Origin: a virus
Reading direction: 5' to 3' (one strand)
Virus record (IMG/VR): IMGVR_UViG_3300046517_000793
Coordinates: 1-46,405 of that record
Length of the DNA: 46,405 bases
Under the pieces are notes generated by a model that was not told the DNA's origin, made no database searches, and saw nothing but the letters and a program-made list of their open reading frames with translations. This document shows, piece after piece, positions 1 through 46,405 of the stretch. Every line of letters starts with the position of its first letter. Position 1 is the stretch's first letter. The position numbers and the translations under genes are program-made.

Positions 1-104
1 AAGGCTCCCCAGCCAAAGACCAATCAAACGGTGTCGGTCGAAGTATCTTCACACACCGACCGCCAAACCGCCAACCCCTCACCGGACCACCAACCCCCCG
101 GCCC

Positions 105-133
105 TTGCATTTTCCTAGATATAGCGCTATATC
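105..133 (+). promoter_or_regulatory. Sigma70-like promoter overlapped by a 16-bp palindrome
   Basis: A -35 box TTGCAT (105-110) is followed after exactly 17 bp by a -10 box TATATC (128-133). The perfect palindrome GATATAGCGCTATATC (118-133) covers the end of the spacer and the whole -10 box, so a dimeric repressor bound there would block transcription. The transcript would start near 140, run through a structured region and reach a terminator at 242-282. The spacing and boxes are seen directly; repression is inferred. Confidence 0.6.
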
Positions 134-139
134 GCCCCC

Positions 140-282
140 TCGGGTGCTACCGCCTGTGACCCTTGTGTGACGCTTTCCCCAGCCAGCACGGTTCACAACT
201 CAGGCGGTAGCCCCGGTTCGTCTAAGATGGTCCAAACTTTCATCGGCCCGACATCCTCCTTGGTTGTCGGGCCGATCTTTTC
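140..282 (+). ncRNA. Putative structured small RNA or attenuated leader
   Basis: Between the promoter at 105-133 and the terminator at 242-282 there is no convincing coding sequence. The two arms GCTACCGCCTG (146-156) and CAGGCGGTAGC (201-211) form a perfect 11-bp stem around a 44-nt interior, and the terminator hairpin follows. Promoter, closed stem and terminator together give a discrete transcript of about 145 nt. It could be a free regulatory RNA or a leader that attenuates the small genes starting at 324. No known RNA family was recognised, and it does not fold as a tRNA. Confidence 0.5.
242..282 (+). terminator. Intrinsic terminator
   Basis: The perfect 12-bp stem ATCGGCCCGACA (242-253) / TGTCGGGCCGAT (265-276) has an 11-nt loop and is followed by CTTTTC. 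It points along the + strand and ends the putative small RNA. Some read-through would be needed if the promoter at 105-133 also drives the genes from 324 onward. Confidence 0.75.
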
Positions 283-323
283 GTCGTATCCTACAGACAC
301 CGACAACACAGGACGTGACCCCC

Positions 324-497
324 ATGAATGGCACATCCGACCGCGAACAGCACAAAGAGCTCGCCCCCGGCCGCACCCCCCGCTCCGGCGCGATCGACGA
401 GCGCACCTCCTCTTCCGGCTGGAGCGATATGCCGCCAGTCACCGAGCCCACCAAGCCGGCCGGCACTCCGCCGTCCCAGGGCGGCAGCAAGAAGTAA
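324..497 (+). CDS. Small hydrophilic hypothetical protein (57 aa)
   Basis: The ATG at 324 is preceded by AGGA (310-313) about ten bases upstream. The product is polar and rich in Ser, Pro, Gly, Lys and Arg, starts MNGTSDREQHKELAPG and ends GGSKK, so it is probably disordered. No domain is recognised. It is the first of a run of small + strand genes after the terminator at 282, and the next gene starts 5 bp after its stop, which supports co-translation. A longer in-frame start at 264 lies inside the terminator and is less likely. Confidence 0.5.
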   Translation: MNGTSDREQHKELAPGRTPRSGAIDERTSSSGWSDMPPVTEPTKPAGTPPSQGGSKK

Positions 498-502
498 TCC
501 CG

Positions 503-733
503 ATGCAAGTCGTCGACTGTGAAGCGCTCCGGCGCGAGATCAAACCGCTCGCCGATAAGCTGATGGCTCTTCGCCGGGCAGCCGACCACAGTAACGGAGA
601 AGCGGTCGCCAACGTCATGCTGGCCTATCGCCACCTTGAAGACGCCTCGATGCGCCTCGGCAAGGCGATCCAGGCGCTCGATGGCGGGATCAGCGTCTAC
701 GACACGTCCCAGGTCCCAAAGAGCGCGGCGTGA
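503..733 (+). CDS. Possible Acb2/Tad1-type hairpin protein (anti-CBASS sponge candidate)
   Basis: A 76-aa, mainly helical protein. Residues 1-25 form one helix (EALRREIKPLADKLMALRR) and residues 35-58 form a second (NVMLAYRHLEDASMRLGKAI), ending in DGGISVYD. A two-helix hairpin with a LEDARMRLGKAI-like second helix resembles the small Acb2/Tad1 hairpin family, whose characterised members bind cyclic nucleotides and blunt CBASS or Thoeris defence. The family match is by eye only, so the sponge function is inference. The gene sits in a cluster of small early-type genes, as anti-defence genes often do. Its stop overlaps the GTG start of the next gene (GTGA). The alternative is an unrelated small helical phage protein. 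Confidence 0.55.
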   Translation: MQVVDCEALRREIKPLADKLMALRRAADHSNGEAVANVMLAYRHLEDASMRLGKAIQALDGGISVYDTSQVPKSAA

Positions 734-945
734 AAACCAAACTGCCCCCGGCTGTCGCCTCGCGGCTGCGTCGGCAGCAGAGCCGCTACGAGGACACCCC
801 CACCGATATCCGCGAAGATAAGCGCGGTGCCAAGCGCCTCGGCCTGACCCCGGCCCAGTACGAGCGCACCCCGCAAGACCGCCGTGAGGATGCCGCCGGC
901 CAACGCCGTCTAAACAGCCGTGGCAGCCCCACAGCCCGCAAATAA
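730..945 (+). CDS. Basic hypothetical protein with an internal duplication (71 aa)
   Basis: The GTG start at 730 overlaps the previous stop as GTGA, indicating translational coupling. The protein is very rich in Arg, Lys, Asp and Glu. It contains two copies of a short module: YEDTPTDIREDKRGAKRL at about residues 18-35, then YERTPQDRREDAAGQRRL at about 42-59. The repeat keeps the pattern YE-x-TP-x-D-x-RED and ends in RL. No known domain is recognised. A small charged repeat protein could bind nucleic acid, but nothing here proves it. Confidence 0.55.
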   Translation: MKTKLPPAVASRLRRQQSRYEDTPTDIREDKRGAKRLGLTPAQYERTPQDRREDAAGQRRLNSRGSPTARK

Positions 946-1126
946 AGAGGGACTACTCGCATCGGTCAGCGAAAAGCTGATCCGCGCTCTGCCGCCAGCT
1001 TTTCTTCTGCTCGTGCTGCTCAACATCGTTTTTCTCGGGGTGGCGTCCTACGTCTTCCAGCACAACACCCAAGCCAGAAACGAGATGATCCAGCGCATCA
1101 TCGAAAATTGTCTAAAACGGGACTAA
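920..1126 (+). CDS. Small single-pass membrane protein (68 aa)
   Basis: The GTG start at 920 lies inside the end of the previous gene. A hydrophobic segment (AFLLLVLLNIVFLGVASYVF, about residues 27-46) follows an amphipathic N-terminal stretch, and the C-terminal tail is polar and ends CLKRD. This is the layout of an inner-membrane protein with a short N-terminus and a 20-residue tail. Proteins of this shape occur next to lysis or early genes in many phages, but no holin or spanin signature is present, so no function is assigned. The stop is one base from the next GTG start. Confidence 0.6.
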   Translation: MAAPQPANKEGLLASVSEKLIRALPPAFLLLVLLNIVFLGVASYVFQHNTQARNEMIQRIIENCLKRD

Positions 1127-1127
1127 C

Positions 1128-1439
1128 GTGACTGAGGGCTTTCACTGCCCCAATTGCGGCCTGACCAAAACTCGCGTGGTCAACACCAAAGCCTGGTTGA
1201 CCAACCGCGCGTCGAGCATCGCCCGCCAGCGCAAGTGCTCGCGCTGCAACCAGATCTTTCACACTGTCGAGCGCCTGCATGAGCGCCCGGCCAGAAAGCT
1301 CACCCCGCGCAAAGCCAGTCAGATCCGGGACGCGCACCACGCCGGCACGTCCCAAGCTTCGCTTGCGCGGTCCTATGGCGTCTCGCGCAAGACCATCTAC
1401 AACGTCGTCAACAACGATCAGTGGCTGTCCTTCACCTAG
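1128..1439 (+). CDS. Zinc-ribbon plus helix-turn-helix protein (NrdR-like N-terminus)
   Basis: A 103-aa protein with a GTG start one base after the preceding stop. Residues 7-50 form a zinc ribbon, with CPNCG near the start and CSRCNQIFHTVE after a basic stretch. The spacing and the FHTVE ending recall the N-terminal ribbon of the NrdR repressor (CxxC, RRR, CxxC, RFTTYE). There is no NrdR ATP-cone. Instead residues 60-100 form a Hin/resolvase-type HTH (KASQIRDAHHAGTSQASLAR, then YGVSRKTIYNVV). It is probably a DNA-binding regulator. The stop overlaps the stop of the opposite-strand gene (1436-1783) by 4 bp. Confidence 0.7.
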   Translation: MTEGFHCPNCGLTKTRVVNTKAWLTNRASSIARQRKCSRCNQIFHTVERLHERPARKLTPRKASQIRDAHHAGTSQASLARSYGVSRKTIYNVVNNDQWLSFT

Positions 1440-1783
1440 TCGGCTTTTCCGACAAAGCCGCAGATCGCGCAACGCTTAAGCTCGTCTGGCTGGCACGCGT
1501 CGCCGCTGGCGAGCGCCGACAAGCAGGGCGTCGATATTTTGCGGATCTCGTCGTCGCCCCAGACCTGCCCCGCGACCTCGGCGCACCTGAACACAAAATC
1601 CGCCACCTTACCGTCGAGGTTGTCACGCGAGATAAACGCTGCGAGCAGGAGGAGGGTGTTGACGAGTTCCGGCACCACCTCATGCGGCGTAGTACCGCCC
1701 GAATACTCGTCCTGTATCCCAATGACCGCCTTTCCGATCTTCGCGAATAGATCAGCGCGGTCCTCAACCGTAAACAGCCTCAT
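1436..1783 (-). CDS. Hypothetical protein, end of lysogeny operon (115 aa)
   Basis: The start at 1783 has a good ribosome-binding site (AGAGGG six bases upstream). The protein is mostly helical (LVNTLLLLAAFISRDN in the middle). It has three cysteines near the C-terminus (CQP, then CAICG), which could bind a metal, though one pair is incomplete. No family is recognised. It is the last gene of the minus-strand operon, 66 bp after the small membrane gene, and converges tail-to-tail with the zinc-ribbon gene. A 7-bp stem (CGGCTTT/AAAGCCG, 1441-1460) lies in its 3' end. Confidence 0.6.
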   Translation of the reverse strand: MRLFTVEDRADLFAKIGKAVIGIQDEYSGGTTPHEVVPELVNTLLLLAAFISRDNLDGKVADFVFRCAEVAGQVWGDDEIRKISTPCLSALASGDACQPDELKRCAICGFVGKAD

Positions 1784-1849
1784 GCTCGCCCTCTAGTTGT
1801 CGTTGCTTGGGCGCGGACGCATCACTAGCCAAACCCACCAAAAACGCGG

Positions 1850-2014
1850 TCACGACGCGATCCGAACCGCGATCATCAGCACCACGGCCCAACCCACCCA
1901 TGTCAACAACGATGCCAGCACCGCGATCAGCAGCCACGATGGCGGTCGCCACCGCGGCGGCCACCACCGCCGCGGTCGCGTCCCGTGAATAGCAAAGTTA
2001 ACCGGTGTCTCCAT
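1850..2014 (-). CDS. Small single-pass membrane protein (54 aa)
   Basis: This frame starts with ATG at 2014 and reads METPVNFAIHGTRPRRWWPP, then a Trp/Arg/Pro-rich stretch, then one long hydrophobic helix (WLLIAVLASLLTWVGWAVVL, about residues 27-46), then IAVRIAS. The many positive charges before the helix predict an N-in, C-out topology. The start is 6 bp past the stop of the 2-TM protein (2021-2218), so the two are probably cotranslated. Other frames here give low-complexity Ala/Asp products and are less likely. No family is recognised. Together the pair could act in superinfection exclusion or lysis. Confidence 0.5.
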   Translation of the reverse strand: METPVNFAIHGTRPRRWWPPRWRPPSWLLIAVLASLLTWVGWAVVLMIAVRIAS

Positions 2015-2020
2015 TTCCCA

Positions 2021-2218
2021 TCACCCCACTTTGCGGAAGATCCGGGCTAGCCGGCCGGTATATGACAACCAGAAGCCAAACACCCCGCCCAGCAGCCCGA
2101 CCAGCAAGTTTAGCTCGTCGTTGTTCATCAGCTGGAAAGCCGACCAGAAAGCCGACCACAGCCCCGACACGACGATCGCACACACGATCGTCGTCAGAAC
2201 TACACTCATCACCCGCAT
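2021..2218 (-). CDS. Small two-helix membrane protein (65 aa)
   Basis: The ATG at 2218 overlaps the integrase stop as TGATG, a typical reinitiation overlap. Helix 1 (VVLTTIVCAIVVSGLWSAFW) begins near the N-terminus. Helix 2 (LNLLVGLLGGVFGFWLSYTG) follows a short polar turn containing NNDE. The tail is basic (RLARIFRKVG). Two helices with a basic tail resemble a class II holin in outline, but the position directly behind the integrase fits a lysogenic-conversion or superinfection-exclusion protein equally well. A GTG three bases upstream is an alternative start. Confidence 0.6.
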   Translation of the reverse strand: MRVMSVVLTTIVCAIVVSGLWSAFWSAFQLMNNDELNLLVGLLGGVFGFWLSYTGRLARIFRKVG

Positions 2219-3246
2219 CACCGGAACCGCCTGTTAGCCGCCCGATCCAGCGCGCTGTCGGCTTGATGGTGGGCGTAGTGCGCTTCCAGCGTGGCGTATG
2301 TGTCCCCAACGAGTTGGGATACATCGAACAACGACGTCCCGGCCCGCAGCGCCAGCGTGATAAACGTGTGCCGCATGGTGTGCGACGTGACCCACGGCCA
2401 GGGTGTGGTCTCTACAAACTTCTTAAAACTGGCCCCCATGTCGACCGCGTCAATGACGCGGCCCCAGCGCTCAGCTACCGGGATCGCATCCAATACCGGA
2501 AACAATCGATCACAAATCGGCACCAGGACGCGGCGTTTATTGGTCACCTTCCGCTTCGGGTCACGGAAGTCGATCCGCCGCGCCTTCATGTCGATGCGGT
2601 CCCATACCAGTTCCTCGATCGCCTCCTTGCGTGCCCCGGTGTTGAGCCCGATCGCCACAAACCGACCCACACGCGGCACCCGCCATGCCAGCGCCATCGC
2701 TAGAAACTTCTCTTCGCACACCTCGTCCAGAAACTTCTTCTCCGGATAGTGCACCGGCCCCATCGCGACCCGGGGAACCTCCCCCGCCGCGATCAGCCCG
2801 CCCTTGTCGGGGTGTGCTGCCCAGTTGAGCGCCGCCAACAGCGCGCCCACCTCGCGCTGTACTGTCGATGCGGCGGCCACCAAGCCCCGCTGAGCACGCC
2901 ATTCCCGCAGTGGCTTCCCGCTGAGTTCCACAGGGCGCAGCCCACTCAGCGGGCTCTGCCGCCACCTGTCGAGCACCCAGTATTGCGACTGGTGCACCCC
3001 CCTCCTCCGAGCGTCGAGAAGATATTTATCGATGCACTCCCCTACCGTGGGGGTGGCAAACAGTTCCACCACGGCGTCCCGGCTTTTGAGCCACTGCCCA
3101 AAGATGCTGTCGGCTATCGCCCGATCAGCCGTGCGCGTACTAAGGTTTCGGCTGCGCGTTTTGCCGCTGCCGCCGCCGCCGGGCTCACTCCACCTGATCT
3201 CCCAATATCCGCGGTCGTTTTGGGCCAAGTAAGGCTGTGTATACAT
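2218..3246 (-). CDS. int: Tyrosine-type site-specific integrase
   Basis: 342 aa from the ATG at 3246, which has AAAGGA about ten bases upstream; a longer reading from 3360 lacks a good site. The N-terminus (GYWEIRWSEPGGGG) resembles the DNA-arm-binding part, residues 70-160 look like the SAM-like core-binding domain, and the rest is catalytic. Active-site features are the first Arg in GLNTGARKEAIEEL, a Lys in VTNKRR, HTMRHTF (His-x-x-Arg) and a C-terminal Tyr in EAHYAHH. It should catalyse integration and excision at attP/attB. It is translated with an overlapping excisionase-like gene upstream and two membrane proteins downstream. The attP core was not identified. Confidence 0.9.
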   Translation of the reverse strand: MYTQPYLAQNDRGYWEIRWSEPGGGGSGKTRSRNLSTRTADRAIADSIFGQWLKSRDAVVELFATPTVGECIDKYLLDARRRGVHQSQYWVLDRWRQSPLSGLRPVELSGKPLREWRAQRGLVAAASTVQREVGALLAALNWAAHPDKGGLIAAGEVPRVAMGPVHYPEKKFLDEVCEEKFLAMALAWRVPRVGRFVAIGLNTGARKEAIEELVWDRIDMKARRIDFRDPKRKVTNKRRVLVPICDRLFPVLDAIPVAERWGRVIDAVDMGASFKKFVETTPWPWVTSHTMRHTFITLALRAGTSLFDVSQLVGDTYATLEAHYAHHQADSALDRAANRRFR

Positions 3247-3461
3247 AGTAGAAGGTCCTTTGCTTTGATCGTTATTGGTTTCCCCGGCATCCACGCTAGC
3301 TTGCCCGCCCGGCGCAGCCGTTGAATCTTCTTGACCGAGCACCGCATGATTTGAGCGCATTCACCCTGCGTCAGCAGAGCGCGCATCGGGACGCGCTCCA
3401 GCGTCTCGCTTGAGTGCCCGGCCAATATCCTTAAGAGCTCGGCGTTGCGGATGCGTGTCAC
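3114..3461 (-). CDS. Excisionase-like helix-turn-helix protein
   Basis: 115 aa from a GTG at 3461 placed directly after the stop of the upstream micro-ORF. Residues 27-75 form a MerR/excisionase-type winged HTH (LLTQGECAQIMRCSVKKIQR, then GKLAWMPGKPITIKAKDLL). Its place between repressor and integrase suggests an excisionase or a directionality factor. The last 43 residues (Ala/Arg-rich) overlap the integrase start out of frame by 133 bp, so either the two genes truly overlap or the C-terminal tail is dispensable. An internal ATG (residue 26) would give a minimal HTH protein. Confidence 0.65.
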   Translation of the reverse strand: MTRIRNAELLRILAGHSSETLERVPMRALLTQGECAQIMRCSVKKIQRLRRAGKLAWMPGKPITIKAKDLLLCIHSLTWPKTTADIGRSGGVSPAAAAAAKRAAETLVRARLIGR

Positions 3462-3572
3462 TTAAAGCACCCCACACGTAATCGCGGATATCAAAGACCA
3501 GCGACCCTCGCGGAGCACTTCAGCCTCCGTGTCGATGAGGCGCGTGATCAGAATAGCTAGGTCAGCATTCAC
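3462..3572 (-). CDS. Micro-ORF 2 of the lysogeny operon (36 aa)
   Basis: A GTG at 3572 overlaps the stop of the preceding micro-ORF by 4 bp (GTGA), and its own TAA is immediately followed by the GTG of the excisionase-like gene. The product begins MNADLAILITRLIDTEAEVL and ends with a hydrophobic stretch, predicting one amphipathic helix. Perfect junctions on both sides argue for translation. It could be a leader coupling repressor and excisionase synthesis, or the second half of a split small gene. No homology is recognised. Confidence 0.45.
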   Translation of the reverse strand: MNADLAILITRLIDTEAEVLREGRWSLISAITCGVL

Positions 3573-3643
3573 ATGATCCGGTCATCGACCTTCAGCCGTG
3601 CCGTGCCATCCGCGAGAAGCTCTAACTTTATCTCACCCGTCAT
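3569..3643 (-). CDS. Micro-ORF 1 of the lysogeny operon (24 aa)
   Basis: ATG at 3643 abuts the repressor stop TGA with no gap. The product MTGEIKLELLADGTARLKVD continues four residues to DRIM and has alternating hydrophobic residues, like a beta hairpin. Its stop overlaps the next start by 4 bp. It may be a genuine peptide or the N-terminal half of a frameshifted 60-aa gene together with micro-ORF 2. Confidence 0.4.
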   Translation of the reverse strand: MTGEIKLELLADGTARLKVDDRIM

Positions 3644-4189
3644 TCATTCATCCCCCTCGGCTTCTTCGCGTTCTATCTGTCGTTGGCGCACCTTTTCGTA
3701 GAGCGCCAAAAACTCCTGCGCATCGGCTAACGGGCAAACCAAGTTCAACGAGATTTGCATCCACCCCGGCCGGCCGAACACGGAAACCATATTGATTTCG
3801 ACCTGATGGGCTCGTGTGCGCGTCAACGGGCGTGCGGCCATTTCTTCCGCCCCTAGCAAGTCCTCGGTCGTGCAACCAAGCGCGGCAGCGATTTTATTAA
3901 GGTTGTCGGTCTCCGGTATCCCTGCCCCGGCTAGATATGCTGAGATCCGATCCCGGTTGCGGGCGACCTCGTAGCCCCGTTTATCCTTGACCGTGCCCCA
4001 CACCTCGCGGGCCAAGTCACTTTGCTTCATGCCTTTGGCTTGCATCAACCGCGCTAAATTATCGGCAAAATCCTTTTGTATTTTGACCATTTCCGCGCTG
4101 GGTGGCGTCTTGAGGCGCATCATCGCCGTCAATGCCGTCGTGTTGGTTTTTCCGCTGCCGTAAGATGCGTCGATAACATCGGTGTGCAT
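3644..4189 (-). CDS. CI-like XRE-family repressor
   Basis: 181 aa from the ATG at 4189 (GGAA eight bases upstream). Residues 30-100 form a Cro/C1-type HTH: FADNLARLMQAKGMKQSDLA is followed by an insertion, RISAYLAGAGIPETDNLNKI, and AAALGCTTEDLL. The C-terminal part (ISLNLVCPLADAQEFLALYE) is not a LexA-type protease, so RecA-stimulated self-cleavage is not expected. It probably represses the divergent promoter in front of the RuvC-like gene and its own operon. An in-frame reading continues upstream to 4300 but would overlap the divergent gene, so the shorter start is preferred. Confidence 0.8.
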   Translation of the reverse strand: MHTDVIDASYGSGKTNTTALTAMMRLKTPPSAEMVKIQKDFADNLARLMQAKGMKQSDLAREVWGTVKDKRGYEVARNRDRISAYLAGAGIPETDNLNKIAAALGCTTEDLLGAEEMAARPLTRTRAHQVEINMVSVFGRPGWMQISLNLVCPLADAQEFLALYEKVRQRQIEREEAEGDE

Positions 4190-4298
4190 GATGGGTTCCA
4201 TGTTTGGTTGTTGTCGTTTAGACTGGTGTCGTGTCGTGTCCTTTGTGCTGCTACTACGTTTTTGTCTTGTTGTCGATGGTTTTTTCGGGGTTCTCATC
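4190..4298. promoter_or_regulatory. Divergent repressor/RuvC intergenic control region
   Basis: A 109-bp region between divergent starts. It is unusually T/G-rich on the + strand and holds short direct repeats: TGTCGTGTCGTGTC (4227-4240) and TTTGTCTTG (4261-4269), plus further TTGTCG words. Both longer motifs recur in the 13.3-13.5 kb non-coding region. They are candidates for repressor binding sites. No clear -35/-10 pair could be assigned. Confidence 0.5.
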
Positions 4299-4775
4299 AT
4301 GCGCCTCCTCGGAGTCGATCCAGGGTTGCAGGGTGCTTTGGCGTTCTATGACATAGAGTTAGCCTCGCTTTTGCTAATCGATATGCCAATCATACGAACT
4401 CGTAATAAGACACAGCTTATAGACGCCGAGATCGTGTCCTCGATCCGTTCTATGCGGCCGGATGCCGCGGTCGTGGAGCTCGTCCACGCCATGCCCAAAC
4501 AGGGTGTCACCAGCACGTTTAACTTTGGCGTCGGCTTTGGCGTCCTGCGCGGCGTCCTGGCGGCCTTAGACATTCCGGTGTCTTTTCTGACGCCGCAGGA
4601 GTGGCGTCGTGTCGTCCACGTGCAGGGCATCGCGGGAGACAAAGGTGCGTCGCGGCTGCGAGCCATGCAGCTATTCCCCAAGCAAAGCGAGCAGTTTGCG
4701 CGGGTCAAGGATCATGGCCGGGCCGATGCGGCATTGATCGCCTATGCGTTTTTGACCTTACACAAGCAGCTTTAA
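4299..4775 (+). CDS. RuvC-like Holliday junction resolvase
   Basis: 158 aa from the ATG at 4299 (GGGG nine bases upstream), in front of the RNase H-fold signature MRLLGVDPG. Acidic residues typical of RuvC are Asp7, Glu60 in VVELVHAMPKQG, and the C-terminal Asp residues in KDHGRADAALIAYA. The MPKQG-x-F-x-FG pattern is found in phage and bacterial RuvC relatives that cut four-way junctions. It would resolve recombination or replication branches before packaging. It is the first gene after the divergent control region, so it is probably under repressor control. Its stop overlaps the convergent HTH gene by 18 bp. Confidence 0.85.
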   Translation: MRLLGVDPGLQGALAFYDIELASLLLIDMPIIRTRNKTQLIDAEIVSSIRSMRPDAAVVELVHAMPKQGVTSTFNFGVGFGVLRGVLAALDIPVSFLTPQEWRRVVHVQGIAGDKGASRLRAMQLFPKQSEQFARVKDHGRADAALIAYAFLTLHKQL

Positions 4776-5006
4776 GCACACACCGATGCCGCCCCTGCGT
4801 GTGTCCCCGACATCGAGAAAGATAATCCCGGCGTCCTCGAACGCCCGTTGCAGCCGCAACAGATTGTCCGCTCGCATCGAGCTTACGCCGCGGGTCGCCT
4901 CGGCACGTTGGATCGACGACGTGCTGAGCCCCGATCGTCCTGCCAACTCCGCACCGGTCCATCCAAGTAGGCCGCGGGCTGCACGTATCTGGGCGCCGGT
5001 AATCAT
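4758..5006 (-). CDS. Small XRE-type regulator (82 aa)
   Basis: A compact single-domain HTH protein starting MITGAQIRAARGLLGWTGAE, then LAGRSGLSTSSIQRAE, then a helical C-terminus ending ILFLDVGD-like (GIIFLDVGD). Proteins of this form (an XRE HTH followed by a short GI-x-F-x-D ending) are common small regulators. It lies alone on the minus strand inside the + strand replication module, with its 3' end overlapping the RuvC stop. A 13-bp palindrome upstream (5088-5100) may be its operator. It could be a Cro-like switch partner. Confidence 0.75.
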   Translation of the reverse strand: MITGAQIRAARGLLGWTGAELAGRSGLSTSSIQRAEATRGVSSMRADNLLRLQRAFEDAGIIFLDVGDTRRGGIGVCLKLLV

Positions 5007-5087
5007 ACGCGGCTGATTTCAACAGGTTCGGTAGGCGGCGCAACGCAATTGGGTTTTTAACATCAAGCTCGGGTATTTTACGCCATA

Positions 5088-5100
5088 TAGCGTGACGCTA
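5088..5100. promoter_or_regulatory. Palindromic operator candidate
   Basis: TAGCGTGACGCTA is a perfect inverted repeat around a central G, 82 bp upstream of the HTH gene on the minus strand and 74 bp before the promoter of the SNF2-like gene. The spacing and the two-fold symmetry fit a dimeric repressor such as the adjacent XRE protein. Confidence 0.4.
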
Positions 5101-5173
5101 CATACCGCGTTTGTGATTGATAAAGGGCGACCTTAAAGGTTGGTAATACCGGTTGCGTACATTAAATACACGC

Positions 5174-5202
5174 TTGACGTAATCCCGTCGCAGTGCTGTC
5201 AT
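5174..5202 (+). promoter_or_regulatory. Possible promoter for the replication operon
   Basis: A -35 box TTGACG (5174-5179), a 17-bp spacer, and a weaker -10 TGTCAT (5197-5202). The start would fall near 5208, before the ATG at 5232, and this favours that start codon over the GTG at 5193. The -10 box matches consensus at four of six places only. Confidence 0.4.
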
Positions 5203-5231
5203 GCGGTGTCGTATCAAACACGGCCAACCAA

Positions 5232-6662
5232 ATGACAGCAGCCCTGGCCCTTCGCCAGCGGCGGTCTACCGCCGCCGCCACCAACCCCGCCGTCGCGGCG
5301 CTGCGTGTTTACCAACACGAAGCGATCGATTGGTTGCTGAACACGACATCGCTCAACCATAACCGGTTCCTGGTACTCGACCCCGGTCTTGGCAAGACCG
5401 CGATCGCCATCCGCGCGGCCTATCTCGCGGGAGCACAAAACGTTCTGGTGATCTGCCCGGCCATCGCCCGCATCATCTGGGCGGCCGAGCTTATTAAATG
5501 GTGGCCCACCGACAACATCTTGATCCCCGAGTTGCTCGTCGTGCAACCTGGCACCAGTATCCGCCGCCCGGTCCCGAGACCTGGCTGGACGGTGATCGCC
5601 TACTCGAACCTCTCGATCACCAGCGACCCCTGGCTCCGACGTCTCGCCAAACTCGACTGGGACGTCGTTATCATCGACGAGTGTCAGTATCTCAAGGGGG
5701 CCAGCAACCGCACCCATGCGGTCTATGGCGGTCGCTTAGATGCTCCAATCGGTTCCCTGGCAGGAACCACCAACAAGGTCTGGTTGCTGTCGGGCACACC
5801 CGCCCCGAACCATGCGGGAGAGCTCTACCCCCATCTCAAAGCGCTTTTCCGTGAGGCACTGCCGGCGGCAGTGCGAACCGTGTTCGAGTTCGAGAACCGC
5901 TTTTGCAACGTCCAGGACACGGTCTATGGCCGGCGGATTACGGGATCGAAGATCAGCGCAATCCCCGAGCTCCGTGACCGGCTGCGTCCCCATGTCTTCA
6001 GGCGTCGACGCGAGGACGTGCTGACCGATCTGCCGCCCTTAGCCTTCTACGATACGCCGATCGATGCCGAGAACACCCTGCCTCTCCCTCTGGGCACGGC
6101 CACACTCGATAATCCGGATGATGATGACCAGCTGATCGCAGGGCTCCAACGCAACGAAGCTGCACTGGCGACCGGGCGGCGCGCTCTTGGTGAGAGCAAG
6201 ATCGCTGCAAGCGCAGCATTCTGCGAGGAAACCCTCCTCCAGATGGCGCCCAACCACCAAAAACTCGTAGTTTTCGCCTATCACCGCAGCGTGATCCGTG
6301 GTCTGGCGGCCGAGCTCAGTGAGTTTGCCCCCGTTGTCATCGACGGGTCCACGTCCCAGCGTGACCGCGAAATAGCCATCACCCGCTTTCAGCAGGACGT
6401 GAGCAGAACCCAAATCCTGATCGGTCAGATCCAGGCGGCCGGCACGGCCATCACCCTCACCGCGGCGCATACCGCGGTCTTTGTCGAGACCTCTTGGGTT
6501 CCGGCCGAGAACTATCAAGCCGCCTTGCGCATCCACCGCCTTGGCCAGGCCAACGCCTGCACCATTCATTTTCTTTACGTCCCCGGCTCGCTCGATCACC
6601 GGATCATGCGCGCCTATCGAAGAAAGGCCAGTGAACTCAGCCATTTGTTTGAGCACTTTTAA
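5232..6662 (+). CDS. SNF2/DEAD-type superfamily 2 helicase
   Basis: 476 aa if started at the ATG at 5232 (a GTG at 5193 would add 13 residues). Helicase motifs are in order: Walker A DPGLGKT near residue 50, motif II DECQ near 148, motif III SGTPAPN near 186. In the C-terminal lobe are AAGTAITLT near 400 and the SNF2 motif VI NYQAALRIHRLGQ near 425-437. It belongs to the compact SNF2-like helicases found in phage replication modules and should be an ATP-dependent DNA translocase, possibly fork remodelling. No nuclease domain is fused. It heads the co-directional replication operon. Confidence 0.9.
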   Translation: MTAALALRQRRSTAAATNPAVAALRVYQHEAIDWLLNTTSLNHNRFLVLDPGLGKTAIAIRAAYLAGAQNVLVICPAIARIIWAAELIKWWPTDNILIPELLVVQPGTSIRRPVPRPGWTVIAYSNLSITSDPWLRRLAKLDWDVVIIDECQYLKGASNRTHAVYGGRLDAPIGSLAGTTNKVWLLSGTPAPNHAGELYPHLKALFREALPAAVRTVFEFENRFCNVQDTVYGRRITGSKISAIPELRDRLRPHVFRRRREDVLTDLPPLAFYDTPIDAENTLPLPLGTATLDNPDDDDQLIAGLQRNEAALATGRRALGESKIAASAAFCEETLLQMAPNHQKLVVFAYHRSVIRGLAAELSEFAPVVIDGSTSQRDREIAITRFQQDVSRTQILIGQIQAAGTAITLTAAHTAVFVETSWVPAENYQAALRIHRLGQANACTIHFLYVPGSLDHRIMRAYRRKASELSHLFEHF

Positions 6663-6731
6663 CCCCCTCGCCTGACAGATGGGCTCGGCCCGAGTGATGG
6701 TGAAGAAGAACACCCCGACAGGGAGGCAGTT

Positions 6732-7208
6732 TTGATAAATATCACGTTTGGTGGTGAAACCCTTGACGAGGCCAAGGAAGACTTCTGTCGCATAGGACGC
6801 GGTCTTTTTAACCTGGAGATTAGCGAAACCTCCGCTGGCACTGCCGGCGGTAACGGTCTCGACACTGCCGAGATCGAGCCGCCAACACCGACCCGTCGCC
6901 GCCGTGGTCGCGAGGCCGCGGCAGCTGGTGCTGCCGCGCCGCCGGAGGCCGAGCCGGAAGCCGAAAACCTCGATCCCGGCGATCTGCGCACCAAGGTCAT
7001 CGACCTCCTCCAGCAGTGCTATCGCCACAACAAGATCGGCGCCAGCAAGGTGGTCGACCTCCAGAAGCAATATGACGTCAAGCGTTTCGCCGAGGTCCCC
7101 GACGCCAAGCTGGCCAAACTCTACGACCAGGCGAAAGCCCTCTGGGCCGAGCTTAATGGCGCGGCAGCACCAGCTGCCGCAGCCGCGGCTGACACCGGGC
7201 CCTTCTGA
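6732..7208 (+). CDS. Hypothetical replication-module protein (158 aa, TTG start)
   Basis: The reading begins with TTG at 6732, six bases after GGGAGG (6721-6726), giving MINITFGGETLDEAKEDFCR. No ATG or GTG fits better. A disordered Ala/Pro/Glu-rich middle (residues 40-80) separates the N-terminus from a helical C-terminal part (RTKVIDLLQQCYRHNKIGAS, then DVKRFAEVPDAKLAKLYDQA). The C-terminal part resembles small conserved phage proteins next to DUF2815 genes, without known function. Its stop overlaps the next ATG by one base (TGATGG). Confidence 0.7.
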   Translation: MINITFGGETLDEAKEDFCRIGRGLFNLEISETSAGTAGGNGLDTAEIEPPTPTRRRRGREAAAAGAAAPPEAEPEAENLDPGDLRTKVIDLLQQCYRHNKIGASKVVDLQKQYDVKRFAEVPDAKLAKLYDQAKALWAELNGAAAPAAAAAADTGPF

Positions 7209-8392
7209 TGGCGGTTGCGCACTCTCTTTTAGGTGCGTCCTCCGCGTCTCGGTGGATGACGTGCCCTGGTAGTTTTCGCGTAGCGAAAGCCGTGACCGAC
7301 CCCGCGGGCTCATCCCGTTGGGCGGCCCAGGGCACCGTCGCCCACACCGTCGGCGAGCACTTGCTGACCCACGGCGGTCCGATCGACCAGTTTCTCGGTC
7401 AGACCCTCTACCATGACGGCCACGCCATCCTCGTCGACCAGGAGATGGTCGAAGCGGTCGAGATCTACCTCAACACCGTGCAGCCGATCGTTGCCGAGGC
7501 TGACGTCTGGGCGGCCGAGCAGCAAGTGAACCTAGCCAGCTATTGGTATCCCGCCCCCACCCCGGTCGATCTCTTCGGGACGTGCGATCTCCTGGCCTAC
7601 AGCCGTCGTCGCCGCCGGCTGACCATCGTCGACTACAAGAACGGTGCCGGTGTCTACGTCTCGCATCTCGACAATCTCCAAATGCTCTACTACGCGGCGG
7701 GTGGCCTGGCAGCGCTTCAAGCTTGGGACCCCAAAGCCGACCCGCTTGAGGTCGAGATGATTATCGTGCAGCCCCGCGTCCCGGGCCGTGAGGCCGTGCG
7801 CAGCTACGTCCTGCCGGTGATCGATATCCTCTTGTGGGTCGAAACCGAACTTAAACCAGCCGTGGCGGCCACCCAGCAAGACGACGCCAAGCTCATCATG
7901 GGCGACCACTGCCGGTGGTGCCCCGGCCGGGTGATCTGCCCGGCCTTGCAGGCGGCTAAGCTGCGCGCCACCCAGCGCGCCTTTAGCCCGATCGCCGACG
8001 ATACTCTCACCGACGCCACCCCGGCCGAGCTCAGCGATTATCTTGACGACGCCGAGCGGTTGGAGGTGTGGATCCAGGGGGTGCGTGAGCTCGCCCAGCA
8101 GCGCATCGAGGACGGTACTCCCGTACCGGGCTGGGGTCTCGTCCCGACACGTCCCAGACGCGTCTGGGTCGACGAGAGCCAGGTCGAAACCCTCTTACGG
8201 TCGAATGGCGCCAACGATATCTGGGAGAAGCCCAAGCTGCGCTCTCCATCACAGATGGAGAAGCATGTCGGCACCCGCTCCTGGCGTGAGCTTCAGCCGC
8301 TGATCGAGGCACGCTCGTCGGGCGTGAAGCTCGACCGTCAGACCCAACTGATCGATCCGTTTGAACGGATCGACGAAAAGGACGCGGCATGA
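7208..8392 (+). CDS. DUF2800-like PD-(D/E)xK nuclease-like protein
   Basis: 394 aa. The N-terminus (LLGASSASRWMTCPGS) and RWAAQGTVAHTVGEHLL are typical of the DUF2800 family. The nuclease core shows FGTCDLLAY near residue 120 and IVDYKNG near 140, which supply the Asp and the DxK of PD-(D/E)xK enzymes. A cysteine cluster (HCRWCPGRVICPA, about residues 235-247) follows, as in Cas4/AddB-like nucleases with an iron-sulfur site. It probably processes DNA ends in recombination or replication. The stop overlaps the next ATG by 4 bp. Confidence 0.85.
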   Translation: MAVAHSLLGASSASRWMTCPGSFRVAKAVTDPAGSSRWAAQGTVAHTVGEHLLTHGGPIDQFLGQTLYHDGHAILVDQEMVEAVEIYLNTVQPIVAEADVWAAEQQVNLASYWYPAPTPVDLFGTCDLLAYSRRRRRLTIVDYKNGAGVYVSHLDNLQMLYYAAGGLAALQAWDPKADPLEVEMIIVQPRVPGREAVRSYVLPVIDILLWVETELKPAVAATQQDDAKLIMGDHCRWCPGRVICPALQAAKLRATQRAFSPIADDTLTDATPAELSDYLDDAERLEVWIQGVRELAQQRIEDGTPVPGWGLVPTRPRRVWVDESQVETLLRSNGANDIWEKPKLRSPSQMEKHVGTRSWRELQPLIEARSSGVKLDRQTQLIDPFERIDEKDAA

Positions 8393-8640
8393 AAGCGGCC
8401 CCGAACATCACGGCGGATAGGGAGCTTATTCGTCACGGTGCCGAATTGATGCGGGAAGGCAACACCGCTGAATACAGCAAGGGCTACGCTGCGGGCTATG
8501 AAGCAGCGTCCGTAAACGTGCGGCAGGCGTTGCGTAAAATTTTAGCCCCGTGGATTGGTGGAAACATCGGCTTTGACGAGTGGTGTATCGAGGTTGATCG
8601 CTGTTTCCCCGATCATAACGTCGAACTGGACGAGCTATGA
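8389..8640 (+). CDS. Hypothetical protein (83 aa)
   Basis: The ATG overlaps the DUF2800-like stop as ATGA. The product has a helical N-terminus (LIRHGAELMREGNTAEYSKG), then YAAGYEAASVNVRQAL, and an acidic C-terminus ending ELDEL. No domain is recognised. It is tightly coupled on both sides (4-bp overlaps) within the replication operon. Confidence 0.65.
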   Translation: MKAAPNITADRELIRHGAELMREGNTAEYSKGYAAGYEAASVNVRQALRKILAPWIGGNIGFDEWCIEVDRCFPDHNVELDEL

Positions 8641-8948
8641 AAGCCGCGAAGATCTGCACCAAGGCCGGCGAGCTCGTCAGGGGAGATCGTGCCGCTCTTC
8701 ACGGTGACAAGGCGATCAACCTTCAGAACATCGCGCACATTTGGAACGCCATTCTTGTTGCCAAAACGGTTCGGGATGGCCATCGCGGGCTCAACGCCCT
8801 CGATGTCGCCAATATGCTTGAAGCCCTCAAGATCGCACGGCGATACGCCGGCTCTCATAACATCGACGATTATATCGACGGCGCCGGCTATGCCGGCTGC
8901 GCCGGGGAGATCGCCAGCACCTTATCAACGTCCCCCGTGAAACCGTAA
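8637..8948 (+). CDS. Hypothetical helical protein (103 aa)
   Basis: The ATG overlaps the preceding stop as ATGA. The protein is alpha-helical (INLQNIAHIWNAILVAKTVR, then LDVANMLEALKIARRYAG) and ends with a Gly/Ala-rich acidic stretch (DDYIDGAGYAGCAGEIAST). This layout recalls small phage proteins that begin with a basic segment, contain a DVANMLEALKIAR-type helix and end in YI-x-x-GYAGIAGE, possibly related to DUF6378-type nucleotide-pool proteins. Assignment is uncertain, so it is called hypothetical. Confidence 0.7.
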   Translation: MKAAKICTKAGELVRGDRAALHGDKAINLQNIAHIWNAILVAKTVRDGHRGLNALDVANMLEALKIARRYAGSHNIDDYIDGAGYAGCAGEIASTLSTSPVKP

Positions 8949-8964
8949 ACCGAGGAACCGACAG

Positions 8965-9588
8965 ATGGTTAATGTTGTCCAGACCCCCACCGGTATTCTC
9001 TCCTACCCGCACTTCTTCAAGCCACGCCCGGTCGTCGAGGGCGGCCAGCCGCGCTATTCGGCCAACTTGATCTTTGATGAGGTCACCCAGAAGGATCCGG
9101 CCTATCTCGCGCTGCGCAAGCTCGCCAACCAGGCCGCGGTCGATTTCTTTGGTGATAAGATGAAGGACCCGCGCTTTGTGGCGCGTCTGCGCAAGCCGTT
9201 CCGCGAGTGTGCCGATAAGGCCGGTGTCGCCGGCTACGACGTCCCCAACGGCAGCTTTATCGCGGCCTGGTCGAGCCAGCCGGTCAAGATCGTCGGCCCC
9301 GACACCCACGAGATCACCGTCCCCGGGGACGTCTTCCCGGGCCAGCGGGCCCGCTTTCAGGTCTCTGCCTTTGCCTATGACCAGGGCGGCAATATCGGTG
9401 TCAGCTTTGGCCTGCAAGGGGTGCAGATCACCCGCCGCAACATGCCGCGGCTGGATGGCCGCGCCACCCTGCCTTGGGATCGTTCGAGCGAGGAGGATGA
9501 CGACAATGCCGACGCTTTCGGGAACACCCCGGCCACCGCCGGAGCCGACGACATCCCGTTCTGGCAGCCTCTCGTCATCGCTGCCTGA
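8965..9588 (+). CDS. DUF2815 single-stranded DNA-binding protein
   Basis: 207 aa with GAGG-type site (GAGGAACC) before the ATG at 8965. The N-terminus (TPTGILSYPHFFKPRP, then YSANLIFD) and the later VPGDVFPGQRARFQVSAFAYDQ match the DUF2815 family, an OB-fold group that is regarded as phage ssDNA-binding proteins. The C-terminal acidic tail (SSEEDDDNADAF) is typical of SSBs and could recruit partners. It would coat single strands made by the helicase and polymerase. The next gene starts inside its 3' end. Confidence 0.85.
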   Translation: MVNVVQTPTGILSYPHFFKPRPVVEGGQPRYSANLIFDEVTQKDPAYLALRKLANQAAVDFFGDKMKDPRFVARLRKPFRECADKAGVAGYDVPNGSFIAAWSSQPVKIVGPDTHEITVPGDVFPGQRARFQVSAFAYDQGGNIGVSFGLQGVQITRRNMPRLDGRATLPWDRSSEEDDDNADAFGNTPATAGADDIPFWQPLVIAA

Positions 9589-9760
9589 CTACGACGAGGT
9601 TATCCACGAGGCATGTTGGCTGCTCGACCGGGCGATCAACGATCACCGCAGGGCGCAGCTGGAGGCCGAGGGGCAGCTATCGCGGAATGCGACCTACTAC
9701 ACCCCTCACGAGCGTTGGGGGTTCATCAAAGAAGCCAGGCGCCTCCTGGCGGGGTTGTGA
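9506..9760 (+). CDS. Hypothetical protein overlapping the ssDNA-binding gene (84 aa)
   Basis: ATG at 9506 with AGGAGG (9491-9496) nine bases upstream. The first 25 residues are Pro/Ser-rich and are encoded by the same DNA as the acidic tail of the ssDNA-binding protein, in another frame. After that the product becomes an ordinary helical protein (DYDEVIHEACWLLDRAINDH, then YYTPHERWGFIKEARRLLAG). The overlap of 83 bp is unusual. Function unknown. The stop overlaps the next GTG start as GTGA. Confidence 0.6.
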   Translation: MPTLSGTPRPPPEPTTSRSGSLSSSLPDYDEVIHEACWLLDRAINDHRRAQLEAEGQLSRNATYYTPHERWGFIKEARRLLAGL

Positions 9761-10071
9761 TCCCGGCGATGCTCGATCTCTTCGCGCCGACCTACGCCGA
9801 CCTCCCCGCCGGTCTCTGCCGGAGCCTCCTCAAGGCCCCCGCGGCCGGCGGGTTGACGCTGCGCGAGGCGATCATCATGCACTGCGTCCTGGTGGCACCC
9901 GAGCCGCCCACAGTCGGGGATATCGCCCGGCTGATCCACGCCCCCCAACCCAGTGTCACCCGCAGTGTAAACCGCCTAGCGGAGCTAGGTTTTGTTCGTC
10001 GCCAGGCGCGGGCCGCGTACAACCGCCGCGGTCTCGTGCCAACGCTTAAAGGCCAAGAGCTCCTGCAATGA
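9757..10071 (+). CDS. MarR-like winged-helix regulator (104 aa)
   Basis: GTG at 9757 overlaps the previous stop (GTGA); an ATG at 9769 is an alternative. Residues 45-100 form a winged helix: PTVGDIARLIHAPQPSVTRS (recognition helix), then NRLAELGFVRRQ and a wing ending RRGLVPTLKGQELL. This pattern is that of the MarR/wHTH group. It is smaller than full MarR (about 140 aa) but has the complete DNA-binding core. It could regulate the replication operon in which it lies. Confidence 0.75.
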   Translation: MIPAMLDLFAPTYADLPAGLCRSLLKAPAAGGLTLREAIIMHCVLVAPEPPTVGDIARLIHAPQPSVTRSVNRLAELGFVRRQARAAYNRRGLVPTLKGQELLQ

Positions 10072-10385
10072 GTGAAATGAGTAAGGTGAAACCGGATGCG
10101 CTGCAAGCCGCCCGCTCCCTGCGCAGTATTGAGGTCGAGTTGCCGGATGGCTGGAAAGTTCAACGTATTATTACAGAGTGGGGCTTAGGCCGCATTGCAG
10201 CGGTTATCGATGCTTTTGCCGCCGAGGCGGTCGCGGCCGAGCGCGAGCGCATAGCGCAGCGGGTCAGTGAGAGAGAAATCGTGCGGCTTAGTGTTGGCCG
10301 CGATCCGCTCGTGGAAGTGAACGAGATCATCCAAGACCTCGCGCACGACATCGCGACTGACTGGGAAGATTATGTTGATGAGTGA
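10068..10385 (+). CDS. Hypothetical protein (105 aa)
   Basis: The ATG overlaps the wHTH stop as ATGA. It contains a predicted beta segment (EVELPDGWKVQRI) and a long charged helix (DAFAAEAVAAERERIAQRVS), then an acidic C-terminus (DIATDWEDYVDE). No family recognised. Its stop is two bases before the polymerase start. Confidence 0.6.
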   Translation: MSEMSKVKPDALQAARSLRSIEVELPDGWKVQRIITEWGLGRIAAVIDAFAAEAVAAERERIAQRVSEREIVRLSVGRDPLVEVNEIIQDLAHDIATDWEDYVDE

Positions 10386-10388
10386 GTT

Positions 10389-12320
10389 TTGCACCGCTGC
10401 GTGATCGACATCGAGACCGGCTCGCTGGCCGATCTCCCCAAGGTCGGGGTCGACGCCTATGCCGAAGACCCGTCAACGCGCGTCCTGTGCCTGGCCTACC
10501 AGTTTGACGACGACCCGATCGAGGTTTGGTATCCGGGGCAGCCGGTCCCCCGCATCAATCACCCTGGCACTACCTACGTTGCCCACAACGCGGCGTTCGA
10601 GATCGCCATCTGGCGGCATGTGCTGACTGGCTACGGCTGGGGCGACTGCCCGCCAGCGCATCAATGGTCGTGCACGATGGCCCGATCGCAGTATCATGGT
10701 CTGCCGGCGGCGTTGGACGACGTTGCCCTTGCGCTCCGCTTTCCCCCCTCCATGCGCAAAGACGCCGCCGGCAGGCGCGTGATGATGCAGTTGATGCGCC
10801 CGCGCAGCCTCTACCCGACGCCGCGCTGGTGGCACGAGGATGCCCCGGCCAAGTTCGATGCCCTCTGCCGCTACTGTGTTCGGGACGTGGAGATCGAGGC
10901 CAAGCTCGATCGCATGCTCCCCAAGCTGCCGACTACCGAGTTCCATCTCTGGCTCATCAACCACGCGATGAACATGCGCGGCGTGCTCTTGGACACCGAT
11001 CTGATCGATCGCATGCAGCTGATTGTCGACAGCGAAACATCGCGCCTCAATACCGAGCTCGCCGGGGTCACCGCCGGGCGGCTGCAATCGATCAACCAGG
11101 TCACTAAGATCAAGAACTTTCTGGCGGCAGAGTACGACCTGAAGCTCGACGGCCTGGACAAGGATGTCGTGGCCCACGTCCTGGCCACTGATCCCTTTCT
11201 CACCCCGTTCGCCCAACGCATCCTGGAGATCCGCGCCGAGGCCGCCAAGACGTCGACTGCCAAGCTGGCCGCTATGAAGCGGTCCACCTCCGGCGACGGC
11301 TATGCCCGTGGCCTGTGGCGCTATTACGGCGCGTCCCGTACTGGCCGTTACAGCGGGCAACGTATCCAACTACAGAACCTCGCCCGGCCGACGATCAAGT
11401 CGACCGCGGCGGCGATCGACCTCATCCTCAAGGACGAACCCGCCGACGTGCTCAACATGCTGTTCGAGGATACCCCTCTCGGGGTGGTCTCCTCCTGCCT
11501 GCGCGGTTGCATCGTCCCAGAACCGGGTAACCTTTTTGCGGTCGGCGACCTGTCGCAGATCGAGGCCCGCATCGTCGCTTGGCTCGCCGGCCAGCAGGAC
11601 GTGCTCGACGTCTACGCTAGTGGCGAGGACGTCTATGTCTGGACGGCCAATCAGGCAGGTTCGACCAATCGCCAGTTAGGTAAAGTTATCCGCTTGGCGC
11701 TGGGTTTTGGCATGGGCTCGACCAAGTTTGTCGAGACCGCGGCGACCTATCAGATCGTCTTGAACGATGTTCAAGCCGCGATGATCGTCGACGACTGGCG
11801 GGCGAGCAGCACCCATATCGTTGAGTTCTGGTACGAGCTCGGCTCCGCGGCAATGGCAGTCGCCACCGGCCGCGACGGCTACCACGAGACCGTGGGCCGC
11901 ATCGGCCTCGAACGCCGACGCAAGGCGATGGTGATGCATCTGCCCTCCGGCCGCGAGCTCTTCTACCAATATATCGATTGCCTGTGGGACCCCGACCGCG
12001 GTCGCTTCCGGCTGGTTTACGAAGGGGTCAACCAATACACCAGGCGGTGGGAGCGGATCAGCACCTGGGGCGGCAAGCTCGTTGAGAACGCCACTCAGGC
12101 TGTGGCCCGAGACGTACTGACCGATAGCTTACGAACCCTCTTCAGAACCGGGCTCGACATCGTCGGGACGGTGCACGACGAGCTCATCGTCGAGAGCCCC
12201 GCGGCTCGTGCGGCGTGGGACCTGTCGACCATGCTGACGGTGATGAAGACGACGCCGGCTTGGGCGCCGGGTCTACCGGTCGGGGCCGAGGGGCGAGTGG
12301 TTGCAAGATACGGCAAATAG
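10389..12320 (+). CDS. DNA polymerase I-like (family A) with 3'-5' exonuclease
   Basis: 643 aa beginning with TTG at 10389, three bases after the preceding stop, so that CVIDIETGSL comes at the N-terminus. Exonuclease motifs: DIETGS (Exo I), AHNAAFE (Exo II; Asp replaced by Glu as in some phage enzymes), YCVRDVEIE (Exo III). Polymerase motifs: A DLSQIEARIVAWLAG near residue 387, B RQLGKVIRLALGFGMG near 427 with a Phe at the position that sets sugar discrimination, C TVHDELIVE near 594. GRYSGQRIQLQNLARP precedes motif A. No 5'-nuclease domain. It is the replicative polymerase candidate of the phage. Confidence 0.93.
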   Translation: MHRCVIDIETGSLADLPKVGVDAYAEDPSTRVLCLAYQFDDDPIEVWYPGQPVPRINHPGTTYVAHNAAFEIAIWRHVLTGYGWGDCPPAHQWSCTMARSQYHGLPAALDDVALALRFPPSMRKDAAGRRVMMQLMRPRSLYPTPRWWHEDAPAKFDALCRYCVRDVEIEAKLDRMLPKLPTTEFHLWLINHAMNMRGVLLDTDLIDRMQLIVDSETSRLNTELAGVTAGRLQSINQVTKIKNFLAAEYDLKLDGLDKDVVAHVLATDPFLTPFAQRILEIRAEAAKTSTAKLAAMKRSTSGDGYARGLWRYYGASRTGRYSGQRIQLQNLARPTIKSTAAAIDLILKDEPADVLNMLFEDTPLGVVSSCLRGCIVPEPGNLFAVGDLSQIEARIVAWLAGQQDVLDVYASGEDVYVWTANQAGSTNRQLGKVIRLALGFGMGSTKFVETAATYQIVLNDVQAAMIVDDWRASSTHIVEFWYELGSAAMAVATGRDGYHETVGRIGLERRRKAMVMHLPSGRELFYQYIDCLWDPDRGRFRLVYEGVNQYTRRWERISTWGGKLVENATQAVARDVLTDSLRTLFRTGLDIVGTVHDELIVESPAARAAWDLSTMLTVMKTTPAWAPGLPVGAEGRVVARYGK

Positions 12321-12330
12321 GAGGGTTTAA

Positions 12331-12648
12331 ATGGGCGAAAGCAAACGCCGTAGTCGAGCACGGCAAGACTGGGAAGCATCAGGGCGAAAACTCGGCGATG
12401 CGCCAGTTGAGGAGCAACACTATGCCCCGATGGTGGCGCTGATACAGGCGGCCGACGAACTGTTCAATGGTAAGATCGGCGGTCCTGATCGCAAGATCGG
12501 GATCGTGATGATGGTGTTTCCCTTTGAGGGATTTGACGGCCGTTGCAACTATGTCAGCAACGGCGCTAGCCGTGAGGATATCGTGATCCTGATGAAAGAG
12601 ATGATTGCGCGGTTTGAGGGTCAGCCCGAGATGACGGGTCGTGCATGA
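12331..12648 (+). CDS. Hypothetical protein (105 aa)
   Basis: The ATG follows TAGGAGGG (12318-12325), a strong site. The N-terminus is basic (MGESKRRSRARQDWEASGRK) and the rest has a helix (YAPMVALIQAADELFNG) followed by a beta stretch (KIGIVMMVFPFEGFDGRCNY) and a helical C-terminus. A similar small protein occurs before DUF7694-like genes in other phages. No function. The stop overlaps the next ATG as ATGA. Confidence 0.7.
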   Translation: MGESKRRSRARQDWEASGRKLGDAPVEEQHYAPMVALIQAADELFNGKIGGPDRKIGIVMMVFPFEGFDGRCNYVSNGASREDIVILMKEMIARFEGQPEMTGRA

Positions 12649-13013
12649 GGGCTGACTGGTCGCATATCGAGAAATACCGGATTATCAAACCGGGTCATCG
12701 GTACTGGAGTATCAAAGGTGATCCTTTTGGCGCGTTCATTGTCCAGAAGCCGACCGGGCTGCTACGCATCATCGCGTCGGCTGGCGACGAGACGATGCCG
12801 TGGGAGCACGTCAGCGTCAGCCTGGAGGACCGCTGCCCAACCTGGGCCGAGATGAGCTTCGTCAAAAGCCTCTTCTGGGGACCCGGCGAAACTGTCATGC
12901 AACTCCATGTGCCTGATGTCGATCACAAGAACCATCACCCGTTCACATTGCATTTGTGGAGGCCGCTTAACGCGGATATCCCGCGCCCGCCAAATATCGC
13001 GGTAGCACCATGA
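12645..13013 (+). CDS. DUF7694-like phage protein (122 aa)
   Basis: The sequence has the WEHVSVS-x5-CPTWAEMSFVKSLFW and HHPFTLHLWRP patterns of the DUF7694 family, widespread small phage proteins of unknown role, often beside polymerase and recombination genes. Trp and His are abundant (SHIEKYRI, then NHHPF). It overlaps the previous gene by 4 bp. It is the last full-size gene of the replication operon. Confidence 0.75.
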   Translation: MRADWSHIEKYRIIKPGHRYWSIKGDPFGAFIVQKPTGLLRIIASAGDETMPWEHVSVSLEDRCPTWAEMSFVKSLFWGPGETVMQLHVPDVDHKNHHPFTLHLWRPLNADIPRPPNIAVAP

Positions 13014-13032
13014 CGAAATGAGCTAAACGTAA

Positions 13033-13063
13033 GATGCCGACCAGGAATGGCCTGGCCGGCATC
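13033..13063 (+). promoter_or_regulatory. RNA hairpin before the 25-aa peptide gene
   Basis: GATGCCGACCAGG (13033-13045) and CCTGGCCGGCATC (13051-13063) form a 13-bp stem with one G-U pair and the 5-nt loop AATGG. There is no T-tract, so it is not a clear terminator; it may protect or process the mRNA between the DUF7694-like gene and the peptide gene. Confidence 0.5.
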
Positions 13064-13081
13064 CACGAGAGGAGGACTGTG

Positions 13082-13159
13082 ATGCTAGCACATCGCAAGC
13101 TCCTGGTTTTGATAGTGGTCATTCTTGGCTTTCGGGTCAAGCTGATCGTCTACCGATAA
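13082..13159 (+). CDS. 25-aa hydrophobic peptide
   Basis: The ATG at 13082 has a near-perfect AGGAGG (13070-13075) six bases upstream. The product starts MLAHRKLLVLIVVILGF and ends in basic residues (RVKLIVYR), so it can span a membrane once. Its stop is followed within 10 bp by a strong terminator stem, and a hairpin precedes it at 13033-13063. An isolated strong site, short hydrophobic peptide and terminator recall small membrane peptides such as type I toxins or lysis modulators. The function is unknown. Confidence 0.5.
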   Translation: MLAHRKLLVLIVVILGFRVKLIVYR

Positions 13160-13161
13160 CA

Positions 13162-13207
13162 GGGGGGAACTGGCCGGGTCCAAACCGGTCGGTTCCTCCC
13201 CTCGTTT
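13162..13207 (+). terminator. Intrinsic terminator ending the replication operon
   Basis: GGGGGAACTGGCCGG (about 13163-13177) pairs with CCGGTCGGTTCCTCCC (13185-13200) with two G-U pairs and a 7-nt loop, followed by CTCGTTT. The stem is long and GC-rich; the T-tract is short. Confidence 0.6.
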
Positions 13208-13661
13208 AAGCCCTAAAATGTCCACTTGTGTCCAAACAAAACGCTTTGGCGGTCTCTGTGGATAACCATATTATTCGGCAATATCAAAGAGTTGGGTTGT
13301 AGAATTTGTCTTGCAAGACACTTCCTACAATCGTCCTAATTTAGGACGCCACGTATTGCGTTTTTTGGCACGTAACCTCTTGATGTATATTGCAAATCCA
13401 TTGTCGGTTTACTCCCAACAAATGCGCCATTCCCGCTCCGGTTTTTGTCGTGTCGTGTCGAGTGCAAATTCGCACTTTATTGATATTCCATAATTAAAGA
13501 CAATTTTGTCTTGCGATGTTCTCATTTTTGGGTGTCGCATAAATGGCGCGCCGATGGTGAACGGGGGCAAAACGGGGGCAGAACAGCGGCGTATTCGGGG
13601 CGGCTAAAACGGGTTTTGTCCAGTGGTGTAATATGCGACACTAGCCGACAGGAGGTGACCG
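13208..13661. promoter_or_regulatory. AT-rich non-coding control region with candidate origin
   Basis: 454 bp with clearly lower GC content than its neighbours and no convincing gene. It holds a perfect DnaA box (TGTGGATAA, 13257-13265, complement TTATCCACA), a 34-bp imperfect inverted repeat (13297-13330) whose core TGTCTTGCAAGACA is perfect, GTCCTAATTTAGGAC (13333-13347), TGTCGTGTCGTGTC (13446-13459), AGTGCAAATTCGCACT (13461-13476), TTTGTCTTG (13305-13313 and 13505-13513) and a 9-bp inverted pair (GTGTCGCAT 13532, ATGCGACAC 13633). Candidate replication origin and/or late control region. A TAATAT at 13628-13633 could be a -10 box for the following genes but has no good -35. Confidence 0.5.
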
Positions 13662-13844
13662 ATGCCATCCAAAAAGACCGTCAAAGACCCCTACCCCGGC
13701 GCATTTGACACAAAGCCGCGGCCCCAAAACATCACACGGGCCCTGCCGCGGGATGCGACCCGTATTCGTAATACGGGCTCGCCGGTCGGGCCGGAGCACC
13801 CGCGCACGGTGCCCAAGGGCACCGGTACGAAGTCGCCGTTATGA
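13662..13844 (+). CDS. Small basic hypothetical protein (60 aa)
   Basis: ATG at 13662 with AGGAGGTGA (13650-13658) as a near-perfect site. The product is rich in Lys, Arg, Pro and Thr (KKTVKDPYPGAFDTKPRPQN, then RIRNTGSPVGPEHPRTV), probably disordered. An 8-bp stem, CCCGTATT/AATACGGG, lies inside it (13759-13777). No family recognised. The stop overlaps the next ATG by 4 bp. Confidence 0.6.
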   Translation: MPSKKTVKDPYPGAFDTKPRPQNITRALPRDATRIRNTGSPVGPEHPRTVPKGTGTKSPL

Positions 13845-14113
13845 GTGCGGAGAAAGCCACTGTGCGGCTGGCGGCAAGCCGCGCTCATCGCGCCCGTGTT
13901 CAGGCCGAGGCGGCGATGGCAGACTTCAATACCGCGCTCGACGCGCTCGATGCGGCCATCGCCGCGATGGGCGATTACAAGGTCGAGCAAATCATGCCGA
14001 TCGCTTATGACAGCCTGGGACGTCCGGTCTATTCAAAGCCGACGAGCAAGGAACTGCCCGACACCCCGCAAAGCGGGGACAGCGAAATCGTCGGCTATCC
14101 CCAAGAGCCCTGA
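13841..14113 (+). CDS. Hypothetical helical protein (90 aa)
   Basis: The ATG overlaps the previous stop as ATGA. Residues 10-45 form a long helix (ADFNTALDALDAAIAAMGDY) and the tail is Pro/Ser-rich. It converges with the giant late gene and overlaps its 3' end by 81 bp; its terminator lies inside the giant coding sequence. Function unknown. Confidence 0.6.
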   Translation: MSAEKATVRLAASRAHRARVQAEAAMADFNTALDALDAAIAAMGDYKVEQIMPIAYDSLGRPVYSKPTSKELPDTPQSGDSEIVGYPQEP

Positions 14114-17100
14114 CGCCAGCGAGCCGGCGCCGGCCTCGCTGCCCTGTTTTTGTTTTGGCTGCGGGTGGTAATAGCGCTGTTGTTGCTGCTCGCGGGTCAG
14201 AGGCTTGCTGCTTTCGCCCTTTGCCCCGGCGATAGACCGGGCAAACAGGTCCGACGCGGTCATCGACGTCCCATATTGTCCTAAGAGGGACAGGAGGTAG
14301 GACGCACGAGGACCACCCGGCAGCGCAGCCGCCACGGTGGCGCTAACCGGCATGCCGATTAGCGTCCAGAGGCCGCGCAGCATGCGGTATTCCGACGTAT
14401 TGGTCTCGGCGCTGCCCCCGCCGGTGGCCCAACCGACGATGTCCTGTAAGCTCTCGGCAAAGACATTGGCCTGGGCGCCTAGCGCCAGCGACGAGATTTC
14501 GTGTTCGTACCTGACGTGGGAGATCGCGTTAATCAGCGGGTCGGCGACACCACCAAGACCGATGCGCGAGAACGCCAGCGCCATGATGTTCTCGATGTAG
14601 CTGCCATCCTCCAGCCACTGGTTGGTGCGGTCGGTATCGAACAGCAGCTGCCGCAGCATCGTCGTCGGCAGCTGGATCATCATCATCCCGGCGAGCGAGG
14701 TGGCGGCATAGCCGGCCCACTTCGCCGTCCCGCTCAGCGTGCCCTGGACCTTGCCAAGCCGACCGCGCTCATAGGCCATTGTGGTAAACCAGCGATTAAA
14801 GAACGGATTGAGCACGGCCCGCTGAAAGCCAAAGTTGTACGATTGCAACCCGTAGATCCATCGCCCTAGCGCGGAGTTTGCACCGCGCGCCTTCTCGGAG
14901 GCGATCGGCTCGATCACCGTCTTCTCGACAAAGCGCTGAACCGCCTCGGCCCAACGCTGCCCCATCGGCGTCTGCGTCATCTCGTCGAGCGAAGGCATCT
15001 CGTCCCGGCTGGTGACCCACTTGGCAAACTCGGCGTGCTCGCTGTTCGGGATGCCCAGCTCGCGCAATTCGCCGTGCGGGTCGAACAGCGACCCCCGCCG
15101 CTGGTTGATGATCTGCTTGCCCCAGATCTTGAGGGCGGCATCCGCGCTGGCGATGGCGCCGACCTTGTTGGCGTTGGTGACGTAGGTGAGACCCGATCGC
15201 CGGTAGGCGTTCGACATCAGCCGGCCGGGGGAGCCTAGCAAGCCGGCAGTTCGCCCGGTGAGCATTGCCTCGCTAAGCCGGGTCGACGTTACCCCCAGGA
15301 CGTTGGCGATATCGCGCAGATGCTCGATCCGCTCGTTGGGCTTTAGCAGGTTGAGGTCGGCCAGCAACGCGCGGGTCGACGTCGTAAAACCATGAAAACC
15401 AGCCTTGAACGAGCCGGTCTGCATCGTTGCCACCATCGGCTCGGCGACTGTCGACCAGGCGGCGCGGCCCATCAACCCGATCGTATAGAGGCCGCGCGCC
15501 CAGGTGGCGAATTGATGGCCGGTCGACACCTCGTTCGAGGTGAGGATGCCGATCGAGCTTTCGATCGACCGCTTGATCTCGACACGATCCTCACGCGGCA
15601 CCCCCGCCGCCATCAGGTCGTTCATCACCTTGTCGAGAACTTCGCCTTTGGCGCCAAAGGTTTGGTTAAAGGCGATCTTGCGTGATAGCTGGTGGAAATA
15701 GTAGGGCAGCAATTCGCTAGGGCGAGTGAGAATGTAACCATTCTCGGCCATGATATCCCTTGCTTCGGCCGACAGGACGCGGTTCTTGAGAGGGTTGGCG
15801 CTGGGCAGCGTCCCGCCGGCGTTCTTGTAGCCCCACGGGACGTCATTTAGCGCGTAGACCCAATCATCGGCACGTTGCTTGGCCCAGGCATCCCGGATGG
15901 GATCGTGAAGTTGCGCAAGCAGCTGCTGTTGCTGCCGATCGAGATCCGCCAGCTTTTGCGGATCTGTCTCGTTGCGCATCTGCTCCTGGACCTGACCGAG
16001 CTTGGTCATCCCGTCATTGATCGATTGGGGCAGGTTCTTGCGGTTGAGGTCACCGTAGGCTTCGTGGATAAAGGCGCCGTTCTGCTGGCGCTGCTTGACC
16101 TCGAAATCGACCGCCATCGCATTGCTGATTGTGGCGTGCGCCTTTTGCCCGTCAGCCGTGATCTTGTCGTGGTCAAAGGCGATCGGGACGTAGCCCTCAT
16201 CTCGCGGCATTCCCACCGGGATGCCACCGCGCTCGACCTGATACCAAAAATCGTTGAGCAGAGCGCGGACCTCGCCGGCGGCACGCTGCACGTTGGCGGG
16301 GATCGGCCCGGCGCCGGTGTCGCGTCCCCGCAGCGCGTCCCATAGCTGCCGGTCGGTCTGCGCGCTGATCCGCGCGGTGTCGATCCCGTTATTGCGGAGG
16401 ATCGCGTCAAGCTTGTTGACGTGGCTCTGGGCCAGCCGATTGGCCAGCCGCTCAAAAGGGGTCGCCTGGAGCCTGCCCTCGGCGTAGCGATAGCCCAGCT
16501 TGTCCATGACATTGCCGATAACCCGGGCCGCAGCGTGGTTGCCCAGGTTTTCGTAGCGCTCGTGATAGACCCCCAGCTGACCCATGTTCGAGTAGGCATA
16601 AGGGGTGGCGACGTCCTTGAGGGTCAGCGCCCCGCGCAGGATGCCCTGCCTGGACCATCGCGGCACCTTCTCTGCACCCATCCGCGCGGCGGTGGTTTCC
16701 AGCCCTGCCAGCATCCGCTGCCGCCACGACGTGTAAGCGACGATCGGCTTCTTCAGCCCTGCGGCCAGCGCCGGGTTAGCCTGCGGCTCGGCCAGGTTGC
16801 GCCAGTGGATGGGGTCGAGGATGTCGTGATCGCTGGGGACGCTGGCCCGGGGATCGTGCCCCAGGATCTGGTTGCGTTGCAGGACCTGATGAAAGTCTTG
16901 CATCGCCTTAAAGATCGCGTCCCGGTCGGGGCCGTGCGGGTAGAGATCGTTAAACCGCTGGGTCGCCTGGTCGAGATAGGCCCGGTCGCCTTTGGTGATA
17001 AACTCGTTGCCGGCGCCCAGCACGTCGACCAGATGCGCAACAAACGCCTCGCCCGCCCGGGCCAGCAATTCCTCGGGCCGCGCGTGGTAACGCGACTGCG

Positions 17101-20100
17101 CCCCCATACGAAATGCGGTTGGGCCAATCGTCTGATGCGTCCTGGCGCCAGCGACAATGCGCCCAGCCTCGGCCGCGGCCGCTTGCCCCGCCTTGCCACC
17201 CTGCGCGGCTTTGGCGTTGAGATCGGCAACCCGGGCGGCTTCCAGCGCGTGGTCGTGAAAGATTGCGTTCATCACCCGGGCAAAGCCTTCCTCGGGGCTG
17301 CCCGGTCGGACATGGGTCTCCAACGCGCCCGCGCGAGTGCGGCTGCTCAGCAGCGAGCCGCGCCCAACCGGGTGATTGGCTAGCTTGTCGATCAGCGCGT
17401 GATCGAGCGCGTGGGTCCATTCATGGGCAAACGAGTTCGACCGATCCGGCATGTGGATCGATTTGGTATTGGGATCGTAGAGGCCGAGATAGGTATCTTT
17501 TCTGACGGACTTCAGGGGCTCAAGCCGCAGCGTGATTGTGCCATCAAGGCTCATCGCCTTCTCGGAATAGCCCAGCGCATGGGCCATCCACTGAAGGTTA
17601 TGATGCGCATCCAGGAGGGTATCGATCACCTTTTGCGGCTGCGCCTTGGGATCGACGACGACGTCCTTGAACCCGTAGATACGCTTCAAGCCGGCGCTGA
17701 GAACATCGATCTGATCCTGCACCGGCTTGTTGACCATGACGTCGGGGTCGTAGCCCAGATCCCGGAACGCCCGACGGTAGAGCGAGGGTCGGTCGGTGAT
17801 GTCGGGCGGTACGATGTTCGGCTGCCGGCGCATGTTCATTGCCGCGCGACCACGGCCGGCCTGTTGGAAGCGATCCGCAAGCGGCTGACCGCCGGGCGCG
17901 ACATTCACGCCCTTGGCTTGTGCTGCTAGTTCAGGCGGTAAGGAAAACTCGGCGCCGGGAGCCGCGCCAGCCTTGTTCTCGTGTTGCGCCAGTTCGGTGG
18001 TTGGGACGTCGACATAAGAAATATCGTGCCCGTAAGCTTCGCGAAATGGCAGGGCGATACCCGGCAAATCGTTGGTGAACTGCCGGGCAGTGCCGATCTC
18101 TCCTGGTCGATTGCCGCGCCATAACCGCGTGTAGCCATCCGCTACAGGCGGCAGCGCAGCCTGGATGGCGGCTGCGTCCTGGCGAAATCGCACGATCGGT
18201 GCCTCGCCTTTAACCGGCTCGTTGCTGATCGTCGGTCCCCGCGCGCCCGCGGTGTCTTGCTCTTCAAGCATCTCCTGGTGAGCGCCGGCAATGTGTTTGT
18301 CGGTGAGGTTATCGTCGATCGCCTTTCGCCAGATTTCCCGGAGTGCTCCGACCTGGTCAGCAGGGGCAGTGCCCTCCCCTACTGCATTGTCGATCGCTTG
18401 CCGATAGGCCGGGTCATTTCGTGCGGCCCAATGGTGGGCGAGAAATTTTGCTATATCGTCGGTGCTGTAACCAAAATGCAGTCCTTGGTCGATGCTACGC
18501 CCTGGGTCATCAGATCGAAGCGCGGACGTGGGGATATTCCGCTCGATCCTGCTAAACCCGGGGTCTTCGCTCGGAGCCATTCGCCCGCGGTGAACCGCCG
18601 CAGTGAAGTTTGCCAGTGACAGGTTCTCAGGGCTGTCAGGATGCGGCTGGCCCTGCGCGTTCTGCTCTTCTGCCTTCCGTATGCCTTGCGCCTCTTCAAA
18701 ACTCACAACCGAGCCATCAGCGCGAACAAACAGATTGCGGTCGGCTTTACTGCTGCCGGGGTCGACGCCACCGTTTTCACGAAGTGCTTGGTCGTAGGCT
18801 TCGCCGTGGGTCGCACCGGTATAAATCTTTCCGCCTACCCGCACAGCTGACGTTAACGTCTCCGGCGGTTGGCCCTGCGTTTTGTTCTGTGCATCCTGCT
18901 CTTCAAGCGTCAGGTGATCGGGCAACCGCTCGTTCGCCGGTGGGTGCCCTTGGGCGATGGCGTAAACAAACCCCGTGTTCGGGTCGCGCACCGCGACAAG
19001 CGGGTTCTCGCCCGGCCGCGCCATCAGATAGGTGTCGTGGTTGAGGTCCCCGTACTGCCCCAGAACAGCGTAGCGTTCCTCGGGGATCTCGACCGCGTGG
19101 CCCTCGGCGTCGTGCCCAACGACCATGACCTGGCCGGTTAGGGCATTGCCGTTTTGGTCTTTTACGGGGTCCCCATTCTCGTCCTTGGGGGCTTCGCCTT
19201 CGTAGGCCCCGGTCCAGGTGATGCCCTGCGTGGCGTCGACATGGGTCGACGTGACCAGGTCGTCGATCGCCTTGGTAGCTTTGAGATCGGTGTTGGTCTG
19301 CACCGGCTGGGTCTGCTCGGCATCCTTGAAATGCTGGTCGACGGTCGGATTGTGCCCCTCGTTGACCAGGACGCCGGAATGGCCGATCCAGCTATTGCCC
19401 AGGCTGTCGGTCGCCCGTACCAGGGTCTGACCTTGATCGGTGTTGGGAACCGTGGTGATACCTTGCTTGACCAACGCGTTATCGGGTGCGGGCGCTGGCG
19501 TCTCCGGTGCCTCGCGTTGCTGCTTGGTAGCGTCGAGCCACCGTCTGACGATCTCCTCCCGCCGGTTGACCGCGGCCTGGTGCACCCCCGCGCCGACAGC
19601 GTGAGGAAGACCGGCCGCTGCGCCAAAGAGTGCCGACGCGGCGATATCCTTGGGATCGCCCACCCCGGCCGTCAACGACTGATCGGGATTTAGCTGCGCC
19701 TTGTCGATGATGTTGTTGACGAGTTGCTGGGCTTGTTGGGCCGACGCCATAAAGAGGCCGTCCTGCCCCATGCGTGTCACCGCGGCGAGAAAGACGCGCT
19801 TCTCGACCCCCGACAGCGTGTTGAGCCAATGGGCCATCGGAAACGCCATGATCCCGGCCCCGGCGACCGATTTGAGGGCGGCGTCGACCGCAGCATCCTC
19901 GGGGGCATAGCCGGCCTTGAGGTTTTCCTGGTAGCTCTGGGAATAGGTTTGCATCCCGGCCACGCCCACCAGCGCCGGCAGGCCGCCCAGCGCGCCGGCA
20001 ACGACATAGACCGGGGCAGAGCCAAAGGCGGCGCCGATCTTTGTCGACAGCGCGTCCTCGTAGCCCGCCGGCGGGGTGATCTTCTCGCCCTGCCGGGTGA

Positions 20101-21943
20101 CCCAGTCGCCCGGCGCAGCGAGCGTCTGGCCGATCGTCTGAAAGGTCTTGTAGTAGGGTTCCTCCTGGATTGGTGGCGCGTTGGCGATCTGCCCTTCGAC
20201 CTGTTGGCGGATCTGCGTGCGCTGTTCCGGGGTCGCGTCCCGATACATCCCGGCAAAGCTTTGCTGAACCATATCGGTGGCCGGGATCGGCGGCGTCTCG
20301 CCGCGATCGATCCGGTCCATGATGTCGACTTGGTTGCTGGCCCGCTGCCGAGCCTGGGATGCGACCGTCGCGCTGCCGCCCTGAACGATGTTCCCGGGAC
20401 CGGCAGCCAGTTGCCCAATCCCCGTCACGAAGCTTCGTCCAAGGCCGGCGCCCAGCGCGGCGCCTTGATCCGGCATGATCCCTTGTGCCTGTTCCTCCTC
20501 CGACAGCGCTGGTTGCGCCACCGCTGGTTGTTCCGCTCCCGGCGCTGCCGTCCCCATCGACGCCTCGGACCCAAGCTCCGCGGGAACCGGGTAAGGTGGT
20601 TGCGGCTGCGCTGGTGGCGCAGCCGGCTGCACCGCTCCCGGTGCCGCCGTCCCCATCGATGCCTCGGACCCGAGCTCGGCAGGAGCCGGGTAAACGACGG
20701 ACACCTCTGGTAGCACCAGCTGCGGTGCCGGTTGCACCGCCCCCGGTGCGGCCGTCCCCATCGACGCCTCGGACCCAAGCTCGGCAGGAACCGGCAATGC
20801 CGGTGGCGGGACGACTTCCGGCTGCGGTGCAGCCGCGGGCTGCACTGCACCCGGTGCTGCCGTCCCAGCCGACGCCTCAGACCCGAGCTCTTGACCAGTC
20901 GGTAAGGCTGGCAGCAACGACGCGAACGATGACACCGATGGCACTTCCGGCTCGCCATAGAGCTCGGGTCGGTAGACCGGGGTTGCCCGGGACACGCTGG
21001 GCTGCGGGGCAGCCGGGGCGGTTTGCGTTTCCCAAGGCGGCGACGTGGGCCATTGCGGCGCCGCCGGCGACGCGGCCTCGGTTGGTTTCTCCCAAGGCGG
21101 GGACGTGGGCCACTGCGGCGTCGCGTCCTGGGACGTAGCGGGCGGGGCTGGCGACGGTGCTTGCTGCTGCTGCTGCCAAGGTGGGGTGGCCGGCCATTGC
21201 GGCTGCGCTGCCGCCGGTGCCGGTGCCGGCGTTGCGTCTGAGGACGCGGGCACGTCGGCCGGGGGCGCCGCCGGCTGGGCTGACGGCGGTTGTTGCTGGT
21301 CTGGTTGCTGCGTCTCCCACGGCTTGGTAGTGGGCCATTGCGGCGCTTGCTGCTCCGGCTGCTCAGGTGTCGCAGGCGCGGTTGGAGCCGCTACCGACGG
21401 GGTGGTGGCGAATTTTTGTTTGGCCGCGGCTGCTTCGCGATAGACCTCTTGGGGGTCGCCAAACCCGGGCGAAGCCCTGGCACCCCCAAGATCATAGTGC
21501 ATGATATCGCGCTGGCCGCTGCCCTTCTCCGTTTCAAAGTAATTGCCCCAGCCGAATTGCTGGGCTTTTTGCGGGTTGATGTACTGAAGATTGAGCAGCC
21601 CTTGCACCGCGGCATTACGATAAAGACGAGTGACGTCAGGGCCGCGGTTGGATATGTCGTTGCCGTTGTTATCGTAGATATGCCAATCCTCGGCATGGCC
21701 GGTAGCGTGCTGCGAAGAGGGATCACCACTGCGCACGCCCGATGTCATCACGGCGCGAAAGCCGGGCGGCAGGACCGTGGCAAAGGCCGACGCCATTGCC
21801 CGGTGCAGATCGGGGTCGACCCCCGAGAGGACGCCGGGGCCGGCACTGCCGCCACCGCGTCCTGGCACTAAGGGTGTCGGCGGCCCTGTCGCTCGCCCCG
21901 CGGTGCCTGTCCCAGCGCCCCAGGTAAAGTCGTCGAGCGGCAT
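14033..21943 (-). CDS. Giant polyvalent internal virion protein with M15 peptidase-like domain
   Basis: 2636 aa from the ATG at 21943, which overlaps the previous stop as TGATG (a GTG at 21946 is possible). Residues 45-155 resemble a D-Ala-D-Ala/M15 peptidase: SGVRSG, then SQHATGHAEDWHIYD (zinc ligands His and Asp) and a later HYD. It could cut cell-wall peptides during entry. Residues 200-480 are Pro/Ala/Gln-rich repeats. Near 1270 is an ART-like segment (LWRGNRPG, FTNDLPG, YVDVPTTEL, GAEFSLPP). Near 1509 is SFAHEWTHALDH, an HExxH zincin motif, with a downstream Glu in ARAGEAFVAHL. The last 400 residues are membrane-active-looking helices. Organisation recalls phage large polyvalent proteins and T7 gp16. 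It is the last gene of the late operon. Confidence 0.85.
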   Translation of the reverse strand: MPLDDFTWGAGTGTAGRATGPPTPLVPGRGGGSAGPGVLSGVDPDLHRAMASAFATVLPPGFRAVMTSGVRSGDPSSQHATGHAEDWHIYDNNGNDISNRGPDVTRLYRNAAVQGLLNLQYINPQKAQQFGWGNYFETEKGSGQRDIMHYDLGGARASPGFGDPQEVYREAAAAKQKFATTPSVAAPTAPATPEQPEQQAPQWPTTKPWETQQPDQQQPPSAQPAAPPADVPASSDATPAPAPAAAQPQWPATPPWQQQQQAPSPAPPATSQDATPQWPTSPPWEKPTEAASPAAPQWPTSPPWETQTAPAAPQPSVSRATPVYRPELYGEPEVPSVSSFASLLPALPTGQELGSEASAGTAAPGAVQPAAAPQPEVVPPPALPVPAELGSEASMGTAAPGAVQPAPQLVLPEVSVVYPAPAELGSEASMGTAAPGAVQPAAPPAQPQPPYPVPAELGSEASMGTAAPGAEQPAVAQPALSEEEQAQGIMPDQGAALGAGLGRSFVTGIGQLAAGPGNIVQGGSATVASQARQRASNQVDIMDRIDRGETPPIPATDMVQQSFAGMYRDATPEQRTQIRQQVEGQIANAPPIQEEPYYKTFQTIGQTLAAPGDWVTRQGEKITPPAGYEDALSTKIGAAFGSAPVYVVAGALGGLPALVGVAGMQTYSQSYQENLKAGYAPEDAAVDAALKSVAGAGIMAFPMAHWLNTLSGVEKRVFLAAVTRMGQDGLFMASAQQAQQLVNNIIDKAQLNPDQSLTAGVGDPKDIAASALFGAAAGLPHAVGAGVHQAAVNRREEIVRRWLDATKQQREAPETPAPAPDNALVKQGITTVPNTDQGQTLVRATDSLGNSWIGHSGVLVNEGHNPTVDQHFKDAEQTQPVQTNTDLKATKAIDDLVTSTHVDATQGITWTGAYEGEAPKDENGDPVKDQNGNALTGQVMVVGHDAEGHAVEIPEERYAVLGQYGDLNHDTYLMARPGENPLVAVRDPNTGFVYAIAQGHPPANERLPDHLTLEEQDAQNKTQGQPPETLTSAVRVGGKIYTGATHGEAYDQALRENGGVDPGSSKADRNLFVRADGSVVSFEEAQGIRKAEEQNAQGQPHPDSPENLSLANFTAAVHRGRMAPSEDPGFSRIERNIPTSALRSDDPGRSIDQGLHFGYSTDDIAKFLAHHWAARNDPAYRQAIDNAVGEGTAPADQVGALREIWRKAIDDNLTDKHIAGAHQEMLEEQDTAGARGPTISNEPVKGEAPIVRFRQDAAAIQAALPPVADGYTRLWRGNRPGEIGTARQFTNDLPGIALPFREAYGHDISYVDVPTTELAQHENKAGAAPGAEFSLPPELAAQAKGVNVAPGGQPLADRFQQAGRGRAAMNMRRQPNIVPPDITDRPSLYRRAFRDLGYDPDVMVNKPVQDQIDVLSAGLKRIYGFKDVVVDPKAQPQKVIDTLLDAHHNLQWMAHALGYSEKAMSLDGTITLRLEPLKSVRKDTYLGLYDPNTKSIHMPDRSNSFAHEWTHALDHALIDKLANHPVGRGSLLSSRTRAGALETHVRPGSPEEGFARVMNAIFHDHALEAARVADLNAKAAQGGKAGQAAAAEAGRIVAGARTHQTIGPTAFRMGAQSRYHARPEELLARAGEAFVAHLVDVLGAGNEFITKGDRAYLDQATQRFNDLYPHGPDRDAIFKAMQDFHQVLQRNQILGHDPRASVPSDHDILDPIHWRNLAEPQANPALAAGLKKPIVAYTSWRQRMLAGLETTAARMGAEKVPRWSRQGILRGALTLKDVATPYAYSNMGQLGVYHERYENLGNHAAARVIGNVMDKLGYRYAEGRLQATPFERLANRLAQSHVNKLDAILRNNGIDTARISAQTDRQLWDALRGRDTGAGPIPANVQRAAGEVRALLNDFWYQVERGGIPVGMPRDEGYVPIAFDHDKITADGQKAHATISNAMAVDFEVKQRQQNGAFIHEAYGDLNRKNLPQSINDGMTKLGQVQEQMRNETDPQKLADLDRQQQQLLAQLHDPIRDAWAKQRADDWVYALNDVPWGYKNAGGTLPSANPLKNRVLSAEARDIMAENGYILTRPSELLPYYFHQLSRKIAFNQTFGAKGEVLDKVMNDLMAAGVPREDRVEIKRSIESSIGILTSNEVSTGHQFATWARGLYTIGLMGRAAWSTVAEPMVATMQTGSFKAGFHGFTTSTRALLADLNLLKPNERIEHLRDIANVLGVTSTRLSEAMLTGRTAGLLGSPGRLMSNAYRRSGLTYVTNANKVGAIASADAALKIWGKQIINQRRGSLFDPHGELRELGIPNSEHAEFAKWVTSRDEMPSLDEMTQTPMGQRWAEAVQRFVEKTVIEPIASEKARGANSALGRWIYGLQSYNFGFQRAVLNPFFNRWFTTMAYERGRLGKVQGTLSGTAKWAGYAATSLAGMMMIQLPTTMLRQLLFDTDRTNQWLEDGSYIENIMALAFSRIGLGGVADPLINAISHVRYEHEISSLALGAQANVFAESLQDIVGWATGGGSAETNTSEYRMLRGLWTLIGMPVSATVAAALPGGPRASYLLSLLGQYGTSMTASDLFARSIAGAKGESSKPLTREQQQQRYYHPQPKQKQGSEAGAGSLASGLLGIADDFAVPALRGVGQFLARRL
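14117..14156 (+). terminator. Terminator of the 13.66-14.11 kb genes, inside the giant gene
   Basis: CAGCGAG (14117-14123) and CTCGCTG (14135-14141) enclose the self-complementary CCGGCGCCGG, and CCCTGTTTTTGTTTT follows. The orientation suits the + strand genes ending at 14113. On the minus strand the same bases encode the C-terminal part of the giant virion protein. Confidence 0.65.
20530..20890 (-). repeat. Four-copy ELGSEAS repeat inside the giant gene
   Basis: On the minus strand about four copies of PAELGSEASMGTAAPGAVQP (first copy varies) are encoded at about residues 355-480, spaced by 25-35 residues of Pro/Ala/Gln linker. The DNA copies are also close to identical, pointing to recent duplication. 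The repeat is probably a flexible spacer between the peptidase-like domain and the rest. Confidence 0.8.
20995..21340 (-). repeat. Repeated QWP-x-x-PW motif inside the giant gene
   Basis: At about residues 200-320 the giant protein has five copies of a Trp-containing motif: APQWPTTKPWETQ, PQWPATPPWQQQ, PQWPTSPPWEKP, PQWPTSPPWETQ and a partial variant. Each is embedded in Pro/Ala/Gln linker. Regularly spaced aromatic motifs in a disordered segment suggest docking sites for a partner or stickers for assembly. Confidence 0.75.
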
Positions 21944-22113
21944 CACCTACCCATGCGGGGAGGACGCGGCAGCGGTTTCTTCGCGGCCGGGCGCGGCACG
22001 CGCTTGCTGCGTATGATCGGCTCGGCAGGAAGACGCGGTGCGACCGGCAAACCCGGTGGTGGCGCCACGCCACCAAGGGCGGCGCCGGGGACGGTGATCC
22101 TGGGTGTTTTCAT
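21943..22113 (-). CDS. Small Pro/Arg-rich protein (56 aa)
   Basis: ATG at 22113 overlaps the stop of the 512-aa gene (ATGA) and its own stop overlaps the giant gene start (TGATG). The product begins MKTPRITVPGAALGG and ends in a basic Pro/Lys/Arg stretch (KRVPRPAAKKPLPRPP). It is probably disordered and may bind DNA or a membrane. Function unknown. Confidence 0.55.
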   Translation of the reverse strand: MKTPRITVPGAALGGVAPPPGLPVAPRLPAEPIIRSKRVPRPAAKKPLPRPPRMGR

Positions 22114-23648
22114 TGCCGGTAATTCCCGTTCTTTCTGGCGGTGGCGATTTGTGCTGCGGTGGCAACGCCCCAGTTCGCTGCGTTGTTGGGGTCGCCACTG
22201 GTATAGACACGGTTCCCCCAAACAGCGCCCGGCTGGATAGCACCGCTGGAACCACCGCCAGGCGACTTTGCCGCCGCGGGCTTTGCGGCCGCGGGTGCCG
22301 GGGCGGTGTATCTTACGGGTGGGGTCGCTGGCGCCGGTTTCGGCAGCGCGGATGTTCCCGAGGGTGCCACTGGGGTCCCTGCCGGCGGGGTCGTTGCTGG
22401 TGGCGCCGGCGCTGGCGCCGGCGCCATCGGCGTTGTCGGCGTTGCTGGTCCCGTCTGATAAATCTCCGGCTGGCCGCCGCCCATAAAATGTCGGGTGGTG
22501 TCGAGTTTGCCGGCAGCTTTCAGCGGCTCGATGATGTCGCTCCACGCCTGGTTGACCGCGGCATCGACACTGCCAAACGTGCCTTTGCTCGCCGGGCTGA
22601 GCATCAACTGGTTCGCTCGGTTGGTGACCTGTGCTTTCAAGTCGTCCGAAAGGCGATACCGATTAGGACTGCTTACATCAGCCTTGCCCGGGCCAAAGAT
22701 GCCGCCGAGCCCTCCGGGCTGGCCGTAGGCTTCGGCAGCCTTGCGGTCGACCGCGATATCGAGACTTTCTTTGGCCTGATTGGTCGGCAGCTGACCCCTC
22801 TGCCCCGCTGCTGTCAGGTTTGTGCTGGCTTGGCCCGCCGGTGTGTCGGGGTTGGTCGGCGCTGGGTTGGTCGTTGTCGCTGGCCCACCCTGGGACCCCG
22901 TTTGGGGCTGTGTTGCCGCGGGCGGCGGCGATACCCCATGCGATGCTGGCGGCGCCCCCTGCTGGGCGCCACGGCCACCCAGGACCGTTGCCGTGCTGGC
23001 TGGGTCTTGATAGTTCGGCATGTAAGTGCCGGGGGGTGACGCATTGACTTGGTTGGGTGTGGTTATCGTCGGGCCAGCCGGGCCAGCATTGCTTTGACCG
23101 CTGCTGGTAGCGGGCATCGGTGTGTTGCCCCAGCGGTAATTCTCGCCCCCTTGATTGATGCCCGCCACATCGCGCTGCGCGTTGGCCCCGATCGTCGCGG
23201 TGTTGACCTGGTTTTGCAGTTGAGCGTTAAAACCGCTCGGGGTGTTCCCGGCCGGGACCATGCCGGCCCCGGCATTGTACTGATCGCGTTGCGCTTGCGT
23301 CATGCTGGGGACGTTCTGGATGACCCCTGCCAGATTGTTGTGCCAGGCGGTTTGCTCGTCGGCCGGCAGCGTCGTCATCCACGAGTAGATCTGCGCCCGG
23401 TTGTTGGGGTCGGCAGCGGCGTTGGGGTTGGCAAAGATCGTCGCGAGATTGCTGCGTGCGGTAGCTTGCGTGTTGAGCAGCTGGGTTTGCGTGTTCTTGT
23501 AGCGCGCATCAGCCAAGGAATTGGGGTCGGGAAAGAGCCCCTTGGCTAGGTTGGAGATCCCCGTGGCCCAGCCCTGGGACGCCGAGCCGGCCCCGGTGTT
23601 GAGGTCCGGGACGTAGACTGAAGGCCCAAAAGGATCGTTTACCGGCAT
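22110..23648 (-). CDS. Internal virion/head protein with Pro/Ala-rich tail (512 aa)
   Basis: The N-terminal 130 residues look folded and helical (SQGWATGISNLAKGLFPDPN, then NRAQIYSWMTTLPADEQTAW). The middle and C-terminal parts are rich in Pro, Ala, Thr and Gln with a helical island (NRANQLMLSPASKGTFGSVD). The end carries a short domain WGNRVYTSGDPNNAANWGVA. Its place between other internal virion proteins and the giant protein suggests the same class (T7 gp15-like position), but no family is recognised. Confidence 0.7.
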   Translation of the reverse strand: MPVNDPFGPSVYVPDLNTGAGSASQGWATGISNLAKGLFPDPNSLADARYKNTQTQLLNTQATARSNLATIFANPNAAADPNNRAQIYSWMTTLPADEQTAWHNNLAGVIQNVPSMTQAQRDQYNAGAGMVPAGNTPSGFNAQLQNQVNTATIGANAQRDVAGINQGGENYRWGNTPMPATSSGQSNAGPAGPTITTPNQVNASPPGTYMPNYQDPASTATVLGGRGAQQGAPPASHGVSPPPAATQPQTGSQGGPATTTNPAPTNPDTPAGQASTNLTAAGQRGQLPTNQAKESLDIAVDRKAAEAYGQPGGLGGIFGPGKADVSSPNRYRLSDDLKAQVTNRANQLMLSPASKGTFGSVDAAVNQAWSDIIEPLKAAGKLDTTRHFMGGGQPEIYQTGPATPTTPMAPAPAPAPPATTPPAGTPVAPSGTSALPKPAPATPPVRYTAPAPAAAKPAAAKSPGGGSSGAIQPGAVWGNRVYTSGDPNNAANWGVATAAQIATARKNGNYRQ

Positions 23649-23660
23649 TTAGGTATCTCG

Positions 23661-24716
23661 CTACACAAAGGGTGTGTTGCCCCAGGTTTTGATAGTGTTC
23701 AAGAAGCTGCCAGGGCTGTTGTTGAGACCAAGGCTGCTACCGGCGCCAAGATAGCCGGCGCCGTACATTCCGGCCTGGCCGACGCCGGAGAGGATACCGG
23801 GGAGCGGATCGGAGGCAGCTTTCCAGGCCGCCACCGCAGCCTGGTTCTGGGCGGCGTTGCCGATGTCGGCTTGTTGCAAATCGGCAGTGGTGATGTCGCC
23901 GGCGCCGATCGCCTGCGAGACGTTGAGCCGCCCCTGGGTGCGTGCCTGGATAACGTCGAGCAAGCTCTTGTAGTAATTGCCTGCGGTCTGATAGCCGACC
24001 GTGCTTGGCCCCAATTGGGCCGGCAGCGATGCTTGGATCTGCCGCTCGCGATCCGCGAGAGGCAAGCTCGTGGTGTTGAGACCTTGCGTTACGTTGGCGA
24101 TCTGGGCGAGCGGCGCCCCGTAGGATGCGACCGTCGCACGTTTGCCGGCATAGTCGCGGGTCTGCGCCGCGGCCTGGGCCAGTCTTGTGGCGATTGCCGA
24201 GGCGGTCTCGTTGCTGGTCGGGGCGGCTACGCCTGCGGGGTTGCCACTAGCATCGGCTGGTGCTGCCGCGGTGGGGCCTGTGGCCGCGCCGCCACCGGCC
24301 GTGGCCAACTGCATAATCTGTTGCTGCTGAGCAGCTTGGGCTTGGGCCGGGTTGACCTGGGACGTGGCATTGGTGATGGCTTGCTGCGCTTGAGAACCGA
24401 TCGTCTTGGCTTGCTCATTGGACGAGGCAATCTGGGCTTCGCGGTCGGCCGTCGCCTGGTTCTGCGATGTCTCAAGCTGGTTTTGCGCGTCGGCGCGCGC
24501 CTGGATTGCGGACTGTTGGGTCGCATAATCGCGTTGCTGCTGGTCGCTCTGCGCTTGCAGCCGCTGCATAAAACCAGTGTTTTGCGCGATCTGGGTCTGC
24601 CGCGCCGCCGACATCTGAGCGTTGGCCACGCTGGCCTGGCTCTGGGACGACATGATCGCGCCGCCGACCGTGGCGGCAGCGCTGACAGCGGCAATGGCAA
24701 GGAGGGGTGTGCACAT
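23661..24716 (-). CDS. Internal virion protein, coiled-coil, gp14-like (351 aa)
   Basis: The N-terminus is hydrophobic and Ala/Gly-rich (MCTPLLAIAAVSAAATVGGA), suited to membrane insertion, and is followed by a long Gln/Ala coiled coil (residues 25-150). The C-terminal part has two more helices (YGAPLAQIANVTQGLN, then QIQASLPAQLGPSTVGYQ). This shape is like T7 gp14-type ejected proteins that form a channel in the outer membrane. The start is 3 bp after the previous stop. Confidence 0.7.
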   Translation of the reverse strand: MCTPLLAIAAVSAAATVGGAIMSSQSQASVANAQMSAARQTQIAQNTGFMQRLQAQSDQQQRDYATQQSAIQARADAQNQLETSQNQATADREAQIASSNEQAKTIGSQAQQAITNATSQVNPAQAQAAQQQQIMQLATAGGGAATGPTAAAPADASGNPAGVAAPTSNETASAIATRLAQAAAQTRDYAGKRATVASYGAPLAQIANVTQGLNTTSLPLADRERQIQASLPAQLGPSTVGYQTAGNYYKSLLDVIQARTQGRLNVSQAIGAGDITTADLQQADIGNAAQNQAAVAAWKAASDPLPGILSGVGQAGMYGAGYLGAGSSLGLNNSPGSFLNTIKTWGNTPFV

Positions 24717-24719
24717 GGC

Positions 24720-25574
24720 CTAGTTGATCCCCGGCGCTGTCGGGCCTTTGCCGCCGCCACCGGCGGCACCACCGGCACCACCGACCTGGTTGGCGTTGAA
24801 GGCTTGGTTACCCTGGAGGAAGTTGCCGATCCCGGTGGCCGCCCCGCCAAAGATATTGCCGATGGTCGACGAGGTCGGCAGCTGGCCGATCTTGGCGATC
24901 TGGTCGGCACCGGTCACCGAGACGTCTTGCAGGGACCGGTTGGTGTTGTCGATCGCGGCTTGCATGGCGTCGGGCGTGGCTGGTGACACCGGTTGCCCCA
25001 GGGCACCGGTCGAGAGGATCTGCGTTAGAAGCGAGTTCTGGGTCTGGCCAACCTGGCTCTTGAGGGCCTGTGCGGCCTGGGACGCGTTGGTGGCGAGGTC
25101 GGTCATCGCACGTCCCCGCGCCTGGTCGAGCGAGCCCTGGAGATCGGCGTGCGACTGGGAGTTCAGTTGTCCGTTACGGGCAAGACCAAAGACCATCTGG
25201 CCGTGCGCATTGGTGTATTGCCGGTCGATCTCGGGTTGCAGCGCCGCGACATAGTCTTTGGCGTACTGGTTGTAGTAATCATCGTTGTAAGGCGCAAAGG
25301 TCTGGTTGACCCAGTTGGTGTACTGGTTGGCCAGCTGCGAGCGGTTTCCGTCATAATTCGCCTGGACCTGGGCGGTCGTGACGGCTTCTTGCTGACGCTG
25401 GGCGTCCTGGGACTTTTGATAGTCAAGCGCTTCTTGCGACTGTTGCGCTTGCTGGTCGGCGATCTTCTGCTGGAGGTCGGCGTTCTGGCTGGCGATCTGC
25501 TGCTGCGCCTGGATCTGCGCTTGCGCGATCGGCACGCTGTAATCCGGACCTGGGCTCGCACCACCGAAGCACAT
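24720..25574 (-). CDS. Internal virion protein, coiled-coil (284 aa)
   Basis: Start chosen at the ATG giving MCFGGASPGPDYS, a type of N-terminus common to internal virion proteins; a longer reading to 25622 is less likely. Residues 15-95 form a Gln-rich coiled coil (QAQIQAQQQIASQNADLQQK). Residues 100-170 are a folded Tyr/Asn-rich part (WVNQTFAPYNDDYYNQYAKD). The C-terminus is Gly-rich (IGNIFGGAATGIGNFLQG), a possible membrane-active segment. The first 50 codons overlap the upstream gp13-like gene in another frame. Confidence 0.7.
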   Translation of the reverse strand: MCFGGASPGPDYSVPIAQAQIQAQQQIASQNADLQQKIADQQAQQSQEALDYQKSQDAQRQQEAVTTAQVQANYDGNRSQLANQYTNWVNQTFAPYNDDYYNQYAKDYVAALQPEIDRQYTNAHGQMVFGLARNGQLNSQSHADLQGSLDQARGRAMTDLATNASQAAQALKSQVGQTQNSLLTQILSTGALGQPVSPATPDAMQAAIDNTNRSLQDVSVTGADQIAKIGQLPTSSTIGNIFGGAATGIGNFLQGNQAFNANQVGGAGGAAGGGGKGPTAPGIN

Positions 25575-26049
25575 CCTGCGGCGTCCACACGTAAGAGACG
25601 AAGTCCTCACCGTGGCGTCCAAGGCCGCGGCGGATCCCCTCTTCGCGGGCGCCTAGCGCTTCCACCATCCAGCGCCGGCTATCCCTGTGCGTTGCGAGTG
25701 CGACCGCTTCCGCCCGATGAAATTGGGCGCGCAAGAGTGCGGGGATGATAAACCGTCGCGAGTGCTTTGTCATCGGCAACACGACATCGGGCCAACGGGG
25801 GGTGCCAAAGGCCCAACACGACCAGACGCCGGGACGTATGGGCCACGCACCTTGCAGTGAGATCGGCTCGTCGTCACGCCACCAGACCCAGGTCATGTCG
25901 CCGGTCCATAACATCACCTCGTCGACCAGCTTCTTCTCGTCGTCATCCCAGCGCAGGGCAAAGATCTCCTCGCGGTCGCGCGGGCGCAGGTGCTTAACGA
26001 TGTGCTCGACAGCCGGGCGATCGACCGGCTGACGGATAGCGTCGGTCAT
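25423..26049 (-). CDS. gp13-like internal virion protein (GNAT-like fold), 208 aa
   Basis: The N-terminal 150 residues match small phage proteins of the T7 gp13 type: LRPRDREEIFALRWDD, then WAFGTPRWPDVVLPMTKH and SRRWMVEALGAREEGIRRGL, then HGEDFVSYVWTPQDVL. These have an acetyltransferase-like outline and are packaged or needed for head assembly. After WTPQDVLRW the reading becomes Arg/Ala/Pro-rich without recognisable structure and overlaps the next gene by 152 bp. The natural C-terminus may lie before this, so the tail may be a relic or an overlapping reading. Confidence 0.7.
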   Translation of the reverse strand: MTDAIRQPVDRPAVEHIVKHLRPRDREEIFALRWDDDEKKLVDEVMLWTGDMTWVWWRDDEPISLQGAWPIRPGVWSCWAFGTPRWPDVVLPMTKHSRRFIIPALLRAQFHRAEAVALATHRDSRRWMVEALGAREEGIRRGLGRHGEDFVSYVWTPQDVLRWCEPRSGLQRADRASADPGAAADRQPERRPPAEDRRPASATVARSA

Positions 26050-26052
26050 CGT

Positions 26053-26301
26053 TTAACCAATCCGCCAATCGGTGCCATCGCTGAAAACCGGCACGTAATT
26101 CGTGCCACCCCCCGCGACAACCGAATAAAAGATTGTTGCATCCGCATCGCTGGCAAAGCTGCGCACCCCCTGGTTCGCGACAGCATCAGGTAGTGCGGCA
26201 ACCGTATAGTTCGCCTGGATACCCCCCAAATGCTGTTTTAGTACAATTGCCAGATGCGGCGCATCCGCAGGATGCGCCAGGCGTTTGAAAGTTTGGGCCA
26301 T
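26053..26301 (-). CDS. Small virion-type protein (82 aa)
   Basis: ATG at 26301 overlaps the hub stop by one base (TGATG). The helical start (MAQTFKRLAHPADAPHLAIV) is followed by GGIQANYTVAALPDAVANQG and a C-terminal beta part (FYSVVAGGGTNYVPVFSDGT, then DWRIG). The GGGTNYVPVFSDGTDW-type ending is common in small phage structural proteins, where it may help decorate the tail. No function is established. Confidence 0.65.
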   Translation of the reverse strand: MAQTFKRLAHPADAPHLAIVLKQHLGGIQANYTVAALPDAVANQGVRSFASDADATIFYSVVAGGGTNYVPVFSDGTDWRIG

Positions 26302-27728
26302 CAGCCGCCGCCTTTGACTTCGCCGTCTTGGTAGTTGATCGAGATCGAGGCGATGCGTCCCGGCGTGGCGTCCTGGGATGTCAGCTGCAAACCGATATGG
26401 GTGCCATAGCCGGCGAACTTGATCTTCTGGAGTGAAAACGTCTCCCCGGTAAATATCCCGCATCTTTCATAGGTAAAAGGCGCCCCGGGGTTCATCCCAA
26501 TATCCAAGGCCCAGCTGCCCTGAAGCATCAGGTCGATCGACGAAATCCGTTTCCAGATGCTGGGGGCCTGGTTGTGCATCATCGGGGTGCGCACGATCGC
26601 CGGGGTGCTGTCATATGTCAGCCCGTCGGCACCGCCATAAAGATAGAGGTCGTTCCCACTGCGCACATAGACCTGGTTATTGGTCGTCGCCATGTAGTCG
26701 ATATGAAAGGGCAAAACAAAGGTCGACCAGGCGCTGACCTTTGACGAGGGAAAATACGACAGGACGTAGATCGTATTATCAAATGCCAGCCAGTAGCGCC
26801 CAAACACCGGTTCGATAACCGCACGCGCGACGGCCGCCTCGCTTGGGTTGGTGAGGATGTGGTTGGTCACGATCGGGTCGATCGGCGAGCCAACATCGAT
26901 TACCGAAGCAGCCATCGAGATGTTCATCGCCCGCAAGCTGCGGATACCGCTATCGGCTAAAAACATCACGTCACCAGTGCCAAACTGGATTGCCGAGAGC
27001 CCCGAGATCGTGCCGATGCGCAGGGTCTGGAGGAGAGCGTTTTGCGTCGGGTCAGGATCAAGATACCAGATCAGCGTGACCAGCCGCGCCATAACCGCCA
27101 TGCGGTCATAGTAAACCTCCAACCCGTTGACGTATTCCGCATCGGCATCGTCCTGGGCCATCTCGATAAAGCCCGCTCCGCGGGGATCGTTGACGTTCTG
27201 GTCGGTCCACGAGGCAGGGTCGCCGACATCGGAAAACCGCAGGTTAGCCCCGTCACCGAGATAGACCTTGGAGCGATGGACGCGACAGTATTGACCGTTG
27301 ACTGGAACATTCACCCCGCCTCCCGGGCCCAGCCATATCGGTTGGCTGGAGCCGTCATTGCCGCGGACAATGACAAACGGGTAGTTGTCCCAGACATCGT
27401 AATCGACAATGCCGGTGATGTTTGTGGCACCTGTTGTCAGCGCAACGTTGACGTACTTGCGATTGACCGGAATCGGGCAATTGGGCACCGATATGGGGCC
27501 ATCGCCAAACTCCATAGAATAGACGGTGATCTGGCCGTTCCACGCCGAGAGCCCCACGGTATCCGCCGGCAGCGGCCCGATATTGACAAACGCCTTGCGC
27601 CGCTCGATCTCGGCGCCGTTGGTCAAGACGCAGTCCTGCATCATCTGCAAGCTGCCCGGCGGCGCGGTCAGGGGCGATTTGCGAACGTCGAGACCGTGGG
27701 TGAAATCCTCGATCAGGAGGATCGGCAT
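26301..27728 (-). CDS. Tail hub/nozzle protein, beta-propeller type (475 aa)
   Basis: A mostly beta protein with repeated aromatic strands (YVRSGNDLYLYGGADG, LADSGIRSLRAMNIS, FVIVRGNDGSSQPIWLGPGG). Start MPILLIEDFTHGLDVRKSPL, then SPLTAPPGSLQMMQDCVL, is typical of podovirus stabilisation or hub proteins (P22 gp10-like). It sits directly after the head-tail adaptor and before small virion proteins. It would cap the portal-adaptor channel and anchor tail fibres. The assignment rests on order and fold-like composition. Confidence 0.75.
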   Translation of the reverse strand: MPILLIEDFTHGLDVRKSPLTAPPGSLQMMQDCVLTNGAEIERRKAFVNIGPLPADTVGLSAWNGQITVYSMEFGDGPISVPNCPIPVNRKYVNVALTTGATNITGIVDYDVWDNYPFVIVRGNDGSSQPIWLGPGGGVNVPVNGQYCRVHRSKVYLGDGANLRFSDVGDPASWTDQNVNDPRGAGFIEMAQDDADAEYVNGLEVYYDRMAVMARLVTLIWYLDPDPTQNALLQTLRIGTISGLSAIQFGTGDVMFLADSGIRSLRAMNISMAASVIDVGSPIDPIVTNHILTNPSEAAVARAVIEPVFGRYWLAFDNTIYVLSYFPSSKVSAWSTFVLPFHIDYMATTNNQVYVRSGNDLYLYGGADGLTYDSTPAIVRTPMMHNQAPSIWKRISSIDLMLQGSWALDIGMNPGAPFTYERCGIFTGETFSLQKIKFAGYGTHIGLQLTSQDATPGRIASISINYQDGEVKGGG

Positions 27729-28448
27729 TTATGGTCTCGCCGGGCCGGAGCCATAGCCGGGTGGGATGTAATCGATGCCAATGCGTGGCTGGGTCGCATC
27801 CCCCGTGCCGCCGCCGCCGACCACGAAGGGGCGGCGTTTATGCGCCGTCTGACGGGTCTGGAGCCGGTGCAGATAGGCGTTAGCTTTCTGGAGCTTGATC
27901 GGTGCGTCCTTGGCGTTCTCACGCGCCAGGAGTTCGGCCGCGGTGAACAGCACGATCATCGTCGGGTCCATAATGCACGTATCGTCCAGCGCGATGAGCT
28001 CGGGGATGAGCATATGCCCGCGCAGCCGCAGCGTGCCGGCTTGTGATGGGATCGGCCAGCACTCGAACACGTCCTGGTCGTAATTGTGCATCCAGCGCTG
28101 CACCGGCCACGAGATAAACCCAAGATCCGAGTTCCAGATCGCAAAGTGCTCGGGGTAGATCCCGTATTCGATGGTGTTCCAAACGTTGTTGAGCATCACC
28201 CACATCATGTTGACTTGCTCGAACGGCATATCTTGGGGGTACGGGTAGTACCGCTGATTGGCCGCCAGATCGATATCTCTATCAATCTGGAGATTTGGCC
28301 AATCGTAGGAGTAGGCCAGTTCGTTCTGGGTGCGGTTAATCAGGTAGGTGATCGTCTCGACGTCGTTGACCCCCATCGCCGGGGACGTCGAATGCCCGGC
28401 CTCCATACGGGTCGCACTGAGCAGATCACTGAGCAAACGGCCCGGCAT
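27729..28448 (-). CDS. Head-tail adaptor protein (SU10-type)
   Basis: 239 aa from the ATG at 28448, with GAGGAAGG just upstream; a TTG at 28463 would add five residues. The helical start (PGRLLSDLLSATRMEAGH) is followed by ETITYLINRTQNELAYSYDWP and later LRLRGHMLIPELIALDDTC, then LFTAAELLARENAKDAPIKL. This is the pattern of phage adaptor proteins that attach to the portal, as in SU10-type podoviruses. Its position between capsid and hub genes fits. It overlaps the preceding gene by 23 bp. Confidence 0.75.
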   Translation of the reverse strand: MPGRLLSDLLSATRMEAGHSTSPAMGVNDVETITYLINRTQNELAYSYDWPNLQIDRDIDLAANQRYYPYPQDMPFEQVNMMWVMLNNVWNTIEYGIYPEHFAIWNSDLGFISWPVQRWMHNYDQDVFECWPIPSQAGTLRLRGHMLIPELIALDDTCIMDPTMIVLFTAAELLARENAKDAPIKLQKANAYLHRLQTRQTAHKRRPFVVGGGGTGDATQPRIGIDYIPPGYGSGPARP

Positions 28449-28926
28449 CTTCGCCTTCCTCAAACCGGCCGCCGGCGATCGAGCTCACCCGATCGGCTGC
28501 GTGAGCGGTACGATCACGGTGTGGTTTTTGCTTGGGGGTGGGCTCCGGGATATTCATGTTTTCGAGGCTGGGGCCTGGCCCCGGGGTCTCGATCACCTTC
28601 GCGTCCCGCGCGTCCTGGGCCGCCATCAAGACCGCCCGGGACTTGTGGAACTCGTCACTGCGGGCGGTGAGGTTTGGTCGCGCACCAGGAAAGCACTGTT
28701 GCACCGCTTCCTTGGGATAGGTCAGCTGCAAGTGGTGCAACAGATCGAGGTTCGACATATTGAGGGTGCCGACTTCCTCGATCTCGGTAACCGCATCATC
28801 CCCGTGCATAAACTGCATGATGAGGATTTCCGGGTACGAAAGCGGGTTGTGCGCGCCACGGTAGACGACACTGTCTTTTGATCCCGCCAACTGGATGCGG
28901 CAACTGAGAAGTTGGAAGTCGGCCAT
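28426..28926 (-). CDS. Hypothetical head-region protein (166 aa)
   Basis: Mixed fold with a beta-rich start (FQLLSCRIQLAGSKDSVVYR) and HGDDAVTEIEEVG, NLDLLHHLQLTYPKEAVQQC in the middle. The C-terminal third is charged and proline-rich (NMNIPEPTPKQKPHRDRTAH). It lies between capsid and adaptor genes, so a minor head or neck part is likely. No family recognised. Confidence 0.65.
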   Translation of the reverse strand: MADFQLLSCRIQLAGSKDSVVYRGAHNPLSYPEILIMQFMHGDDAVTEIEEVGTLNMSNLDLLHHLQLTYPKEAVQQCFPGARPNLTARSDEFHKSRAVLMAAQDARDAKVIETPGPGPSLENMNIPEPTPKQKPHRDRTAHAADRVSSIAGGRFEEGEDAGPFAQ

Positions 28927-28941
28927 AGGTTCCCTTTGCGT

Positions 28942-30024
28942 TTACGCGATGTCGTAGACCCCGGACTGGTTCAGCTGTTGCGCTACCATCTGACCGGTTG
29001 CCGTGAGTGATTTGTACATCACAAAGCTGTTATAGGGTCTCGCCGGCGTGAACAGATGACGCCACTCGTCATCCATCTTCATCAGGTAGATGTGCCGCGG
29101 ATCGAACCAGTACGCTCGCTTGGCATGGCCGAGATCGTCAAGCCAAGGGTCGTATTGGATGGTGATGCCGTTAAACATCATCCCGCCGATCGAACCGTCT
29201 TGCGGCCCGCGGAAACCACGCTGGGTGTAGACACCGTTGGCCCGCATCTCGACTTCCATCGCGTTGATGAAAGCACTCCCGGCAAGGAACTCGGTGGGAT
29301 CACCGCCATAGCGGATCAACTGGCGGTATTCCTGCTGAAGCACCTGGAGAAGCGCACCGCCATTGGTCGCGGCCGAGGTGATCGGGGCGTTGCCGCCGGC
29401 CGCTCCCGCGGCTGTCGTGTAAGCCCGGTTGCGCCACCACGAGTGCAATGCAGCGTCGATACCGCCGACCACACCGGTTGCCGGGTTGTCGCGGATAATC
29501 GACTGGATACCCGCCAGCGCCTTGGGATCAGCGGTGCCGTCACCCCATAAAAGCTTGGTCATCGACCGGGCGTATTGCTCGCCAAAGTCGTTGAGCTTGT
29601 CCTCCAGGAGGTTGACCAGCACGGTCATCTCGCGCTGGGTATGACGGCTCAAATTGTCACCATTGCCCTCTTCATCGGTGACGCTGATACCGTCGATCTT
29701 CAATTCGGTATGGGTCAGGGTCAGACCGATATGGTGCTCGCGCCACGGGTAGTTAGCGCGCAGGATGTTGGCCGGCGTGTAGAAGTTGACGGCGTCGTTG
29801 TGGGTGTAGCCGACAACGCTGTCGTTGGTGCCGCCGGCGCCAAAGTCGCCCTTGATCGCCAGCGAGATATTACCCTTGCCACCGGGGAAAGACTTAGCCG
29901 TGCGCTCTGCTTGGTTGAGCAACGGCTTGGCTTGGATCGTCTGTTTGAAAGTATCGCCTCGATTAAAATAGAAGTCTAAGGCGGCGTTTGCGATGTTGGT
30001 GATTTCTCCAGCTGTAAATGCCAT
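28942..30024 (-). CDS. Major capsid protein
   Basis: 360 aa from the ATG at 30024 (AAGGG nine bases upstream). N-terminal helix MAFTAGEITNIANAALDFYF, then QTIQAKPLLNQAERTAKSFP with GGKGNISLAIKGDFG (N-arm and E-loop-like). Core GLTLTHTELKIDGISV, long helix, and a C-terminal MYKSLTATGQMVAQQLNQSG. Length, a run of beta strands and the place after the scaffold gene are those of an HK97-type capsid protein. No cleavage site or protease gene was seen nearby, so maturation may rely on the separate scaffold. Confidence 0.85.
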   Translation of the reverse strand: MAFTAGEITNIANAALDFYFNRGDTFKQTIQAKPLLNQAERTAKSFPGGKGNISLAIKGDFGAGGTNDSVVGYTHNDAVNFYTPANILRANYPWREHHIGLTLTHTELKIDGISVTDEEGNGDNLSRHTQREMTVLVNLLEDKLNDFGEQYARSMTKLLWGDGTADPKALAGIQSIIRDNPATGVVGGIDAALHSWWRNRAYTTAAGAAGGNAPITSAATNGGALLQVLQQEYRQLIRYGGDPTEFLAGSAFINAMEVEMRANGVYTQRGFRGPQDGSIGGMMFNGITIQYDPWLDDLGHAKRAYWFDPRHIYLMKMDDEWRHLFTPARPYNSFVMYKSLTATGQMVAQQLNQSGVYDIA

Positions 30025-30041
30025 TGGATTAGCCCTTCAGG

Positions 30042-31139
30042 CTAATGCACGCGCTGCGCACCTCGTTGAAGCCCAAGGATGGCTGCCTCCATCAGGGTCC
30101 TGGGTTCTGGGGCCGCACTGCCGTTGCCATTTGCGTGATGGACGTTTGAGGATGGGCTGAGACGTGTTGCGGCTGGCTGCGGTCGCGCCCGGCCGAGCAC
30201 ACGGTTGGCTTCCTCATAGGCTTCCTGGGCCATCGCCACTGCCTGTTGTGGCGAGGTTGGCCGCCCCTTTGACATGACAAGGGACTGCGAGAAGCGTTCG
30301 ACAACGTCCGATTTGAGCGCCCAATCGGGATCACGCGCCTTGGTCTGCGCCTCCCAGTCGGCAACCGCCGCATAGGTCTGCTGGGCCAGCTGCTGCTGGG
30401 CCGTCAGATCGACGTGCTGCCGATAGGTGTTGGCTTCCGTCTGCAAGCGAGCTTCGTTGATCCGATGCATGCCGAGCTCGCGGGCGGTCTCCCACGGGAT
30501 CGCCCCTTCATCCACTTGGGCTTGCAGATCCGTTGGTAAGAGCTCACCAACGGCCTGTTGCGCCGCCTGGATGTAGGGGGTTGCCCGATCGAGAAAGCCT
30601 CTGAAATCGCCGCGCCGCAAAGCGGCGCCGGCATCCAACAGGAGATTGATGTCGTCATTCTCCAGCTGATTAGCCGCCTGCCAGTTGTGAAACTGGGCAA
30701 AGGCGTCGGCATCGTTCTTGTAGCGCTCGGAAGCTTGTCGAGCCTCGTTGCGCTGGGCCAGCAGCTGCTCGATCCGACGGCGCGTGTCGGGCTTGTAGGT
30801 ATTAAGCTCGACCTCCGTCGGATCGCCTTGCAGATCGTCAGATTGAGACGGGGCCTCCTTAGGCGTGGGAGAAGAAGCATCGGACGGCTCTGTGACGTCC
30901 TCGGGACGTGGTTCACCAACGATAGGGTCGGGGTCAACCTTGACGACGTCCTGGACGGCACGGAGCAGGTTCTGATGCTCGGCCTCCCTGGTGCCTGGCG
31001 AGGGCGGGTTATCGCGTGATGACGGTGCCGGGTCCGTCGTAGACGGCGATGGTTCAGGCGTAATGGATAGCGATGAAGACGACGACCCTTGGGGGGTCGG
31101 GTCACCTGACGGGGGCGAATTTACGTCATTGTCCGACAT
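30042..31139 (-). CDS. Scaffold/assembly protein (365 aa)
   Basis: Acidic, helical and low-complexity. The N-terminus is a Ser/Pro/Thr-rich disordered stretch (SLSITPEPSPSTTDPAPSSR). The middle is charged coiled coil (RRIEQLLAQRNEARQASERY), followed by helices (AGAALRRGDFRGFLDRATPY, then QAQVDEGAIPWETARELGM). The gene lies between portal and major capsid, the usual place of the scaffold. Its first codon follows a hairpin at 31140-31160. Confidence 0.8.
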   Translation of the reverse strand: MSDNDVNSPPSGDPTPQGSSSSSLSITPEPSPSTTDPAPSSRDNPPSPGTREAEHQNLLRAVQDVVKVDPDPIVGEPRPEDVTEPSDASSPTPKEAPSQSDDLQGDPTEVELNTYKPDTRRRIEQLLAQRNEARQASERYKNDADAFAQFHNWQAANQLENDDINLLLDAGAALRRGDFRGFLDRATPYIQAAQQAVGELLPTDLQAQVDEGAIPWETARELGMHRINEARLQTEANTYRQHVDLTAQQQLAQQTYAAVADWEAQTKARDPDWALKSDVVERFSQSLVMSKGRPTSPQQAVAMAQEAYEEANRVLGRARPQPAATRLSPSSNVHHANGNGSAAPEPRTLMEAAILGLQRGAQRVH

Positions 31140-31160
31140 CGCTAGGCGATGAGCCTAGCG
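31140..31160 (-). promoter_or_regulatory. Hairpin next to the scaffold start codon
   Basis: The 8-bp perfect stem CGCTAGGC/GCCTAGCG with the loop GATGA lies directly before the scaffold ATG (31139) on the minus-strand mRNA. No obvious ribosome-binding site lies outside the stem. It may regulate scaffold translation or be a processing site in the late transcript. Confidence 0.5.
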
Positions 31161-31257
31161 TTGTCGTCAGGTGTTTGGCAAGACTGTTCAGGACGCAGGA
31201 CGTGGGACGTGGAGTTTTACCCCGGTAAGTACGCATCGTTCGCCACAGCTTGCGTAC

Positions 31258-31419
31258 TTACGCGCGGAGCCCCGGGAGAAAGATAAAGAAGGTCAGGAGC
31301 AGCACCGCAATCCACGCCAGCCAGCTGCTCGCCCAGTTGAAGACAGCGACCTGGGGAACCGGCAACAGGCTCAAAAACCACAGGAAAAGATCTACGACCA
31401 GCAAGATCTCGATAATCAT
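31258..31419 (-). CDS. Small two-helix membrane protein (53 aa)
   Basis: ATG at 31419, one base after the previous stop. Almost entirely hydrophobic: MIIEILLVVDLFLWFLSLLP then PQVAVFNWASSWLAWIAVLL, ending TFFIFLPGLRA. This is a two-helix hairpin with aromatic residues. It sits in the late operon near portal and scaffold. It may be a holin-like or membrane-associated morphogenesis protein; nothing decides between these. Confidence 0.55.
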   Translation of the reverse strand: MIIEILLVVDLFLWFLSLLPVPQVAVFNWASSWLAWIAVLLLTFFIFLPGLRA

Positions 31420-31420
31420 G

Positions 31421-31624
31421 CTACTTCCCGCGTGCACCGCGGCCTCCTCGATAGTTGGGGCCGCCGGGCGCCGCGCCTTTGGCGCGAGCGATATCACCGA
31501 TCACCGGGCCGGGAACACCCTGCGCCTTAAGCTGCGCAGCCCGACCGCCCATCCCCAGCTGATTGGATTTGCCCTGAAAGCTACCGGTCTTCTTGGTGCC
31601 GCCCGGAACTGGAACGCGTGCCAT
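31421..31624 (-). CDS. Small Gly-rich basic protein (67 aa)
   Basis: Start MARVPVPGGTKKTGSFQGKS, end RGGRGARGK. Gly, Arg and Lys dominate, with one helix (GGRAAQLKAQGVPGPVIGDI). Ten bases separate it from the portal stop. It may help packaging or bind DNA, but nothing is recognised. Confidence 0.55.
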   Translation of the reverse strand: MARVPVPGGTKKTGSFQGKSNQLGMGGRAAQLKAQGVPGPVIGDIARAKGAAPGGPNYRGGRGARGK

Positions 31625-31633
31625 CGCTACCTC

Positions 31634-33988
31634 CTATGGTGTGCCTTGCCCGGTTTGCGGGGTCAGCCGCGGGCCACCGCCTTGGGTGCCGGGGGTCATG
31701 CCTGACGAGCCCGGGGGCGGCGGGACGAGGCGAATGGGGGCGGGAATACGCGGCGCGGTGATCCCCGACGTGGGTGGCCCGCCAGGCGCGTTGTGCTGCC
31801 CCTGTGGCCCCTGAAGATGCGGCGCGCTGGCGGGGTTGCCGCCCGGCGGTGAAGCATGCCCTGGACCCCCCGCGGCCGGGGCAGGAATGCCTCCGGGTTG
31901 TTGACCGGGGACCATACCGTTGGCCGACATCCCGGCCTGGTTCATCGCCTCCATCGAGGGAAGGTGCTCGGCAAAGGCGTCGGAGAGATCGAGGCGATCG
32001 TCCATCCGCTTGATGAGCTCCCCCGCCAGCCATTCCGGCGAGATACCCGGGACACGCTGAAGGAGAGGGATCAGCTGCACCGCATTCTGCACCTCTTGGG
32101 TCTTGTTGGGCCGCCCGGTGCTGCCGGCCTGAACTTCCAGGTAGACATTGCGGGCGACCGCATCGCGGTCGATGTCGGGCCACACCGCGCCCTGGCCGAC
32201 GACTTTATTCACCGTGTCGTTTGACACGTTGAGGAGGAGGATCTGCCCGCCGTCTTGCGCCAGCTGGGTCAGCATGCCGTCCATGTCATCCATCGTGGAG
32301 GAAAGGTCGGTGCCCCGCGCACTCTCGGCAACCGAGGTCTCGGTCGCCGTTGCACGCGCGGTCTGGCCCATATCGGCCTGTTGCTGCCCCAAGACCCGGT
32401 AAGTGTCTTCCATCGAGGGGTTGGTATCGTACAAAGCCGGGTCGATCGGCGGCATCTTGAAGGGCTGAAGTAAGTCGTCGATCTTCTCGCCGACCTGGAG
32501 AGCGTTGAGCTCGATGACCGCGTTGGCAGGGTGAGTGCGCAGCTTCGCCTTGTCTTCCTCTTCCAGCCGGCCGCCGGCGACGGCGATCTTGGGCCGGTTG
32601 GCCTGACGGTGCTCGCGCAAGCCCTGGCGTGCGCGGTTGAGCTCCAGTTGCATGTTCCAGAGTAAGTCGATATCGGACGGGGGAAAGATCCGGTCGGGGT
32701 GGTAGCTTTCGTTAAAAACGATGGTGTACCAGGGCCAGAAGCGCTCGGTGTAGATATCGGGCTCGGAGGGCTCTTGGAGAAAATCCGGGTAACCATCGCA
32801 GACGGTGTAAACCAGGCGGTCCTTGCGGTGGTAGATCTGCCAGACCACCGCATAGACGTTCGACTGCATGTCTTGGTAACGCGCGTCCCTTGTCACGTCG
32901 ACATAGGGCAAGGTGCCCTGATCGGTGTCGGAAGGATTGGTGATCCCGTCGGCTCGCCACGCACGATAGTTCTGCCCGACATCGACCTTGTAGATCTCCT
33001 CAATCTGGTCGGGCGTCATAAAGAACTCTTCAGCGACCCAGTCGGCGCCAAGAAACTCGCGGATGCTCTTGCACTTCAGATCGGGGATGATGTTGGTGCT
33101 TTCCGGGTAGTCGAAGACCAGCCCCTCGCGGATTATCAGCTGCGGCGTACTGGCGAGGGACTGGATCGCCAGCCGGAGCTCTTCCGCCTTGGCCTCTTCA
33201 AGCTGGAATTTCTCGTCAGCCAGGTCAGCGCTCAAGCGCTCGATCGTCGCCAGCTGCTCGCTCATATCGGCGATCCGCGCCTCGACATCGGGGCGCATCC
33301 GCATGGCGCGCTGAAAACCCAATTTGACGTAGGCGACCCCGCAACAGATGGCTCGCCGCGTGGCGAGTTTCATCATCGTCTTAAACGGGTGCACCTGTTC
33401 GTCGACGTTGTAATTGTAAAGTAGCCGCAGGGTGTTCGCGACCTTGTCGAGCATCGAATTGTAAGCGTGCACCCGCTGCGCGTCTTCGATGATCGCCTGT
33501 GACGACTGGTCGACCGGCAAGCCTAATTGCCCGGCCAGCTGGCTATTCTGCTGGGCCATCGCCAGGGATTGCAGGGAGCCATCCCAGATCGTCGCAATCA
33601 TCCGCTCGCGCCGGCGCGCGGTGATCGTCGGGTTGCTGGCGTAGATCGCCGCGGTGCGGTTCTGCACGTGGCGCAGCGCGATGTTGCAGATGTAGCGGTC
33701 GTCATCCATCCCGGTCGAGTTGGGCCATTGCTTGCCCAGGGTGAAATCCATCGATTTGCGCATGCGCTCAAAGGCTGGCTTCCAGTGCTGCCGGGCGCGC
33801 ATGACGCGGGCATTCCACACCTTGACAAGCTCGGCGCGCGGCCGCGGCGGATCGGGTCGCTCGCGCGGGATCTGGGTCGGGCGCTTACGCCCTGACGGGA
33901 GATCGTCCTGGTAGGGCGCCTCGGGCTGCCAGTTCTGCGCCCCAGGATCCAGAGAACCAGGGGAGGATGGACCGCGACTGTCACTCAT
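31634..33988 (-). CDS. Portal protein
   Basis: 784 aa. The N-terminus is Pro/Arg-rich, then ELVKVWNARVMRARQHWKPA begins the clip/wing region. Portal-type elements include LGKQWP, CNIALRHVQNRTAAIYASNP, a central helical part (LWNMQLELNRARQGLREHRQ), and the stem region with DRLDLSDAFAEHLPSMEAMN. The last 100 residues are Gly/Pro/Gln-rich and disordered (VPGQQPGGIPAPAAGGPG). It has the size of podovirus portals, forms the dodecameric DNA gate and lies right after TerL. Confidence 0.85.
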   Translation of the reverse strand: MSDSRGPSSPGSLDPGAQNWQPEAPYQDDLPSGRKRPTQIPRERPDPPRPRAELVKVWNARVMRARQHWKPAFERMRKSMDFTLGKQWPNSTGMDDDRYICNIALRHVQNRTAAIYASNPTITARRRERMIATIWDGSLQSLAMAQQNSQLAGQLGLPVDQSSQAIIEDAQRVHAYNSMLDKVANTLRLLYNYNVDEQVHPFKTMMKLATRRAICCGVAYVKLGFQRAMRMRPDVEARIADMSEQLATIERLSADLADEKFQLEEAKAEELRLAIQSLASTPQLIIREGLVFDYPESTNIIPDLKCKSIREFLGADWVAEEFFMTPDQIEEIYKVDVGQNYRAWRADGITNPSDTDQGTLPYVDVTRDARYQDMQSNVYAVVWQIYHRKDRLVYTVCDGYPDFLQEPSEPDIYTERFWPWYTIVFNESYHPDRIFPPSDIDLLWNMQLELNRARQGLREHRQANRPKIAVAGGRLEEEDKAKLRTHPANAVIELNALQVGEKIDDLLQPFKMPPIDPALYDTNPSMEDTYRVLGQQQADMGQTARATATETSVAESARGTDLSSTMDDMDGMLTQLAQDGGQILLLNVSNDTVNKVVGQGAVWPDIDRDAVARNVYLEVQAGSTGRPNKTQEVQNAVQLIPLLQRVPGISPEWLAGELIKRMDDRLDLSDAFAEHLPSMEAMNQAGMSANGMVPGQQPGGIPAPAAGGPGHASPPGGNPASAPHLQGPQGQHNAPGGPPTSGITAPRIPAPIRLVPPPPGSSGMTPGTQGGGPRLTPQTGQGTP

Positions 33989-33994
33989 GTCGTG

Positions 33995-35563
33995 TTACCA
34001 CCCCGCGGTCTGCGTGCTGATACGGTGCGTGCGATCGTGATCGGCACGCTGTTCTTTGAGCCAGCCCCAGGTGTAGGGGGTAAGGCCGGGGTCGCGCTGT
34101 TTGGGTCGGCTGGGCGCCGCCTGTTGATCCAGGCCAAGACCGATATAAGCGAGGGCGTCGACAAAATCGTCGTGCGCATCGTGCGGAAAGCGGAGGATCT
34201 GATCGCGTGCCTGGAGCCACCACGGGGCCAATTCGGGAAAGTGCACCTTGCCCATCGCCATGCGCCCCTGGATCGACTGCGCCCGGGTCTGCTTGTCGGC
34301 GATCGGGGTGACTTCGACGATGGTGCAATAGGTGTGCTCCTCCAGCATGCGCTTGCGCAGAAAGGGGCCGATCGACTTGGAGATATGAGATTTTTCCGCC
34401 CACCAGAAGATCGGCCGCTGGGTGCGCATGGTCTTGAGCATCGCCTCGACCACGGTGTCGGTGCTGGCCTGGCGCCACCACACGTGTTGGAGGATCCAGA
34501 TATCGTCGTGCTCGTCGATCCCGACGGGGATGATGCAGGTTCTATCGCGCCCCTGGAGGAGGCTGACCGCGTGATCGCTGGCGACGTAATAGCGCAGCTT
34601 CTTCGGCAGCTGGTTGGGTCGGTAGGTCTTGATGTGCTCGGCCTTGAAGAACGCGCCGCCCTCCGGCGTCGGCCGGTTCTGGTAGAGGGCGGCAAAGCCA
34701 CGGGCGTCGGCTTTCTGAAGGTTGAGGAGATATTCGCGGCCAAATCTGCCGGGCCATAAGGGTTCTCCTTTACGGCGTCCCAGGACGTCGTTTTCTTCGG
34801 CCAGAGCCGGCAGATTAATGATCTTCCAGCGCTTGGCCTCTTCTTGGTTGTAGAGATCGTTGGCCGGGTCGGTGAGCCGGCCGACAAGATCGTCCATGTG
34901 CCATCGCGTCGATACGATGAGGGCGCGACCGCGCTCGTCCATCAGACGGGTCATCACCACCTGGTTAAACCAGTTCCACAGGTGTTCCCTGATCGTCGGG
35001 CTGTCGGCCTCTAGGCGGTCTTTGAGCAGATCGTCCAAAACCAGGATGTGACCGCCGCGGCCGGTGAGCGAGCCCTTCTTGGATGAGAAAATCAACTGCC
35101 CGCCCTGGATTGTGCGCAACCGGTCGGCCGACTTGGTGTCATCACGAAGCTTGGTGTGGGGAAAGACCTGGGCATAGGCCGGAGATGTAATCACATCTCG
35201 GCAGCTGCGGCCGACGTCCTGGGAGTAGGTCTCGTTATACGTCCCAAAGATCACGTGCTGGGACGGCTGCCGACCGATAAACCAGGCCGGCAACATGATA
35301 CTAACAAGTTGGGTTTTCCCGTGCCTGGGCGGCAGGGTGATGATGAGGCGCGGGATGCGACCAGCCTCGAACTCCTCCAGGGCCGCGCCCATGATGCGGT
35401 GAAATTTCTGGGCATCGTACAGCGAGCGATCGACATCGTCGGGCTCGGAGGGGAACGGCATCATCAACTTGGTAAACGGGATCAGTTCTTCACGCGCCCG
35501 TTCGAGCGCGATCATGCGCTTCAGGAGGGTTTCGTAACGCTCGGTGGTCGGGTCGATGGTCAT
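33995..35563 (-). CDS. terL: Terminase large subunit
   Basis: 522 aa from the ATG at 35563, which overlaps the stop of the preceding gene by one base (TGATG); the long upstream reading is not a real N-terminus. Walker A is LPPRHGKTQ near residue 78, Walker B ILVLDDLLKD near 175, and the coupling motif STRW follows. The nuclease domain has YYVASDHAVSL, FWWAEKSHISKSIG and DDFVDALAYIGLG with its conserved acidic residues. It packages DNA and cuts concatemers. The portal gene starts 6 bp downstream of its stop. Confidence 0.92.
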   Translation of the reverse strand: MTIDPTTERYETLLKRMIALERAREELIPFTKLMMPFPSEPDDVDRSLYDAQKFHRIMGAALEEFEAGRIPRLIITLPPRHGKTQLVSIMLPAWFIGRQPSQHVIFGTYNETYSQDVGRSCRDVITSPAYAQVFPHTKLRDDTKSADRLRTIQGGQLIFSSKKGSLTGRGGHILVLDDLLKDRLEADSPTIREHLWNWFNQVVMTRLMDERGRALIVSTRWHMDDLVGRLTDPANDLYNQEEAKRWKIINLPALAEENDVLGRRKGEPLWPGRFGREYLLNLQKADARGFAALYQNRPTPEGGAFFKAEHIKTYRPNQLPKKLRYYVASDHAVSLLQGRDRTCIIPVGIDEHDDIWILQHVWWRQASTDTVVEAMLKTMRTQRPIFWWAEKSHISKSIGPFLRKRMLEEHTYCTIVEVTPIADKQTRAQSIQGRMAMGKVHFPELAPWWLQARDQILRFPHDAHDDFVDALAYIGLGLDQQAAPSRPKQRDPGLTPYTWGWLKEQRADHDRTHRISTQTAGW

Positions 35564-36117
35564 CAACCGCGCCGGATACCGGTGCGCGGCAGGCTGCCGA
35601 TACCGGGGCGCAGCGGGAGGCGACCGCTGGGGCCCTGCGGCATACCAACACCACGGACACCGGCACCCGGCGGGGTCATCGGGTTGTAGCCGCCGGGGGT
35701 GGCGCTGTTCGGGGCGCCCGGCGGGGCCACACCGGTAAAGGCTCGACCGGGCAGCGAGACTGGCGACGGGGCACCCGGAATACCGGGTGCCCCGCCCGGC
35801 GCTGGAGCTCCGACGCCGCCGGGGGCGATGCTTCCTGGTAGGGATCCTGCCCCCATGCCGGGACCCGGTAGACCAGGAGAAGGACCGCCGCTCGGGGCTG
35901 CGCCGCCGCCGGGCGGGGCTAACGCCGCTGGGCCGCCCGGGAGGGGAGGAGCCTGCGGCGGTAGTCTGGAAGGGATACCCGCGGTCGGCGGCAAGCCGCC
36001 GCCGCCGGCGCCAAGCAGACCAGCGCCGCCGGGCATGCCGACAGCCTGCATGTTGCCGCCTTGGCCCATCTGAGCCATCGCCGCTTGCATCTGCTGCATG
36101 AATTGCGGGGTACACAT
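35563..36117 (-). CDS. Gly/Pro-rich low-complexity protein before TerL (184 aa)
   Basis: Begins MCTPQFMQQMQAAMAQMGQG, then is almost entirely Gly, Pro and Ala (APPGGGAAPSGGPSPGLPG and similar), ending LPLRPGIGSLPRTGIRRG. It has no folded domain. Such a protein could be a disordered virion component or a decoration. Its stop overlaps the terL start. A short M/Q helix at the start may be the only ordered part. Confidence 0.55.
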   Translation of the reverse strand: MCTPQFMQQMQAAMAQMGQGGNMQAVGMPGGAGLLGAGGGGLPPTAGIPSRLPPQAPPLPGGPAALAPPGGGAAPSGGPSPGLPGPGMGAGSLPGSIAPGGVGAPAPGGAPGIPGAPSPVSLPGRAFTGVAPPGAPNSATPGGYNPMTPPGAGVRGVGMPQGPSGRLPLRPGIGSLPRTGIRRG

Positions 36118-36129
36118 GGCGGATTTCTT

Positions 36130-36597
36130 TCAAGTCATGGTGAAGGCGGGGGTCGTGGCGCTCTTGAGGGGAACGATCGACGAGGCTTGTGCGGTCGCTG
36201 GGCCAGCGGCGAGGGTGTTGGCGGGGAAGGTCGTGGTGTAGGTCCCGGGGGTGCCGGGGGTGACCGGGGCGCTGCGGATCGCCACGATCGCGGCCGCCTG
36301 GGTGAGTTGAACCTGGACCGCCGGCGGGAGGTAGAGGATGGTGGGATCGACATCGATCGTACCGGAGACGACGAGGGCAGCGGTGTGCGCCTGGCCAGCG
36401 GGGGTTGTTATGGCGAAGGTTGCGCCAGGCCCGGAATGGTACTCCCTGAAGGACTGCCGGAGGATCTTGAAGACCGCCAAGGTCGGATGCGGCGGCGGGG
36501 CCGAGACTGCGAGGGGAGCCGGGGCCGGGGCCGGGGGCGGGGCGTCTTCCGCCTGGGCTTCAGCTTCCGGCGCGGGTTCTTTGGTTTTCTTGGGCAT
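36130..36597 (-). CDS. Hypothetical beta-type protein with Ala/Pro-rich N-terminus (155 aa)
   Basis: ATG at 36597 has TTAGGAG about eight bases upstream, so this shorter start is preferred over 36666. After MPKKTKEPAPEAEAQAEDAP, a disordered linker, comes a beta-rich domain (FREYHSGPGATFAITTPAGQ, then ALVVSGTIDVDPTILYLPP) ending FPANTLAAGPATAQ. It could be a small decoration or tail protein. Function unknown. Confidence 0.6.
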   Translation of the reverse strand: MPKKTKEPAPEAEAQAEDAPPPAPAPAPLAVSAPPPHPTLAVFKILRQSFREYHSGPGATFAITTPAGQAHTAALVVSGTIDVDPTILYLPPAVQVQLTQAAAIVAIRSAPVTPGTPGTYTTTFPANTLAAGPATAQASSIVPLKSATTPAFTMT

Positions 36598-36607
36598 CCG
36601 AGGTCTC

Positions 36608-37081
36608 CTAAACTGCGGGCGCTTCAACGACAGCCTCGTTGGACTTGGGCGCATCGGCCGAGCCATTGGCGTTAACCGCGCTGACGGTGCAAGTCATCGT
36701 CTTGCCGACATCATCGGGGTCCGTGATGTCGTAGCGCGCGTCGTCGATACCAGCATCCGCGCCATCGAGCTGCCACAGGTAATGATATTCAGTGGGTTCT
36801 CCCACCCACTCGCCCATGGTGCAGACCATTTGCGCGCCCTCCTGGTAGACGTGAGGCACCGCCAGGTTGATCGGGGCCGAGTTCGCCGGGAGCATCAGGG
36901 CGATATCGCCGGAAGTCTCGGTATATTTGGGGGTGCCGACCCAGATCCGCGGCGCGGCTGGGGCGTCCGGGGGCGCGACCTCGACGTAGAGTTCCCCCGC
37001 AGCAAGACTGCCGGCTTTTGGCGGCAGAAAACCGACGCGGTAGGTACTCATCAGAGTGACAGTTTCGAGATCAACAGTCAT
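36608..37081 (-). CDS. Ig-like fold virion protein (157 aa)
   Basis: Start at ATG 37081, eight bases after GGAG; a GTG at 37087 is too close to it. The protein is beta-rich, with a C-terminal part that has an Ig/BIG-like ending (DVGKTMTCTVSAVNANGSAD). YHYLWQLDGADAGIDD lies before it. Such domains occur on phage heads and tails and often bind carbohydrate on the cell surface. It is located in the tail/accessory cluster. The exact role is unknown. Confidence 0.65.
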   Translation of the reverse strand: MTVDLETVTLMSTYRVGFLPPKAGSLAAGELYVEVAPPDAPAAPRIWVGTPKYTETSGDIALMLPANSAPINLAVPHVYQEGAQMVCTMGEWVGEPTEYHYLWQLDGADAGIDDARYDITDPDDVGKTMTCTVSAVNANGSADAPKSNEAVVEAPAV

Positions 37082-37141
37082 CTTCACTTCTCCGAAAGAG
37101 CGGGTTCCTTGCTCAAGCCAGCAACGTAATCCTTCCCTCCG

Positions 37142-38401
37142 TTAGAAGGCGCTTAGTGCTGTGCGTTTCCATGTATTCGTACCAACGCAAACATATATGT
37201 AACTTGTATCCGCCTCGATGGTGCCTGTATTGCAGGCAGCACTGGAGCTAGCCGGCGTGTTGAACGTAGGCAGTCTTATCTGCCCGGCCCCCGCAATTTC
37301 AAATAATGGCGTGCTACCGCCACCATTATAGAAATTGAAGCTGCCCGTGCCGGGGACCGACAATTGAAGAGGTATATTAACGTCGGTGCCATTGACGGCG
37401 ATGGCCGGCGGTATCGCGACAGTCCCAGCGGTGAACTGCAAGTAAGACGTGGCATTGTTGAACAGGTCGATCACCACGTTTTTCGACCGGGAGTAAGTGT
37501 CCTCGACTACCAACCCTTGGGAGGCGAAATTCAGATTCATCGAGGTCAACCCCCCGGCGAGCGTCGTGCTCGCATAAATCTGGGCCGCTGGGCTGGTGGG
37601 ATTGGCGTTACCCGGTCCCAGCGACCAGAAGTCGATCGCCTGCATTCGCCCGAGTTGGATCGCTGGGACCGGCGTCGTATCGGTATCGACGCCACTGGCG
37701 CCCAGGATTGCGTTGGCCGCGAAGTTGATGCCTACCAGAAAATGCCCGCCGGGGGCTGCACCGCCTCCTGCATTATTAAGAATGCCGATTCCATAGGAGC
37801 AATCACCGTTGGTGATTGAGGGATCTCCGCAAGCAATCTGCGTATTGATCAGTTCGCTGCCCGACCCGCTGCGAAACCCATACGGCGAAATACCCAAGGG
37901 GGTAAGCGCGCTAGGACCAACATTGATGATGTCGAACTCGTTGGCCTGCGCCGGGCCCCTAGATCCCGGGTAAGCTCTGGTCTGCCCGAACACTCCATAG
38001 GCCGAATGCGTCACGTTGGCGCTGTCCTGCAACGCGATGCCGCCTACCCCGAACGTGTCGCAGGGCGCCGACGTTGTGCACAGCGCCATATCCGCGCCGC
38101 CAGTGATGGCGAACCCCCCGACATTCGAGTGGGTCAGCGCCGTCATCGTCGTGATCTCGGTGGTGTTGGGGATATTGTTGATAATGAAGTTGTTGGTCCT
38201 GGTGCTTCCCGGCGGCCCCATATAGGAAGGCGGGGCCGCCGTAAGCGTGCTGAACGGCACTGGCTTCGCCGGCTGCTTCGCGGTCGGGCTGGGATTGCCA
38301 AGCACGGTCTGCGGCGGGATGTTGCCAGAGTTCTGGGCGAGCGCGGGAAAGCCGGCAAACGCCAGCGCACCGGCCAGTGCCAGGACCAGCCGGCAGATCA
38401 T
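37142..38401 (-). CDS. Tail-fibre-type protein with an N-terminal signal-peptide-like segment (419 aa)
   Basis: ATG at 38401 overlaps the stop of the preceding tail gene as ATGA, and this defines the N-terminus. It reads [20 protein letters not shown] then LAQNSGNIPPQTVLGNPS: a hydrophobic core and an ALAQ cleavage-like site, typical of exported proteins and odd in a phage tail protein. The TVLGNPS motif is common in tail-fibre stems. The remainder is beta-rich with Asn/Gly/Ser content and a C-terminal domain (SAACNTGTIEADTSYIYVCV, then NTWKRTALSAF). Confidence 0.7.
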   Translation of the reverse strand: MICRLVLALAGALAFAGFPALAQNSGNIPPQTVLGNPSPTAKQPAKPVPFSTLTAAPPSYMGPPGSTRTNNFIINNIPNTTEITTMTALTHSNVGGFAITGGADMALCTTSAPCDTFGVGGIALQDSANVTHSAYGVFGQTRAYPGSRGPAQANEFDIINVGPSALTPLGISPYGFRSGSGSELINTQIACGDPSITNGDCSYGIGILNNAGGGAAPGGHFLVGINFAANAILGASGVDTDTTPVPAIQLGRMQAIDFWSLGPGNANPTSPAAQIYASTTLAGGLTSMNLNFASQGLVVEDTYSRSKNVVIDLFNNATSYLQFTAGTVAIPPAIAVNGTDVNIPLQLSVPGTGSFNFYNGGGSTPLFEIAGAGQIRLPTFNTPASSSAACNTGTIEADTSYIYVCVGTNTWKRTALSAF

Positions 38402-39339
38402 ACCGTCCCCCACAAGGTGCCGAGCCACATCAGGGTCACCGAAGCAAAATCCGAGTAAAGGGTGTATGTCGCGTTATTGTCGATGGTTGCCGCGGCGGCG
38501 ATGGTGATCGGGGTGCTGCCGGCCGTGCCGAGCGCATCCTTGACGGTGACCATCTGTCCAATCACACGACCATTGCCGATGGTAATCGTCGCACCGCCGG
38601 GTACCTGGACCAGAAGCGTGTAATTCGCACCGGTGGGCGGGGTAAAGCCGCCGGAGTTAGTAAAAGGCGGCAGGGTAAAGGCTTGCGGCAGCGTGAAAAC
38701 AAAGATCTGCACGATATCGCCGGCGACGGCGGGCTGGGTGAGGGTGATCCGGTTGGCCACCCCTGTTTCGTTGTAGTCATCGGTTGGGGTCAACAGGAGA
38801 CCGCGGCGGAAAACCTGGGTGCGCTGCGGGATAGAGGGGTCGAGCAGCAAGGTGCTGCCGTTCCGGTCGGGACCCTCGAAAACCGTCTGAGTGGTGGTGG
38901 CGACGTAGACGTAGCGAGCGGTGTTGGTCGGCCCCGGTGGCAAGGCGTTCTGCCAGTTTTGCACCTCCTGGGACGCATGATTGGCCCACCAGCGCGAGGA
39001 CCAGTGATCCCCGGTGACATCCATAAAAGCCAGGATATTAGGCGGGATAGTGTCCGGCATGTACTCAGCCCAGGCCCCCGCCAGGGTCGCGTAGTCCGAG
39101 GCCGCGGCAGTACCGTCCTGCCCGGCGATCTCGGGCGGGGTGAACCGCGGCTGGGTTTTCAGCGAACCATCGCTGTTGAGGCTGGTGCCGACCCAGGCGA
39201 TGACATCCGAGATCACCTTGGCAGTCCGAGCGTACTCACTGTCGAGTTTGTCACCGGGGGGTGGCGCGGTGGGGTTGTTCACCTGGAAAGAGGTGAAAGA
39301 ATACTGCGGCTTAAGCGGCTTGGGTTGAGGTGCGCTCAT
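38398..39339 (-). CDS. Tail-fibre/anchor protein 2 (313 aa)
   Basis: ATG at 39339 overlaps the stop of the large tail-fibre gene as ATGA. The N-terminal part ([20 protein letters not shown]) and the [10 protein letters not shown] motif near residue 115 repeat the same elements of the larger fibre, so the two share an anchor domain. The C-terminal part is beta-rich ([20 protein letters not shown]). It may be a second fibre or adhesin attached at the same site. Confidence 0.75.
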
Positions 39340-41498
39340 GCTCGTTCCGTCTCTAAGGCCGTGACCTTGCCAGTCAGCTCCTGCACCGCCTGCCACAGCA
39401 CCGCGACGAGACCGCCGAGGTCGATACTGTCAGTCTCGCCGCCCAGCACTTTCGCCACGTCCTGAGCAAGAAAACCGCGGTTGAACCTGTCCGAAAAACC
39501 CGGCGGGGCGTCATCCAGCGGGTTCCAGCGGAAGCTCTTGGGCTCGATCGCCGCGACCAAAGGCAGGCACTCGGGAAGCGGCTCGATGTCGTGTTTGAGG
39601 CCGGCGTCGGACGTGAGGAGGACGTTGTTGGCGTAAACCTGGGTCGCGTTGAGCGTGCCAGCGCCCTTGTCGCCGCCCGTAGGCGCGCCGACCTGAACGC
39701 CCGGACCCACCGTCAGCGTTGTCACCATCGTGTTCGTGCCGGGCGTTTTCGAACTCACCAGGAGACGCGTGCCCGAGGCGGATGTGCTCCAATTCTCGCT
39801 AGCCGCAAACTGCAGGCTGCCGCCGCCCGAATATGCCGAACCGTTCCAGCCCTCTGCGTCGATCACGCCTAACTGCGCGCCACTGTTAATCGCAGCGGGC
39901 GAAGCGGGCGTGCCGCCGGCCCGGCCCATCGACAGGACCGGGTAGACGGTGTTCGATGCGACATATCCGGCAAGATAACCAGCGCCCGGTCCAAACGATC
40001 CCCAAACATCGTGCGCCACGAGCGGCCCAGTCCCGGCCCCCAAAAGAAGCGACTGGGTAAAACCCGCGCCGGCATTGGCTAGCGTCGGCAGCGGCAGCGT
40101 CGTCACGCCGGTGCCGCCCTTGGGCACAGTAACGGTCGCCAGCGTCACGGGGATCGTGGTCGTCCCCGATCCCGATGCGTCACCGCTGAGCGTGATGGTC
40201 TGGTTGCCCGCGATGTAAGGCCCCACCGTCGCGCCGTTGATATACGCGAAGAACCCGCCCGCCGAGGTCGTCCACATATCGCCGTTGACGGGCGCCGTCG
40301 GCGCGACACCGTGCGGCATGGTGAGGCTTGCTCTCCCCGCCGCGCTCGCAACCGTCGTGATTTTGCCCACAAAGGTCGGGGAGAGGATCGGCGCCGCGCC
40401 AAGGCTGGTCAGCGCGGCGGCAGCGGTGCTTGCTGCGGTGCCGCCGTTGGCGATCGCTACAGGGGTCGAGAGGTTGAGCGTGACCGCGCCGGTTGTGCCG
40501 CCGCCGCTAAGGCCGGTCCCCGCCGTGACCGCCGTGATCGTGCCGCCCGCGCCGGTCGCACCGGTCGCCCCGGCCGCGCCGGTCGCCCCCGTAGGACCGG
40601 CAGCACCCGCACCCCCAGCCGTCCCGGGCGATCCTGTCGCGCCCGTAGGCCCGGTAGGCCCCGGCACTATCGAGGCGGCGCCGGTCGACCCGGTCGGGCC
40701 CTGGGGCCCGGCGGGGCCGACCGGCCCCGAGGGCCCGGCCGGGCCAGTCGCGCCGCCGCCGGGGCCGATCGGGCCCTGGGGCCCGGCGGGGCCGGTCGGG
40801 CCGGGCGGGCCTAAGTGGTTGACGTCGAACACCGTGGCCGCCTGGTTGGCCCACCAGCGCGAGGACCAGTGATCACCGGTGATCCCCATGATGGCGAGGA
40901 TGTTGGGTGGGATCGGGTCGGGCATGTGCTCGGCCCAGGCGTAGGTAACGTCGGCGTAAGCCTGGCAAGTCGCGACATCCCCCGCGGTGTCGCGGGCAGC
41001 GTTGCCGGTCTCGACGTAGAAAGCCTCGACCTCGTCCACCCGATCGTGCGCCGCGAGGGCCGCCGCCGCCGCGGTGCGTGCAAAACCGGCGGCCTCGGCG
41101 GCGGCGGCCTGGGCGCGGGCGTTGCCGGCATCGGCAGCTTGAGCCGCGGCCGAGGCCCCGGTCGCGCTAGTCCCGGCCGCGCTGGAGGCAGCCAGGGCGT
41201 TCTTCACCAGGCCCGCGACCTGGGTCGCCGCGGTGGCGACGATATCGTCGAAAAGCCCAGGGATCAGCTGGGTTTTGCCGACCGTGGCAGAACGCAACGA
41301 ACCGTCGGAATTGAGGCTGGAGGAGGCCCAAGCGAGGGTCTGAGAGAGGGCCTTATCGGTGCGCGCAAGTTCACCGTCGAGCTTGTCACCGGGAGGGGCG
41401 GCGTGGGGGTGGTAGACTTGGTGATGGGTGAACGAAAACTGCCGCGCCGGGAGCACAGGCATCGGGGCGTGCTTACCGTTCACCACCGGGATCTGCAT
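39336..41498 (-). CDS. Tail fibre with collagen-like stem and S74 chaperone domain (720 aa)
   Basis: Start chosen at ATG 41498, giving [20 protein letters not shown], because the next segment ([28 protein letters not shown]) aligns with the other fibre; starts further upstream lack support. An Ala-rich coiled coil follows, then the anchor motif [13 protein letters not shown], then Gly-x-y collagen-like repeats ([16 protein letters not shown]) and a beta-rich shaft. The C-terminus ([12 protein letters not shown], then [12 protein letters not shown]) is an S74 intramolecular chaperone that would cut itself off after trimer assembly. It binds the host surface. Confidence 0.85.
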
Positions 41499-41767
41499 GT
41501 GCTGGTCTGCGTCATAACCAACTGTACTCGACAAAGGCTTTCTCTGGCAATCCCCGACGACGACCCTTCTCATCGGGCTATCTATCTGATAAAACAGACA
41601 AAAGTTAAAGTTGGCGCGCTTCATCCCGCAGGGGGTCATATAGGGCGCGGGCCGCGGGGGGATCCCCGGGGGGTGCGGACTTCGCCAGCTGGCCACGGTC
41701 TGGCGTCCCAGGACGCGCTGTCCTGAGCCAGGACGCGGAACGCGTTTATTATCAAAGGCTTAGGGCC
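41499..41767. other. Intergenic region between TerS and tail-fibre genes
   Basis: 269 bp between the TerS stop and the chosen fibre start. Upstream in-frame starts of the fibre gene lie here (for example at 41573 and 41696) without good ribosome-binding sites. G-rich stretches and GGGGATCCCC (about 41668-41677) are present, and GTCCCAGGAC (41705-41714). I see no clear promoter or gene. Confidence 0.4.
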
Positions 41768-42229
41768 TCAACGCGTAGCAGTTGCGCGCAACCTAACCAG
41801 TTCGTTCTCTAACTGTTCACGTGTCATAGTTGATAACGGACTGTCACTAACATCCTGAGCTTGTGACTGAAGCCTACCAATATGGCCGTCGAGCTCGGCT
41901 ATGGTACGTAAGGCAGTGACCCTAGCCGATGCCGGAGCTCGCCTATCTCGGCTCAGCTTTTCGAGCTCGGTTCTGGTCACATTCTCCTTTCGTACCAATG
42001 GCTTAGACGCTGGTGCCGGATCGAACAAATCTGAAAACGAGGGGAGGGGTTCGGGTACTCTCTGGCTCGCATCCTGCGTCCTAGCTAGCACCCTTTCAGC
42101 GCGTTGTTTTTGCTTACGTTTTCGCCATACTTCACGCTGGGACGCGGTTCTAATGTCCTGGGACTTACGTCCCGCGGCTAGCTTACGCCGATCGATTTCC
42201 CGCAGGCGTTCCAGAACATCAACCGGCAT
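41768..42229 (-). CDS. terS: Putative terminase small subunit (153 aa)
   Basis: ATG at 42229, preceded by TTAGGA at nine bases; a start at 42265 is possible. The N-terminus is basic and helical (LERLREIDRRKLAAGRKSQD, then REVWRKRKQKQRAERVL), suited to DNA binding. The C-terminal part (SARVTALRTIAELDGHIGRL, then TMTREQLENELVRLRATATR) looks like the helical assembly and TerL-contact part of small terminases. Its place at the head of the late operon supports this, though TerL is five genes away. The match is weak in sequence. Confidence 0.6.
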   Translation of the reverse strand: MPVDVLERLREIDRRKLAAGRKSQDIRTASQREVWRKRKQKQRAERVLARTQDASQRVPEPLPSFSDLFDPAPASKPLVRKENVTRTELEKLSRDRRAPASARVTALRTIAELDGHIGRLQSQAQDVSDSPLSTMTREQLENELVRLRATATR

Positions 42230-42566
42230 TGCGCAGCGTCCTAATCCAACCGTTGGGATCAACATCCCGCTGGCAAAACCGCACCAGCAATTCCTTGGCT
42301 CGCAAGGCGCCGCGCCAATGCGCTTCCCGCAGCTGTCGCCATACCGCTAGCCGGGCAAGATCGATCGGGATCAATCCCTCCCGTTCGAGCTGACGCAGAA
42401 CACGGTTCGCCCGTTTATGTGGGTTCATGCTGACATGAGCATGCCCCCGTCCCGCATGCCGAAAACATACGTCCCGACCGCGGGACGCGGGACGTCGGCA
42501 AACATGACATTTCGGCATTGTCGCAAAGCTACCGCGGTCTTCCGGCCGGATCACGTGGCGCGTCAT
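42219..42566 (-). CDS. Small zinc-finger protein at the start of the late operon (115 aa)
   Basis: ATG at 42566, with AGCAGGA just upstream; readings further upstream run through the divergent promoter. A cysteine/histidine cluster, CHVCRRPASRGRDVCFRHAG, near residues 20-40 is a single zinc-finger-like module, followed by GHAHV. The rest is helical and basic (NRVLRQLEREGLIPIDLARL, then REAHWRGALRAKELLVRFCQ). Proteins of this kind often precede terminase genes. It overlaps TerS by 11 bp. Confidence 0.65.
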   Translation of the reverse strand: MTRHVIRPEDRGSFATMPKCHVCRRPASRGRDVCFRHAGRGHAHVSMNPHKRANRVLRQLEREGLIPIDLARLAVWRQLREAHWRGALRAKELLVRFCQRDVDPNGWIRTLRNAG

Positions 42567-42599
42567 TGTCCTGCTGTCCTGTCCTGTATGTTTTTGCCT

Positions 42600-42628
42600 T
42601 TGACAGTCCTTACAGACAAGAATAAAAG
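42600..42628 (+). promoter_or_regulatory. Promoter of the ATPase/vWA operon
   Basis: Perfect -35 TTGACA (42600-42605), a 17-bp spacer and -10 TAAAAG (42623-42628). The start would lie near 42635, at the edge of a hairpin (42634-42662) that would form the 5' end of the mRNA. CAGGACA direct repeats (about 42571-42589) lie just upstream, also in front of the divergent late operon. Confidence 0.65.
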
Positions 42629-42633
42629 GATAT

Positions 42634-42662
42634 TCGGTTCCGTATGTATGTACGGAAGCCGA
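42634..42662 (+). promoter_or_regulatory. 5' UTR hairpin of the ATPase/vWA operon
   Basis: TCGG-TTCCGTA (42634-42644) pairs with TACGGAA-G-CCGA (42651-42662), with one bulged G and the loop TGTATG. It would be the first structure of the mRNA started at the promoter at 42600-42628. It may stabilise the mRNA or be a protein-binding site. Confidence 0.55.
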
Positions 42663-42708
42663 TAACAAAAGACTATTGGACCTAACTACTTAGACAGGAC
42701 TTGAAAAG

Positions 42709-44112
42709 ATGAGACTAACAAACGAGGAACGCGCGGCACTACGCCGAGCGGTAAATGCGCATCCCGACCTAAAGAAAATCGCGCCAGACGTGCACGTTTC
42801 CAGCCTTAACAAGGATGGTTTACTTGCGCTGGCCACCAGTCTCGGGATCGATCCCGCAACCATGCAGGTAGCGGCACCTGTCGTTACTGCACCAATACAC
42901 AAGGCAGAGGTTATGGGCGATAGCGAAGAAATTTGCATCCCGGCGCCCGACGCGATCGAAACCGCCATTGATGACGAGCTCGCTCGCATCCGTGGGTTGT
43001 TAACCACGGGAGGTTTCGCGCAATTGGATGGCGTTCTACGCGACCTGGTGCGCGAGGCTAAGAAGCCAGCCGAGATTATCTACCAGGTAGGCAATGGCAC
43101 CACGGCACCCGCCGTGCCGCATGCTCGTCCCATCGCCAAAGCAACATGGGGTAAAACCTTTGGTATTCGCGGCGCAATGGCGTCCCGGGAAGTTACCCTG
43201 TGGGATGCTCAGGACGCGCCGGTTATCGATCAGCATTACGTCTGGCCGGATAGCCTATCCGCCGTGCTGAGCCAGCTAGCGCGCAAGCGCAACGTGTTTC
43301 TCACTGGCCCGAAAGGCGCCGGTAAAACCACGTTTGCCGAACAGCTGGCCGCGCGACTGCATCGCCCGCTGTCGGTTATCAGCTGCGATGGCGGTTTAGA
43401 GGCTATCGAACTAATCGGCCAAAACCTGCCAAAGGATGGCGGTTTCGCATGGCAGGATGGCCAATTGCTGCAAGCAATTCGGCGTCCCGGGACCATCATT
43501 CTGGTAGACGAGCCAAGCGTTGCACGTCCTAGCGCGTTGTTCGTGCTCCAACATCTTTTGCAGTTCCGCGAGATTTACATTCGCGAGACTGGCGAAAAGA
43601 TCCCGTGCGCCCCTGGCGTTTGTTTTCTCGCCGCGGACAACACCAATGGCACGGGCAACGGCGCCCGTCGTGGCTTTACCGATACCAATCGGATTAACGC
43701 TGCGACGCTCGATCGTTTCGGCATCATGGTCGCAGTGGAATACCTGCCAGCCGATAAGGAAGCACGCGTTCTGGTCGCGCGCACGGGATGCACGCCAGCG
43801 CTGGCCGATATCCTGGTCAACGCCGCGGGACTAACCCGCACCGTGGCCGCTAGTGGCAACCTTGTCATGCCCATTGGTCTCCGACAGCTGTTGTCGTGGG
43901 CCGAATTGCTCACCGATGGCATAGCACCGCAAACCGCCTTGGAGCTCGCAGTGCTCAACAAGGCCAGCGAAGCCGACGTAGAAACTCTACGCCAGCAATG
44001 CATGCTGACCATCAACCGCCAAGCAATCGCGGATGCCCTGGCTAACACCGCGGCGCCGGCACCGGCCGCTCCCGTAATTGCTGGCCAATTCTCCCCATCA
44101 GACGAGGAATAA
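42709..44112 (+). CDS. CobS/MoxR-like AAA+ ATPase
   Basis: 467 aa with AGGAC nine bases before ATG. The N-terminal 110 residues begin MRLTNEERAALRRAVNAHPD and contain HVSSLNKDGLLALATSLGID, a SAP-like helix pair. The AAA+ core has Walker A GPKGAGKTT near residue 198, Walker B ILVDEPS near 262, sensor AADNT and the Arg-finger-like RINAATLDRFG. This is the CobS/MoxR branch, in which the ATPase works with a vWA protein, as in cobalt chelation (CobS-CobT) or complex assembly. Here the partner is directly downstream (6-bp gap). No cobalamin genes are present. Confidence 0.85.
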   Translation: MRLTNEERAALRRAVNAHPDLKKIAPDVHVSSLNKDGLLALATSLGIDPATMQVAAPVVTAPIHKAEVMGDSEEICIPAPDAIETAIDDELARIRGLLTTGGFAQLDGVLRDLVREAKKPAEIIYQVGNGTTAPAVPHARPIAKATWGKTFGIRGAMASREVTLWDAQDAPVIDQHYVWPDSLSAVLSQLARKRNVFLTGPKGAGKTTFAEQLAARLHRPLSVISCDGGLEAIELIGQNLPKDGGFAWQDGQLLQAIRRPGTIILVDEPSVARPSALFVLQHLLQFREIYIRETGEKIPCAPGVCFLAADNTNGTGNGARRGFTDTNRINAATLDRFGIMVAVEYLPADKEARVLVARTGCTPALADILVNAAGLTRTVAASGNLVMPIGLRQLLSWAELLTDGIAPQTALELAVLNKASEADVETLRQQCMLTINRQAIADALANTAAPAPAAPVIAGQFSPSDEE

Positions 44113-44118
44113 ACCCCA

Positions 44119-45996
44119 ATGTTTAGCAACCATATCGTTCCCTATGCCGCTGTCGTGACAGCGGCACGGGATACCGCGGAGCGTATATGCGCCCGCGGCC
44201 GAAACCCTATCCGCGTGACTGTCACAACCTTTGGCGGAACTACTGCCAGCGTAAAATGGGATGATCGGGAGGCAACGCTAAACCTCCCGACCATGCCGGC
44301 ATCGCAGATGCTGTCACGCGCAGAGGCAAACCAGATTGTCGGACTGATCGCGCACGAGTGCTGCCATGTCATGCATACGTCGTGGCCAGACTGGCTTGCG
44401 GCCGTGCAGGATGGCACCGCGATCAAAGAGTTAACCAACGGGATCGAAGACGTGCGAATTGAAGCACGCGAGATAGCCCGTAAGGCACTCCCGGGACTGA
44501 AAGACGCGCTCTCCGACACCATGACAATGATGCATGGCAAGTCGCTTGCCGCGTGTGAAGCACGCGGGACGCCGATCGGCACCGTGGCAAGCGATGCGTC
44601 TTACGTCATCGCCATGCTGGGGCGCCTTGCCAATGACTACAACGTCCCATGCGCCAAGAACCTTGGCACCGGGATCGCACCAGCATGGCGTCCCGCGATC
44701 GATCATGCGTTGCAACGCATCCCGGGGCTAGCCAATACGGCCGCGGCGCATGCCTTGGCGATTGAAGTGCTGGCCATGCTGAAAGCGGCCGCGCCGCAAC
44801 CCGTGCAACCGCAACCGAGCGATCAGGATGACTCCCAGGGCTCCCAGGATGGCGATAGCGATCAGGATGGCTCCCAGGGCTCCCAGGATGGCGATAGCAA
44901 TCAGGATGGCTCCCAGGGCTCCCAGGATGGCGATAGCGATCAGGATGGCTCCCAGGGCTCCCAGGATGGCGATAGCGATCAGGATGGCTCCGAGAGCGAC
45001 CAGGATGGCGATAGCGATCAGGATGGCTCCGAGAGCGACCAGGATGGCGATAGCGGCGATACCGGCACCGGTGCCGGCGGGATCGATGACGATGCGTGGC
45101 TAAACGCATCGCCATCGGTCGACGATATCGCCGCAGACAAGGGCGCCAAAGATATCCTTGGTGAACGCACGCTGAAGCGTACATGCCTGAACAATTTCCG
45201 CCGCGCCAACTATCGAACGGGAGACGGGACGAACTACCCCTACCTAACCGACCCCATCAAAAACCGCATCCCGCGGCCAGCATTGCTAGCCGACAGCGTT
45301 TCGCGCCTAGTCCTGAGCGAAGCACGCAATACCAACGATCGCTACTTGAGCTCGGGACGCTTCGACCGGCGCGCGATCGGCCGCGCGTCGTGGGGCGCCA
45401 GCAACGTGTTCGCACGTAAGGCTTACGCTCCCGGGGTCGAAACCGCGGTATTCCTGTTGGTCGACGGTTCCGACAGCATGCGAGCAGACGCTCGCATGGT
45501 CGACGCGCAATCCTTGGCCTACCATCTAGGCCAAGCGATCGACGATGCCGGCGCCCAATGCGCCATTGGCGCGTTCTATGCCGATGGCACGCGAGCTGCG
45601 CGAGAGATAATGCGACAATTCGATATCGGCATCGTCATGGCCAAGGATTGGCATGAGCCTGTCGACCTTGGCCGCATCGCCGCGCTAACCCCGGATGGCA
45701 TCACGCCGCTATCGGCCGCGATCATCGCGGCCAGCGAATTGCTCGCCGCGTTGGACGTCGACCGACGCATATGCCTGCCACTCACCGATGGCCAGTGCGA
45801 TCTAGGTCCCGATGCCGTGCGCGATGCCTGCGCCATCGCCGCGACAATGGGCGTCGAAGTAGGAGGCTTAGGGATCGGTGGCGGCACAGATTGCGCCGGC
45901 ACCTTCCCGGTAGGTATCGACCTTGGCGCCGGCGCCAACGTATCGACCGCGGGATTGAACCTGCTCGTCGACATGCTCGAAAGGGGTCGCGCCTAG
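44119..45996 (+). CDS. CobT-like vWA protein with N-terminal HExxH motif
   Basis: 625 aa. Near residue 78 is AHECCHVMHTSW (HExxH), and ELTNGIEDVRIEAREIAR supplies a possible third ligand Glu, as in the metallopeptidase-like N-terminus of vWA/CobT proteins. Residues 235-312 are an acidic repeat linker (see 44821-45054). Near 445 the vWA domain has LLVDGSDSM (MIDAS DxSxS), with later THR/ASP elements (LTPDGITPLSAAI, LPLTDGQCD). It should bind Mg and act with the upstream AAA+ ATPase on a target protein or complex. Being phage-encoded, it may inhibit, remodel or cleave a host factor; this is inference. Confidence 0.85.
   Translation: MFSNHIVPYAAVVTAARDTAERICARGRNPIRVTVTTFGGTTASVKWDDREATLNLPTMPASQMLSRAEANQIVGLIAHECCHVMHTSWPDWLAAVQDGTAIKELTNGIEDVRIEAREIARKALPGLKDALSDTMTMMHGKSLAACEARGTPIGTVASDASYVIAMLGRLANDYNVPCAKNLGTGIAPAWRPAIDHALQRIPGLANTAAAHALAIEVLAMLKAAAPQPVQPQPSDQDDSQGSQDGDSDQDGSQGSQDGDSNQDGSQGSQDGDSDQDGSQGSQDGDSDQDGSESDQDGDSDQDGSESDQDGDSGDTGTGAGGIDDDAWLNASPSVDDIAADKGAKDILGERTLKRTCLNNFRRANYRTGDGTNYPYLTDPIKNRIPRPALLADSVSRLVLSEARNTNDRYLSSGRFDRRAIGRASWGASNVFARKAYAPGVETAVFLLVDGSDSMRADARMVDAQSLAYHLGQAIDDAGAQCAIGAFYADGTRAAREIMRQFDIGIVMAKDWHEPVDLGRIAALTPDGITPLSAAIIAASELLAALDVDRRICLPLTDGQCDLGPDAVRDACAIAATMGVEVGGLGIGGGTDCAGTFPVGIDLGAGANVSTAGLNLLVDMLERGRA
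44821..45054 (+). repeat. Six-copy 39-bp coding repeat (acidic linker)
   Basis: Six consecutive 39-bp units (44821, 44860, 44899, 44938, 44977, 45016). Four encode DQDGSQGSQDGDS (first has Asp for Gly, third starts with Asn) and two encode DQDGSESDQDGDS. The DQDG and DGDSDQDG spacing resembles Dx[DN]xDG calcium-binding loops. Nearly identical DNA copies suggest unequal recombination changes copy number. Confidence 0.9.
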
Positions 45997-46136
45997 TGCG
46001 CGGCCTTTTGATGCTGCTAGGGATGTTCCTGTGGCTTGCGTTCGCTGTCGCTCGCGAGGGTAAGGGCGAGCACCCCTACACGCTACCAGCGCCGGATAGC
46101 GATCCGGCGCCAACCGTGCGACAGCCGCGCGACTAA
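45996..46136 (+). CDS. Small single-pass membrane peptide (46 aa)
   Basis: GTG at 45996 overlaps the TAG of the vWA gene (TAGTG), with AAAGGGG shortly upstream. A single hydrophobic stretch (LLMLLGMFLWLAFAVA) is followed by a charged, Pro-rich tail (GEHPYTLPAPDSDPAPTV). It has no recognised family. Coupling to the vWA gene implies that it serves the same system, for example as a membrane anchor or a signal-peptide-like element. Confidence 0.55.
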   Translation: MRGLLMLLGMFLWLAFAVAREGKGEHPYTLPAPDSDPAPTVRQPRD

Positions 46137-46156
46137 CGCGCTTAGCTCCGACCCAT

Positions 46157-46189
46157 CCCGGGCGCCAGCAATGGCGCCCGGGTTTTTTT
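46157..46189 (+). terminator. Strong intrinsic terminator of the ATPase/vWA operon
   Basis: Perfect 10-bp stem CCCGGGCGCC (46157-46166) / GGCGCCCGGG (46173-46182), loop AGCAAT, and a seven-T tract (46183-46189). It closes the operon starting at 42709. Confidence 0.9.
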
Positions 46190-46193
46190 ATGT

Positions 46194-46328
46194 CCAGGGG
46201 CTCGACAGCCAGGGGCTCGACAGCCAGGGGCTCGACAGCCAGGGGCTCGACAGCCAGGGGCTCGACAGCCAGGGGCTCGACAGCCAGGGGCTCGACAGCC
46301 AGGGGCTCGACAGCCAGGGGCTCGACAG
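46194..46328. repeat. Nine tandem 15-bp repeats
   Basis: CCAGGGGCTCGACAG is repeated nine times without change or gap, directly after the terminator and next to the window end. The copies are identical, so they are recent or maintained. It is not CRISPR-like, since units are short and contiguous. It could be an iteron-like replication or partition site or a packaging signal. Confidence 0.95.
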
Positions 46329-46346
46329 CCGCCCGAGCGGACCCAA

Positions 46347-46404
46347 ACTCACGGCGAAAAACTCACGGCGATTTTTGTCTTTACTCACGGCGAAACTCAC
46401 GGCG
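46347..46404. repeat. Four copies of ACTCACGGCG
   Basis: Copies start at 46347, 46361, 46383 and 46395, mostly preceded by A/T-rich bases (AAA or TTT). Spacing varies, so it is not a simple tandem repeat. The pattern of GC core plus A/T flanks at the end of the window suggests a protein-binding cluster, perhaps at the replication or packaging end. Confidence 0.75.
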
Positions 46405-46405
46405 C

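Follow-up and report, generated by a model that had tools for sequence, protein, structure and literature searches.

The presence of a CobS-like and a CobT-like gene side by side in a phage raises the question as to whether such a pair serves cobalamin synthesis or instead drives the remodelling or cleavage of other proteins. The window (the whole 46,405-base stretch analysed here, virus record IMGVR_UViG_3300046517_000793) encodes an integrase, a repressor, a SNF2-type helicase, an exonuclease and a DNA polymerase together with a major head protein, a portal, a large terminase and tail-fibre genes, a gene content that we read as that of a tailed phage with a temperate lifestyle. Microcystis phage Mae-Yong1326-1, a tailed virus known to carry cobST (PMC9503304), is almost collinear with it (identities of 54% for TerL, 68% for the major capsid protein and 41% for CobS), and the closest match is the viral contig G003 (91% for the major capsid protein, 84% for the portal and 83% for the terminase). 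Elsewhere in the window, a 2,637-aa protein (14033-21946, - strand) is homologous over 1,304 aa (31%) to a Mae-Yong1326-1 protein annotated as a peptidoglycan transglycosylase, and a tail-fibre gene (39336-41696, - strand) has collagen-like Gly-x-y repeats, tail-fibre PHROG matches and a C-terminal region which by eye resembles an intramolecular chaperone domain.

The cobST unit and its surroundings

The cobS, cobT and peptide genes lie at the right end of the window, read rightward and are closed by a terminator:

~42630..42663, + strand: palindromic stretch ATATTCGGTTCCGTATGTATGTACGGAAGCCGAT upstream of cobS, kept in the closest relative (L010)
42709..44112, + strand: CobS-like MoxR AAA+ ATPase, 467 aa (AAA_5, CbbQ_C, phrog_249)
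44119..45996, + strand: CobT-like metallopeptidase-vWA protein, 625 aa (phrog_1576; structure model)
44119..44796, + strand: its N-terminal zincin-like domain, residues 1-226 (invariant residues; AF2 pLDDT 94.5, pTM 0.90)
44800..45216, + strand: acidic linker, largely a 39-bp tandem repeat, predicted to be disordered
45325..45993, + strand: vWA domain (top structural matches the NorD vWA and the midasin MIDAS)
45996..46136, + strand: small membrane peptide, 46 aa, with a GTG start overlapping the cobT stop (TAGTG) and one hydrophobic stretch
46157..46189, + strand: intrinsic terminator (hairpin 46157-46182 with an 11-bp stem, a GCAA loop and a T7 tail, z = -3.5)

These proteins match known families far better than chance would allow. 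The ATPase has a Walker A motif, GPKGAGKT (residues 200-207, nt 43306-43329), and matches AAA_5 (E=7.6e-19) and CbbQ_C (E=1.5e-8), each above its gathering score, a combination that places it among the MoxR-type AAA+ proteins of the CobS/CbbQ/NorQ branch; it also matches phrog_249 (2.4e-49) and, midasin aside, the solved structures nearest to it are CobS, CbbQ and NorQ. Identity to relatives is 68% in L010, 48% in L011 and L013 and 41% in L003, while a scan of viral contigs with a single CobS sequence found no relative. The CobS/MoxR-like ATPase proposed in the initial annotation is thus borne out by its reading frame, Walker A motif and two domains. The pair is absent from a related phage, RHph_N65, and is therefore not essential to all relatives.

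The CobT-like protein is joined in the middle by a linker whose 39-bp repeat (44818-45055, 6.1 copies, 96%) accounts for most of its length and whose model has a pLDDT <50 at residues 253-363. A 'Ca-like' linker had been suggested here. The linkers of relatives consist of other acidic low-complexity sequence (GEGSGEG, EGEGEPQEAQ, GDDSQGDDQ), which means that an acidic repeat is common to them and the Ca-like motif is not, and we reject the suggestion in favour of a repeat-expanded acidic linker that varies in sequence among relatives.

A promoter had been placed at 42600, where a TTGACA is indeed present, but a promoter scan found no sigma-70 site there and L010 lacks the hexamer, and this assignment was dropped; the palindrome at 42630..42663 may instead be an operator or promoter element. 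The terminator was borne out and is a strong one. Right after it, at 46194-46330, are nine perfect head-to-tail copies of the 15-bp unit CCAGGGGCTCGACAG, and the right end of the window (46346-46405) contains CTCACGGC repeats at 46348, 46362, 46384 and 46396, which recur in the closest relative before its primase-like gene (L336:1864-1893) and are possibly iterons of a replication origin.

The window ends too early on the right. In G003 a DUF5906 primase-like gene (L336:2042-4363) comes after the unit and runs towards it. L336 is the other end of G003 and holds the remainder of its cobT, both ends of this contig lying inside a repeat that matches the cobT linker repeat, which marks an assembly break in a genome that is probably circular or permuted. 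Relatives of the primase-like gene are present in L002 and L014, and the corresponding place in Mae-Yong1326-1 is taken by a gene for a 'RecA-family ATPase', likewise convergent, the product of which gave no match to the G003 primase-like protein.

The coupled 46-aa transmembrane peptide was likewise upheld, as a 44-aa homologue of the same plan directly follows cobT in L336 (L336:1102-1236, 40% identity, pairwise E=2e-6, with a common HPYTxPAP motif), and the gene is accordingly real in this lineage. No further relatives were found in viral contigs or the other loci examined, so that among these loci the peptide is known only from the window and its nearest relative. A coupled membrane ORF follows cobT in 1/8 window-type loci and 4/~196 other viral loci and hence does not belong to cobT loci in general; the three-gene block, which it had been proposed to look for in other phages, was rejected as a general arrangement. 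It had also been suggested that the unit encodes a host-takeover or counter-defence protease anchored by the peptide. The accessory distribution of the pair, lacking in RHph_N65 and shared by phages and conjugative elements, is in keeping with this, but the peptide is restricted to two phages and a PADLOC search left both it and the CobT-like protein unmatched, the CobS-like protein giving only generic ATPase hits. A defence or host-takeover role is unsupported, gene context pointing more to DNA replication and repair, and we regard it as very improbable.

Conservation of the N-terminal site and the cobaltochelatase question

In the predicted model of the CobT-like protein, HECCH (residues 79-83, nt 44353-44367) lies within helix 67-86 and E110 of EDVRIE (residues 110-115, nt 44446-44463) within helix 100-121, giving the layout of a gluzincin, whose third-ligand Glu comes from a helix downstream of the one with HExxH. 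Together with the MIDAS motif DGSDSM of the vWA domain (residues 449-454, nt 45463-45480), this agrees with the CobT-like vWA protein with HECCH and a third-ligand Glu described in the initial annotation. A PDB fold search with the N-terminal domain found nothing significant (best E 0.3), although its weak matches, none of them significant, were rich in zincins (selecase/jannalysin, M61, IrrE, SprT). As a separate observation, the top PDB sequence match of the viral N-terminal-domain profile was AcrIIA26 (9zq6_B, E=0.0037); it covers A6 profile positions 98-146, window CobT residues ~107-150, in the N..ED..IE...G..N stretch and may be due to chance.

Residues H79, E80, H83, N107, E110, D111 and E115 are invariant in all viral homologues that cover the N-terminus (213 rows, ~210 distinct, with 122 representatives at <80% identity in four divergent groups), the lone exception being a protein at L017:2216-4507 which has HEIGGH, an HExxxH with a one-residue insertion, and is otherwise fully CobT-like with an AAA+ gene adjacent. 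The pattern used for the A3 scan contained HExxH and that for A4 its first His, and for this reason the invariance rests mostly on the cyanophage scan, whose patterns were free of HExxH and in which 75/75 covered rows nonetheless have it, and on the contrast with cellular CobT. The latter has S/A-M-A-L-R at the HExxH position and Q for D111, and the motif occurs in 0/80 cellular proteins of one sample and 0/30 of another. HExxH is kept in 5/5 homologues of ICE/plasmid type, which were picked out of bacterial genomes because their N-termini matched. Alignment A1, with eight sequences, was too diverse for a contig scan, and a profile scan of genome contigs with alignment A2 found no relative. 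The complete HExxH and Glu site claimed for the window is thus strictly conserved in viral homologues. It is also standard for the family in viruses, plasmids and ICEs, and the pairing of a MoxR ATPase with a metallopeptidase-vWA protein is published (PMC7824862), so the arrangement cannot be called unusual as had been thought.

Viral cobST has been published as encoding cobaltochelatase subunits that would work with a host CobN, with the 'peptidase' label of cobT called a mistake (PMC8651126). On this proposal the phage genes are an auxiliary metabolic pair that inserts cobalt and raises cobalamin for DNA synthesis. The homology behind it is real, since PDB CobS is matched at 1.8e-23 and PDB CobT by profile (alignment A1) at 6.5e-53, and PF06213, the Pfam CobT family, is found in 33/38 viral N-terminal domains, the window's own domain taken alone being without a Pfam match; judged from these profiles, the N-terminal domains of CobT and of the viral proteins are homologous. 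Scores against the equivalog models are however far below their cut-offs, with 85.9 bits against 558.6 for CobS (TIGR01650) and 24.1 bits against 759 for CobT (TIGR01651), and a search for CobN (PF02514) was negative in the window and 9 related viral records, which may be incomplete, and a host CobN is conceivable. This agrees with the earlier remark that cobalamin partner genes are missing. The window has HECCH and EDVRIE where the N-terminal pattern of cellular CobT lacks HExxH and reads E-Q-A-R-V-E-A, and in a tree of vWA domains 12/13 cellular CobT rows form a clade of their own on a long branch with 100/100 support, L330 being a divergent outlier. The tree is unrooted and cannot by itself separate loss from gain of HExxH. 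Given the low equivalog scores, the lack of CobN, the invariant HExxH...N..ED...E and the separate clade of cellular CobT, we reject a cobaltochelatase identity for the pair and hold the auxiliary metabolic proposal to be improbable.

Because the CobT-like partner has an intact protease-type zinc site, which the real B12 enzymes lack, an ATP-driven remodeller of proteins or a protease is the likelier identity for it. Conservation of Glu80, the putative general base, argues for a catalytic HExxH domain and not one that only binds metal. A non-proteolytic metal-insertion or assembly chaperone, similar to NorQ/NorD or RavA/ViaA and with an HExxH domain that holds or loads metal, would account for a vWA domain closest to NorD and an ATPase closest to CobS, CbbQ and NorQ, all of them remodelling or metal-insertion motors. 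We find this unlikely, as a strict Glu80 with the downstream N..ED...E is more what one would expect of a catalytic zincin than of a plain set of metal ligands.

Neighbouring genes and related systems

The cobS and cobT genes are paired in 9/10, 83/83, 43/45 and 70/81 loci of the four groups, every failure being at a contig end. Near the pair, loci of the SSU5 type have DNA Pol III alpha (67/83), those of the cyanophage type a sliding clamp (54/81) and a pyrimidine-dimer glycosylase (38/81), those of the CRP type a glycosylase (20/45), and relatives of the window type a DUF5906 primase-like gene. A Pyr_excise gene (pyrimidine-dimer-glycosylase-like) lies near cobT at L007:6037-6531 and L009:5343-5912, in Roseobacter-type phages and cyanophages, with 37% identity between the two. 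Neighbours of this kind are common in phage early regions and the linkage is therefore weak evidence of function, and the window itself departs from it in having the unit beside its late operon and tail-fibre genes, a placement that recurs in L010 and L002.

With adjacent phrog_249 CobS-like and CobT-like genes in a record that has terminase, portal and capsid, the window belongs to the known viral cobST cluster, in which a CobS-like AAA+ gene is likewise followed by a CobT-like vWA gene; it differs from the published account in that HExxH is invariant in the viral proteins and absent from true CobT. In group 2.2 jumbo phages a MoxR AAA+ protein is paired with a vWA protein that begins with a metallopeptidase domain (ASV44728/ASV44729, likened here by description), for which a role in virion assembly was proposed (PMC7824862). 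Membership in the cobST cluster and the prior description of this pair mean that the window does not hold a new kind of system; what is new, at the level of sequence comparison, is the systematic contrast supporting the peptidase label and weakening the B12 reading. A chaperone-protease that processes structural proteins during virion assembly would suit a unit beside late genes, yet the usual neighbours are replication and repair genes, the family also occurs on conjugative elements, which build no virion, and nothing in this 46-kb temperate phage supports such a role, to which we give a low probability.

Cellular CobNST (PDB 9uka and others) has homologous ATPase and vWA domains and an N-terminal domain homologous by profile, and is set apart from the window by its CobN, by S/A-M-A-L-R in place of HExxH and by the equivalog scores. 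NorQ/NorD has a MoxR motor and, of the solved structures, the vWA fold closest to that of the window, and its ATP hydrolysis has been shown to pull or twist the partner (PMC13036017), whereas NorD has no match to the HExxH-domain profile and the known target is nitric oxide reductase. The CobS/DUF3150/VWA module of conjugative plasmids and ICE-type elements resembles the window in having a CobS-like AAA+ protein and an HExxH-vWA protein by recombination genes, as in the ICE-like L332 (CobS-like AAA+ of 358 aa; SSB, RecT, YqaJ exonuclease, primase and TraG nearby), but has an extra DUF3150 gene between the pair and very low similarity to the window. DUF3150 genes accompany 4/5 of the ICE/plasmid-type homologues (L331-L335), and a literature search on DUF3150/CobS returned nothing on function. 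A tblastn search with the L332 protein matched 2,329 plasmid records, mostly predicted conjugative and counted irrespective of HExxH, and the same search of plasmids with the window CobT gave no match.

Proposed mechanism and meaning for the family

The gene pair, its domains, the invariant site that true CobT does not have, the lack of CobN and the recurrent linkage to replication and repair genes lead us to lean, with only slightly more confidence than doubt, towards a phage MoxR AAA+/vWA machine in which the zinc-metallopeptidase-like N-terminal domain of the partner cleaves or remodels protein, plausibly in replication or repair. The protease-remodelling idea put forward at the outset is supported in part, as regards MoxR/vWA architecture, conserved site and missing cobalamin partner, and it is not new. 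In such a machine a CobS-like hexamer would dock on the vWA/MIDAS domain at the C-terminus of its CobT-like partner and ATP hydrolysis would, by analogy with NorQ/NorD, pull or twist the flexible acidic linker. The N-terminal HExxH domain would thereby be presented to a target protein, to cleave it or strip it from its complex, the target presumably belonging to the phage replication or repair apparatus favoured by gene context. The 46-aa peptide may, speculatively, tether the machine to the membrane in this lineage. What we infer here is that the site binds zinc and the protein is proteolytic, that a twisting step takes place and that the target acts in replication or repair.

In phages the genes of this family, which has CobS-like matches in 520 phage records and relatives in >2,000 plasmid records, are commonly labelled 'auxiliary metabolic' or assigned to B12 synthesis. 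It is possible, though we consider it doubtful, that the 'CobST' of phages and conjugative elements is an old and widespread AAA+-driven metalloprotease that remodels replication and repair complexes and that true CobT is a derived branch in which the protease site was lost, a direction of change that is our own supposition on an unrooted tree. Whether HExxH is present or not tells the proteins of mobile elements apart from true CobT in each group sampled, and this simple residue test makes the function of phage cobST testable by point mutants.
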